Positions 1 to 48,188 of a stretch of DNA of 48,188 nucleotides are shown here, piece after piece. Numbering within the stretch: the stretch's first letter is position 1; the number at the start of each line of letters is the position of its first letter. The DNA comes from Herpetosiphonaceae bacterium (GTDB lineage Bacteria > Chloroflexota > Chloroflexia > Chloroflexales > Kallotenuaceae): NCBI GenBank assembly GCA_013821605.1, contig JACDGP010000030.1, positions 1-48,188 of the forward strand. The letters are read 5' to 3'. The translations under genes were made by a program, and so were the position numbers. The notes under the pieces were generated by a model that was not told the origin of the DNA, did not search any database, and saw only the letters and a list, made by a program, of their open reading frames with translations.

Positions 1-1
1 C

Positions 2-118
2 TTGACGGTCACGACGACCTGTCAGCAGCAGCAGCAGCCTTTCCTGCCGTTCCTCGCCGACGCGGTGCAGCGCTCCTGGGCCGGCCTCCCTGCCCCAACC
101 CTCCTCCCCACCACCTGA
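2..118 (+). CDS. possible C-terminal end of an unidentified gene cut by the window edge
   Basis: An open plus-strand frame runs from the window edge to a TGA at 116-118 and would encode 38 residues, including a run of five Gln and ending in Thr-Thr. No start is visible and no family is recognisable. It would be convergent with the acetyltransferase gene that ends at 148. The frame is short enough to be chance, so this is only a candidate gene tail. Confidence 0.3.
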   Translation: MTVTTTCQQQQQPFLPFLADAVQRSWAGLPAPTLLPTT

Positions 119-147
119 ACGGATACTATCGCTGCCATTCACCACGA

Positions 148-684
148 TTACTTCATCCCCACGTCCATACTCACATTTTTTGTGAAGGAGAGCACTAGCG
201 CATCGTCCACGCGCACCTGATCTCCAGGCTGGACTACGCGATTGTCATAGGCAACCCCGCGCCCGTCGGGGACATAGCCGCGCAGCACGTACATGCGTTG
301 GGCCGGGCCGTAATCGGCATATAAGCCAACGCCAATGCCGGCGATAGGAGAGCGCTGGGCAATGCGATGCTCGGCTTCGTCAAGCAAGGCTGTGCCGATG
401 TGCTGGCGCCGGTAATGCGGGAGCACGTTGAAGTCCTGGATTTCTGGAATGTTGGCAGCACGGAAGGGTGGATAGCCGGGCTGCCATTGGATCGTTACAT
501 AGCCAGCGAAGTGGTCAGCGATGAAGGCCACCAGAACGACGCGTGCTTCTGCCGTTTGCTCCGCCAGGTAGCGTTCGTATTGGGAGGCGGACTTGTTCCA
601 GCCAATGGCGGCAAAGGCGGAGATGATGGGTCCAATATCCTCGCTCTGGAGTAAGCGAATGTGCAAATCAGGTGGAGCATTCAT
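148..684 (-). CDS. GNAT family N-acetyltransferase
   Basis: A 178-residue GNAT-fold protein, predicted to transfer an acetyl group from acetyl-CoA to an amine; the substrate cannot be told. The acetyl-CoA pyrophosphate-binding motif A is seen as YRRQHIGTALL (the R/Q-x-x-G-x-G/A pattern). The frame stays open far upstream into ribF on the same strand, but the ATG at 682-684 is chosen because AAGGAA lies at the right distance before it and the GNAT domain starts just after. It lies 34 nt downstream of ribF and is probably the last gene of the nusA-infB-ribF operon. The fold is clear; the function beyond it is not. Confidence 0.85.
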   Translation of the reverse strand: MNAPPDLHIRLLQSEDIGPIISAFAAIGWNKSASQYERYLAEQTAEARVVLVAFIADHFAGYVTIQWQPGYPPFRAANIPEIQDFNVLPHYRRQHIGTALLDEAEHRIAQRSPIAGIGVGLYADYGPAQRMYVLRGYVPDGRGVAYDNRVVQPGDQVRVDDALVLSFTKNVSMDVGMK

Positions 685-718
685 AACCAATTCCTTGTTT
701 GAATGAGCAGACGACGGC

Positions 719-1672
719 CTAGGGCATAGAGGTGGTTTCAGTGGGATCGGCTTGTAGCAGTTGTGCGGATTGGGCGGCGTCGGCGCGGATTTGGGTGACA
801 AGGGCGTCGATGCCGCTGAACTTTTGCTCGCCGCGGAGATGGGCGACGAATTGCAGGTTGAGCGTTTTGTCGTAGAGGTCGCCGTCCCAGTCGAGCAGGT
901 GGGCTTCGACGGTACGGTTGAGGACACCGAAGGTGGGGCGAACGCCGACGTTGGTCACGGCTGGAAGCCAGGTCGCATCGCCGGGAAGTTGGACCCGGCA
1001 GGCGTAGACGCCGTTAGCGGGCAAGAGTTGCTCGGGTGGAGTTTGTAGATTAGCGGTCGGGAAGCCGATGGTGCGACCGCGATGATCACCGTGCACGACG
1101 AGACCACGGATGATAAAGGGGTGGCCCAGGAGCTGTTGGGCCATGACAACGTTGCCGGCCTCAAGATACTGGCGAATGAGGGTAGAACTGACCGGTTGAC
1201 CGGCGATGAGTTCGGCGTTGATGGGGTGGACGGTATAGCCTAGCTCGTGACCGAGGGACGCGAGAAGCTCGACCGTGCCAAGACCACGGTAGCCAAGCCG
1301 AAAGTCATGGCCAACCCATAACTCACGCAGCTGGACGTGAGCACAGAGCTGTGCCATAAACTGCTCAGCGGTCTGGCGGGCAAAGGTGGCATCGAAGGGC
1401 AATATGACCAGGTGATCGATACCGAGCTGCTCGATCAACACAATGCGCCGGTCAAGATCGCACACATACCGATGCTGGCGCTCAGGATGGAGGATGATAT
1501 CGGGATGCGGATCGAAGGTTAAGGCTACGCTCACGCCGACCAGGGCCTGTGCTCGCTCGACGACCTTGCCGAGCAGATACTGGTGACCGCGGTGGACACC
1601 ATCAAACACGCCAATTGTTAGGGCAGCAGGAAGTGTTACATGGAGCTGCGCGAGCGTGCGATATACGATCAT
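719..1672 (-). CDS. ribF: bifunctional riboflavin kinase / FAD synthetase
   Basis: Makes FMN from riboflavin and then FAD from FMN. The 317-residue length is normal for RibF. The N-terminal nucleotidyltransferase half has the GVFDGVHRGHQ motif near residue 22. The C-terminal flavokinase half has GRTIGFPTANL near residue 200 and the late LRGEQKFSG segment. Its ATG shares a base with the truB stop (TAATG), so translation is probably coupled. The truB-ribF order is common in bacteria. No missing residues were noticed. Confidence 0.96.
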   Translation of the reverse strand: MIVYRTLAQLHVTLPAALTIGVFDGVHRGHQYLLGKVVERAQALVGVSVALTFDPHPDIILHPERQHRYVCDLDRRIVLIEQLGIDHLVILPFDATFARQTAEQFMAQLCAHVQLRELWVGHDFRLGYRGLGTVELLASLGHELGYTVHPINAELIAGQPVSSTLIRQYLEAGNVVMAQQLLGHPFIIRGLVVHGDHRGRTIGFPTANLQTPPEQLLPANGVYACRVQLPGDATWLPAVTNVGVRPTFGVLNRTVEAHLLDWDGDLYDKTLNLQFVAHLRGEQKFSGIDALVTQIRADAAQSAQLLQADPTETTSMP

Positions 1673-2568
1673 TATGTCGACCTCAAGACTTTGTATGGTT
1701 GCCAGAGATCGCCCAGCGGGGCCAAAAGTGCGATCAACGTGTCATGGCTATCATAAGCGCAGGCGCGGTCACCCTCGACTCCACTAAGCGGGACGGCACG
1801 CCCGTGTCGGATAGCCTGCCTAGTGGGCTCATCAACGACGGCACGGGGCCAATCGGCAACGGCAGCCGCCGGGGACAACATGCGCGCAGATAGAAGGTTC
1901 GGATCGGCGCGCAGAGCATCGAGTGTTATAGCTTGTTCCACGGCAAGAGGTCCGACAGCAGTACGGCGCAGCCTGGCAAGATGGGCACCGCAGCCGAGTG
2001 CAGCGCCGACATCACGCGCCAGGGCACGAATATAGGTCCCTTTACCGCAGGTGACGAGCACGGACACGTCTGGTGAAGACCAATCAAGTAGGGCAATGCG
2101 GTCGATCTCGACAGTACGGGGAGGCAACTCGATCTCTTGGCCCTGGCGGGCCAGGTCGTACATGCGTTGGCCAGCGACCTGGATGGCTGAATATGCAGGA
2201 GGGACTTGGGCAATCACGCCAATAAATGGCGCAAAGGCGGCTTCTAGATCGGTGGTGGTCAGGCTGGGAACCGGCGCGGAGGTGATGAGCGGGCCTTCGG
2301 CATCATCGGTGGTCGTGGTGCTGCCCAGGCGGATTATTGCCTGGTACGACTTTTTGCCCTCAACGAGATACTCTAGTAGACGCGTAGCATCACCCAGGCC
2401 AATGGGCAGGACGCCGGTTGCCGCCGGGTCGAGGGTGCCGCCATGACCAACACGTTTTTGCCTGGACAGGCGACGCACCTGAGCCACAACATCATGCGAG
2501 GTCATACCGGCAGCTTTATCGATGTTCAGGAAGCCGCTCAAGATCGAGGGCATGGTCGCAGCACTCAT
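1672..2568 (-). CDS. truB: tRNA pseudouridine(55) synthase TruB
   Basis: Converts U55 to pseudouridine in the T-loop of tRNAs. The 298-residue protein has the TruB motif GHGGTLDPAATGVLPI with the catalytic Asp at about residue 47, the early NIDKAAGMTS segment and the GKGTYIRALARD motif. The start overlaps the nrnA stop as ATGA and its own stop overlaps the ribF start, so nrnA-truB-ribF is a tightly coupled unit. A second Met at residue 6 is possible, but the overlap favours the first. Confidence 0.96.
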   Translation of the reverse strand: MSAATMPSILSGFLNIDKAAGMTSHDVVAQVRRLSRQKRVGHGGTLDPAATGVLPIGLGDATRLLEYLVEGKKSYQAIIRLGSTTTTDDAEGPLITSAPVPSLTTTDLEAAFAPFIGVIAQVPPAYSAIQVAGQRMYDLARQGQEIELPPRTVEIDRIALLDWSSPDVSVLVTCGKGTYIRALARDVGAALGCGAHLARLRRTAVGPLAVEQAITLDALRADPNLLSARMLSPAAAVADWPRAVVDEPTRQAIRHGRAVPLSGVEGDRACAYDSHDTLIALLAPLGDLWQPYKVLRST

Positions 2569-3569
2569 CGCTGAGCGCCTTCAACCGCTTGCAGGAGGGC
2601 CGCAATGACCAGCGGCTCAGCGTCGGATAAGGGCTGCATGATCGTACACCCGGCGGCCTGGCGATGGCCACCGCCGCCCCACTGCTGGGCAACTGACGCC
2701 ACATCAACCGGCGGGTTGCTACGGAACGAGACCTTGACCGTGCCATCGCGGCGCTCTTTGAACAAGGCACTCGCCTTGAATTCGCCGAGACCGGCGAGAT
2801 AGTCGGTGACCTCCGACCCGGCTTCATCATCGGCACCCGTGATCCGTTGCATCTCTTGCGAGACATGAGTCCATACAACATCACCTGCACGTTGCATCTC
2901 CGCTAAGGCTAGGGCGAGCAACTTGCCATAGGTGAAGGGCGTGTTGTGGTAGACATCGCGGACGATAGCCTCGCGGTCAGCATACTGTTCGAGTAGATCG
3001 GCAGCCGCACGGAGGGCGGAGGGCGTGGTGTTGGAGGTGCGAAAGCTTTGGGTGTCGGTCGTGATGCCGAACAAGAGGGCGGTGGCAAGCTCTGGAGTAA
3101 ACTCGACGTCCCAAGCACGCAGCAAGCCGTAGATGAGCTCGCAGGTTGAAGAGCTTAAGGGATCAACGAGGTTACACAGTCCTTCACCACTATTGGTGAC
3201 GTGGTGGTCGATCACGATCAGCGGACGCGCACGGAGATAGGTCTGTTGTTCTTCCCAAATACTGGTAATGCGCTGGACATCGCCGGTATCGACCAAGATC
3301 ACCAGATCGACGGTCGCGGGTAAGCGCTGATCCTGGCTATAGCTTTGAACACGTTCGGCACCGGGCATCCGTGTGGCGAAAGGCGGCACGGGGGTTGGCA
3401 CCAGCCACGTCGTTTGATGGCCCTGCTGCTCTAGTGCTAATCCCAGGCCAACAACCGAGCCGATCGCATCACCATCCGGATTGACGTGGCTGATCACTAA
3501 GATATGGTGCTTGCCGGCGATGATTTGGCGCAATGGCGCGGCCGCGTCGGCAACGGTCGTATACATCAT
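2565..3569 (-). CDS. nrnA: DHH/DHHA1 phosphoesterase, NrnA-like nanoRNase / pAp phosphatase
   Basis: Family members degrade 2-5 nt RNA and dephosphorylate 3'-phosphoadenosine 5'-phosphate. The 334-residue protein has the DHH-domain metal motifs SHVNPDGDAIGS (about residue 27), VDTGD and DHHVTN. The DHHA1 domain ends in GGGGHRQAAGC. All metal ligands expected for the family look present. It sits between rbfA and truB, a position common for this family in Firmicutes and Chloroflexota operons. The first of two adjacent Met codons is used; GGAAG lies upstream of it. Confidence 0.92.
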   Translation of the reverse strand: MMYTTVADAAAPLRQIIAGKHHILVISHVNPDGDAIGSVVGLGLALEQQGHQTTWLVPTPVPPFATRMPGAERVQSYSQDQRLPATVDLVILVDTGDVQRITSIWEEQQTYLRARPLIVIDHHVTNSGEGLCNLVDPLSSSTCELIYGLLRAWDVEFTPELATALLFGITTDTQSFRTSNTTPSALRAAADLLEQYADREAIVRDVYHNTPFTYGKLLALALAEMQRAGDVVWTHVSQEMQRITGADDEAGSEVTDYLAGLGEFKASALFKERRDGTVKVSFRSNPPVDVASVAQQWGGGGHRQAAGCTIMQPLSDAEPLVIAALLQAVEGAQR

Positions 3570-3648
3570 GTTCTAAAACTTCCACACACTAAAGCCGACA
3601 GATGCGAGAATGTAGCTGTCGACACGCGGATCGGATGACGCGGAAACG

Positions 3649-4038
3649 CTATGGCTCGGCGTCAGTGACGTCATCGAGCTGCGGTGGATGGGCCTGTCGC
3701 TCAGCATCGACTTGGCGGAGGACTTCACCGATGCGCAGCGCATTATCGAGCGAGGTATCGAGATGCAAGACGAGCTGAGGCACCGTGCGGAGGGTGAGTT
3801 CATCGCCAACGCGATGGCGCAGAAAGCCGCGCGCTCGTACCAGGATTTGAAAGGCAGCATCGCGCTCGGCAGGATCGCCCATGACGGAAAGACGCACGTT
3901 GGCGCGCTGAAGGTCGGGCGTCATGGTGACACCGGTGACGGTGACAAAGCCCAAGCGGGGGTCCTTCATCTCGTTCAAAATGACTTCGCCCAGAATACGT
4001 TGAATTTCGTCGCCTACCTGATCGGTTCGTTTACTCAT
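3649..4038 (-). CDS. rbfA: ribosome-binding factor A
   Basis: RbfA assists late maturation of the 30S subunit and binds near the 5' end of 16S rRNA. The 129-residue protein starts MSKRTDQVGDEIQRIL and shows the KH-like core with the KDPRLGFVTVTGV signature. The frame is open further upstream into the infB-rbfA spacer, but the start at 4036-4038 matches the family start. No convincing Shine-Dalgarno precedes it. It follows infB after an 85-nt gap that holds a strong hairpin. Confidence 0.94.
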   Translation of the reverse strand: MSKRTDQVGDEIQRILGEVILNEMKDPRLGFVTVTGVTMTPDLQRANVRLSVMGDPAERDAAFQILVRARGFLRHRVGDELTLRTVPQLVLHLDTSLDNALRIGEVLRQVDAERQAHPPQLDDVTDAEP

Positions 4039-4066
4039 ATGGGCTATGATACTACAAAATATTAAG

Positions 4067-4096
4067 GCCCCTCTCCTGCCGGGGCAGAAGAGGGGC
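4067..4096 (-). terminator. hairpin in the infB-rbfA spacer, possible weak terminator
   Basis: Arms 4067-4074 and 4089-4096 pair perfectly over 8 bp (GCCCCTCT/AGAGGGGC), with further pairing of CTGC/GCAG inside. Read on the minus strand, the hairpin is followed by CTTAATATTTT, a weak U-rich tail. It may cut transcription between infB and rbfA, stabilise the mRNA 3' end, or belong to a dispersed GC-rich hairpin family. Confidence 0.5.
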
Positions 4097-4123
4097 GAGG
4101 GAGTTATGGGCAACGAGCCCACA

Positions 4124-6493
4124 TTAGATGGTGCGCTCGACCTTTTCTTTGTGGTAGAACTCCATCGTGTCGCCGGTCTGGACATCGTTGAAGCCCGCGA
4201 CCATCAGACCGCACTCGTAGCCCGTCTGGACTTCACGGACATCGTCCTTGAAGCGCTTGAGCGAGTCGATGCGACCATCGTGCACGACGACGCCGGAGCG
4301 TAGAACGCGAACTTGTAGGTTACGCATGATCTTGCCATCGGTGACGTACAGGCCGGCCACGACCTCGCGGGTCGGGAGCTTGAAGACGGTGCGCACTTCG
4401 GCGAAGCCATCGACGACCTCTTTTTCGATGGGCGATAGCATGCCAACCATCGCCTTTTCGAGATCTTCCAGCAGCTGGTAGATGATCGAATAGAAGCGAA
4501 TTTCGACGCCGTTCTGATCGGCGAGCCGACGAGCCGCTGGGTCAGGGCGGGCGTTGAAGCCAATAATAATCGCATTCGAGGCGGTCGCGAGGCTAACGTC
4601 AGACTCGGAGATCGCGCCGGTTCCGGTGTGAATAATCTTGGTCTGGACCTCAGTGTGCTTGGTATTAATCTGGCCTAAGCTATGCTCGATGGCACCGATC
4701 GAGCCCTGTACATCGGCTTTCAAGATGATATTAAGGTCTTTGACCTGACCGGCCTGAATACGGGCAAACAAATCTTCGAGGCTTAGCGCCTTCATTTGGG
4801 AAGACATTTGCTCCATCTGGCGCTGGCCCTTACGTTGCCCCGCGACTTCACGGGCAATCGTCACATCGTCCAGCACCTGCAGAATATCGCCAGCGCGTGG
4901 CACCTCGCTTAAGCCCAGGATTTCAACCGGTGTGGCTGGCTCGGCATGGCGCAAGCGTTTACCGGCATCATTGAACATGCCCCGGATCTTGCCATATGTG
5001 CCGCCAACGACCACAATGTCGTCCAGGCGTAAGGTACCGTTCTGCACCAGCACGGTGGCGGTGGGGCCTCGGCTCTTATCGAGGTTAGCCTCAACGATCG
5101 TGCCAATGGCAGGCTTGCTTGGATTCGCCTTAAGCTCTTCCACATCGGCCATCAGCAGAATGATCTCTAGCAAGCCGTCGATGTTCGTTTTTTGGCGTGC
5201 CGAGACCTCGACCGACGGAACATCGCCGCCGTATTGCTCGACAAGCACATCGGCCTGGGCGAGCTCTTGGCGTACACGGTCGGGGTTTGAGCCAGCCGCA
5301 TCAACCTTGTTGATGGCCACGATCATGGGCACCTTGGCCGCCTTGACGTGCGCAATCGCCTCTTTGGTCTGGGGCATCACACCGTCGTCGGCAGCGACCA
5401 CCAGGACCACAATGTCGGTCACCTGGGCACCACGGGCGCGCATTGCCGTAAAGGCTTCGTGGCCGGGCGTATCCAAGAAGGTGATCTTGCGACCATGGAC
5501 TTCGATCTGATACGCACCAATATGCTGTGTAATGCCACCGGCTTCACCTTCAGCCACGCGGGTCGAGCGGATCGCATCTAGTAGCTTGGTCTTGCCATGA
5601 TCGACGTGGCCCATGATCGTCACGACCGGCGGCCGCTGCTTGAGGTCGGTTGCCTCTTCCGTCGCCAGCGCTTCGTCGATATTATCGATCAGTCCGGCCA
5701 TCGACTCGGGCACACTTTCGGTGGTCTCAATGTCGAACTCGGAAGCCATCAAGGCGGCAGTGTCGTAGTCGAGCTGCTGGTTGATGGTGGCCATCATGCC
5801 GTTCTTCATAAGCTGCTTAAGAATTTCCGAGGCCCCAACACCGAGAGCCTCGGAGAGCTCACGGATCGTCATACTTGATGGGAGGGCGACAGGGCCGCGT
5901 GGTCGAACCGGCACACCACGTTGAACAGCTGGTCCTTGGGCCCCACGATTGTTCGGGCCGCCGCGCATGCCGCCTTGCTGCGGACGTTGACCACCGCCAC
6001 CACCACGATAGCCACCACGCTGACCGCCACCACCACTCGGGCGCTGGCCGCCGCTGAAGTTGCTGCCGCCTGAGCGCTGACCGCCGCCACTGGGACGCTG
6101 ACCACCACTGAAGTTGCTGCCACCCGGTCGTTGACCACCGCCGAAGTTATTGCCGCCGGTGTTCTGTCCACCACCAGGACTCCCGCCTGGTCGCTGTCCG
6201 CTGCTAAAGTTATTGCCGCCGGTATTCTGGCCGCCGCCGGTATTACCCGCAGGACGTTGTCCACCACTATAGTTATTGCCCGCAGGCCGTTGTCCGCCAC
6301 CGGTGTTACCGGCAGGACGTTGTCCGCCACCGAAGCCGTTCCCGCCGTTATTTTGCGGGGTCGAGTTATTGCGAGGAGGTTGCTGAGCTGGACGCTGTGT
6401 TCCAGACGTTCCAGGACGCGGTCCCGGCACAACCCGCGTGTTATTTGTTTCGTCGTCACCTGCCGGATCACGTGGTTTTATAGGCACACCCAT
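4124..6493 (-). CDS. infB: translation initiation factor IF-2
   Basis: The GTPase that brings initiator tRNA to the 30S subunit. The 789-residue protein has a long low-complexity N-terminal tract, rich in Gly, Gln, Arg, Pro and Asn (about residues 46-190, many GGQRP units). The conserved IF-2N helix region (MTIRELSEALGVG) follows, then the G domain with GHVDHGKT at 295-302, DTPGH and NKVD, and the C-terminal IF-2 domains. The ATG has AAAGGAG 6 nt upstream and lies 15 nt after ylxR, as usual in nusA operons. The odd part is the RGG-like tract, unlike the Lys/Ala/Glu-rich leader of many IF-2 proteins. Confidence 0.97.
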   Translation of the reverse strand: MGVPIKPRDPAGDDETNNTRVVPGPRPGTSGTQRPAQQPPRNNSTPQNNGGNGFGGGQRPAGNTGGGQRPAGNNYSGGQRPAGNTGGGQNTGGNNFSSGQRPGGSPGGGQNTGGNNFGGGQRPGGSNFSGGQRPSGGGQRSGGSNFSGGQRPSGGGGQRGGYRGGGGGQRPQQGGMRGGPNNRGAQGPAVQRGVPVRPRGPVALPSSMTIRELSEALGVGASEILKQLMKNGMMATINQQLDYDTAALMASEFDIETTESVPESMAGLIDNIDEALATEEATDLKQRPPVVTIMGHVDHGKTKLLDAIRSTRVAEGEAGGITQHIGAYQIEVHGRKITFLDTPGHEAFTAMRARGAQVTDIVVLVVAADDGVMPQTKEAIAHVKAAKVPMIVAINKVDAAGSNPDRVRQELAQADVLVEQYGGDVPSVEVSARQKTNIDGLLEIILLMADVEELKANPSKPAIGTIVEANLDKSRGPTATVLVQNGTLRLDDIVVVGGTYGKIRGMFNDAGKRLRHAEPATPVEILGLSEVPRAGDILQVLDDVTIAREVAGQRKGQRQMEQMSSQMKALSLEDLFARIQAGQVKDLNIILKADVQGSIGAIEHSLGQINTKHTEVQTKIIHTGTGAISESDVSLATASNAIIIGFNARPDPAARRLADQNGVEIRFYSIIYQLLEDLEKAMVGMLSPIEKEVVDGFAEVRTVFKLPTREVVAGLYVTDGKIMRNLQVRVLRSGVVVHDGRIDSLKRFKDDVREVQTGYECGLMVAGFNDVQTGDTMEFYHKEKVERTI

Positions 6494-6508
6494 GCCGAAC
6501 TCCTTTCG

Positions 6509-6901
6509 TTAGGAACGGGGGATACTCCCCCCTTCCAGCGTGACGACCTCTTCGTCGCCATCTTCTCGCTCAACATGCGCGGCCAGTTGCTCTGGATCAC
6601 GGCTGTCGTCAGGCAATGCTGAGTGATAGGCGATTAACATCGCCCGGTCATCGGGCGCGAACTCCGTGATATGCAACGCGCGCTCGATCGCTTTCCGTTT
6701 CAACGCAGCCGACCAGCAGCTACGATCATTACAAATATAGGCACCACGACCAGCCCGTTTACCGGTAGGGTCGATGGCGACCCGTTCATCCGGTAGCCGT
6801 ACCAAGCGCACCAGTCCGCGCTTGGCATCTATCCTGCGACAAGCAATGCACGTGCGCTGCGGCATGTGCTTATGCGGTCGTGTTGGCCCTGATTTTGCCA
6901 C
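6509..6901 (-). CDS. ylxR: YlxR / RnpM family RNA-binding protein
   Basis: A small RNA-binding protein of the DUF448 family, encoded between nusA and infB in many bacteria; Firmicutes members bind and modulate RNase P RNA. It shows PQRTCIACR and GRGAYIC, the family signatures. The GTG at 6899-6901 gives 130 residues; its AGAAGG lies almost against the start. The internal ATG at 6863-6865 would give a 118-residue protein starting right at MPQRTC. The C-terminus is longer and more acidic than usual. Confidence 0.9.
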   Translation of the reverse strand: MAKSGPTRPHKHMPQRTCIACRRIDAKRGLVRLVRLPDERVAIDPTGKRAGRGAYICNDRSCWSAALKRKAIERALHITEFAPDDRAMLIAYHSALPDDSRDPEQLAAHVEREDGDEEVVTLEGGSIPRS

Positions 6902-6980
6902 CCTTCTATCCGTTTCAGACCATACGTTATGTTATGGTGTGAATAGTAGCATATTCTGTCGTACCCGGTAGCGACGGCCT

Positions 6981-8282
6981 TTAGATGAGGTCATCATCCA
7001 GGATATAACTCGCGACCATGCGGCCCCCATGGTAGACATTGAGCTTGCCTTGCGCAGCACGTAGCTCAACCTGCTGACCGATCAACTCGCTCGGCAGGGG
7101 ACCAAAGGGCATATTGTTATAGTCGATCAGGCCAAACTCATTGACCTGACGGTGCTCAACTTCCGCCAGCTGTAAGGCAGAAGCTTGAGCCATAGCTTCC
7201 GCATCGACCACCGAGCGAGCCTCGCCAATACCGCGCTCTTCGTCCAGCAAGTCCGAAGCACTTTTGATATCAATGCGCCAGCCGGTGAGCTTGGCGGCCA
7301 GGCGTACATTCTGACCTTCTTTACCAATGGCCAAGGATTGTTGCTTGTCGGGCACGATTACGGTACACGTCTGGTCATCGTGCAATTGGACTTCGACGGC
7401 AGTGGCCGGTGACAAGGCATTTGCAATAAAGACGCGCGGGTTGGCTGACCATTGGACAACATCAATCTTTTCGTTATTGAGCTCGTTAACAATATTTTGA
7501 ATACGTGTGCCGCGCATACCGACGCATGAGCCAACCGGATCAACGCCTTCTTGGCGAGCATGCACTGCTACTTTGCTGCGGACACCGGCCTCACGTGCAA
7601 TGCCTTTAATCTCGACGGCACCGTTATAAATCTCAGGCACTTCCATTTCGAACAGGCGGGTGATCAACTCGGGGCGCGAGCGCGAGACGATCAGGCGAGG
7701 ACCGCGATCTTCGCGCTTGATCTCGGCCAGATAAACCTTTAGTGGCGTATTGGGATAGTAGCGGTCGCTCGGGCTTTGTTCTTTGGGTGGCATGATGGCT
7801 TCGGCCCGGCCAAGCTCCAGGATGACATTGCCTTTGGCATGACGCTGGACCCGCGCTGTAATAATCTCACCTTCACGATCGAAGTATTCGCCATAGACCT
7901 GGTCGCGCTCAACTTCTTTGATGCGCTGTAACACGACCTGTTTGGCGGTCTGAGCAGCGATGCGGCCAAAATCACGGGGCGTCGACTCAACGAGCACTGT
8001 TTCGCCCAGCGTCACATCGGAGCGGATGCGCTGCGCATCGGCGATATCAATTTCCAGCCGATCATCGAGCACATCATCCACCACCTGCTTTTCGGCATAG
8101 ACGCGGGCATCGCCACTGACCGGGTCCAGCTTCACGGTGACTTCAACCGGCGGCGGATTATTGCCGAGATAGCGCTTATATGCTGTTTTCAGCGCATCTT
8201 CGATTACCGCTTGAACGGATTCACGTGGAATGCCGCGTTCCGCGGCAATCTGTGATATTGCTGCGTAAAAATCGCTTTTCAT
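6981..8282 (-). CDS. nusA: transcription termination/antitermination factor NusA
   Basis: NusA binds RNA polymerase and modulates pausing, termination and antitermination. The chosen ATG at 8280-8282 begins MKSDFYAAISQIAAERG, the normal N-terminal domain, and gives 433 residues; GAAAGG lies upstream. The order is N-terminal domain, S1 (GEIITARVQRHAKG), KH1 (GSCVGMRGTRIQNI) and KH2 (SLAIGKEGQNVRLAAKL). It is the first gene of its operon: rimP, which commonly precedes nusA, is not here. A promoter and a terminator-like hairpin precede it and suggest attenuation. Confidence 0.96.
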   Translation of the reverse strand: MKSDFYAAISQIAAERGIPRESVQAVIEDALKTAYKRYLGNNPPPVEVTVKLDPVSGDARVYAEKQVVDDVLDDRLEIDIADAQRIRSDVTLGETVLVESTPRDFGRIAAQTAKQVVLQRIKEVERDQVYGEYFDREGEIITARVQRHAKGNVILELGRAEAIMPPKEQSPSDRYYPNTPLKVYLAEIKREDRGPRLIVSRSRPELITRLFEMEVPEIYNGAVEIKGIAREAGVRSKVAVHARQEGVDPVGSCVGMRGTRIQNIVNELNNEKIDVVQWSANPRVFIANALSPATAVEVQLHDDQTCTVIVPDKQQSLAIGKEGQNVRLAAKLTGWRIDIKSASDLLDEERGIGEARSVVDAEAMAQASALQLAEVEHRQVNEFGLIDYNNMPFGPLPSELIGQQVELRAAQGKLNVYHGGRMVASYILDDDLI

Positions 8283-8316
8283 CGCTGCCAAACGCCTTTC
8301 ATAATCCACCAAAACA

Positions 8317-8341
8317 GAAAAGTGGGGAAACCCCACTTTTC
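8317..8341 (-). terminator. perfect intrinsic-terminator-like hairpin in the nusA leader
   Basis: An 11-bp perfect stem (8317-8327 with 8331-8341, GAAAAGTGGGG/CCCCACTTTTC) closes on an AAA/TTT triloop. On the minus strand it is followed by TGTTTTGG, so it resembles a rho-independent terminator. It lies between the small lipoprotein gene and nusA, and downstream of the predicted nusA promoter. It is therefore either the lipoprotein terminator or a nusA leader attenuator. Confidence 0.7.
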
Positions 8342-8367
8342 GGACAGTCTTTCGAAATGCACAGTCT

Positions 8368-8396
8368 AGTATACCATTCGCACCAGCCCATCGCAA
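8368..8396 (-). promoter_or_regulatory. predicted sigma-70-type promoter of the nusA operon
   Basis: On the minus strand TTGCGA (8391-8396), a 17-nt spacer, then TATACT (8368-8373), preceded by TGG (extended -10). The start point should fall near 8361, leaving an approximately 79-nt leader that contains the 8317-8341 hairpin. It begins just after the lipoprotein stop codon. Confidence 0.65.
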
Positions 8397-8398
8397 CC

Positions 8399-8689
8399 TT
8401 AGGGCGCCTTGGTGACCGTTACCGCCGGATACGCACTATAGGGTGTAGACGTCGGCTTGGCACCGGGATAGGCTGAAGCAGCCGAAGCAGGTGCGGCAGG
8501 TCGTGGAGTAGGTCGGGGGGCAGGATATGCAGTGCCAGTCGTGTTCGGAACTGGGATTGTGGAGGATTGGGAGGCAGTTGTTGCTGCTCCGGATGTCCCT
8601 TGGCTTGCAGGCTGATCCGGAGCACCGGCACAGGCTGCTAAGCCCATGAGCAGTGCGCCGCCCAGGATGACAGATCGAATATAGTTCAC
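8399..8689 (-). CDS. small Ala/Pro/Thr-rich lipoprotein of unknown function
   Basis: A 96-residue protein with a lipoprotein signal peptide: a short positive start, a hydrophobic run and the lipobox MGLAAC, with the acylated Cys near residue 21. The rest is low-complexity Ser/Thr/Ala/Pro with repeated AYP(A/G) units, suggesting an extended, surface-exposed chain. The GTG start has AGGAGGT 9 nt upstream. It follows the TPR/B-box protein gene after 24 nt and is probably co-transcribed with it. No enzymatic domain is seen. Confidence 0.75.
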   Translation of the reverse strand: MNYIRSVILGGALLMGLAACAGAPDQPASQGTSGAATTASQSSTIPVPNTTGTAYPAPRPTPRPAAPASAASAYPGAKPTSTPYSAYPAVTVTKAP

Positions 8690-8713
8690 TTTAGATAAAC
8701 CTCCTATAAGTAA

Positions 8714-9388
8714 TTAGCGTAAGCGAGCAACTGCCGTGCCGATGCTGATGACGAGAAAGATCAGGGTATTGATCAGATTGACGTGGCCGTGCTGGTAGAG
8801 ATAGAACATTGCGACACCAGCTGCCAGGCCCAAGGCTACCACCGTTTGGACTGCGCGCCCGCGTTTGTTGTGAGTAGCCCAATCCACGACACGCAGCACC
8901 CCTTCGCCGATCGCTATACCTAAAAAGAAGAGAAAGATCAGGGGAATAAAGCCGATCACAAAGCTGCCGATTAGTGCGGCGACGATTGCGGCAGCCCCCG
9001 CCTTGACCAGCGTCAGCCAGTCGACCTGGTAATTGACCGAGCGACGACCTTTGCGGCACTCGGGGCACAACTGCCCGACCGCTCCCGGAAACGAGCAACG
9101 GGCACAGATCGGACGGTTGCACTGCACGCAGTGCAGGCCGGTTTCTACGTCCGGATGGCGGTAACAGAACTCTTCCTGGACGGCCGCCCGCTGCTCGACG
9201 GCAATCAGGCCCAGGCGGCGTTGGGCATCGGCGAGGCCATCTTTGGCTTCGATGTTCTCGGTGTCATAGACGAGAGCCTGGGTAAAGGCAACGCGGGCGG
9301 CCTCATAGTCGCCGGTTCGAATCGCAGCACGTCCGGCGCGCACCAGGCCACGGACTTCTTCGGTTGAATTTAAACTCGTATCACGCAT
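8714..9388 (-). CDS. TPR-like, B-box zinc-finger membrane protein
   Basis: Chosen start at 9386-9388 gives 224 residues. Residues 10-60 look like one or two TPR helices (RAGRAAIRTGDYEAARVAF). Residues 75-111 carry Cys and His in a B-box-like pattern (C75, H78, C87, C90, C95, C98, C108, C111) that should bind zinc. After about residue 124 come three or four hydrophobic membrane segments. The combination suggests a membrane scaffold; no catalytic residues are seen. An upstream Met at 9473-9475 is in frame, but the -10 at 9416-9421 would then lie inside the gene. It is divergent from crtI. Confidence 0.75.
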   Translation of the reverse strand: MRDTSLNSTEEVRGLVRAGRAAIRTGDYEAARVAFTQALVYDTENIEAKDGLADAQRRLGLIAVEQRAAVQEEFCYRHPDVETGLHCVQCNRPICARCSFPGAVGQLCPECRKGRRSVNYQVDWLTLVKAGAAAIVAALIGSFVIGFIPLIFLFFLGIAIGEGVLRVVDWATHNKRGRAVQTVVALGLAAGVAMFYLYQHGHVNLINTLIFLVISIGTAVARLR

Positions 9389-9415
9389 AGCACGTATCGC
9401 ACACAATAAACATAT

Positions 9416-9421
9416 ATTATA
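9416..9421 (-). promoter_or_regulatory. candidate -10 element for the TPR/B-box gene
   Basis: A consensus TATAAT on the minus strand, 27 nt before the chosen start codon. The -35 region at 17-nt spacing is poor (TAGCGG). The surrounding AT-rich patch (9405-9422) lies in the divergent spacer with crtI and could serve both directions. Confidence 0.4.
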
Positions 9422-9491
9422 CAAGGGAGCATGCCGGACCGCTACATTGCTGGCTGAGAGTTTGCTGAGTGACAAAGAGGAGATGCGGGCG

Positions 9492-11018
9492 ATGCGGATT
9501 GTTGTGATTGGATCGGGCTTTGGTGGGTTAGCGGCGGCGATACGGCTGCAGCGGCGGGGGCATGATGTGCTGCTCGTGGAGAAGCGTGATAAGCCGGGCG
9601 GACGGGCGTATGTGTATGAGCAAGATGGTTTTAAGTTTGACGGTGGACCGACGGTTATTACTGCACCGTGGCTGATTAACGAGCTGTTTGAGGGGGCCGG
9701 GCGGCGTGCGGAAGATTATGTCCAAATGGTACCGGTCGATCCTTTTTACCGCATTTTTTTTGACGATGGCAGTCACTATAACTATAGCGGCGATACAGAC
9801 ACGATGGTCAGGCAGATCGAGCAGATCAGCCCCGAGGACGTGACCGGTTATCTGGAGTTCGTGCAGCGTTCGGAACGGGTCTTTGATGTGGGCTTTACCA
9901 AGCTGGCCGATGTGCCGTTCTCGACGCCGTGGGATATGATCAAAATTATCCCCGAGATGGTGAAGTTAGAGTCCTACCGTACGGTGTATGGCTTTGTTTC
10001 GCAGTTTGTTACGCATCCCAAGCTGCGGCAGGTATTGTCGTTCCACCCGCTGCTGGTTGGCGGCAACCCGTTTCAAACCACCAGTATTTATACGTTGATC
10101 CATTATCTGGAAAAGAAGTGGGGCGTGTGGTTTGCGATGGGGGGGACGGGCGCGGTCATTCAAGGAATGGCGCGCCTGTTTGCGGAACTGGGTGGAGAGT
10201 TGCGGTTAAATACGGAAGTGACCGAGATCACGACGGCAGGAGGCAAGGCGACGGGTGTCAAGCTGGCAGACGGAACGGTGATCCCGGCGGATGCGGTGGT
10301 TTGTAATGGCGAGGTCGCCTTCGCGTATAACCAGCTACTGCCGGCGGCGGTACGGCAGAAATATACGGACTACAAGCTGGCACGCATGCGGTATTCGATG
10401 TCGTTGGTGGTGATTTATTTTGGCACCGACCGGCAATACCGAGGAACCGATGGTCCAGAGCTGGCGCATCACGATATTATCCTGGGCAAACGCTACAAGC
10501 CGCTGCTCAAAGAGATTTTTACCACCAAGCAGTTGGCCGATGACTTTTCGCTGTATCTGCATATGCCGACGATCACTGATCCGTCGCTAGCGCCCGCAGG
10601 TTGTGAAAACTTCTATGTGCTGTCTCCGGTACCACATCTGGGATCGGGTACGGATTGGCGGCAGGCAGCAAAACCGTACCGCGATGCGATCATGCAGTTC
10701 CTGGAAGAGCACTATCTGCCCAATTTGAGCAAGCATCTCGTCACGGAGCATATGATTACGCCGCTGCATTTCCACCAAACGCTGAACTCTTACCTGGGCA
10801 GTGCCTTTTCGGTGGAACCAATCCTGACGCAGTCGGCGTATTTCCGCCCGCATAACCAGTCCGAAGAGTTGCCGAATCTGTACTTTGTGGGGGCGGGTAC
10901 ACATCCAGGCGCAGGGCTACCCGGCGTCCTATCCTCGGCACGGATCGCGGAGCGGCTGATCTGCGGCGATATTTTAGCAAGTGACGTGACGGCAGCAATG
11001 CTGGCGGAACAACAGTAA
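9492..11018 (+). CDS. crtI: CrtI-type phytoene desaturase
   Basis: An FAD-dependent desaturase of the carotenoid pathway, expected to turn phytoene into lycopene or a less desaturated product. The 508-residue protein starts with the dinucleotide-binding motif VVIGSGFGGLAAAI, then the DKPGGRA segment. It ends with the CrtI signature (residues about 465-490: FVGAGTHPGAGLPGVLSSA). The ATG at 9492 is chosen because GAGGAG lies about 10 nt upstream and the FAD motif begins at once; in-frame Met codons at 9447 and 9483 are less likely. It is followed at once by the cyclase gene. Related desaturases with other carotenoid substrates cannot be excluded. Confidence 0.9.
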   Translation: MRIVVIGSGFGGLAAAIRLQRRGHDVLLVEKRDKPGGRAYVYEQDGFKFDGGPTVITAPWLINELFEGAGRRAEDYVQMVPVDPFYRIFFDDGSHYNYSGDTDTMVRQIEQISPEDVTGYLEFVQRSERVFDVGFTKLADVPFSTPWDMIKIIPEMVKLESYRTVYGFVSQFVTHPKLRQVLSFHPLLVGGNPFQTTSIYTLIHYLEKKWGVWFAMGGTGAVIQGMARLFAELGGELRLNTEVTEITTAGGKATGVKLADGTVIPADAVVCNGEVAFAYNQLLPAAVRQKYTDYKLARMRYSMSLVVIYFGTDRQYRGTDGPELAHHDIILGKRYKPLLKEIFTTKQLADDFSLYLHMPTITDPSLAPAGCENFYVLSPVPHLGSGTDWRQAAKPYRDAIMQFLEEHYLPNLSKHLVTEHMITPLHFHQTLNSYLGSAFSVEPILTQSAYFRPHNQSEELPNLYFVGAGTHPGAGLPGVLSSARIAERLICGDILASDVTAAMLAEQQ

Positions 11019-11027
11019 GGCATGGCC

Positions 11028-12755
11028 ATGCCAGACGTGCAAGCAACAGTGCCGTTCGAGGCCGAGCAACTGGCGGCGATCCTGGAGCGGACGTATCCAC
11101 AAACCGTCGCTGCGTTTCGCGCAATGGAGGCACTGCCGAGCTTGAGCGCGATAGCGCGATTGGACCGGCGCTGGCAGAACAACGAACGGGGCGGGGCTCC
11201 GGCCCAGTTGCATCAGGTCGTTAAAGCATTGCCGCCCATGGAAGCACAGTATGATTTGATCTATGCTGGGGGCGGGCTGGGCTTGCTGCATGCAGCGGTC
11301 ATGGCAGGGCGCTATGGGTACCGGGTGCTGCTATTTGATCGCGACGAAGTCGGCTGCGCGCATCGGGAGTGGAATATTTCGGACGCCGAGCTTGAGGAAC
11401 TGGTACGGCTGGGCTTGTTTACGCGAAGCGAGCTTGAAGCCGTGATTATGCGGCGCTACCGAGACGGCGTTGTACGCTTCGATGCGACGGGAACCGGGGT
11501 CGCACCGGCGGAACTGCATCTGCCAGAGGTGCTGAATGTGGGGCTGGATGCCGGGGGCTTGCTACGAAAGACGCGCGCCGTACTCGAAGCAGCAGGCGGG
11601 ACGGTGCTGGATTTTCAAAGCTTCGTCCAAGTACAGGTTGCACGGACGGGCGGGGTGGCGGTTGAGTTTACCGATCAACAAGGCAAGCACCATTGCTATG
11701 GGGGGCGGCTTTTGATGGACGGTATGGGAGCAACCTCACCACTGGCGCAACTTCGTTACGCAGGTCAGCCATTCGCCGGTGTTTGTCCGACGGTAGGCAC
11801 AATTGTAAGCGGGCTCGAAGAAGGCAGCGGCATAGGGCAGCATAATCCGGAGGTGGGCGATATTCTGGTCTCGGTCGCCGGGATGCAGCATAACCGGCAG
11901 CTGATCTGGGAAGGCTTTGCCGGACGCGGCGACGAATTGACGGTGTATGTCTTCTATTATGATCTGCTGGACGAGCGCGCGCGGCGGCGGCTGATCTCGG
12001 CTCAAAAGCACTCGCTGCTTGATCTGTTCGAGGATTATTTCACCTTTCTGCCAACCTATAAGCAGCCGGGGCCCGGCTTCCGGCATCTTAAACCGGTCTA
12101 CGGCTTTATTCCGGCGCGCCATACTCAGCGACGGACGACAGCGCTCCCGCTGCTGGGCGTGCTGCCGGTCGGCGACGCCAACGCACAGCAATCACCGCTG
12201 ACGTTTTGTGGATTTGGATCGCATGTACGCAATCTTGACCGGACGACGATCTTGCTCGATTGGGCGCTGAATCATGATGTGCTGCAGCCTAGCGATCTGC
12301 AATATATAAGCGCCTACCAAGCGAATGTGGCGCTCAACTGGGTTTTTAGCCGCTTCATGCAGCCGTGGGATGGAGCGCAGGATGTCAACCGGCTGCAAAA
12401 CGTCTTCGCGCGGGTCTTGAATGAATTGGGTACCGAGATAGCGGTACGTTTCTTCCAAGACCAGATGCGCTGGGGTGATTATGGCCGGATCGTCAACCAT
12501 ACGCTCGCCGTCTATCCGCCAATTATTCGCACTACTCTGCGTGTGCTTGGCCCGCGTCAAACGCTGCGGTGGGTCGTGGACTACGTGCGGTTTTCCGGGT
12601 CAGCACTGGCGGCAACGGCTGGTCGGGCCGTGGGTAAGCGTAGGTGGTTTGCGTTAGCGTCAGCAGTTGCCAGAACCCGGCCGGCACTGGCATTACGTCT
12701 CCGAGCCGCGTGGGCAGAGTGGCAGGCGATGGGGTGGGTTGCCAGGGAGGAATAG
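11028..12755 (+). CDS. cruA: CruA/CruP-type lycopene cyclase (FAD-dependent)
   Basis: An FAD-binding protein expected to close beta-ionone ring(s) on lycopene, giving gamma- or beta-carotene. A Rossmann motif YAGGGLGLLHAA lies near residue 80. It is followed by HREWNIS (about 112-118), a segment I recall as typical of CruA/CruP. The length (575 residues) fits. AAGG at 11017-11020 favours the ATG at 11028 over the one at 11022. It starts 9 nt after the crtI stop, so the two form an operon. The family call rests on motif memory and the crtI neighbour; a CruP-like or related oxidoreductase role is the alternative. Confidence 0.72.
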   Translation: MPDVQATVPFEAEQLAAILERTYPQTVAAFRAMEALPSLSAIARLDRRWQNNERGGAPAQLHQVVKALPPMEAQYDLIYAGGGLGLLHAAVMAGRYGYRVLLFDRDEVGCAHREWNISDAELEELVRLGLFTRSELEAVIMRRYRDGVVRFDATGTGVAPAELHLPEVLNVGLDAGGLLRKTRAVLEAAGGTVLDFQSFVQVQVARTGGVAVEFTDQQGKHHCYGGRLLMDGMGATSPLAQLRYAGQPFAGVCPTVGTIVSGLEEGSGIGQHNPEVGDILVSVAGMQHNRQLIWEGFAGRGDELTVYVFYYDLLDERARRRLISAQKHSLLDLFEDYFTFLPTYKQPGPGFRHLKPVYGFIPARHTQRRTTALPLLGVLPVGDANAQQSPLTFCGFGSHVRNLDRTTILLDWALNHDVLQPSDLQYISAYQANVALNWVFSRFMQPWDGAQDVNRLQNVFARVLNELGTEIAVRFFQDQMRWGDYGRIVNHTLAVYPPIIRTTLRVLGPRQTLRWVVDYVRFSGSALAATAGRAVGKRRWFALASAVARTRPALALRLRAAWAEWQAMGWVAREE

Positions 12756-12794
12756 CAGTTCGGGCACTGAGCGGGAGCAGGAAGGCTAGGTCTT

Positions 12795-13709
12795 ATGCTA
12801 ACTCCAGACATTGAGGTGATGCTACGGGAGTTACTGCGTCACACGTTCGGCACGGATGTGGAGATTGCCAGCCACGTGATTGCTAATCAACGCCACGACT
12901 ATGTGGTTTTGCTTGCCCATTTGATTCATCCAACACTCGATGTTTCCATTAAGCTTGCGGGTCCGGAAGCCCCCTTTGTGCAGCCATTTGATCGAGCAGC
13001 GATGTTGCACCGGCTAGTTGCAGCGCAGACAACTATCCCCATGGCGGAGATTTTGGCAGTGGATACGTACCGCACAGAGGTTCCATGGCAATATCTGATT
13101 AAGACGCTTATACCGGGTCAGGAGTGGGCAGCCGTACGTCAGCGGATGAGCCGGAATGAGCTGAGATATGGATATGAGGCCATCGGTCAAGCTGTAGCAC
13201 AATTGCATGCTATCCACCTTCCAGGCTTTGGAGAGATTACGGCTACAGGCAGCCTTGCTTCAAGTGGAACACTCCTGAATGCACTTGTCCAGCGGGCCGA
13301 ACGCATGATCACTAATCAGCGCTCAACCGAAATATTTCTATCCGTCCTGCACAAGCATGCCGCGCTCTTTCTAGATGTTCGCGCGTCCAGTCTGTGCCAT
13401 GATGACTTGCATGGCCATAATATCTTGTTTCACCATCAAGATGGGCAGTGGAAGCTGGCAACCATCCTGGATTTTGACAAAGCCTGGGCCGGTCATCATG
13501 AGAGTGATCTGGCACGGCTCGACTTATGGACAGGGATGACGGGGGATGGCTTTTGGCCTGCGTACGAGGCCGTTTATCCAGTTGCAAGCCTGTACCGGCA
13601 ACGACGACCGATCTACCAACTCCTATGGTGTCTTGAGTATGGCGCTACGACGCCAAAGCATTTAGCCGATACACGACGGGTTTACGAAGAGCTTGGGTTA
13701 CAGGGCTAA
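12795..13709 (+). CDS. aminoglycoside-phosphotransferase-fold kinase (APH family)
   Basis: A 304-residue protein of the APH/choline-kinase fold. The catalytic loop LCHDDLHGHNILF and the metal-binding ILDFDKAW are intact, so phosphotransfer activity is plausible. The substrate is unknown: many APH-like proteins in environmental bacteria act on small metabolites, not antibiotics, so no resistance should be inferred. It lies 39 nt after the cyclase gene with AAGG/AGG upstream of the ATG. No carotenoid role is suggested by its fold. Confidence 0.82.
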   Translation: MLTPDIEVMLRELLRHTFGTDVEIASHVIANQRHDYVVLLAHLIHPTLDVSIKLAGPEAPFVQPFDRAAMLHRLVAAQTTIPMAEILAVDTYRTEVPWQYLIKTLIPGQEWAAVRQRMSRNELRYGYEAIGQAVAQLHAIHLPGFGEITATGSLASSGTLLNALVQRAERMITNQRSTEIFLSVLHKHAALFLDVRASSLCHDDLHGHNILFHHQDGQWKLATILDFDKAWAGHHESDLARLDLWTGMTGDGFWPAYEAVYPVASLYRQRRPIYQLLWCLEYGATTPKHLADTRRVYEELGLQG

Positions 13710-13756
13710 GGGCTTACCGAAGTGATCATATCAACCATCACCCTCCGGGAGGAATA

Positions 13757-14107
13757 ATGCAGCAGCGTCGGAAAGGGCCGTCGATCTGGGTGACCGTCTT
13801 CTTTCTCGTCGTGCCGCTACTGGTAATGCTGTGGAATGTTGAGACAGGAGTTATTTTGCTGGTCATCGGAAGCATCGTTACCATGCGCTACCGTCGAGCA
13901 TGGCGAACGCTCCATAGGGGTGACCGGGCGGGCAATCCTGATAGACAGGATAAGCGCGACCGAAGTCAGACCGTGCTCGTTGAGTTATTCGATGAGCATG
14001 GCAACGAACTGCCTGCGGAGGAAGCCGAACGACGACTAGCGGTTGCGCGAGCCGAGGCAGGGCCGCGCGACATTGTGATTCCGCTGCGGGAGTGCAGGAA
14101 TGGTTAA
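13757..14107 (+). CDS. small membrane protein of unknown function
   Basis: A 116-residue protein with two hydrophobic segments near the N-terminus (about residues 10-26 and 28-44), then a basic patch and a charged soluble tail rich in Arg and Glu. GGGAGGA lies 4-6 nt before the ATG, a strong Shine-Dalgarno. The family is not recognised. It follows the APH gene on the same strand after 47 nt. Confidence 0.65.
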   Translation: MQQRRKGPSIWVTVFFLVVPLLVMLWNVETGVILLVIGSIVTMRYRRAWRTLHRGDRAGNPDRQDKRDRSQTVLVELFDEHGNELPAEEAERRLAVARAEAGPRDIVIPLRECRNG

Positions 14108-14346
14108 GCGACAGCGACTCAGACACTACCCATAGACAGGCACGATGGCCCCTGCAAGGAGCCGGTCACTCCGTATCGCTCGCAGTTCTGGCTCCGGGAA
14201 CCGACAGGCGGTATACTAGTGCAGGGTCGCTCGGTAGGGACGAGAGCCCGGATCCAAAGTCGTCGGTGGATGACAGGGGAGTTATTCCCATGATCTGCTG
14301 GCTTGGAGACGAAATGCCACTGAGACGAAAGGTGAGTACTAGCAGG

Positions 14347-14652
14347 ATGATAACCTCCACGACCCAATCCGTGCCGGCAATCTATGAGGATGGAGTCCTC
14401 CGCCCCCTCCTCCCGCTGGCCTTGCCCGAACATAGTCATGTCCAACTTACAGTGGCGGTTGAGGCCATAGCCCCAGCGATCAATCGGGAACAGTTGCAAG
14501 CCGCACTGGCCCTCACCGGTCTGAGTCTGGTCGATTCTCCCGTGCACGGGGTGCAGCCGCTAACGCCCGAAGCCCGCGAGGCACTGGCAGCGCAGGTTCC
14601 GCAGGGGCGTCCACTCTCGGAGATCATCCAGGAAGAACGTGAGGGCCGCTAG
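14347..14652 (+). CDS. DUF104/AF2212-type antitoxin
   Basis: The residues AIYEDGVLRPLLPL match the start of the DUF104 (AF2212-like) antitoxin family, which pairs with PIN-domain toxins. The frame is open further upstream, with Met codons at 14290 and 14314 also preceded by purine-rich sites. The ATG at 14347 is chosen because the family domain starts about ten residues later and AAAGGTGAG lies upstream; it gives 101 residues. The stop overlaps the toxin GTG start (TAGTG). A TATACT at 14212-14217 is a possible promoter -10. Confidence 0.75.
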   Translation: MITSTTQSVPAIYEDGVLRPLLPLALPEHSHVQLTVAVEAIAPAINREQLQAALALTGLSLVDSPVHGVQPLTPEAREALAAQVPQGRPLSEIIQEEREGR

Positions 14653-15116
14653 TGGCGTGGTTGTACGCCGATAGCAGTGTGCTGGTGAAGCGTCACGTGG
14701 CGGAGCTCGGCACAGCATGGGTTCGGGCACTCACGGCACACGCTTCCGGCAACCACATCATGACGGCGCATCTGACTCAGGTCGAGGGCATGAGCGCGTT
14801 GAACCGGCGGAGGCGCGAAGGAACGCTGGATGCCACCCAGTATATGCAGATTGTCGATGATTGGGTGGCTCTCTGCACAGTCGAATATCAACTTGTCGCA
14901 TTATCGCCAGCGATTGTCGATCGCTGCCGCCTCGTACTTGAAGCCCACCCCCTGCGTGCCTATGATGCAGTGCAATTGGCAACGGCAATCCTTGGCAACC
15001 ACGCGCTGATCGCGGTGGAGCAGCCGCCATTGATCTTTCTGACTGCCGACCGTCGCCTGCAGGAAGCAGCGGTGGTGGAAGGTCTGGCCGTGGATGATCC
15101 GAACCGGTATCCTTAA
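14652..15116 (+). CDS. vapC: PIN-domain ribonuclease toxin (VapC-like)
   Basis: A 154-residue PIN-domain protein, expected to cleave RNA when free of its antitoxin. The acidic metal-binding residues are seen in YADSSVLVK (Asp7), QVEGMSAL (Glu near 45), RAYDAVQLA (Asp near 104) and LTADRRL (Asp near 129), so it should be active. The GTG start is fixed by the one-base overlap with the antitoxin stop, typical of coupled toxin-antitoxin pairs. The target RNA cannot be told. Confidence 0.85.
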   Translation: MAWLYADSSVLVKRHVAELGTAWVRALTAHASGNHIMTAHLTQVEGMSALNRRRREGTLDATQYMQIVDDWVALCTVEYQLVALSPAIVDRCRLVLEAHPLRAYDAVQLATAILGNHALIAVEQPPLIFLTADRRLQEAAVVEGLAVDDPNRYP

Positions 15117-15170
15117 CATCGCAGTCGGACGGAGCCTGAGTCATACGAGAACTTCGCCTACCCTCCTTGT

Positions 15171-15318
15171 CTTAAGAATGCTCAGCAGGGCTAACCATCC
15201 CAGCGATCCCAGCGACCCGTATGCAGTGCAGGATACGTTGTAGACGAGAGACTGATCAGGCAAAACCGGCAACATTACCGGCAAGAGTGTGCCGATCATG
15301 CACCGCTGCATTCTTGAG
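15171..15318. repeat. imperfect inverted repeat bounding about 150 bp (MITE-like candidate)
   Basis: CTTAAGAATG (15171-15180) is repeated inverted as CATTCTTGAG (15309-15318), 9 of 10 matching, and the similarity extends inward with a 2-nt gap. The stretch 15117-15387 holds no gene. No target-site duplication is obvious, so this may be chance or a decayed small element. Confidence 0.25.
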
Positions 15319-15342
15319 CTCGATTAACGCGCATGCTATGAT
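15314..15342 (+). promoter_or_regulatory. predicted promoter of the ATP-grasp fragment gene
   Basis: TTGAGC (15314-15319), 17-nt spacer, TATGAT (15337-15342) preceded by TGC (extended -10). The start point would be near 15349, and AGGAGG at 15373-15378 follows before the GTG at 15388. The -35 overlaps the right arm of the inverted repeat at 15309-15318. Confidence 0.55.
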
Positions 15343-15387
15343 CCGTCACCGAGGCCATAAGCGTGGACAGACAGGAGGGATCGCGAG

Positions 15388-15744
15388 GTGCTGATTAACG
15401 CCGCCTGGGGGCTCGGCGAAGCCATCGTCGGCGGATTGGTGACGCCGGACATGTACGGGGTAGACAAGCATAGTGGTGCCCTACTGGCGCGGGAGATCGC
15501 AGACAAGGCGGTGATGACGGTGCGCACGGTGGACGGCACACAGGAGGTGCTGGTACCGGCCGAAAAGCGCCACGCGCCCACACTAAGCTTGGGGCAAGCA
15601 AGGCTGCTAGCCGAACTGGGAGCACGCATCAAAGCTATGTATGGGCAGCCCATGGACATCGAGTGGGTGCTCCACGAGGGCCGAATTTGGATAGTGCAGG
15701 CGCGTCCAATCACGGCGCTACCGACGCAGAAGCATGCTCTTTAA
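15388..15744 (+). pseudogene. C-terminal fragment of a PEP-synthase/PPDK-type ATP-grasp domain
   Basis: The 118 residues begin INAAWGLGEAIVGGLVTPD and end IEWVLHEGRIWIVQARPIT. These match the last third of the PEP/pyruvate-binding ATP-grasp domain of PEP synthase and related dikinases. The N-terminal two thirds of that domain and the swivelling and PEP domains are absent nearby, so this is a remnant. Yet it has AGGAGG 9 nt before the GTG and a good promoter, so it may still be expressed. Its TAA overlaps the stop of the convergent glycosidase gene. Confidence 0.7.
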
Positions 15745-17519
15745 CGCTCGACAAACGGCAGCAGTGTTTTATAGACTCGGCTGGCGACGATGAGGCTAAC
15801 TGCGACGTTGGCTGTAGAGCCATCGCTGCCCGCTATCTGTACATTACCGCTCTGAGTGCCGGTGGTTGTGCCAGGCGTGGCGCAGAGTGTAAAGGTGCCA
15901 GGGGCAGTGCCCGAGCTAGATTGAATGGTGAGCCAGCTTGTGGAGGTCGTTGCAGTCCACGTAAGTGTGCCACCGCCACCGTTCGTGATCTGTATGCCGC
16001 TGCACACCGGTTGACTACCGGTCTGGACGACAAAACCGAGGGTCGTAGGTGTTACGACAAGGTGGGAAGGTGCCGCAGGCGGCTGCTGGACGACAAACTG
16101 CGGGCGTTCGCTGACCGAGAGGCCAACTGTGCCGCCACTGGGTGTGACGGTGGTCGTGCCGCCGTCACGGTCGACGAGCACGATCTGCTTGGAGGAGTCG
16201 ACCGGGAATTTGACCGAGGCTGTGCCAGTGGGAATCCAGATGACATCAATCGTGGTGGTGCCACCGGTATAGCGGTAGTCGTAGACGCCGTTGTCACCCT
16301 GATCAGCGGCTGGGGCGAAGACGTGCGTGTTCACCGGCCCGGTCCCCGTAGGCGAGAAGCCGTTCAGGGTTTTGGCAAGGGTGCTGTAGGCATTATAGGC
16401 CGGCTTGGGGGGATAGCCGGTGCCGTCATCGTCATGCACAATCGCCGCATAGCTCCAGAGCCGGGTAGGATCATTGAAAGCATCTTCGAGTTGGAACCAA
16501 CTGGTGTGCTGTACACCATTCTGTTGGGCAATGACCATCGAGCGTGTTAGATAATCTGCTTGGGCGTCTTCAGTCACGGCGACACCACCCGGACACGCTC
16601 CACCGGTAGTACACCACCCTATTTCTGTGATCCAGACCGGTGCATCAGGACGACCGATATCATGGTTGAGCCAGGTGCGGGTGCTTTGAATCCGGCCTTC
16701 GACGGTAATCTTGGGCGGAATTTGGGGCGCATCGGGGCGGTCGGTGGGAATGTAGGGGTGAATGGCAAACACGTCGAAGGCGGTTTTAGCAGCCGGTAGC
16801 TGCTGGAAAACGCCGCCGGCAGCGTTAAAGAAGTTGAGGCCGTCGCACACGCCGCCGGCACAGCTGCCGTCATAGATATAGGTACCACCGGTGAGCACGA
16901 TGGCGGTTGGATCGACGGACTTAATGGCCTGATAGGCGGCGACGAGCATCTGGCCATAGCGCAGCTTGCGGGCATTCGAGTCGGGCGGAATATCTAGCCA
17001 GGAGGCGGTATCGTTAGGCTCGTTCCAAATCTCCCAGGCAGCGATGCGGGGTGAGCCAGGCGCGTCGTTGATGCCATCGCCGTTGTAGCGATCAACCATC
17101 CAGCGCGCCCAGGCGGCATAGCGGTTGACGTCGGCGGGCGGGCACCAATAGTTCGTAACACAGCTTGGATCGCGTGCCCAATCCGGCGTCGTGAGCAGTT
17201 CGCCAATGATACCGAAGCCTTTATCAGCCGTTAATTTGAGCGAATCGTCGTAGACCGTGAGGTAGTTACCAGGCTGTTGTTCGATCAGCGACCAGGGTAA
17301 TTCTTCACGCGTCCATTGTGCACCGGCATTCCGCGCCGTATCGGCCAGGACGTCGAGGTTATCGACGCCGCGGCGCTCACGCTTGGTGATATACGCATTC
17401 ATACCCCAGTAAGAGACACCGTTCGGCTGTGTGCCGGAGGCGCCGGTAGGACGAGGCACTGAGTCGAGCAGGAGCAGAGCAGTCGCGAGTAGAGGTAGGA
17501 TTCGGATCAGGAGACGCAT
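15741..17519 (-). CDS. secreted clan GH-A glycoside hydrolase with C-terminal Ig-like/BACON-type domain
   Basis: A 592-residue exported protein with an N-terminal signal peptide (residues 1-28). The (beta/alpha)8 domain has AAWEIWNEPN (Glu167, acid/base) and VWITEIGWC (Glu299, nucleophile), as in GH39/GH5-like families. Residues about 490-582 look like a BACON or Ig-like beta-sandwich with LTWTATTSTSWLTI. The C-terminus VYKTLLPFVER resembles a short tail I recall on many secreted Chloroflexota proteins. AGAAGGAA precedes the ATG. The sugar substrate cannot be told. Confidence 0.82.
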   Translation of the reverse strand: MRLLIRILPLLATALLLLDSVPRPTGASGTQPNGVSYWGMNAYITKRERRGVDNLDVLADTARNAGAQWTREELPWSLIEQQPGNYLTVYDDSLKLTADKGFGIIGELLTTPDWARDPSCVTNYWCPPADVNRYAAWARWMVDRYNGDGINDAPGSPRIAAWEIWNEPNDTASWLDIPPDSNARKLRYGQMLVAAYQAIKSVDPTAIVLTGGTYIYDGSCAGGVCDGLNFFNAAGGVFQQLPAAKTAFDVFAIHPYIPTDRPDAPQIPPKITVEGRIQSTRTWLNHDIGRPDAPVWITEIGWCTTGGACPGGVAVTEDAQADYLTRSMVIAQQNGVQHTSWFQLEDAFNDPTRLWSYAAIVHDDDGTGYPPKPAYNAYSTLAKTLNGFSPTGTGPVNTHVFAPAADQGDNGVYDYRYTGGTTTIDVIWIPTGTASVKFPVDSSKQIVLVDRDGGTTTVTPSGGTVGLSVSERPQFVVQQPPAAPSHLVVTPTTLGFVVQTGSQPVCSGIQITNGGGGTLTWTATTSTSWLTIQSSSGTAPGTFTLCATPGTTTGTQSGNVQIAGSDGSTANVAVSLIVASRVYKTLLPFVER

Positions 17520-17569
17520 ACGATTCCTTCTGGCGTGCCGACAAGTTGGCAGGAGCCGGAACAGGTAGG

Positions 17570-18361
17570 TTAGTTGCCGGAGGAATTGTACCGAATGGTG
17601 GGCAGGATAACGGCGGACAGCCAGGCGCCAATGGTCCTGTTAACGATATCCGCCTGCTCGACCATGACCATATGGCCAGCAGCTGGGATGATGACCAACT
17701 GCGAACCGGCGATACGCTCGTGCAGCCACTGACTATATTTAAGGGGTGTCATGCGATCCTGTTCACCTACGAGGATTAGGGTGGGAACCGTAATCGCGCT
17801 AACGCGGGTCATTGCATCCCAGGCGTCACAGGCGGCGTAGTCGTTATGGAGAACGGCCGGGGGCATGGTGCGTAGTTCGGCCACGGCTTGCGCAATGATC
17901 GCCGGAGGGGTCGCAGGACGGTAGGAAAGCTGCGTAATCAACTGCGTCGTCGCGGCGAAGTCTTGAGAGATGCCCTCAAGGATGGTGGGCGCAACTCGCA
18001 GCCGGGCACCGGTGGCGACGAGGATGAGGCCAAGCAGGCGTTCGGGAGCATTTAGGGCGAGCCATTGTACGATGGCCCCGCCCATCGAATGGCCCATCAG
18101 CACTGCTTGAGGCAGATGTAGGGCGTCCATCCACTGGAGGAGCAGCTTGCCGGCGTCGGAGATGGTGCGGGGCGGTGGACCAGGGCTACGACCATGACCA
18201 GGGAGATCAAGGGCGAGTGCACTGGCCGACTCCTTGAGTCCACTCAGTTGATAGCCCCAATGGCGGGCAGTGCCACCAGCCCCATGCACCATGACCAGTG
18301 GGACCCCATTGCCACGCTGGAGATACCAGATTGGGCCAGCGGTGCTGTCTACGACCGGCAT
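17570..18361 (-). CDS. alpha/beta hydrolase
   Basis: A 263-residue alpha/beta-hydrolase-fold enzyme with an HGAGG oxyanion-hole segment, the nucleophile elbow GHSMGG, the acid in LVGEQDRMTP and the His in PAAGHMVMVE, so the catalytic triad is complete. The substrate is unknown; esterases, C-C hydrolases and peptidases share this layout. It starts 3 nt after the thiamine pyrophosphokinase stop and is surely co-transcribed with it. A Gly/Ser/Asn tail ends the protein. Confidence 0.88.
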   Translation of the reverse strand: MPVVDSTAGPIWYLQRGNGVPLVMVHGAGGTARHWGYQLSGLKESASALALDLPGHGRSPGPPPRTISDAGKLLLQWMDALHLPQAVLMGHSMGGAIVQWLALNAPERLLGLILVATGARLRVAPTILEGISQDFAATTQLITQLSYRPATPPAIIAQAVAELRTMPPAVLHNDYAACDAWDAMTRVSAITVPTLILVGEQDRMTPLKYSQWLHERIAGSQLVIIPAAGHMVMVEQADIVNRTIGAWLSAVILPTIRYNSSGN

Positions 18362-18364
18362 CCT

Positions 18365-19009
18365 TTAGCCCTGAAGGTTATGCATGGCCAGCAGCACACC
18401 AGAGCGAAGGTGAATTGTTGCCGAGGTGCCCTGGAGGACGTTCGAGACACCACGGGCCGGGCCGAGCGCTAACGCCTCATCGTGTAAGGGATAATACAAG
18501 CCTTCGGTCACAATACCGTCGACGACCGGCGTCATCGGCAGGAGCGAGACGATATCGCCGGGCTGTCCCATGATCGTGGCCTGGTCATAGACTACGAAGA
18601 TTTCCCAACCGGCGTGGAGTAGGCGCACATCAAGCGGACGGAGGGCGGGGTGGAGCAAGAGTTGGAGGTTGGCAAGATGCTGGTCGGGCCGTCCGCCGAG
18701 CGCGCCAAGGACGATGATCGTGGTAGCACCATGCTCAACGGCACGGAGCAAGGCAAGCTCGAGATCGGTTTCGTCCTTGTGGACGGGGTGGCGCTCGACG
18801 GCGACACCGTCTTGCTCCAGCTCGGCGAGAAAGTGGGGCTCCAACGAATCGAAATCGCCCACGGCCAAATCGGGCAGCCGTTTGCCGCCAAGGAGGTGGC
18901 GCGCACCACCATCGGCCGTAACCACCAACTCAGCGGTAGCCAGCTGCTCCTGATAGTCAGTGATCACGAGACCGGGAGCGTCAGCTATAACGACAGCAAT
19001 CTTGGTCAT
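18365..19009 (-). CDS. thiN: thiamine pyrophosphokinase
   Basis: Transfers pyrophosphate from ATP to thiamine to make thiamine diphosphate. The 214-residue protein has TADGGARHL, GDFDS, KDETDLELAL and LGGRPDQHLANL, the usual catalytic-domain motifs. The C-terminal beta-domain includes GVSNVLQG, a local variant of the usual G-x-SN. A TTGACG-N17-TACAGT promoter places the start of transcription at or next to the ATG, so the mRNA may be leaderless; no Shine-Dalgarno is seen. Confidence 0.93.
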   Translation of the reverse strand: MTKIAVVIADAPGLVITDYQEQLATAELVVTADGGARHLLGGKRLPDLAVGDFDSLEPHFLAELEQDGVAVERHPVHKDETDLELALLRAVEHGATTIIVLGALGGRPDQHLANLQLLLHPALRPLDVRLLHAGWEIFVVYDQATIMGQPGDIVSLLPMTPVVDGIVTEGLYYPLHDEALALGPARGVSNVLQGTSATIHLRSGVLLAMHNLQG

Positions 19010-19015
19010 AGGCGG

Positions 19016-19044
19016 ACTGTAGCATCAGTGGCGGGGAGCGTCAA
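19016..19044 (-). promoter_or_regulatory. predicted thiN promoter giving a leaderless transcript
   Basis: TTGACG (19039-19044 on the minus strand), a 17-nt spacer and TACAGT (19016-19021). Only 6 nt separate the -10 from the ATG at 19009, so the transcript should begin at or next to the start codon. Confidence 0.6.
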
Positions 19045-19046
19045 TC

Positions 19047-19081
19047 GAGTAATGAGGGATGAGGATTGATGGATGAGTGGG
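19047..19081 (+). repeat. five tandem GAG-headed heptamers
   Basis: Consecutive 7-nt units GAGTAAT, GAGGGAT, GAGGATT, GATGGAT, GAGTGGG lie in the thiN-pucR spacer. The same heptad family recurs at 22758-22792 and 23487-23500. Confidence 0.55.
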
Positions 19082-19117
19082 GACCGAAGCGCGAGGTGGG
19101 GTGAGCGGAGGCGACCG

Positions 19118-19126
19118 TGCTATAAT
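19118..19126 (+). promoter_or_regulatory. extended -10 promoter of the PucR-type regulator
   Basis: TGC-TATAAT, with the hexamer at 19121-19126. There is no good -35 at 17 nt. Transcription would begin near 19133, about 25 nt before the chosen ATG at 19158. Confidence 0.5.
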
Positions 19127-19157
19127 CGCGGATTATGAGTTCGTCCCTACCTGGGTC

Positions 19158-20693
19158 ATGTTAACGACGATTCGCGATCTCCAGCGTTTAGCGCTGCCGC
19201 CCAGTAGCGTGTTACGAACGGACGAGCATGGGGGGAGCATTACCCAAGTCCGTGGTGTTGCCAGCCTGCGCTCAACCTTACCGGCCTTCCCACCATTGCA
19301 TGGCGGTGAACTGGCATTGGTCGTGCCGGCCCAGGCGCTGCAGCTTGACGAACGGCTGACATTGCTGCAGCTGGTGGAGCGTTTAGCCGATGTGCGAGTC
19401 GCTGGCATTGCCGTAACGGGCTTAATCAGCGATGACGTTGTGGAACGGGCCGAGCGCAAAGGGATAGTCCTGCTTGAGCTGCCTGCCGATGCGGATCTAC
19501 GGCTGATCGAGCGTGACATTCAGCGACTGCTCAGCGACCCCGAACTACAAATTGAGCGACGGGCGGCACAATTGTATAGTGAACTGACGCAGGCGTTAGT
19601 CGGTGGCGGGGGTGTACGGAGCGTCGTCGTGGTGCTGGGAGAACGCACCGGGCAAAACGTGGCATGCTATAGCGCAAGCGGTCGTTTACGTGCGGAGTAT
19701 GGACACGGAACAGCGCGGGCGGCTTTTCAGCTGTTGCGGCCGACCGAGGGTGAGCACCAACTGCTGGGGCTGCGGGTGCTGGTCCGAACGATTGGCGCAT
19801 TAGGGGGCCTAGCACTGGCAGGTACAAGCCTGGATAGCTGGGATACAGTAGCACTACAGCAAGGGGTCGCGGCGCTTGCACTAGAACTGAGCAAAGAACA
19901 GGCCGTTAAGGCGGCCGAAAGTCGGGTGCGAGGCGATTTGCTACGCACGATTTTGAGTGGTGCGCAGGTCGATCCGCAATCACTACAGGCACAGGCAGCT
20001 GAGCTTGGCTTTGATCTGCAGCGTCCGCATATTGCACTGGTCTGCGAGCCCACTACGGAGACACCGGAAGTTCTGCTCAACCATACGCAGCGTTTATTGA
20101 AGCGGCGACAATTGGCAGCACCACTGCTGCTACGTGAAGAGGGGCTTGTCGCCTTTTGTCCAGTCAAGGAACCGCACCAGCCCCACGCACTCTTAGCCGA
20201 ATTACAGGATACAGTCGCCTTGACAGCGGGGTCAAGTAGCGCGGTCCCGGGACCCCACCAGTGGCCACAGGCACTGGATCAAGCCGAGCAAGCCCTGGCA
20301 CTAGGCAGCCAATTATTTGGAGTCGGCAGCATCACCGCCTTCGCCGATTTAGGCGTCTACCGGTTGTTGCTGGCACAGCGTGATACGACCGATTTATGGC
20401 GCTTTTACGAAGAGACGCTGGGAACGCTGGTCGAACATGACGGAACCAGCGGTGAGTTGATGATGACGCTGGAAGGCTACTTCGCTGAACTCGGGAACGT
20501 AAGCCGGGCAGCCGAGCGGCTTCATATCCATCGTAATACGTTGATCTACCGCTTACAACGCATTAGCGATATTACGGGGATTGATTGGAAGCATGCTGAA
20601 GATCAACTCGCATTGCAACTAGCACTGAAGGCGCACCGCGTGCTGAAGCTGATCGACGACGGACGGCGCAATGGCACGGTACGGGGTCGTTGA
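19158..20693 (+). CDS. PucR/CdaR family transcriptional regulator
   Basis: A 511-residue regulator. Residues 1-130 form the PucR N-terminal (purine-catabolism-type) domain, beginning MLTTIRDLQRLALPP. The middle has the CdaR GGDEF-like region, and the C-terminus has the PucR helix-turn-helix (NVSRAAERLHIHRNTLIYRLQRI). The Met at 19158 is preferred over 19077 because the domain begins there and the predicted promoter lies between. It heads a plus-strand run of an unknown protein, a PfkB kinase and an NrtR-like protein. The effector is unknown. Confidence 0.85.
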   Translation: MLTTIRDLQRLALPPSSVLRTDEHGGSITQVRGVASLRSTLPAFPPLHGGELALVVPAQALQLDERLTLLQLVERLADVRVAGIAVTGLISDDVVERAERKGIVLLELPADADLRLIERDIQRLLSDPELQIERRAAQLYSELTQALVGGGGVRSVVVVLGERTGQNVACYSASGRLRAEYGHGTARAAFQLLRPTEGEHQLLGLRVLVRTIGALGGLALAGTSLDSWDTVALQQGVAALALELSKEQAVKAAESRVRGDLLRTILSGAQVDPQSLQAQAAELGFDLQRPHIALVCEPTTETPEVLLNHTQRLLKRRQLAAPLLLREEGLVAFCPVKEPHQPHALLAELQDTVALTAGSSSAVPGPHQWPQALDQAEQALALGSQLFGVGSITAFADLGVYRLLLAQRDTTDLWRFYEETLGTLVEHDGTSGELMMTLEGYFAELGNVSRAAERLHIHRNTLIYRLQRISDITGIDWKHAEDQLALQLALKAHRVLKLIDDGRRNGTVRGR

Positions 20694-20706
20694 GGAAGGA
20701 AAGAGC

Positions 20707-21135
20707 ATGCGCTTCGGGAAGAAAACGGTGCAGCCAACCTTGTTTTTGAATGGCGTCGGGGTGCTGGTCGAAACGCTGGAGCACCATGCCTTTGCACCGG
20801 GTGGTCAAAAGCCACGCGCCGATATGCAAGAGGTCAATCCGCCGCAGGGGGCCGCCGTGGTTGCGGTGCAATTTACGCACGCGGTGGGCGAACGTTTCCT
20901 CGGCTTACAGTGCTTTAAGCTGGGCTACTACCATCGCGCACCGGGACAGGATTTAATGGAAGAGTATCTGGCCGTCCCTTATGATAGTTTGAAATGGGCG
21001 GCGACACCGGTTGAGCCGCAATCCCTAACTGCGGATCAGCGACGGGTGTTGCAACAGCTGCTTGGTGGGAGCGATCCGAAGGCGTGGGAAGCTTCACCTG
21101 ACTTCCGCGCCGATCTGGAAGGGACGAAGCGTTGA
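20707..21135 (+). CDS. conserved-looking protein of unknown function
   Basis: A 142-residue soluble protein, start chosen at 20707 because AGGAAGGAAA lies just upstream; an earlier in-frame Met lies inside pucR. It shows no signal peptide, membrane segment or known motif. The central part (FTHAVGERFLGLQCFKLGYY) looks like a folded beta-rich core. It starts 13 nt after pucR and its stop overlaps the TTG of the PfkB kinase gene, so it belongs to that operon. Confidence 0.7.
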   Translation: MRFGKKTVQPTLFLNGVGVLVETLEHHAFAPGGQKPRADMQEVNPPQGAAVVAVQFTHAVGERFLGLQCFKLGYYHRAPGQDLMEEYLAVPYDSLKWAATPVEPQSLTADQRRVLQQLLGGSDPKAWEASPDFRADLEGTKR

Positions 21136-21977
21136 GCACACCAGCCAAGCCGATTGATTACCTGGTGATCGGGCATATTACCGCCGATTTGCTGCCGGAC
21201 GGGAGCGTGCAGCCGGGTGGAACAGCCTTGTATGCGGCACTCACAGCGCACCGGCTGGGTCTGCGCACGGCCATCCTGACGGCATGTGCGCCCGAGCTGG
21301 ATCTTGGATGGCTGCCCCCGGAGCTACAGTTGCTGCGTAAGCCAGCAGTTGAATCCACAACCTTTAGCAACCGCTACAGCGGGCAGCGGCGCACCCAATA
21401 TTTGTTGCACCAAGCGCAGCCAATCAGCCTCGAATGGCTACCGGCGGAGTGGGAACAGCCTGCCATCGTTCATCTTGGACCCGTTGACCAGGAGGTGCCG
21501 ATGGTAGCCAGACACTTTCCCAAGGCCTTGGTCGGAGCGACACCCCAAGGCTGGCTCCGGGGTTGGGAGGCAGATGGAAAGGTTTGGCTACAGCCACAGA
21601 TCCTCAAGGAGCTTGACCTTAGGGCTATCCGCGTGCTGGTATTAAGCGAAGAAGATATTGAAGGCGACGAAACGATCATTGAGGAACTGATTGGGCGGGT
21701 ACCAACCGTGGTTTTAACACGGGCAGAGCGTGGCGCGACGACATGGCAGGCCGGTCAGCGCTTTGATGTGCCGGCGTTTCCAACCACGGTGGTCGATCCG
21801 ACCGGGGCGGGCGATGTGTTTGCGGCAGCTTTCTTCATGGCTATGTGGCAGAACAAAGCGGTCGAGGTAGCGACACGCTGGGCCAATGCAACGGCTTCGT
21901 TTTCAATTGCCGGACAAGGCACGAACGCGCTGCCGACGATGGATGAGGTGGTCCGGCGGATGGCAGCAGAGTATTGA
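21132..21977 (+). CDS. PfkB family carbohydrate/nucleoside kinase
   Basis: A 281-residue ribokinase-fold enzyme. The anion-hole and catalytic-base motif VDPTGAGDVFAAAF (Asp near residue 225) is intact, and the N-terminal GGTALYAALTAHRLG substrate segment is present. It is shorter than most PfkB kinases. The TTG start overlaps the previous stop (TTGA) and AAGGGA lies upstream. The substrate is unknown; the neighbouring NrtR-like protein suggests ribose, nucleoside or NAD-related metabolism, but this is inference. Confidence 0.85.
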   Translation: MSTPAKPIDYLVIGHITADLLPDGSVQPGGTALYAALTAHRLGLRTAILTACAPELDLGWLPPELQLLRKPAVESTTFSNRYSGQRRTQYLLHQAQPISLEWLPAEWEQPAIVHLGPVDQEVPMVARHFPKALVGATPQGWLRGWEADGKVWLQPQILKELDLRAIRVLVLSEEDIEGDETIIEELIGRVPTVVLTRAERGATTWQAGQRFDVPAFPTTVVDPTGAGDVFAAAFFMAMWQNKAVEVATRWANATASFSIAGQGTNALPTMDEVVRRMAAEY

Positions 21978-22009
21978 CGTAGAAACGTATAAGAGGAAAT
22001 ATCGAAGGA

Positions 22010-22759
22010 ATGAGTGAAGCCGAACAGTACGACGCCACGATCTACGAGCGGCCCTCGGTGACGGTGGATGTGGTCATTCTGACGTTGATCAACGAGGCCC
22101 TGCATGTGTTGCTGCTGCAGCGACGGCACTGGCCGTATGCGGGGCAATGGGCGATTCCAGGCGGGTTTGTAGGGATAGATGAGTCGTTGGAAGATGCGGC
22201 GCAGCGCGAGCTCCAGGAGGAAACAGGTATCCAGGCGGTCTACCTGGAACAGCTGTATACCTTCGGTTCACCGCAACGCGATCCACGTACGCGTGTGATC
22301 AGCGTCGCCTACTTTGCGCTGGTACGCGCCGACCGGCACCAGCCAAGCACCTCCGACGAGGCGACGGCGGTGCGCTGGTTCCCGATCGACCAGTTGCCCG
22401 AGCCACTGGCCTTCGATCATCGTGTGATCGTGCAAGCCGCAGTTAATCGGCTACGCTCCAAACTCGAATATACAACTTTGGCGTTTCAGTTGTTGCCGGA
22501 AGAGTTTACGCTGGCCGAGCTGTATGAAACCTATGGACAGTTATTTGGCGACCGGCGACGGGGGGATGATGGAGCCGCCGGAGAGTGGGCGGGGTTGGAC
22601 AAACGCAACTTTTATCGCAAGATTACCGATGCAGGCATTTTGCATGATACTGGGCGCTTTCGCGAGGGTCGTGGACGTCCGGCTAAGTTGTATACCTTCC
22701 GGCCCGAGACGCAGTCAGGGGAGTTTGTTTTTCGTTGGCGGGAAGCACGGGCAGGGTGA
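22010..22759 (+). CDS. Nudix domain plus winged-helix protein (NrtR-like)
   Basis: A 249-residue protein. An N-terminal Nudix domain carries an intact Nudix box (residues about 50-72, G-x5-E-x7-REL-x-EE-x-G). A C-terminal winged-helix domain has LDKRNFYRKITDAGIL and GRPAKLYTF. This architecture is that of NrtR regulators, which sense ADP-ribose and control NAD metabolism. The intact box leaves hydrolase activity possible. It lies 32 nt after the PfkB kinase gene. Targets are not visible in the window. Confidence 0.85.
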   Translation: MSEAEQYDATIYERPSVTVDVVILTLINEALHVLLLQRRHWPYAGQWAIPGGFVGIDESLEDAAQRELQEETGIQAVYLEQLYTFGSPQRDPRTRVISVAYFALVRADRHQPSTSDEATAVRWFPIDQLPEPLAFDHRVIVQAAVNRLRSKLEYTTLAFQLLPEEFTLAELYETYGQLFGDRRRGDDGAAGEWAGLDKRNFYRKITDAGILHDTGRFREGRGRPAKLYTFRPETQSGEFVFRWREARAG

Positions 22760-22792
22760 GGAACGAGGAACGAGGACTGAGGACTGAGTGGT
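22758..22792 (+). repeat. tandem GAGGAAC/GAGGACT heptamers
   Basis: Perfect 7-nt units GAGGAAC twice, GAGGACT twice, then GAGTGGT. The first unit starts within the TGA of the Nudix gene. It belongs to the same heptad family as 19047-19081 and 23487-23500. Confidence 0.6.
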
Positions 22793-22823
22793 GCAACGTT
22801 GCATGGTTACTATGTGATGCCGC

Positions 22824-23474
22824 GTGATTAAGGTTCGTCCGTCGCGGCGTGTGCTCGTGCTTGTCGTCGTCCTGCTGGTTGGCTTGGTAGGGGTGTGGGT
22901 ATTGCGGCTCAGTAGCACGCTACTGAGTCTGGCGATGGTTCGACAACAGTTGCATCAACTCGGACCATGGGGTCCGTTGGCGTTGATTCTTGGTCTGGCG
23001 ACGTTGCTGGTGATACCGGTCATCCCGGCGACGCTGCTGCAGGTGGGAGCGGGGTTGGCCTTCGGGCCGGTGGCCGGTCTGTTTTATGTGCTGGTTGCCG
23101 ACGTACTGGGGGCGACGATTGGCTTTGCCCTAGCACGGCGCTGGGGAGCGGGAGCGGTGAGCCGCTGGCTATCGACGACGACAGAGGCGCAGTTGGGGCG
23201 GTTGGTCCGGCGCATATCGTGGCATAGTGTGATGCTGCTGCGGCTGCTGCCAGGACCGGCCTACCCACTGGTCTCGCTGGCGGCGGGGCTGGCACAGATG
23301 CGCTTTTCGCGGTATATCCTGGCTTCTTTCTGCGATGTCTTACCTTCCCTCGCACTCCTGGTACTGGCCGGCGATTTGGTGACACGGTCGCCATGGCTAG
23401 CTTTTGGACTGGTGGTCGTGCTGGTCCTTAGTCTGGCGCTCCTTGGACGGCTGATAGCACCACCTGAGCAATGA
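22824..23474 (+). CDS. TVP38/TMEM64 (SNARE-associated/DedA-like) membrane protein
   Basis: A 216-residue integral membrane protein with about five hydrophobic segments. It has the family pattern of re-entrant Gly-rich segments (VGAGLAFGPVAGLFYVLVAD, then GATIGFALARRWG) and the late RLLPGPAYPLVSLAAGL segment. Family members are implicated in phospholipid or undecaprenyl-phosphate movement across membranes; the exact substrate is unknown. The GTG start is used because the nearby ATG at 22817 meets a stop at once. No clear Shine-Dalgarno is seen. Confidence 0.82.
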   Translation: MIKVRPSRRVLVLVVVLLVGLVGVWVLRLSSTLLSLAMVRQQLHQLGPWGPLALILGLATLLVIPVIPATLLQVGAGLAFGPVAGLFYVLVADVLGATIGFALARRWGAGAVSRWLSTTTEAQLGRLVRRISWHSVMLLRLLPGPAYPLVSLAAGLAQMRFSRYILASFCDVLPSLALLVLAGDLVTRSPWLAFGLVVVLVLSLALLGRLIAPPEQ

Positions 23475-23486
23475 GTTAAAAGCGAT

Positions 23487-23500
23487 GAGGACTGAGTGCG
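23487..23500 (+). repeat. short GAGGACT heptad repeat
   Basis: GAGGACT followed by GAGTGCG in the spacer before the dienelactone hydrolase gene. This is two units of the heptad family seen at 19047 and 22758. Confidence 0.35.
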
Positions 23501-23552
23501 GAAGTGAACGTATACTCTCGCTAAGAGCTATAGACAGAAGGAGCAGCATGCG

Positions 23553-24560
23553 ATGACTGACACACTCAATGATATGCAGCAGTATCTCGTTGACGAGTTC
23601 GTCGAGGAGTACCAGGAAGGCCATCTATCAAGACGCGAGGCGTTACGGCAGATTGGAGCCATTGCCGGCATGACAGCCGCGATCGTGATCCTGGCAGCAT
23701 GTGGTAGTCCGCAGGTCAGCACGACGGCAACGACAGATGCCGTGTCAACGACGGCTGCGATAGCCACGACAGTCGCTACGTCCACGCCGGCCAGCTCGGC
23801 CAGCGCAGGTTCAGCGCTGGTCGCTGCAAGTGCAGATCCATCGGTCCAGGTGGCCCCAGATGATCCGGGGCTAACGGCCGACATGATGAGCTTTCCCGGT
23901 ACCGGCGCGACGCTGATGGGCTATCTCGCACAGCCGGTCCGCAACAGCCTATCCCCGATCGTGCTGGTTTGCCATGAGAATATGGGGCTGACACCGTATA
24001 TCCAGAACGTAGCACGACGGCTGGCTAAGGCGGGCTATGTCGCACTGGCCGTTGATCTGCTGGGACGACAAGGGGGCACGGCGAAGGTCTCCAATCCTGG
24101 GGATGTACCCGGTATCCTCGGCAAGCTACCGCCAGACCAGCTGGTCCAAGATTTTCAGTCGGGCATGCGTTATCTCCAAAGCCAGCCCTACGTTATTAAG
24201 GATCGTGTCGGTATGGTCGGTTTTTGCTATGGTGGAGGTGTGACATGGCGCGTAGCGACAAAAACTCCCGAGCTACGCGCTGCGGTGCCTTTTTACGGTC
24301 CGCCACCAGCAGTCACGGATATACCAATGATTCAAGCGGCGGTGTTGGCATTCTACGGTGCTTTGGATACGCGCATCACGCAAAGCGAGCCGACGATAGA
24401 AGCCGCGATGAAGCAGAATAATAAGACCTTCGAGAAGCAGATCTATCCGGGAGCCGGCCACGCCTTTCATCATGATGGCGGGGCAAATTACAATCCTGGT
24501 GCGGCTAAGGATGCCTGGGAGAAAACGTTAGCCTGGTTCAAGACATATTTACGGGCGTAG
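23553..24560 (+). CDS. exported dienelactone-hydrolase-family lipoprotein
   Basis: A 335-residue alpha/beta hydrolase of the dienelactone hydrolase family with a Cys nucleophile in GFCYGGG, an Asp in FYGALDTRI and a His in GAGHAFHH, so the triad is complete. The N-terminus has SRREALRQIG (twin-arginine-like), a hydrophobic stretch and the lipobox LAAC, then a Ser/Thr/Ala-rich linker. It is therefore probably a Tat-exported, lipid-anchored enzyme. AAGGAG precedes the start; an out-of-frame ATG 5 nt upstream is not usable. The physiological substrate is unknown. Confidence 0.87.
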   Translation: MTDTLNDMQQYLVDEFVEEYQEGHLSRREALRQIGAIAGMTAAIVILAACGSPQVSTTATTDAVSTTAAIATTVATSTPASSASAGSALVAASADPSVQVAPDDPGLTADMMSFPGTGATLMGYLAQPVRNSLSPIVLVCHENMGLTPYIQNVARRLAKAGYVALAVDLLGRQGGTAKVSNPGDVPGILGKLPPDQLVQDFQSGMRYLQSQPYVIKDRVGMVGFCYGGGVTWRVATKTPELRAAVPFYGPPPAVTDIPMIQAAVLAFYGALDTRITQSEPTIEAAMKQNNKTFEKQIYPGAGHAFHHDGGANYNPGAAKDAWEKTLAWFKTYLRA

Positions 24561-24585
24561 ACGAGTTAGGAGCCTTAAACGGGGC

Positions 24586-24614
24586 TGCGGGCCGGCGAAC
24601 GTGGTCGGCCCGCA
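24586..24614. terminator. perfect hairpin between convergent genes
   Basis: TGCGGGCCG (24586-24594) and CGGCCCGCA (24606-24614) pair over 9 bp with an 11-nt loop. It lies in the 66-nt gap between the convergent hydrolase and dnaA stops. There is no U-run on either side, so it is a possible bidirectional non-canonical terminator or 3'-end stabiliser. Confidence 0.5.
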
Positions 24615-24626
24615 ATGGAGTGAAGC

Positions 24627-26048
24627 TTACATGGTTGATGGCGGAGTACCGTGACCATTATAGAGGCGTTCACGAATCGCCAATACATCGGAGCGGAGGC
24701 GTGAGTCAGTGCTGATTTCGTCTTTGATTTTGATGCAGCCGTGCAGGACGGTCGTATGGTCACGACCACCTAGCTCACTGCCGATCTCCATCAGACTTGA
24801 CTCGGTTTCTTCACGCATCAGGTACATGGCCACTTGTCGTGGCACAACAATGTTGCGAGAGCGACCCCGTCCTTTAAGAATCTTGAGATCAACGTTATAG
24901 AACTTCGAGACCGCATCCACAATCGTGTCGTTGGAGATGCGCTGCCGCCGACCATTGTCCATAAGGTCGTTCAGGGCGGCCGAAGCGATCTCGACGTTGA
25001 TGGCCTGGTGGCTGAGATTGGCGAAGGCCACCACACGATTAAGGCTGCCTTCGAGCTCGCGAATGTTGGATTGGATGCGGTGGGCAACAAAGTCGATGAC
25101 GGCATCGGGCACATCAACATTCAGCGCTTCGCCCTTGGCCCGCAAAATGGCCGTGCGCGTTTCAAGGTCGGGCGATGAGACATCCACGATTAGCCCCCAC
25201 TCGAAGCGCGAACGCAAGCGTTCGGCTAAGGTAACGATGGCCTTGGGCGGGCGATCCGAGGACAGCACAATTTGCTTGCCGGCGCCATGGAGCGCATTGA
25301 AGGTATGGAAAAACTCTTCCTGTGTCGCTTCTTTACCACCGATGAATTGAATATCGTCGATCAGCAGCACGTCGATGTTGCGGTAGCGCATGCGGAATTC
25401 TTCGGGGTTGCGCCGAATCGCATTGATGAGGTCGTTGGTAAACTTTTCTGAGGAGACGTACAGGACGTTGATCTCGGGATTAGTATCGAGCACCAAATTG
25501 CCGATAGCGTGCAGTAAGTGCGTTTTGCCCAGACCCACGCCACCATATAAAAACAAGGGATTGTAGGCAAGCGAAGGATGCTCGGCGACCGCCATACAGG
25601 CGGCGTGCGCCAGACGATTCGATGAGCCTACCACGAAGCTATCGAAGGTGTAGCGCGGATTTAGCATAGCACTACGGGCGGAAGGTAAGCCCAGCTGCAT
25701 GGGCACCGGCCGCGCTAAAGCTGGAGTACTCTGCTGAAGTGGAACCGTCATTATCGAGGCTGTGGCGCGGGTCGGGACTTCGGAGGTAGATGTGTGTTCG
25801 TCATGGTTGCCGATGACGACCTGGACCTGGAGTGGGTAGCCAACTGCTGACCCCAAGGCATGGCTGAGGACCGGAAGATAGCGGCCTTCAAGCTCTTGCC
25901 GAACAAAGATGTTGGGGGTGCCAAGAATAGCAAGATTATCCTCGATATCGACTAAGGTCGTAGGCTTGATCCACGTTTCAAATTCATTACGGGGGACCTG
26001 CACCTGCAGATCACCAACCGCCGTTTGCCAAATTTGCTTGATATTCAA
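24627..26048 (-). CDS. dnaA: chromosomal replication initiator DnaA
   Basis: Binds DnaA boxes and opens the origin. The 473-residue protein has domain I (residues 1-80), a Ser/Thr/Pro linker, Walker [12 protein letters not shown] (about 169-179), Walker [10 protein letters not shown], and the domain IV signature [11 protein letters not shown] that reads DnaA boxes. The start is a TTG at 26046-26048 with GGAGG about 6 nt upstream. A cluster of DnaA boxes lies 270-440 nt upstream. dnaN is not next to it; the downstream neighbour is the convergent hydrolase gene. Confidence 0.97.
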
Positions 26049-26200
26049 TGCTTGCCTCCGCAGCTAAACATAGACCAACAGCCAACAGAGCGCGGTCAAA
26101 CGTTCATGCTGTTCCGTAACCCAAACTTTCCGCAGGAAATAGTCTTAGGACGTAGCTCCCGTATCCTCGTCGCATCTGGTATACGGTCGAATGTGCAGGC

Positions 26201-26229
26201 ATGATACTCCATGCAGCGTGGTTGTACAA
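26201..26229 (-). promoter_or_regulatory. predicted dnaA promoter
   Basis: On the minus strand TTGTAC (26224-26229), 17-nt spacer, TATCAT (26201-26206). It would give a leader of about 145 nt before the TTG start. The DnaA boxes lie upstream of it, allowing autoregulation by DnaA. Confidence 0.45.
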
Positions 26230-26315
26230 GCGCCTAAGTGGGCTTCCTGTATAACAATCTCTTATGGACATGACCGTCTAGATAAGGTCGAAGGCTGCTA
26301 CACACACGGTAGATT

Positions 26316-26544
26316 TGGGGATAAGTTCATCAAGCAATAGCGCGAAATTGTGGATAACTTGGCGGATTTTGTGTGACGTAGTGTATTGAGTGCATTGTAG
26401 AAGCTTGAAAGACATTTAGACAGACCAATGAGTTGTCACCACGTTATCCCCAAGCCTGTAGATAACATGGAAGTGGTGTGGATAACTCTTGCACATGTCT
26501 CAATCATTACAATTATAAGTAAAATTGTGGGATATGGGGGATAA
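26316..26544. other. probable origin of replication (oriC) with a DnaA-box cluster
   Basis: The 565-nt gene-free region 26049-26613 upstream of dnaA holds two perfect TGTGGATAA boxes (26349-26357 and 26477-26485). Three boxes have one mismatch: TGGGGATAA 26316-26324, TTATCCCCA 26444-26452 and TGTAGATAA 26457-26465. A weaker GGGGGATAA lies at 26536-26544. An AT-rich stretch at about 26503-26528 is a candidate unwinding element. Box cluster, AT-rich stretch and adjacent dnaA together make this a standard bacterial oriC. Confidence 0.85.
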
Positions 26545-26613
26545 CTGCTCGCCGCTGCGCCACAGACGGCGTGGTGGACGGCGGGAGGCATGGGGCTCTT
26601 AGTAGTAGCTGCA

Positions 26614-26868
26614 TCATCTAAATTGTATAAGTAACCAACCAAAAAGCCAGGCCGCGAAGGCCACCAGGAACAGAGTAATCAGTAGGACCGGCAGGATCAA
26701 GCCGAGCAGCGTTAAGCCGAGAGTGCCAAGGCCGGGTGGCTGGCTGCGGAAATTGCGCCTGACCAGCTCGTCACCAAGCGCACGCCAGCCACCATAGAAT
26801 GTAACGCCCGCGACGACGAGTGCCGCGCTGATGATGGCAACCAGACCGAGGGTTCCCAGGACGATCAT
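26614..26868 (-). CDS. small two-helix membrane protein of unknown function
   Basis: An 84-residue protein with two long hydrophobic segments (about residues 3-26 and 48-80) separated by a short charged loop containing DELVRRNF. AAAGGAG lies close upstream of the ATG. It is downstream of the propeller lipoprotein gene on the same strand (27-nt gap) and ends at the border of the origin region. The family is not recognised. Confidence 0.65.
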   Translation of the reverse strand: MIVLGTLGLVAIISAALVVAGVTFYGGWRALGDELVRRNFRSQPPGLGTLGLTLLGLILPVLLITLFLVAFAAWLFGWLLIQFR

Positions 26869-26895
26869 ACTGCTCCTTTACGATATACAGCGGCA

Positions 26896-28662
26896 TCAGC
26901 GCCCCTGTATATCACTAACGTCCACAGGGGCGGCATAGAGCTGACGCCGGCGGCTACCGTCACTGGTCATGAACCATAGTGCGGCGGGTGTATTGGCTTC
27001 GGCATCAGCTTGCGGCCCACGATTCCCATCTTGTGGGCTAGCCACGCGGGTATACAGGAGCTCAGCGTCAAAGAGGGTTACAGCGCCGAGACCAGCCGTG
27101 CTTTCACCACTTAACAGGTCTTCACTGTTCGAGCCACGATGTCGGCGCAGCGTGTAGCGCTGGCTGACGGCGGAAGAGCACTCAGTGGTGATGTAGACAA
27201 GTCCGGATGGCGTCCAGACGAGCGGACGCTGCCAGTAGCCACGACCATCAGCCGGAGCCAGTTCCGTCCCGTCGAGGCCTAGGAAGACCAAGTCGGTGCC
27301 AGGCTTGTCGTTGCGAAAGGCCTCCACGGCCAGCATATTGTCTTCGCCGTTGACGACAAACTCACCTACACCACTATATTTTGGCCCAGTCAGGAGCTTT
27401 GACGTGACTTCGCGTTCCTGCCCATCATTATCACGGACAAAAATAACCGTTTGCCCGCCCGCATTGCGCGCCCGGTAGATCAACCGCCCGTCCGATAGCC
27501 ACTGGGGCGCATAGCGACTCCACTCATCATCGGTTGCGGTCACCTGAACAGGCGCACCGACGACGAGGGGCACCGTCCAGACCGATAGCTTGGCAGGTGG
27601 CATGGTGGCTGTATTAACGGCAAAGGCTAGCGTCTTGCCATCGCGAGCGAAGGCAAGATCGGTACAGCCGCCAACATCGGCGAGTTCGCGTCCCTCGGAG
27701 CCGTCGGCGCGTAAGACCCAGAGCGTAGCACGCGTGTTATAGGACAATACAGCAGGATCGGTATCGGCGGGAGCACGACAGACTGCCAGCGTTTCATGGT
27801 CAGGTGACACGACCAGGTCTGTTTCGAGTTCGTCGGTTTTGACAACCGGAGCAGCTTGACCGCGCCACCAACGCCAGACGTCATTATTTTGCAAGAAAAA
27901 AAGCGGGCTATCAGGCGGATTGATTTCACCCCTGGCCTGACCCAAGGGATCGGACGTTGCTCCAGTCGAAAGGTTCCGCGCTACTGCCACAATCAGCCGG
28001 TCAGGATGAGCCCCAACCTCCACGTGATATGGCAGCGACTGGTGCAGACCGATGCCGATCGTCAACCCACGACTGGCTTGTTGGGTCGGAACAAAGGTAA
28101 GGCCGGTTAAAGCGCCGGTGACGGTTAGCGGTAGTGTATCGCTGATGGCACTGGCAGCGAACGCTTGATCATGCCCCCAGTCACTTAGATTAATAGCGAG
28201 CATATGATCACCAGCAGCAGTAGTTCGCAGGGCATGCTCCCATTGAGCGCGACGCAAACAGCCGGCAGTACCATGGAGGTCACCTTTCAGATCACTGAAG
28301 AAGAAGGTTAATTGATCTAGGGCAGATAGTTGCCGGACTTCCACGCGCTCAAGCCGCGCCGAGAAACGGGCGATATCAGGGGGACCGAACTCCTGGTTAC
28401 ACAGCGTGAGGTCAGTGAGCGGCGGCGTGAGGGTAGCAGTTGGTGTGTCGGTAGGCAATGCCGGCGTGGCGGTGGGGCTAGTCGTTGAGCTGGGGGAAGG
28501 AGTTGGCGTGGCTGATGGAGTAGGCGAGGATGTCGGGCTGGCAGTCGGTGTGCGGATAGCCAGTGCCGCAGTTGGACGAGTTGGTGTAGGAAGGAAAGGC
28601 AATGGAGCCTGGCGGCTGCAGCTGATGAGCAGAATCAACACCAGGGCACTATAACGCTTCAT
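26896..28662 (-). CDS. lipoprotein with Pro/Thr linker and TolB/WD40-like beta-propeller
   Basis: A 588-residue exported lipoprotein. The signal peptide ends in the lipobox LLISC (Cys15), followed by a Ser/Thr/Pro stalk to about residue 85. A beta-rich domain (about 90-240) has VEVGAHPDRLIVAVARN, resembling AMIN-like modules. Repeated blades typical of TolB/PD40 propellers follow (LVVSPDHETLAV, LAFARDGKTLAFAV, APQWLSDGRLIYRA). It is probably a cell-surface binding or sensing protein. AGGGAC precedes the ATG. No catalytic residues were recognised. Confidence 0.75.
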   Translation of the reverse strand: MKRYSALVLILLISCSRQAPLPFLPTPTRPTAALAIRTPTASPTSSPTPSATPTPSPSSTTSPTATPALPTDTPTATLTPPLTDLTLCNQEFGPPDIARFSARLERVEVRQLSALDQLTFFFSDLKGDLHGTAGCLRRAQWEHALRTTAAGDHMLAINLSDWGHDQAFAASAISDTLPLTVTGALTGLTFVPTQQASRGLTIGIGLHQSLPYHVEVGAHPDRLIVAVARNLSTGATSDPLGQARGEINPPDSPLFFLQNNDVWRWWRGQAAPVVKTDELETDLVVSPDHETLAVCRAPADTDPAVLSYNTRATLWVLRADGSEGRELADVGGCTDLAFARDGKTLAFAVNTATMPPAKLSVWTVPLVVGAPVQVTATDDEWSRYAPQWLSDGRLIYRARNAGGQTVIFVRDNDGQEREVTSKLLTGPKYSGVGEFVVNGEDNMLAVEAFRNDKPGTDLVFLGLDGTELAPADGRGYWQRPLVWTPSGLVYITTECSSAVSQRYTLRRHRGSNSEDLLSGESTAGLGAVTLFDAELLYTRVASPQDGNRGPQADAEANTPAALWFMTSDGSRRRQLYAAPVDVSDIQGR

Positions 28663-28683
28663 TGCCCGTCCCTAGATGCACTC

Positions 28684-28717
28684 CCAGCAGTGTCACAACG
28701 ATCCACGTCACTGCTGG
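28684..28717. terminator. 9-bp hairpin between the NarL-type regulator and the propeller lipoprotein
   Basis: CCAGCAGTG (28684-28692) and CACTGCTGG (28709-28717) pair perfectly with a 16-nt loop, in a 63-nt spacer. No U-tract follows on the minus strand. It may lower read-through from the regulator into the lipoprotein gene, or be an operator. Confidence 0.4.
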
Positions 28718-28725
28718 AAACGGCT

Positions 28726-29418
28726 TTATTGGATTTCGTTCGGTTGGACAACCTTGATCCAGCCCCGGCGCATCGCATAGACGACGGCCTGGGTTCGATC
28801 GTTCACGGCCAGTTTGCGGAGAATGGATGAGATATGGTTCTTGACCGTCTGATTGCTGATAGCAAGCTTGGCAGCGATCTCCTTATTGGTTCGTCCACCC
28901 GCCACAAGATCCAAGACTTCGATCTCACGTGGCGACAAGGGCGAATAAATATTCTCAACGTCTTCATCCTTCATGATGGTGCGGAACTCGGCTAGCACGA
29001 GCGCTGCAATCGAAGGCTGGCTTAACACAAGATCGTTGATCGGGTAGTCGCCACGCCGAACATCTTGCAGCACCTTCAACAATTCTTCCCAGGGAACGTT
29101 GCGAGCGAGGTAAGCGGCTACGCCGGCACGTAGCGCGCGGATCATAAGTGCTTCATCCGCCTCGGTGCTAAGCAACACAATTCCAATATTGGGATGGCTA
29201 CGCTTGATCGCCCGGGCTACTTCCAACCCGTTGACACCTGGCAGATCGACCTCGATCACCACAATATCAGGATCGGTATAATCGACCAGTTGAATCGCTT
29301 GTTGTCCATTACCGGCTTCACCGCTGATGCGAAAGTCCGGGTGGCCGGAGAGATGGTAGCGTAATCCCTGGCGGACGAGGGGCTGGGCATGGACAAGCAC
29401 TACACCCGACTTGCTCAC
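28726..29418 (-). CDS. NarL/FixJ-type response regulator with a degenerate receiver
   Basis: A 230-residue DNA-binding regulator with a receiver domain (1-120) and a LuxR-type helix-turn-helix (LSPREIEVL ... TNKEIAAKLAISNQTVKNHIS). The usual acidic pair is replaced (VHAQPLV: His10-Ala11). The phosphoacceptor position is Glu56 (VVIEVDLPG) and the conserved Lys is Arg106 (YLARN). Control by ordinary phosphorylation is therefore unlikely. The GTG at 29416-29418 is chosen because AAGGAAGGA lies just before it; an in-frame ATG at 29499 would add 27 non-domain residues. No kinase gene is adjacent. Confidence 0.88.
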   Translation of the reverse strand: MSKSGVVLVHAQPLVRQGLRYHLSGHPDFRISGEAGNGQQAIQLVDYTDPDIVVIEVDLPGVNGLEVARAIKRSHPNIGIVLLSTEADEALMIRALRAGVAAYLARNVPWEELLKVLQDVRRGDYPINDLVLSQPSIAALVLAEFRTIMKDEDVENIYSPLSPREIEVLDLVAGGRTNKEIAAKLAISNQTVKNHISSILRKLAVNDRTQAVVYAMRRGWIKVVQPNEIQ

Positions 29419-29534
29419 GGCATCCTTCCTTTCTGCAACCCTCGCACCACACCGGCACAGGGCCGGAGGGTGCTCCGTACACCACCGGTGCGTGGACATT
29501 AGCGTCCAAGGTTAAAGCCGATGGGCTGGTGGGC

Positions 29535-29564
29535 ATTATACGATATTGTGTGGGGCTACTGCAA
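29535..29564 (-). promoter_or_regulatory. predicted promoter of the NarL-type regulator
   Basis: TTGCAG (29559-29564, minus strand), 18-nt spacer, TATAAT (29535-29540). It leaves a leader of about 110 nt that is rich in short inverted repeats (CACCGG/CCGGTG). Confidence 0.5.
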
Positions 29565-29605
29565 CGCCGATCCACGGCGGTCAACTCAAGCTTGTGGTAG
29601 GTCCG

Positions 29606-29614
29606 TGCTATGCT
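29606..29614 (+). promoter_or_regulatory. extended -10 promoter of purB
   Basis: TGC followed by TATGCT (29609-29614). The -35 at 17 nt is weak (TCAAGC). Start of transcription is expected near 29621, about 25 nt before the purB ATG. Confidence 0.4.
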
Positions 29615-29645
29615 GTACCACATTGTATTTATCAGGGATACGAAT

Positions 29646-31007
29646 ATGCCGACACTGTCTGCCATTTCACCGCTTGATGGTCGATACCAAGCCGAGACTG
29701 AGGCACTCCTACCTTACATGAGCGAAAGTGCGCTATACAGGGCGCGGGTGCAGGTCGAGGTTGAGTATCTGATCTTCCTGAGTCGGGCACGCAAGCTCGA
29801 TTGGGTACCACCGCTTGATGCACCGCAACAGGCAACACTCCGGCAGCTGTATCGCAACTGGTCATTGGCCAGCGCGGAAGGGGTAGCAGCGTGGGATCGC
29901 AAGATCAACCATGATGTGAAGGCGGTCGAGTATTGGTTGCGTGATCGTTTAACCGAATTAGGACTGGAGCACTGGCACGAGCTGGTTCATTGGGCACTTA
30001 CGTCGGAGGATGTGAATAATCTGGCATATGCACTCTTGCTGCAAGGTGCACGTGACCGGGTGATCTTACCCAACCTCCAAGCCATTTATGCCATTCTGCG
30101 CAGCTTCGCACGCGACGAGGCAGACACAGCGATGCTGGCGCGGACACATGGTCAGCCAGCGACACCAACGACCTTGGGTAAAGAAATGAACGTGTTTGCC
30201 CACCGGCTCCATCGCGCGATGGATGGCATCGCGGCCATTAAACTGACTGGCAAGCTGAATGGGGCTACGGGAACCTACGCAGCACAGGTGGCAGCGGCAC
30301 CGCAAATAGACTGGCCAACCTTTTCCCGTGGTTTCATCCGCATGCTTGAGCTTGATCCCATCTTGCTAACAACCCAAATCGAGCCGCATGACACCATCGC
30401 GGAGTTATGTGATGCGATCCGACGAGCGAACGTGATTTTGCTTGACCTAGACATGGATATATGGCGGTATATCAGTGACGGCTATTTTCTGCAGCAAGCT
30501 CTGCCTCACGAGGTGGGCTCGTCCACGATGCCCCACAAGGTTAATCCGATCGACTTCGAGAATAGCGAAGGCAATCTCCATTTGGCGAATGCATTGCTGG
30601 AACTTTTCGCGCGTAAGCTCCCAATCTCACGCCTACAACGCGACCTGTCGGATAGCACGATGATGCGGAGTGTAGGCGTCGCGCTGGGGTATTGTCTGGT
30701 CGCATATAGCAGAACAATCAAAGGGTTGAACAAGCTCTCGGTGAATCACCCTTTGCTCCTGCAGACGGTCCAAGCACATCCTGAGGTGTTGGCCGAGGCC
30801 ATCCAAACAATCCTACGCCGCGAACAGTATCCTGAGCCATACGAGGTGCTGAAGCACCTTACGCGTGGTCAAACACCAACACTCACGGATATTCATGCAT
30901 TTATTGCTGAACTTCAGGTCAACCCTGAGGTGCGTGACGAACTGCTGGCACTGGTGCCGGAACAGTACCTTGGCATCGCACCGGCCCTAGCGCGGCTCGC
31001 ACCCTGA
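29646..31007 (+). CDS. purB: adenylosuccinate lyase
   Basis: Cleaves adenylosuccinate to AMP and SAICAR to AICAR in purine synthesis. The 453-residue protein is of the E. coli PurB type: it starts MPTLSAISPLDGRYQ and has the fumarase-superfamily signature GSSTMPHKVNPIDFENSEGN. The catalytic-region segment ARTHGQPATPTTLGKE is also present. The ATG at 29646 is chosen over an upstream in-frame Met because AGGGA lies 7-8 nt before it and the family begins there. purA, the preceding enzyme of the AMP branch, is also in this window (46821-48101) but not linked. Confidence 0.97.
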   Translation: MPTLSAISPLDGRYQAETEALLPYMSESALYRARVQVEVEYLIFLSRARKLDWVPPLDAPQQATLRQLYRNWSLASAEGVAAWDRKINHDVKAVEYWLRDRLTELGLEHWHELVHWALTSEDVNNLAYALLLQGARDRVILPNLQAIYAILRSFARDEADTAMLARTHGQPATPTTLGKEMNVFAHRLHRAMDGIAAIKLTGKLNGATGTYAAQVAAAPQIDWPTFSRGFIRMLELDPILLTTQIEPHDTIAELCDAIRRANVILLDLDMDIWRYISDGYFLQQALPHEVGSSTMPHKVNPIDFENSEGNLHLANALLELFARKLPISRLQRDLSDSTMMRSVGVALGYCLVAYSRTIKGLNKLSVNHPLLLQTVQAHPEVLAEAIQTILRREQYPEPYEVLKHLTRGQTPTLTDIHAFIAELQVNPEVRDELLALVPEQYLGIAPALARLAP

Positions 31008-32654
31008 GTGGTAGAGACACTTGTGAAGCGCTATTACATCTCCCTACAAATGCTGCTGTGGGTAGCAGTTGGTGCTGGCTGGTGGTGGGCAGATAGCGTA
31101 GCGATCAAGCGTTTTGTTGCACCTGTGGCACCGGTTCAACCAACTATGGGAGCAACGATGGCTCCCCCACTACCACCAGGTCACCCACTCGCACAACGGG
31201 TAGTCATGGTCATGCTGAGTGGCGTTGGCGCAAGTAGTTTGAATGACCCAGCAAATCCTTTTGCTTTTGGGACACTCCGACGGCTGGCCGCAGAGGGAGC
31301 TTGGGGGATCAGCGACAGCGTTGTGCCTTCTGGCGACCTCCCAACCTGGACAGCGTTGTTGACGGGTGCACCTCCACGCATCTCAGGTGTAGCGAGTGAG
31401 CAGGGCAATACATCAGGGGGCGACAGCCTACTGAGGAAGGCGAGCAGCCGGCTCGTCATAGGGAGCCAACGCGCGCTCATAAGCCGCAGCATCGCGCCGG
31501 GAGTGACACAGGTACAACAGAGCGCGAGTAGTGAGCGCGTCGCAGAGACGGCCAGCACAACATTACGCAACGATCATAGCCAGCTTGTTGTGATCGTGCT
31601 CGATCTCGCACGACGCGAACAATATAGTGGCTCCCAGTTGTGGGAACGAGTGGACGCACAGCTTGCTGAAATCACAAACGTGCTCGATCCCCAGCACGAC
31701 AGCCTCCTGGTTACAGCCGACCACGGCTTGCTGCCCAATGGTAGCTTCGGTGGCGAGGAGCCAGAGGTCACACAAACACCGTTGGTGTTATGGGGGGCAG
31801 GTATTACGGCTGGGCCGGCCGGAACGGTACGCCAAATCGATCTGGCACCAACCGTGGCGCTGCTGCTCGGCATCGATCCTCCTGCTTTGAGTGCCGGTCG
31901 GCCGCTCTTTGAGGTGCTTCACTTTGCGCCGCAGGAGCAAGCACGAGTGCATCTAGCTTGGCTCGATCAACAAATGGGCCTGCAGCAACAGCTTGGCATG
32001 GGCAAGCGCGCGGTAGCACCAGAGGTAGAGGCGGCACATAGGGCTTTTGCACAAGGTGACTGGGAGGCGACGGTCGTGGCCGCCGAGGCAGCAGGGCAGC
32101 AGCTCACCGGCGCAACTCCAGCGTTGAGCCTAGGGGGATCGGTATACTTATGGGGCGTAGGCTTCCCGTTGTTGCTGCTCCTCGGGGCACGATTGCTAGC
32201 ACGTTGGGGACAGCGGGTAGTACGCTGGATAGCGCTGTCCGTGCTCGGCACGGAGTTATACATACTGGCATGGTCGTTGATATTTTTCGTGCTAGCAGGA
32301 CGCACAATCTCGTTATCGGCGCTCTACAGCAATATAGGGGGACAACTGGTGAGTGTTGGGGCGTGGGCCGTGCTGGCTTTGAGCGTGGCCGTGTTGCCAT
32401 TGGCCTGGGCTGCGGTGGGGCATGGGCCGCGCTACACGCTACGACAGGTAGGACGCTTGGTCGGGCTGCTACAGGTGGTGGGAGCGCTATGGGTCGTGGC
32501 AATTGTGCTGGTCGTGAAGCAGCCGTTAGTCCAGACGGGAGCCTGGGCAGGGTTGTTGATTTTATTGGCTCAGTTGGCAGGTATTGGCTTATCTGCACCG
32601 GTCGTCGGCGGGTTTGCGGCAGCACTGACGGATGTTTTTGAGCGAGGTCGCTAG
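31008..32654 (+). CDS. membrane-bound alkaline-phosphatase-fold protein, probably inactive
   Basis: A 548-residue protein: an N-terminal membrane anchor (about 10-30), an outside alkaline-phosphatase/phosphodiesterase-fold domain (about 60-310) and about five C-terminal membrane segments. The nucleophile region LPTWTALLTG and the late VTADHG motif remain. The first metal-site Asp is replaced (VMVMLSGVGASS where the family has D-G), the D-x-x-GH motif reads DLARREQYSG, and the GHGG motif reads GSFGG. The GTG start directly follows the purB TGA. Its stop overlaps the convergent flavin reductase gene by 4 nt. Confidence 0.72.
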   Translation: MVETLVKRYYISLQMLLWVAVGAGWWWADSVAIKRFVAPVAPVQPTMGATMAPPLPPGHPLAQRVVMVMLSGVGASSLNDPANPFAFGTLRRLAAEGAWGISDSVVPSGDLPTWTALLTGAPPRISGVASEQGNTSGGDSLLRKASSRLVIGSQRALISRSIAPGVTQVQQSASSERVAETASTTLRNDHSQLVVIVLDLARREQYSGSQLWERVDAQLAEITNVLDPQHDSLLVTADHGLLPNGSFGGEEPEVTQTPLVLWGAGITAGPAGTVRQIDLAPTVALLLGIDPPALSAGRPLFEVLHFAPQEQARVHLAWLDQQMGLQQQLGMGKRAVAPEVEAAHRAFAQGDWEATVVAAEAAGQQLTGATPALSLGGSVYLWGVGFPLLLLLGARLLARWGQRVVRWIALSVLGTELYILAWSLIFFVLAGRTISLSALYSNIGGQLVSVGAWAVLALSVAVLPLAWAAVGHGPRYTLRQVGRLVGLLQVVGALWVVAIVLVVKQPLVQTGAWAGLLILLAQLAGIGLSAPVVGGFAAALTDVFERGR

Positions 32655-33121
32655 AACTGCTTACCGTAGCCACTCCGATAGTACAGGAGTGGGTTGCCCT
32701 CATGGGTCGCGGTAGCGATCACTTCACCGATGAAGATCGAATGATCACCACCGGGAAGTGTCGTGGTATGCTTGCATTCGAGTGTAGCTAGGGCTTCATC
32801 GAGCAGTGGTGCACCGGTAACGCCCTGATGATACGCCACCCCGGCAAACTTATCTTCCACACGGCTGGCGAAGTGCCGGGATAAACGCTCGCCATCTTCC
32901 CGTAGGATGTTAACGGCAAAGGTGCCGGCCTGCTGCAAGAATTCGTGACTAGGATAATGCCGATCAATACAAACTAGGATGAGCGGTGGGTCAAGCGACA
33001 ATGAGGCAAAGGCACTGACCGTCAGGCCATGCAGTTGTCCGTGCGCTTGCATGGTGACGACGGTAACACCCGAGGCAAAATGGCCTAGGACCTGTCGAAA
33101 TTCAGCTTCATCGATCCCCAC
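32651..33121 (-). CDS. flavin reductase domain protein (FMN-binding split barrel)
   Basis: A 156-residue flavin-reductase-like protein, related to the small reductase components of two-component monooxygenases. It shows the family start FRQVLGHFASGVTVVT, the FMN-binding TVSAFASLSLDPPLILVC and SIFIGEV. It would use NAD(P)H to reduce flavin. No monooxygenase partner is adjacent, so its partner is unknown. The GTG start at 33119-33121 has AAGGA 6 nt upstream. Confidence 0.88.
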   Translation of the reverse strand: MGIDEAEFRQVLGHFASGVTVVTMQAHGQLHGLTVSAFASLSLDPPLILVCIDRHYPSHEFLQQAGTFAVNILREDGERLSRHFASRVEDKFAGVAYHQGVTGAPLLDEALATLECKHTTTLPGGDHSIFIGEVIATATHEGNPLLYYRSGYGKQF

Positions 33122-33142
33122 ACTTTCATCCTTCTATGACAT

Positions 33143-33165
33143 AGCCCCCGCCAGGGGCGAGGGCT
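33143..33165 (-). other. GC-rich hairpin upstream of the flavin reductase gene
   Basis: AGCCC-C-CGCC (33143-33152) pairs with GGCG-A-GGGCT (33156-33165) with one mismatch and a 3-nt loop. There is no U-run. It shares the string AGGGGCGAGGG with the infB-rbfA hairpin at 4067-4096. Confidence 0.4.
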
Positions 33166-33209
33166 TATCGTACCTTAAGCAACTGGTAGGCTGCAAGCTG
33201 TTCTTTAGA

Positions 33210-33626
33210 TCAGGCAGCAGCCTCCAATTGTTCAGCGACAGCAGGCGCAACAATGGTAGAGGAGGTGATGATGAAGCTCAGCTTCGTGCGCCGGTCAAGC
33301 ACAACCGCCTCGGTTAAATCAACGAGCGGTCGGCCATTGCACACAACGAGGTAGTTGCCGGCAACAAAGGCGTGGCAGGCCTGGGCAATCGCCAACTGTT
33401 CGTCTAAAGGGGTGAAGCCAAAGGTAGCACCTTTGGGCAACAGCAAGGGCAACGACGTTGTAACGGCACCCCCCGCACGCGCCTTACGCAACTCACCCTG
33501 CACCTTGGCCGCGATGAGGTCACGCAAGGTGACACGTGCTTGGTCAAATAGAAGATAACACTGACCGCACGGCAGTTGGTCTACTCCCGGAACCACAGTG
33601 GGTACACGCATAGCAATTGTTGGCAT
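33210..33626 (-). CDS. small uncharacterised protein
   Basis: A 138-residue soluble protein, start at 33624-33626 chosen for GAGGAG 8 nt upstream. It has a CGQC motif near residue 20, a helix TLRDLIAAKVQGEL, and a late segment YLVVCNGRPLVDLTEAVVL followed by KLSFI. The layout loosely recalls a family of small uncharacterised actinobacterial and Chloroflexota proteins with R-D/E-L-I-x-x-K-V and V-D-G-R segments, but I cannot name it. It is divergent from the glycosyltransferase gene; the shared spacer holds a palindrome. Confidence 0.6.
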   Translation of the reverse strand: MPTIAMRVPTVVPGVDQLPCGQCYLLFDQARVTLRDLIAAKVQGELRKARAGGAVTTSLPLLLPKGATFGFTPLDEQLAIAQACHAFVAGNYLVVCNGRPLVDLTEAVVLDRRTKLSFIITSSTIVAPAVAEQLEAAA

Positions 33627-33667
33627 TCGCTTACTCCTCACACAGAACAACACTCTTGTTCACCGGT

Positions 33668-33676
33668 AGTATAGCA
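33668..33676 (-). promoter_or_regulatory. extended -10 promoter of the small uncharacterised gene
   Basis: On the minus strand TGC-TATACT, hexamer at 33668-33673. The start point is expected near 33661, 35 nt before the ATG. The palindrome 33682-33702 covers the -20 to -41 region. Confidence 0.5.
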
Positions 33677-33681
33677 AGCCG

Positions 33682-33702
33682 TTGTGACAGGAACGGTCAC
33701 AA
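33682..33702. promoter_or_regulatory. operator-like palindrome in a divergent spacer
   Basis: TTGTGAC (33682-33688) and GTCACAA (33696-33702) are perfect inverted repeats with a 7-nt spacer. It overlaps the -35 region of both divergent promoters, so a bound dimer could control both genes. The half-sites recall TGTGA/TCACA of Crp/Fnr proteins, but the spacing is longer than the usual 6 nt. Confidence 0.5.
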
Positions 33703-33715
33703 TAACGAGGGATGG

Positions 33716-33721
33716 TACAAT
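33716..33721 (+). promoter_or_regulatory. candidate -10 of the glycosyltransferase gene
   Basis: TACAAT, 7 nt before the chosen ATG at 33729, so transcription would start at or next to the start codon. No good -35 is seen; the palindrome at 33682-33702 occupies that place, which would fit an activated promoter. Confidence 0.35.
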
Positions 33722-33728
33722 CTGCTGC

Positions 33729-35279
33729 ATGCAGCAATCACGTTTTGCCGAGCAACGCCGCGTGACGACCCGGCTTGCATTGACAGTCCTCCCGATGCTG
33801 GCAGTGTATGCCGCCTTAACCTGGCGCTACCCACTCACGACACTGCTGCCGATTTATCGCTCGAATATTGGCTCGGTCACGAAACAACCCTGGATCGCCG
33901 TAGCTAACCTATCACTGGCCGGTGTAACGCTGTATGGGCTATACCTAGCCGGTGTACTATTGTGCTGGCGGGTCGAGCCCACGCGGCGGATGGTCATGCT
34001 GGTATGGAGTGGGGCGATCCTGGCAGCATTGCTGCTGGTCGCGATTTACCCTGTGACCTCGACCGATATCTTTGATTACCTGTTCCGGGGACGGATCGGG
34101 GCCTTCTACGGCAAAAATCCGTATCTCGCCGTGCCCAGCCAGTTCAAACAAGACCCGCTGGCGGCGACGGTAGGCTGGCCGAATGCACCGTCAGCCTATG
34201 GGCCATTATGGGAAACTATGAGCCAGGGCATTGCCCACCTTGCCGGAGCATCGCTTAAGGTTAATGTGCTGTTGCACAAAGCTGTTGCCGTTCTTACCTA
34301 TCTGGGCTGCGGTCTGGCGATCTGGGTCATCAGCCGTCCGTCCGGACGACGTGCGCAATTGATCGGCAGTTTCTTGTGGTTGTGGAGTCCATTAGCCCTA
34401 TGGGAGATCGTCGGGGCCGGGCATAATGATGGGCTGCTGTTGTTAGCTGTGCTGCTGGGGGTATGGGCAGCCGAGCAGAGACGAACCTTCCTGGCTGTGG
34501 TCGCGCTCACCATCGGCACATTGCTCAAGTTCTTGCCGATCTTGCTACTACCACTGGTGGTCGTGTATGGTATGCGCAGTGCGCACACATGGCGCAGCCG
34601 CAGCTGGATCTTTGTGGTGTCGCTGCTCATCTTCAGCGGCTTGACGGTTGTCGCCTATCAGCCCTACTGGGCTGGTATGCGCACGTTCCAGAATATTACC
34701 GTGCGCGAAAACTTTGTGACAACGGCACCGCTCGCGGTAGCCAGTTACTGGCTACGCCAAGCGGCACCTTTGAAATGGATTAACGACCTGCTGGTGACAT
34801 TGCATTTACCTCATCCGGCTGAAGTCAATGACGTGGTGAAGAGCGTGAGCCGCACGGGGAGTGGACTGCTGGGGCTGGGTTTGCTGTGGCAACTCTGGCA
34901 GATCTGGAGGCACGGACGCGGCATCTGGCGTGCTTCGTTCGGGTTACTATTATGGTACCTAACCTTCGGCAGTCAATGGTTTGAGCCCTGGTATGTGCTT
35001 TGGTTGATCGGGTTGCTCGCACTCCGGCCTGATCGCCGTACATGGAGTTGGCTCACGGCCTGGTCATTGGGGGGCCAGAGCAGTTACTTGTTGCAGTATT
35101 TTATTCAGCCACAGCTCAGTAAACAGTTCGGTGCGAACTGGGGCGCACAGAGTGTGAAGGCGCAAGCATTATTTTGCCTGATCATTTTTGTGCCGCCACT
35201 TGTGGTCTGGACAGCGGGATGGCTGTGGGGGCGAGGAGCCGGCCGAGCACCTAGGCTAGTTCAAACTCTTTCAACTTAG
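33729..35279 (+). CDS. GT-C fold polyprenol-phosphate-sugar glycosyltransferase (GT87/MptB-like)
   Basis: A 516-residue integral membrane protein with about 11-13 hydrophobic segments. The first outside loop has STDIFDYLFRGRIGAFYGKNPY, an acidic D-x-x-x-Y-x-x-R motif typical of GT-C mannosyltransferases. A later SPLALWEIVGAGHNDGLLLL segment is also typical of the family. It probably transfers a sugar from a lipid carrier to a cell-surface glycan; donor and acceptor are unknown. The Met at 33729 is preferred over an upstream in-frame one at 33684, which would lie within the palindrome. Its 3' end overlaps the convergent NtrC-type gene by 29 nt. Confidence 0.8.
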   Translation: MQQSRFAEQRRVTTRLALTVLPMLAVYAALTWRYPLTTLLPIYRSNIGSVTKQPWIAVANLSLAGVTLYGLYLAGVLLCWRVEPTRRMVMLVWSGAILAALLLVAIYPVTSTDIFDYLFRGRIGAFYGKNPYLAVPSQFKQDPLAATVGWPNAPSAYGPLWETMSQGIAHLAGASLKVNVLLHKAVAVLTYLGCGLAIWVISRPSGRRAQLIGSFLWLWSPLALWEIVGAGHNDGLLLLAVLLGVWAAEQRRTFLAVVALTIGTLLKFLPILLLPLVVVYGMRSAHTWRSRSWIFVVSLLIFSGLTVVAYQPYWAGMRTFQNITVRENFVTTAPLAVASYWLRQAAPLKWINDLLVTLHLPHPAEVNDVVKSVSRTGSGLLGLGLLWQLWQIWRHGRGIWRASFGLLLWYLTFGSQWFEPWYVLWLIGLLALRPDRRTWSWLTAWSLGGQSSYLLQYFIQPQLSKQFGANWGAQSVKAQALFCLIIFVPPLVVWTAGWLWGRGAGRAPRLVQTLST

Positions 35280-36630
35280 CTTGGAGCACCGTCTGGGTCA
35301 CACCTAGCCGCTGAGCAGCTTGCTTACGGTCACCGTTGCACTGCCGCAAGGCCTCGGTCAAGACCAAAAACTCGGTATCATGCATCACCTGCGTCAAGGG
35401 GATCGACTTACGCACCTGTTCGGCAATGTTGATATGCGTCGAGCCACGACCCGGCTCTAAGGACAACAACTGGCTGGTAATGATATTGCCTTGTGATAGA
35501 ATCACAGCCCGCTCGATCTCATTTTCGAGCTGGCGCACGTTACCCGGCCAATCATATTTCTGGAGCTTGTCCATGGCTTCGGCCGAGATACGGGTAGGCG
35601 AGGCAGTGGGACTATAGCGGTATTTATCAAGGAAATGCTCGATGAGCAATGGAATATCTTCCTTGCGGTCGCGGAGCGGTGGCACATGGATATTGATAAC
35701 ATTCAGCCGATAAAACAGATCCTCGCGAAAATTGCTTTTATGCATTTCCTCTTCTAGATCGCGGTTGGTCGCGGTGATGACACGCACATTGACCTTGACC
35801 GTCTGGGTACCGCCCACGCGCTCGAATTCGCCTTCTTGGAGCACACGCAACAGCTTGCGTTGGGCAGTTAAAGATAGCTCGCCAACCTCATCCAAAAAGA
35901 TGGTGCCGCCATTCGCCAGTTCGAAGCGACCTTTGCGTTGAGCAATAGCGGAGGTAAACGCACCTTTTTCGTGGCCAAAGAGTTCACTTTCCAGCAGAGT
36001 GTCGGGCAAGGCAGCACAGTTGACCTTGATCAGCGGGCCGGTCTTGCGGGCGGAGTTAGCATGGATAATATTAGAGACCAGTTCTTTACCGGTACCGGTT
36101 TCTCCAGTCACTAAGACGGTTGCGTCACTACCGGCTACCCGACCAACCGTCTTATAGATGTGCTGCATCGCGGGCCCTTGACCGACGATGCGATCACGCG
36201 AGTCGACCGGTTTGGTCTCAATATCGCTGACAATTTTAATGAGATCCTGATATTCAAAGAGACGTTCAAGCGTTAACAGGACATCTTCAACGGCGAAGGG
36301 CTTCGTCAGGTAGTCATAGGCCCCCATCTGGGTGGCACGTATGCCAACTGAAGCGGTAGCATGTGCCGTGACCATCAAAACCGGCGTATCATTATTATTT
36401 TTCCGCATACGCTCCAGGACTTCGAGGCCATCAATACCGGGCATACGCACATCCATGATCACCAGCGCAAATTCGCTGCCCTTGGCAAGCAGTGTGAGCA
36501 CTTCGGTGCCACTTTTTGCTTCAGTGACCTGATATCCTTCGCCTTCAAGCAGGTCCCGGAGTAAACTTCGGATAGCCAGCTCATCATCAGCGACCAGAAT
36601 CTGGCGTCGCAACCCTTCATCCATTACCAA
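35251..36630 (-). CDS. NtrC-type AAA+ response regulator with a GAFTSA motif
   Basis: A 459-residue regulator. The receiver (1-120) has an intact pocket (Asp15-Asp16, Asp60, Lys110). The AAA+ domain has Walker A GETGTGKE (176-183), the L1 loop GAFTSA (223-228) and Walker [10 protein letters not shown] Fis-type helix-turn-helix lies at the end ([19 protein letters not shown]). The sigma-54-contacting motif is normally GAFTGA; here Gly is Ser. AAGGAG lies 10 nt before the TTG at 36628-36630; an ATG two codons later is the alternative. No histidine kinase gene adjoins. Confidence 0.92.
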
Positions 36631-36731
36631 AGTTGTCTGACTCCTTACTCAATCGCCCCGGCACCATTTACGCACACCCAGTCATATGGGCCAGTGTCAA
36701 GGTACACCAAACGTTACAAGGCGAGGACAAT

Positions 36732-36781
36732 CCAACATCAGAATTATAGCGGAGCGATGGGGCAAGCGCAACTGATGTTGG
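36732..36781 (-). promoter_or_regulatory. promoter of the NtrC-type gene bracketed by a perfect 10-bp inverted repeat
   Basis: On the minus strand TTGCGC (36766-36771), a 17-nt spacer and TATAAT (36743-36748). The promoter is flanked by CCAACATCAG (36732-36741) and CTGATGTTGG (36772-36781), perfect inverted repeats 40 bp apart centre to centre. They may be operator half-sites. Alternatively the whole is a long hairpin acting at the murA 3' end. Confidence 0.65.
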
Positions 36782-36798
36782 CGACCGGCGCAGGACCA

Positions 36799-38082
36799 CT
36801 AGCCATTTCGCCGTTCGATCTGGGCACCCAGGGCCTGTAAACGCACCTCGATCTGCTCATAACCGCGGTCAATCTGACTGATATTCTGAATAACGCTGGT
36901 CCCATCAGCCGCCAGCGCAGCAATGATCAGGGCCATACCGGCGCGAATATCGGGTGAAACTAACTGCTCGCCATGTAGACGGGCCGGGCCAATGACCACG
37001 GCACGATGTGGATCGCATAACACAATGCCAGCACCCATCTCGATCAACCGGTCAACAAATACTAGCCGGCGTTCGAACATTTTTTGATGAATGACGACCG
37101 TACCATGCACTTGCGTAGCCACCACCAGCGCTATACTGATCAGATCGGGCGGGAAGCCAGGCCATGGCATATCATCAATTTTGGGAATTGAGCCGTCTAG
37201 ATCGGTTTGGACGCGCAGTTCTTGTTCGGCCGGAACCACAATATCGGCACCGTCGTCGTCCCAGTGCACACCTAGGCGGCCGAAGACGATGCGCGTCATG
37301 CGATGCTCCTCGGGACGAGCATGGACGATGCGCAGACTCGAGCCTGTGGCGGCGGCAAGGCCAATCAACGAACCAACCTCCATGTAGTCCGGACCAATCG
37401 TGTACGTGGTCCCATGGAGTCGGCTCACGCCTTCGATCACCAGACCATTCGTACCAATGCCACTAATGCGGGCACCCATGGCGTTGAGGCAACGACATAC
37501 ATCCTGGACATGCGGCTCGGAAGCAGCGTTCGAGATCGTGGTCGTGCCCTCGGCCAGCACGGCGGCGAGGATCGCTTGCTCGGTACCGGTCACACTCATC
37601 TCGTCCAGGAAGAGATCACAGCCCCGCAGCCGATCAGCGCGGAGCGTAAAGCGGTCGCCACCGATCTCGATGCGCGCGCCGAGGGCTTGTAATGCTAGCC
37701 AATGCGTATCGAGGCGGCGCCGGCCAATGCGGTCGCCGCCAGGCCGACCAATTGTTACAAAGCCGCGCCGCGCAAGCAACGGACCGGCCAAGAGGGGGGC
37801 GGTACGGATGCGGCGGCTCAACTCCCAATCAGGCTCACTTGCGCCGACCCCGCTCGCTTGTAGCATAAGGCCATGGGCGTTGTCGGCTTCGATGACGACG
37901 CCCATACGCGTTAATAGTTCGATCTTGGTCCGGACGTCACCGATATTAGGGACATTACGGAGATGAAGCGGCTCATCGGTTAGCAAGCTGGCTGCGAGAA
38001 GCGGCAATGCCGCATTTTTATTACCTACAGGGGTGATCGTACCGCTCAAGGGACGACTGCCCTCGATTATGAAATATTCCAT
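36799..38082 (-). CDS. murA: UDP-N-acetylglucosamine 1-carboxyvinyltransferase with Asp for the catalytic Cys
   Basis: First committed step of peptidoglycan precursor synthesis: adds enolpyruvate from PEP to UDP-GlcNAc. The 427-residue protein starts [14 protein letters not shown] and has Lys22-Asn23 (VGNKNAALP). The catalytic loop reads [11 protein letters not shown], so position 117 (Cys115 in E. coli) is Asp, while the nearby Arg and Asp-x-His are kept. The same change in Mycobacterium and Chlamydia MurA keeps activity but prevents alkylation by fosfomycin. The ATG at 38080-38082 has AGGAG upstream; an earlier in-frame Met at 38142 lies before the predicted promoter. Confidence 0.95.
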
Positions 38083-38115
38083 GCACACTCCTGCACGAGT
38101 CATGTCTGCACTTAC

Positions 38116-38143
38116 GTTATAACATACGAGCAGATGCGGCAAA
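38116..38143 (-). promoter_or_regulatory. predicted murA promoter
   Basis: TTTGCC (38138-38143, minus strand), 16-nt spacer, TATAAC (38116-38121) preceded by TGT (extended -10). The start point is near 38109, about 27 nt before the ATG. Confidence 0.45.
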
Positions 38144-38184
38144 TCCGCCGATGTTTGATCTGTTTGTGATCGAGCACCGGCGGA
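38144..38184 (-). terminator. inverted repeat after the DUF697 gene region, near the murA promoter
   Basis: TCCGCCG (38144-38150) and CGGCGGA (38178-38184) pair over 7 bp with a 27-nt loop. On the minus strand the repeat is followed by TTTG. It lies upstream of murA and just beside its -35, so it could be an operator as well as a weak terminator-like structure. Confidence 0.3.
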
Positions 38185-38198
38185 TGGTAGATTGGTAG

Positions 38199-39323
38199 CT
38201 AGCTTGCGGAGGGCGGGGGTAAGGTTGGGGGCCTAGGTTTACCTCCCAGCAAACGGCGTATGCGGCCCGTTACACTGGGTTTCGAAGGCGTTGCATGTTC
38301 AAGTCGAACCGTGGGACCGGTTTGCGGAGCGTGTTTACGCCGGTCAATCAGTTCACGCGCCCGCTGCTTGCCCAGTGCCAAAGCCTGTTGGTATAGCTGG
38401 CGAAGACCGCCATGCGAAAGAACCTCGCCCTTGCCATACCAAAGGGCAGCAGAGTGACCGACCGCATAGGTGCCCGCATAGGCGACCGCAACCTTGGGTA
38501 ACATACCGAAGCCGGGGATCAGGCCGACAAGTTCGCGGGCGAGCTGACGCCACACAAAGCCGCTGCCGATCACCGGCATAATCTCGCGCATTTGCGCTTG
38601 AAAATCAGGCGGAGCACCGTAAGCTAGCCCAAGTTTATAGGTTAGGAGGGCCTGGTTTTTGGTCAGCACGAGCATGTCGGCGGCGTTGAGGGGCAAGTTC
38701 AATAGTGGGATGAGTTCAGGCAAGCTTGAGGTCAAGGCATACGTTGCGTTTGAGAAGGATGTTTCACCGATCAGCGTCTGGGCGATAGCGTCGCGCAAGC
38801 CGGGCAAGCGCCGGCCGGCGGCGAGGCGGTCGCCCTCCGGCAACACTTCGACCAGCGCCGGTATCAACTGGTCACGGATGGACTGTGGCGTTAGCTGGGG
38901 TAGGAAGACGACCTTGGCCCCACCGAGGTCGGCCTCACGCCCGTCAACCGTCTGCGGCAGGCGCTCTCGTCCAATGACGGCGACAACGCGCGGTTGCCTG
39001 ACCATAACAAGCTTATCGGCAGTACTGACTGCCTCTGGCGGCAACGGCCGAGCCCCGTCTAGGACCAGGATCACCGCACCGGCGCTGGCGAGGTCATTTT
39101 GACGCTCACGTGGTAAGAGCAAATCCCACACGAGCAAAGCATCCCGGCTGGCTGCCTGGAAGCGCCCGGGTGTGCCACGCAGCACCTCGGCGACCGTATT
39201 GCGGGGTGCGGTTTCACCGATTAACGCGAGCGTCCAGGGCTGTTCGGCTTGCTGGCGGATCTCACCAACATTCAACTCGCGAATAGTGTTCCATACGGAT
39301 GCGATGTTACCTAAGGCTGCCAC
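38199..39323 (-). CDS. YcjF/DUF697-like protein with a degenerate GTPase domain
   Basis: A 374-residue protein. The N-terminal half has a nucleotide-binding-like fold: strand LALIG followed by ETAPRNT where a P-loop G-x4-GK-S/T would be, then [15 protein letters not shown]. The C-terminal half resembles DUF697 ([28 protein letters not shown]), a hydrophobic, membrane-associated module found with GTPases. The missing Lys suggests no GTP hydrolysis. The GTG at 39321-39323 is chosen for GGAG 7 nt upstream; an ATG at 39428 is in frame but lacks support. It is read toward murA's far side, ending 116 nt before the murA start region. Confidence 0.65.
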
Positions 39324-39473
39324 AGTTGCTCCAATGCTATCGTTTGTCGCTCGATGCCCGGTGGCTATCAGCCTCCATCTGCTGTGTAGCGTATGGGGCA
39401 GGTTGTGTTGCCTGAACACGTAGCACAAAATATACCAAGCATGGACGCTGGAGCATGTTTGGCCCGGCCAATG

Positions 39474-41480
39474 TTACTGTAGATCAGGATATGTTGCATA
39501 GCCGCCGTCGCGTAAGAGGACATAGATTTGGCGACCATGACCATTGACGGCCCAGCTATAAAGCAGCGTCCCGCCTTGAAAGCGTTGGTATACCCCGGAG
39601 GTTGCACCTGATAGGGCCGCTTCCGGTGTCGTCGCACAACCAAGTGCGTCGCTGACCGCAATCTCATTACGCCAGAGTTTGCCGAAGCCGCGGATTGGCT
39701 CAATACATCCAGGTGCTAACGCCAGGGGCACAAGCTGTTCACCATCGCGATAGGTATTAGGATAGACGCTCCAACTGCCGGTGCCAAGGGGCGTCATAAC
39801 ATAGATCCGCTGAGTCGCAGCCAGCCAGTACATCAGACCACCCGTAAAAAGTTGCTCGGCCGCCGGAGATGCAATTTCGCCAGCCAATGGACAGCCTAGG
39901 GCGCCACGGACCTGCGCGTTGCCGTTCCAGAGCTTCCCAAAACCGCCAGTTAAGAGCGGTTTACACAGCACGGGTGTCGCGGTCGCAGCCGGTGGCAGCG
40001 CAGTTGGCAGTGCGACAGTGGGGGGGACAGCTGTGGTAGTCGGCGACCGCGTGACGGTGGCCGGTGGTCGGGTGGTGGTGGCGGGTGGTCGTGCTGTAGG
40101 TTTGCTCGTCGACGGTGGTGGCGTCACCGTGGTCAGCATCTGCGGCGGTGAAGATGGCACCACAACGGGGTGGGCTTGAGCAGTGGGCACACTCGTAGCC
40201 GTCGATACCAAGGTTGCAGTTGGCAGCGTTGCCGTCGTGGTGAGCACTGCTTGAGCAATGTCCGAAACGGTTGACGTGGCAACCGAAGCGGGTGTCGCGG
40301 TCACGGTTGGGCCGGCAGAGAAGCTCGCAGTGGTCGGACTTGCGGTTTGCGTGGGGCTTGCAGGCAGGGGGCGTGTTGAAGTGGTCGAAGCAGGCCCGTT
40401 CGCGAGAGCCAACGGTTGACGGCCCCCCAGCCAAAGGGCCAGAGCAGTGCTCAATACTACAAGTAGCGCTAATGTCACGACAGCCACCAGGCCGCCCTTT
40501 GGTCGCTGCCAATCAGGTAGCACCGGAGCAGGTGGCTGCCCAAGCTGGGCAGCCACGGCTACCGGCGCCGCAGTCGTTTGACGTAGATGGGGTTCTTGTC
40601 GAAGCGCCGCCGGTGGAAAAACGGTACCAACTTCGGTCACATCACCGAGAGCAGCCTGCAAAGCTGCTGCCACATCACTAGCATGCTCCGGACGGTCAAG
40701 CGGATTTTTGGCCATAGCACCCAATAGCACCGTATCAACCGCCGGCGGGAGGCTGGCGACGATGGACGAGGGAGGCACCGGTTCATCGCGTAAATGAGCC
40801 AAGAGTACCGCCTGCCCACTACCCTCGAAGGGACGATGACCGGTGAGACTGCGGTACAACAGCGCCCCGAAGGCATAAATATCGGCGCGCCCGTCAATTT
40901 GACCGTTGGGAGCCAAGCGCAGATCGATCTGTTCAGGCGCAATATAGTCGGGCGTACCGACGATCACGCTGGACTCGGTCAAGCCAGGCGCATCCAGCGA
41001 TTTGGCAATACCGAAATCGGTCAGGATGGCCCGGTTGCGGCTATCGAACAGCACATTCCCAGGCTTGATATCGCGATGCACGACTCCTTGCCGATGGGCT
41101 TCGTCGAGCGCAGCGGCAATATCAGCGGCCCATTGGGCAACCTGGGCTGCCAGTATGCGTCCTTGACGCTGCAGCACATCAGCTAGGGAAGGGCCGGGTA
41201 GCAGCTTGAGGGCCAGATAAACGAGACCGCCAGCTTCACCAACATCATATATCGGCGCGATATGGGGATGATCGAGGCGCGCGGCGGTTATAGCCTCGCG
41301 GCGGAAGCGCTCAACCAGATCAGTATCATTGAGATACTGCGGGTACAACACTTTGAGCGCAACATGGCGCTGCAAGGCCGGATCAAAGGCACGATAGACG
41401 GCAGCCATGCCGCCCTGGCCGATCAAGGCCTCGATCTGGTAGCGACCGAGCGTGGTATTAACCAGATCTTCTAAGCGCAT
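39474..41480 (-). CDS. membrane Hanks-type Ser/Thr protein kinase with two extracellular repeats
   Basis: A 668-residue receptor-like kinase. The kinase domain (13-275) has the Gly loop GQGGMAAV, Lys43, HRDIKPGN (135-142) and DFG (155-157), so it should be active. A membrane segment (about 333-357) and a long Thr/Pro/Ala stalk follow. Two repeats of about 80 residues (about 506-591 and 592-668), each with GFGKLW-x-N and ALGC, end the protein and resemble LGFP-like wall-binding repeats. Its ATG overlaps the GT9 gene stop by 10 nt, so both are co-transcribed. Confidence 0.9.
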   Translation of the reverse strand: MRLEDLVNTTLGRYQIEALIGQGGMAAVYRAFDPALQRHVALKVLYPQYLNDTDLVERFRREAITAARLDHPHIAPIYDVGEAGGLVYLALKLLPGPSLADVLQRQGRILAAQVAQWAADIAAALDEAHRQGVVHRDIKPGNVLFDSRNRAILTDFGIAKSLDAPGLTESSVIVGTPDYIAPEQIDLRLAPNGQIDGRADIYAFGALLYRSLTGHRPFEGSGQAVLLAHLRDEPVPPSSIVASLPPAVDTVLLGAMAKNPLDRPEHASDVAAALQAALGDVTEVGTVFPPAALRQEPHLRQTTAAPVAVAAQLGQPPAPVLPDWQRPKGGLVAVVTLALLVVLSTALALWLGGRQPLALANGPASTTSTRPLPASPTQTASPTTASFSAGPTVTATPASVATSTVSDIAQAVLTTTATLPTATLVSTATSVPTAQAHPVVVPSSPPQMLTTVTPPPSTSKPTARPPATTTRPPATVTRSPTTTAVPPTVALPTALPPAATATPVLCKPLLTGGFGKLWNGNAQVRGALGCPLAGEIASPAAEQLFTGGLMYWLAATQRIYVMTPLGTGSWSVYPNTYRDGEQLVPLALAPGCIEPIRGFGKLWRNEIAVSDALGCATTPEAALSGATSGVYQRFQGGTLLYSWAVNGHGRQIYVLLRDGGYATYPDLQ

Positions 41481-42628
41481 ACTGACCCAGCCACTTGCGA
41501 GAGACGTGCGTGCACGACCTCATACATCTGCGCTACCGTGATACGCTCCAGGCAGGTGCGATCCGGGCAACCCGCCGGTGTGCCCAGCGTATAACCGCGA
41601 TAGATACATGGACTACAGGCGATTGTCGCACGCAGGGTGATATGCGGCCCCGCCTGAAGCACGACGACTCCATTGGGTTTGGTGGCCACAGTGGTCCAAG
41701 GCTGCTCACTCCAAGGTCCCCAGGCATGTGGATCGGTCGGACCATAAGGTGCGACGACCGGTGTACCCACCGCAGCCGCTAGATGCAGGATGCCGCTATC
41801 ATTGCCCAGAAACAGATCACATTGGCGCAATAGCCCGCCGAGTTCGGCAAAAGTGGTACGACCGCCCCAATCACGGAGCGCCTGAGGCTGGTGCAACAAG
41901 GAAAGGAATGTCCGGCGCAACTCAGCCTCTTCCGGCCCCCCGACCAGCACTACCGCGATGCTGTCCGCCAGTAAGCGATCAGCAAGCGCCGCCCAGCGGG
42001 CCACGGGCCAGCGACGAGCCGGGGCAAAGGTACCCGAACCAGGATGCAATGCTACCTGATAGCGTTCAGCGTGTGCAGGCAGCACTGCGCCCACAGGAGG
42101 TGGGCCGAGCAGTGGCATTGCAGCCGTTGCGATCTGTAGCAAGCCTACAACAGCGAGCCAATAGTCACTTTCGTGCTTCCTGCCAAAACCAAGGTCAGGC
42201 ACGGCAGCTGTTAGAAAGTTGCCACGACCATTATCCAGCCCGAGGATATGCTGTGCACCGGTCGCGCGGGCGAGCAGGCGATACTTCAGCGTGCCAAAGC
42301 CGGTCGTCAAGTGATGCAGGAGCAGGACCGTGTCGTAATGGCCGTACGCCAAGCGCTGCCATAAGAGTAGCCCCGCCAGGAGGTTAGCAGGCTTGAGTAG
42401 GGCGGGTGGGGAATCGAAGCGATGCTTGGGGAAGATAATCAGATCATCGTAGAGCGATAGAGTCCGCAAAGCCTGCTCCCCAGCAGGCGTCGTTAGCAGA
42501 TGAATAGTGGCAGCCGGTAGCCCTTGGCGTAGTGCGCCAAGGGCCGGTGTCGTCGCAAGAGCATCACCGAGGTCAGCCAGCTTGACGACCAAAATACGTT
42601 GCGGAGTAATCTGTGGGCCTGTAGACAC
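41471..42628 (-). CDS. glycosyltransferase family 9 protein (heptosyltransferase-like)
   Basis: A 385-residue GT-B enzyme of family GT9, best known for LPS heptosyltransferases. It shows ILVVKLADLGDAL at the start, LHPGSGTFAPARRWP and GNDSGILHLAAAVGTPVVAPYG, and a Cys-rich C-terminal segment (CSPCIYRGYTLGTPAGC) common in the family. The acceptor is unknown; in a lineage without typical LPS it may build another surface glycan. The GTG at 42626-42628 is chosen: TATACT ends 8 nt upstream of it, which would give a leaderless mRNA. It is upstream of and overlaps the kinase gene. Confidence 0.85.
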   Translation of the reverse strand: MSTGPQITPQRILVVKLADLGDALATTPALGALRQGLPAATIHLLTTPAGEQALRTLSLYDDLIIFPKHRFDSPPALLKPANLLAGLLLWQRLAYGHYDTVLLLHHLTTGFGTLKYRLLARATGAQHILGLDNGRGNFLTAAVPDLGFGRKHESDYWLAVVGLLQIATAAMPLLGPPPVGAVLPAHAERYQVALHPGSGTFAPARRWPVARWAALADRLLADSIAVVLVGGPEEAELRRTFLSLLHQPQALRDWGGRTTFAELGGLLRQCDLFLGNDSGILHLAAAVGTPVVAPYGPTDPHAWGPWSEQPWTTVATKPNGVVVLQAGPHITLRATIACSPCIYRGYTLGTPAGCPDRTCLERITVAQMYEVVHARLSQVAGSVCA

Positions 42629-42635
42629 AGTTCGG

Positions 42636-42644
42636 AGTATACCA
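42636..42644 (-). promoter_or_regulatory. extended -10 promoter of the GT9-kinase operon
   Basis: On the minus strand TGG-TATACT, hexamer at 42636-42641. Seven nt separate it from the GTG at 42628, so the transcript would start at or next to the start codon. No good -35 is seen. Confidence 0.45.
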
Positions 42645-42700
42645 TGTGGTGACTGACAGACTGGTTGTACATGCATGATAGCAAAGCGATAGAACCGTAC

Positions 42701-43807
42701 TCAAGCAGTCGTTGCCGCAACCATTTCGAGGATCGAGAGCGTTTGCTTGGCACAACGCTGCCAACTCCAGGGAGCAACGCGGGTCAGGCCACGGGCGCGG
42801 AGCACGGCATGGAGATCGTCATCGTGGACCAAGCTGTCAAGGCCACGCGCAAGGGCAGCGACATCCAGTGGATCAACCAAGATCCCGGCATCCCCGATCA
42901 CCTCTGGGAGCGAGGAGACTACAGATGCAAGCACCGGTGTGCCACAGGCCATGGCTTCCAGGGCAGGTAGGCCAAAGCCCTCATACAATGATGGGAGCAG
43001 GAAACCACGCGCACCACTGATCAGTGCCGGTAGATCATCGTCGGCAACATAGCCGGTGAAATGGACCTGGTGGGTTATGCCCAAGGAAGAGGCGCGGGCT
43101 TCGATTTCCTGCGTTAGCCAGCCACGTTTGCCGGCCAGGACCAGTTGGACACCGTCGAGATGAGCCATGGCACAAGCGTCGATCAAGCGGACGAGATTTT
43201 TACGCGGCTGGATCGTGCCCACGTACAACAGATAGGGCGATACGACGCCATACTTCGCCGTCACAGTAGATAGATGCTTAGCATCCACCACAGGCATGAA
43301 GCGCGGACTAACGCCAAGGTACACAACCGAGACTTTGTCAGGTTGGCTATGGCAAAAGTGGAGGAGGTCCCGTTTGGTCGCCTCGGAGTCTGCTAGGAGA
43401 TGCGTAGCGAACTGTGCCGACCACCAGGTTGAGTAGCGCAAATACAGGCGTTGTGCGGCCGGATGGGCGGTCGGATAGTGCATATAGCCGAGATCATGGA
43501 TTGTGACGACGGAACGACGCGGGTGTACAAGCGGCAAAACATGGGCCGGCACGAACAGCACGTCGGGCGCGCGATACAGCATTTCCGCTGACAGTCGCAC
43601 ATGAGTCCACAGGCGCGGCCAGGGCATAGTGCGTAGTTGAAAGCGCGGTGGCAACGGTGGAAGTGCAGCCGGACGATGATTAGCATACAGGGTATAGTGG
43701 TTATCCCGGTCGACCTGTCCGAGGGCCTGCAGTATCTCCCACGTATAATGCTCCGTACCGGTGCGTTGCCCGACCGCTAGACGTGACACGTCAATCCCAA
43801 TATGCAT
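42701..43807 (-). CDS. glycosyltransferase family 4 protein
   Basis: A 368-residue GT-B retaining glycosyltransferase. It has the N-terminal GTEHYTWEIL acceptor region, the YVGTIQPRKNL and VLAGKRGW donor-domain strands and the E-x7-E motif in EGFGLPALEAMACGTPV, so it should be active with a nucleotide-sugar donor, often GDP-mannose or UDP-glucose. AGAGGAA precedes the ATG. It lies 72 nt upstream of the GT9 gene and likely acts in the same surface-glycan pathway; donor and acceptor are unknown. Confidence 0.9.
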   Translation of the reverse strand: MHIGIDVSRLAVGQRTGTEHYTWEILQALGQVDRDNHYTLYANHRPAALPPLPPRFQLRTMPWPRLWTHVRLSAEMLYRAPDVLFVPAHVLPLVHPRRSVVTIHDLGYMHYPTAHPAAQRLYLRYSTWWSAQFATHLLADSEATKRDLLHFCHSQPDKVSVVYLGVSPRFMPVVDAKHLSTVTAKYGVVSPYLLYVGTIQPRKNLVRLIDACAMAHLDGVQLVLAGKRGWLTQEIEARASSLGITHQVHFTGYVADDDLPALISGARGFLLPSLYEGFGLPALEAMACGTPVLASVVSSLPEVIGDAGILVDPLDVAALARGLDSLVHDDDLHAVLRARGLTRVAPWSWQRCAKQTLSILEMVAATTA

Positions 43808-43874
43808 AAAGGTTCCTCTACGTGGTAAACAGGTGGAGATTCGGTTCAGGCTTGGAGCAGGTAGACCGCGAATG

Positions 43875-43903
43875 CTTGAGTTTAATGGTATTCGTGCTAC
43901 AAT
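43875..43903 (+). promoter_or_regulatory. plus-strand promoter in front of a hairpin RNA candidate
   Basis: CTTGAG (43875-43880), 17-nt spacer, TACAAT (43898-43903) preceded by TGC (extended -10). No plus-strand gene follows. The start point near 43910 falls at the base of a 12-bp stem. Confidence 0.5.
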
Positions 43904-43912
43904 AAGTTAGAT

Positions 43913-43969
43913 CAGGACATTTGGGGTCTCGACCGACTGGGGGGTGGGCCGAACGTACCAAGTGTCCTG
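43913..43969 (+). ncRNA. candidate small structured RNA (12-bp stem, 33-nt loop)
   Basis: CAGGACATTTGG (43913-43924) pairs with CCAAGTGTCCTG (43958-43969), one pair being G-U. The loop can fold further (TCG/CGA and CC/GG pairs, 43929-43952). The stem begins about 3 nt after the predicted start point and is followed by GTTCTTCGTT. It points toward the 3' end of the pseudophosphatase gene and would be antisense to it if extended. On the minus strand the same stem could end the pseudophosphatase transcript. No known RNA family was recognised. Confidence 0.4.
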
Positions 43970-43977
43970 GTTCTTCG

Positions 43978-46575
43978 TTAAGGTGTGGCAGTCGTGGCCG
44001 GGTTGGTGGTAGAGGAGCGCGGAGGTGGGGGTACCGGCAGATTAGCGCGCAGTGCTTGGTTGCCGTTGGCGAGATAGATGAAATTATGTACTTCATCGAC
44101 TTGAAGATCGCGTAACTGATTCAGTGCCCCAGGCTGGTGAGTCTGCATCTGCTGAAGCACATGACCATCGCCTTTATCGACCTCCACCACACGCTCATGC
44201 TGCGTGTCCAGAATATAGATATGTCCCTGCTGCGTCACGTTGTCGTTCGCATCTACTTCGTCAGGGGTGACAAAGAAACGATTCACCGTGACGATGGGAT
44301 CCGCGAGTGGCGGTGGCGGTAGCTCACGTTTAAAGGCTTGGTTTTGAAAGACCGAGACACTACCATTGGGATGTAACAGGTAGACCGTGCCATCAATCGC
44401 CATATTGACGACCTCGTCAAGCCCGCCTGGCTTGCGCGTCGTAATCCATTCGGTAGGAACGTCGCCGTAGTGACCCGAGCTATACTTCATTAGCTGATTG
44501 GTGACACCATAATGCAGTTTTGCGTCAGCGTTCCAGAGGTAGAGATGACCGCCATAGACCGCAACCGGCGGCGTATCTTTACCGGGCAGCCACTCACTGG
44601 CCTGTAATTTGTTCACTAACCACTTATCTTTGCCGCGCGGGTAGGCAATGATGAAGGGATTGGTGGCGTCCGGATTGCGTTCAAGGGCCAGAGGATTATC
44701 GTCACGCCATAACAGATCACTGATTTTTCCAACCTTGCTGTTACCCGCTAGACTATCACCCTGGCTCAAGACGGGATGGATGGCGCCGCCTTCCTGCGCA
44801 TACACAATGCCAGCCGCCCCATCTAGCAGATAGATTGGTTCTGATAATGCGCCGGTCGTCGTAGTTGGATCGGTGGCAAGGAGTAGCCGACTGATCTGGC
44901 CAGCAGCATCGGGTAGCGTCGCGACCTTGGTAAGGTCGCCCAAAAACCCAATGTGATTGATCGACGCCATTGCACTATCATAGCTACGCAGCAGTAGCTG
45001 ATAGCTGTTCCAGTTCGCTGTTTTGGTCGTTGTAATCAAGCCATTAGCAAGCAACGGCGTGATATTCTGCAGATTCTTTTGGGCGATCACCAACTGCTCA
45101 TGGGCTGTCGTATCATCGCTCGCATTTTGTGCCGCCGTAATTGCCTGATCCACAGCATGAATTGCGTCGCGTACCCGCGCACTATCGCGCCGCCGGTTGA
45201 TTTGCAAACCACCAATGACTAGCACGGCAAAGGCAAGCAGTAACAGCCCTACATTGATCCAGGGAAATGGCGGTCGAGTACGGCGATAGGATAAGCCACG
45301 GACTTTGGGACGCGGTTGTGGTTCGGGAGCAGCAATCCGGCGGGTACGGCGACCAGTATTGGCCATACCGCCCAGCACACGTGCTACGGCGTGCCGCAGT
45401 GGCAAGCTTGCACGCTCGTGCCAGGCCGGTAGAGGCTGAGGTTCGCGTTTGGGCAAGGCGGTGAAGTCGAGGGGTATACCCGCATTATCACCAAGATCGA
45501 TGCGATGATCTTTTTTGGGAGCCGGTGGTCGAACAATACCACCATAGTCACCCTCGCCAATGAAGGCACTCATAGGTAACGGCTCGACATCACCAACCGG
45601 CACCGTTTCCATTAAAGCATGACCGGGCAGCGTCGTGACCGACATAGCCGGCTGTCGGGCCGATGTGGTAATGGTTACGGACGCGGGAACAGCATCGGGC
45701 TGAGCGGCGGCTTGGAGCAGTGTTGGTCGCGAACGAACGGCGAGCTGGGCTTCACCGGCGATGTCGCCAAGCCAATTGCCCACCTTCTCGACCGCCAGCT
45801 TACTGCGTTCGCTTACACCGGCTGCACTAAGTGGTGCCTGTTGCGCTTCGATCGACAGGGTCGGCAGGATTTCGATCACCGCTGCGTGGGCTTCCGGCAA
45901 ACTAGCACGCCGGCAAAGCGTATATAAACCTTCTGCCACGGTGGCAACGTCCGCGAAGCAGATTAACTCCTCCGCCTGCTGCTTGCTCAACAAACGAGCA
46001 AGATTGGAGGAGCATAAGACAATGGTGTCACCAGGTTGGATCACGGAGCGAAAGAACTCCGGCTCAGAACCTAAACTTGTGCCGAGCGCGCCGGCCATAC
46101 CAAAGCCTGGACCGTTTTGAGCACCACCAATCCAACTGACGGGATTAGGCAGCCCGCGTAGCTTGCCGGCATGGGCCACAAAGGCTTGCGTAGGTGGCAC
46201 CTGCGCTATGTATAAATCGCCGCCTTGGAGAACAGCAGCGCCTAGGCCAACAGTTGTACGTTTATGCACCGGTGCCGTAAAGTTATATTCATACAAGGCG
46301 GCGTTCGCAGCACGCATCGCTTTACGCAACGCTGACGTAATGCTACTCACGCCGTCATCATAGTAGGTGTCGTGCAGCGTAGCCGACACGAGGGTACATG
46401 CTTCACGTCCACGTGCCAGATCGCCGGCCGCCTCGGCTACGACCAGCAGTTGGCCTTTACGCACCTGGGGACTAAAGCGTGAAGGTGCGGGGTGTAACAC
46501 AATCAGGTCACTGGCATCTTGCCGAATACCGCTGACCAGACCCCATTGTGCGATAGCAGTATGATATTTCGTCAT
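43978..46575 (-). CDS. PP2C-fold pseudophosphatase with membrane segment and outer propeller-like domain
   Basis: An 865-residue protein. Residues 1-240 have the PP2C (PPM) fold, but the metal motifs are lost: VVAEAAGD (45-52) stands for VADGMGG, LCSSNL (187-192) for CSDGL, and the final DN reads EAH. A low-complexity linker, a membrane segment (about 439-459), a helical stretch and a beta-propeller-like outside domain (about 590-835, repeats such as VYLLHPNGSVSVF) follow. It is probably a non-catalytic sensor or scaffold. An extended -10 lies about 35 nt upstream; there is no clear Shine-Dalgarno. It is on the same strand as, and upstream of, the two glycosyltransferases and the kinase. Confidence 0.82.
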   Translation of the reverse strand: MTKYHTAIAQWGLVSGIRQDASDLIVLHPAPSRFSPQVRKGQLLVVAEAAGDLARGREACTLVSATLHDTYYDDGVSSITSALRKAMRAANAALYEYNFTAPVHKRTTVGLGAAVLQGGDLYIAQVPPTQAFVAHAGKLRGLPNPVSWIGGAQNGPGFGMAGALGTSLGSEPEFFRSVIQPGDTIVLCSSNLARLLSKQQAEELICFADVATVAEGLYTLCRRASLPEAHAAVIEILPTLSIEAQQAPLSAAGVSERSKLAVEKVGNWLGDIAGEAQLAVRSRPTLLQAAAQPDAVPASVTITTSARQPAMSVTTLPGHALMETVPVGDVEPLPMSAFIGEGDYGGIVRPPAPKKDHRIDLGDNAGIPLDFTALPKREPQPLPAWHERASLPLRHAVARVLGGMANTGRRTRRIAAPEPQPRPKVRGLSYRRTRPPFPWINVGLLLLAFAVLVIGGLQINRRRDSARVRDAIHAVDQAITAAQNASDDTTAHEQLVIAQKNLQNITPLLANGLITTTKTANWNSYQLLLRSYDSAMASINHIGFLGDLTKVATLPDAAGQISRLLLATDPTTTTGALSEPIYLLDGAAGIVYAQEGGAIHPVLSQGDSLAGNSKVGKISDLLWRDDNPLALERNPDATNPFIIAYPRGKDKWLVNKLQASEWLPGKDTPPVAVYGGHLYLWNADAKLHYGVTNQLMKYSSGHYGDVPTEWITTRKPGGLDEVVNMAIDGTVYLLHPNGSVSVFQNQAFKRELPPPPLADPIVTVNRFFVTPDEVDANDNVTQQGHIYILDTQHERVVEVDKGDGHVLQQMQTHQPGALNQLRDLQVDEVHNFIYLANGNQALRANLPVPPPPRSSTTNPATTATP

Positions 46576-46608
46576 CGCTCGTCTAATCGATACCAGCTAA
46601 CCGTCTGG

Positions 46609-46617
46609 ATTATAGCA
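46609..46617 (-). promoter_or_regulatory. extended -10 promoter of the pseudophosphatase gene
   Basis: On the minus strand TGC-TATAAT, hexamer at 46609-46614. The -35 at 17 nt is poor (AAACCG). It is divergent from, and close to, the tRNA-Cys promoter. Confidence 0.5.
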
Positions 46618-46635
46618 GAAGTGCGCGTCGTCGGT

Positions 46636-46664
46636 TTGCACTGCTCCAACCACTGTGTTAGAAT
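46636..46664 (+). promoter_or_regulatory. tRNA-Cys promoter
   Basis: TTGCAC (46636-46641), 17-nt spacer, TAGAAT (46659-46664). The start point near 46671 is 4 nt before the mature tRNA 5' end. Confidence 0.65.
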
Positions 46665-46674
46665 GCTCGGCAGT

Positions 46675-46750
46675 GGTGGCGTACCCAAGTGGCCTAAGGG
46701 GGCGGTCTGCAAAACCGTTATCATGGGTTCAAATCCCATCGCCACCTCCA
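46675..46750 (+). tRNA. tRNA-Cys (anticodon GCA), CCA encoded
   Basis: A full cloverleaf. Acceptor GGTGGCG pairs with CGCCACC (46740-46746). The D-arm starts near 46684. The anticodon stem GCGGT/ACCGT (46702-46706, 46714-46718) holds the loop CTGCAAA with anticodon GCA at 46709-46711. There is a 4-nt variable loop. The T-arm ATGGG/CCCAT has loop TTCAAAT. The discriminator base is U (46747), as required for Cys, and CCA is encoded at 46748-46750. Confidence 0.97.
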
Positions 46751-46759
46751 TGAAACGAG

Positions 46760-46795
46760 CTGGCCGGAGCATCAAGTTCCGGTCGGTTTCGTTGT
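46760..46795 (+). terminator. likely terminator after tRNA-Cys
   Basis: CTGGCCGGA (46760-46768) pairs with TCCGGTCGG (46778-46786) over 9 bp with two G-U pairs, loop of 9 nt, then TTTCGTTGT. The U-rich tail supports rho-independent termination. Confidence 0.6.
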
Positions 46796-46820
46796 GTCTG
46801 GAGCATGAGCATAAGAGGGC

Positions 46821-48101
46821 TTAAAAGGTAGGATGGACCTCGATCACCTGCTCACGTCCAGCCCCCACCGAGACAAGCGTAATGGGTGCCCCGACCAGCG
46901 CTTCCAGACGCCGTAGATAGGCTTGAGCTGCTGGTGGCAACTCATAGAAGCTTCGACAGGCCTCGGTTGAGCATTGCCAACCAGCCATCGTCTCATAGAT
47001 AGGCTGGATCTGTGCTAGCACGGCTGCTGTCGTCGGCAGATAGTCAATAATCGTATCATGCAGGCGGTAGTGCGTACAGATGTTGATCTCCGGCAGTTCG
47101 TCAAGGATATCGAGTTTGGTGATGATCAACTGGTCGATACTATTGAGCCGTTGGACATAGCGGGCAGCCACGGCATCAAACCAGCCGCAACGTCGGGCCC
47201 GTCCGGTGGTTGTACCATATTCGTCACCACGCTCGCGCAGCCGATCGCCTAGAGCACCGGTAAGCTCGGTGGGGAACGGACCTTCGCCCACCCGTGTAGC
47301 ATAGGCCTTAAAAACCCCGGCGACGTGCGTGAGGTCGCGCGGACCAATACCGGCTCCCTGACAGGCGCCAGCCGCTCCCGGTGAGGATGAGGTGACGTAG
47401 GGATAGGTGCCCCAGTCAACATCGAGTAAGACCCCTTGAGCCCCTTCGAGTAAGATGCGATCGCCTCGTTGGAGGGCCGTGTCGATGAGGGGGAACATTG
47501 GCACAATGCGCTCACGCAACTGCTGGACAAGATCAAGATACCGAAGGTAGGTTTCGTGCAGGGGTATTGCTGTTCCGCCGTAGGCCTGAAGCACTCGGTT
47601 TTTGGCTTCAAGCGCCTGCGTGAAGCGTTGTAAAAAGGTTTCTTCATGGAGCAAATCACCCATGCGGATACCGCTACGCTCAATCTTATCGCCATAGGCC
47701 GGTCCAATGCCGCGCCCGGTGGTACCGATTCGACCATCCCCCCGCAGCGTTTCCTGGAGTTTATCCTGCTGGATATGATAGGGCATCACGACTTGGGCAC
47801 GGTCACTAATACACAAATTGTCGCAGCGGACGCCAGCTGCTTGCAACATCGCGATCTCTTCGAGTAGCATGGATGGATCGATTACGACCCCACTGCCAAT
47901 AATATTGAGCTTGTCAGGATTGAAAATGCCGGCAGGAACAAGGTGTAACTTAAAGGTGCCTAGTTTATTAATCACTGTGTGGCCGGCATTATTCCCGCCA
48001 CTATAGCGCACTATGACATCAGCATGTTGGCTTAGCAGATCGACAATGCGGCCTTTGCCTTCATCGCCCCACTGACCACCAATAATCGCCACAACTGACA
48101 T
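46821..48101 (-). CDS. purA: adenylosuccinate synthetase
   Basis: Joins IMP and aspartate using GTP, the first step to AMP. The 426-residue protein starts MSVVAIIGGQWGDEGKGRIVD with the P-loop-like GDEGKGR, then GGNNAGHTV (catalytic His), the TTGRGIGPAY loop and GTTTGRARRCGWFD. All usual motifs are present. The ATG at 48099-48101 has GAGGT about 5 nt upstream; the frame is open to 48173 but the family begins here. It works with purB, which is elsewhere in this window. Confidence 0.97.
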   Translation of the reverse strand: MSVVAIIGGQWGDEGKGRIVDLLSQHADVIVRYSGGNNAGHTVINKLGTFKLHLVPAGIFNPDKLNIIGSGVVIDPSMLLEEIAMLQAAGVRCDNLCISDRAQVVMPYHIQQDKLQETLRGDGRIGTTGRGIGPAYGDKIERSGIRMGDLLHEETFLQRFTQALEAKNRVLQAYGGTAIPLHETYLRYLDLVQQLRERIVPMFPLIDTALQRGDRILLEGAQGVLLDVDWGTYPYVTSSSPGAAGACQGAGIGPRDLTHVAGVFKAYATRVGEGPFPTELTGALGDRLRERGDEYGTTTGRARRCGWFDAVAARYVQRLNSIDQLIITKLDILDELPEINICTHYRLHDTIIDYLPTTAAVLAQIQPIYETMAGWQCSTEACRSFYELPPAAQAYLRRLEALVGAPITLVSVGAGREQVIEVHPTF

Positions 48102-48129
48102 AAGGACCTCATTCGTAAGACAGCCGACC

Positions 48130-48138
48130 AGTATAGCA
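48130..48138 (-). promoter_or_regulatory. extended -10 promoter of purA
   Basis: On the minus strand TGC-TATACT, hexamer at 48130-48135. The start point would be near 48123, about 22 nt before the ATG. No good -35 at 17 nt. Confidence 0.5.
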
Positions 48139-48188
48139 TAGCCGTGGGAGCAAGACGGCTGCATCGTGTACAATACAGTATGTAAGCA

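Follow-up and report, generated by a model that had tools for sequence, protein, structure and literature searches.

We propose that a near-universal membrane protein of the Chloroflexota is a phylum-wide receptor pseudophosphatase that would signal through binding; we put this at roughly two chances in three, taking its inactivity and its binding role loosely together. The gene lies in a 48,188-nucleotide stretch of DNA from a Herpetosiphonaceae bacterium (the window), and its 865-residue open reading frame, which is without interruptions and has a start methionine in register with those of its aligned orthologues, is a genuine gene (Table 1). A homologue is present in 59 of the 60 genomes of the order, mostly at full length, and this conservation, together with the intact frames, rules out a random pseudogene. 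We note that a tRNA-Cys gene on the opposite strand (46675-46750, +) sits between the receptor gene and purA (46821-48173), so that the receptor gene has a short promoter region.

Table 1. Coordinates of the receptor gene, its domains and pocket residues, and neighboring genes. Residue counts are over 34 non-redundant Chloroflexales sequences.
Feature	Position	Strand	Basis
CDS, receptor-type PPM pseudophosphatase (probable), 865 aa	43978..46575	-	ORF, homologues
Degenerate PPM/PP2C domain, cytosolic, residues 1-240	45856..46575	-	Profiles, model
D23, equivalent of PPM Asp38 and sole canonical acidic position still Asp; S22 precedes it, in the place of Glu37	46507..46509	-	
E48, where active PPMs have the bridging Asp (D60); 33/34 E, 1/34 D	46432..46434	-	
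Q125-V-P-P128-T-Q130, in place of the N-V-G-D-S-R loop	46186..46203	-	
S189-S190, in place of the S-D pair in SDG; S190 kept in 33/34	46006..46011	-	
E228-A229-H230, in place of the DN motif; acidic residue at 228 in 23/34, His230 in 24/34	45886..45894	-	
Linker, proline-rich and poorly conserved, predicted to be flexible, residues 241-437	45265..45855	-	
Conserved linker motif LPMSAFIGE, residues 333-341 (family form PPSA-x-LGE)	45553..45579	-	
Conserved linker motif IDLGD, residues 359-363 (family form IDL-x-D)	45487..45501	-	
Transmembrane helix, single, residues ~439-460	45196..45261	-	
Helical stalk, extracytoplasmic, residues ~461-539	44959..45195	-	Model
Six-bladed NHL-type beta-propeller, extracytoplasmic, residues ~542-845	44041..44952	-	Model, profile
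GT4, downstream of the receptor gene, same strand	42701-43807	-	
GT9, downstream of the receptor gene, same strand	41471-42676	-	
Hanks kinase, outer part with LGFP repeats	39474-41480	-	
409-aa protein directly after the kinase; no Pfam or NCBIfam match	38199-39428	-	

Profile, model, and structure matches together identify the N-terminal domain as a member of the PPM/PP2C superfamily with a predicted PPM beta-sandwich fold. Residues 1-240 match the NCBIfam Stp1/PP2C entry (E = 8.9e-8), and the family profile, compared with the PDB, finds tPphA over residues 33-234 (E = 4e-19). The AlphaFold model of residues 1-250 has a pLDDT of 89.7, and a structure search with the PPM-domain model gives tPphA as the best match (Z 24.2, 2.9 Å over 212 residues); among the structure matches listed, all are PPM phosphatases, and this unambiguous outcome rules out a mis-assigned fold. 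Pfam gave no family over its cut-off for the full protein or for 39 PPM domains, and its silence on those PPM domains too means that its absence is no evidence against the assignment. The first-pass annotation, made from the sequence alone, had recognized the PPM domain and proposed comparing a predicted structure of residues 1-240 with PPM structures, and these results bear it out.

The motifs required of an active PPM phosphatase are replaced, as the first-pass annotation had correctly read them (DGMGG as EAAGD, SDGL as SSNL, and DN as EA(H)). In place of DGxGG (Asp60-Gly61) the protein has EAAGD, with E48 conserved; SDG (Asp239) has become SSN; and at DN (Asp282) the acidic Glu228 stands, with the Asn gone. 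The Glu of the Glu37-Asp38 pair is replaced by S22 and the Asp is kept as D23, and several active homologues read QD at this pair. The further statement that all metal-binding motifs have been lost was too broad: it holds for E37, G61, D239, and the GDSR loop, which are lost outright (to S22, A49, S190, and PPTQ, respectively), but not for D38, D60, and D282, where acidic residues persist as D23, E48, and E228. These three might still hold one metal. A survey of Chloroflexota homologues, suggested by the same annotation, shows the losses to be fixed across the degenerate clade, and this combination of a PPM fold with clade-wide loss of metal ligands is that of pseudophosphatases such as TAB1 and PHLPP2. 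Canonical two-metal phosphatase activity is thus very probably absent. Four other PPMs in the same genome (contigs C41, C63, C103, and C155) have canonical motifs.

The positions that replaced the lost ligands are themselves strongly conserved. Q125 and P128 are invariant in the 34 Chloroflexales sequences and Q130, like E48 and S190, is present in 33 of them, and over the 78 domains of the degenerate clade, P128 is kept in 71 and Q125 in 62. A decayed pocket would not show conserved replacements, and conversion of the pocket therefore seems a better reading than decay; ordinary decay is ruled out by these new invariant residues. The Thermobaculum-type members (L131-L133) have Asp at SDG and DN, Glu at the D60 position, and no GDSR loop, and are possible intermediates. 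Because L132 and L133 keep Asp at both SDG and DN, some family members may retain activity.

Membrane crossing and a propeller-like outer domain had also been claimed in the first pass, and both are confirmed, with a single transmembrane helix, an N-in orientation, and an NHL propeller. The model of residues 430-865 (pLDDT 91.3) comprises the transmembrane helix, a helical stalk, and the propeller, which matches NHL propellers with Z 22, including the PknD sensor (1rwl) with Z 19.5; a profile search agrees. Arg and Lys are in excess on the N-terminal side of the helix in 94 of 104 family members, which places the PPM domain inside the cell, although the window protein taken alone is near-balanced in its flanking Arg/Lys (6 vs 5).

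The family is widespread: of 300 genomes from the phylum, 239 match the full-length profile, active receptors counted in. A search beyond these relatives used narrow peptide patterns, which reach near relatives only, and restriction to the phylum is thus not proven; a plasmid search for the protein gave no match. We note that two metagenome-assembled genomes titled Rubrobacter (L129 and L130) carry a member nearest the Thermobaculum type, reflecting either mislabelled assemblies or transfer.

Full-length homologues with intact PPM motifs, transmembrane helix, stalk, and propeller occur in four families (f15, f22, f38, and f41). Homologues with active motifs, which if close would have spoken against a pseudophosphatase, are therefore found distantly, in other families of the phylum, and not within the order. 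A quick tree search with 97 PPM domains, from which the ligand columns had been removed, gives a single branch (SH-aLRT 100, length 1.0) that splits 19 active from 78 degenerate domains; several of the 19 come from full-length receptors of this design. The propeller is present in 76 of the 78 degenerate members, the other two being short frames on incomplete contig stretches, and the ectodomain profiles of active and degenerate members align with an hhalign probability of 98.8 (E = 1.3e-16, 344 columns). The degenerate form is absent from all 16 tested genomes with active receptors of these four families. Because the active homologues are full-length receptors, the most economical history has a receptor phosphatase losing catalysis a single time while those families kept the active form; the tree search was quick and its branches are long, so that a single loss is the most economical account and not a proven one. 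In four loci (L058, L063, L064, and L065), a same-strand gene of aspS type (aspartyl-tRNA synthetase) follows the active receptor PPM gene at a distance of 108-171 bases.

In the first pass, the same-strand Hanks kinase, with GT4 and GT9 genes between it and the receptor gene, was taken to mean that the receptor binds the kinase or phosphoproteins and links an outside signal to surface glycans. The arrangement is real in the window, but it is not shared: across 39 other loci (~5-20 kb each), four from its own family included, the gene has no Hanks kinase close by, and these 39 loci also lack a nearby GT9. GT4-type genes occur in several of them, mostly kilobases off or on the opposite strand. 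The neighbors are instead specific to clades, being surE in f1/f2, zwf in f3, a small lipoprotein gene in f4, and tsaD in some distant loci, and the gene neighborhood across loci suggests no partner. In seven Chloroflexales loci (L077, L079, L082, L084, L086, L087, and L088), a lipoprotein-like gene (~180-260 aa) directly follows the receptor gene in an operon-like arrangement. The genome encodes 20 Hanks kinases in 5.88 Mb, and the chance of one falling within ~6 kb is thus ~5%; contig C63 has six of the 20, together with one canonical-motif PPM, within ~30 kb. The protein is also kept in three genera of family f28 whose genomes, 93-96% complete, have no detected Hanks kinase, PP2C_2, or other PPM-profile match. 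In f28, as far as this level of genome completeness allows, the protein therefore does not depend on a Hanks kinase or its phosphoprotein as a partner.

These observations bear directly on the proposal that the pseudo-PPM domain binds the window kinase or its phosphoproteins and, by way of the two glycosyltransferases, governs the synthesis of surface glycans. An intact-looking kinase on the same strand, a TAB1-like precedent from general knowledge, and the distribution of Hanks kinases in a small sample of 40 genomes (17 of 20 with the family vs 6 of 20 without it) speak for it, although eight of the latter 20 come from a single kinase-free family, f13. A Hanks kinase consistently encoded nearby, which would mark a kinase-linked module, was not found in the 39 other loci, the neighbors differ from clade to clade, and f28 keeps the protein with neither detected Hanks kinase nor PP2C. 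We therefore regard the kinase-partner claim of the first pass as unsupported, and think it unlikely to be right. A decoy role, in which the pseudo-PPM domain would pair with or compete against active PPM phosphatases of the cell, is suggested by the four canonical-motif PPMs in the same genome, but the absence of other detected PPMs from the f28 genomes and a neighborhood not common to active PPMs make it more doubtful still.

The protein might alternatively be an altered but active hydrolase, with Glu48, Asp23, Glu228, and His230 forming a one-metal site that hydrolyses phosphate or another ester. Position 48 is consistently acidic, position 228 often so, and position 230 commonly His in the Chloroflexales, and the Thermobaculum-type members keep more of the ligands. 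Phylum-wide, however, residues 228 and 230 are free to vary, and some lineages have Q, A, or T at position 48; Chloroflexus lacks D23, E228, and H230 together; and the single-metal PPM relatives PHLPP2 and TAB1 are inactive (PMC12002173). Such an activity seems improbable to us.

We thus favor a receptor pseudophosphatase, a term already used in the first-pass annotation and well supported by the fold, the clade-fixed loss of ligands, the single-pass N-in topology, and the external NHL propeller. Its role is probably that of sensor or scaffold, and we judge it somewhat more likely than not to be a binding receptor under ligand control. The protein would have originated as a receptor-type PPM phosphatase; a single conversion at the root of the degenerate clade would then have turned its active site into a conserved binding site. 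Binding of a ligand by the propeller outside the cell, or its assembly there, may change the stalk spacing or the oligomeric state, upon which the pseudo-PPM domain with its rebuilt pocket, together with the linker motifs, would hold or release a putative cytoplasmic partner. The persistence of the protein in f28 raises the more tentative idea that a phosphatase converted once across most of the phylum then left Ser/Thr phosphorylation altogether, and that its rebuilt pocket may now accommodate a different ligand or partner as part of a near-universal function of the envelope.

The family offers a natural series, from active receptor phosphatases through partly degenerate to fully converted members and on to lineages in which the converted protein has outlasted its enzymatic context, and this makes the transition from receptor enzyme to receptor pseudoenzyme directly testable. 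It also gives a name to a near-universal, unannotated membrane protein of the Chloroflexota. The PPM fold, the NHL sensor propeller, and eukaryotic pseudophosphatases are all already known kinds; what is new, with respect to the open literature, is a bacterial receptor pseudophosphatase family that has active full-length counterparts and is retained without kinases. No bacterial PPM pseudophosphatase or PP2C-propeller receptor is described in the open literature that we searched, outside of which most subscription journals lie.

Among the known eukaryotic PPM pseudophosphatases, TAB1 and PHLPP2 share with the protein described here a PPM fold with lost metal ligands. These are not propeller receptors, whereas here the protein is a bacterial single-pass receptor with other substitutions. 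Each of the two binds a single metal, zinc in the case of PHLPP2 and manganese in that of TAB1, and is counted as a pseudophosphatase; for PHLPP, a single loss in an ancestor has been described (PMC12002173). The bacterial PPM phosphatases tPphA, PstP, and Stp1 resemble the N-terminal domain in fold (Z 22-24) and in profile over residues 33-234, but they carry the full set of Asp ligands, whereas the receptor has E37, G61, D239, and the GDSR loop replaced. The active receptors of f15, f22, f38, and f41 (L058, L063, L064, L065, L150, and others) have the same domain order and homologous ectodomains but, unlike the window protein, keep DGMGG, SDG, and DN. PknD of Mycobacterium tuberculosis likewise joins a single transmembrane helix to an extracellular six-bladed NHL sensor propeller; its cytosolic part is a Hanks kinase, whereas the receptor described here carries a PPM domain, predicted to be catalytically dead, in that place and differs further in the helical stalk ahead of its propeller.
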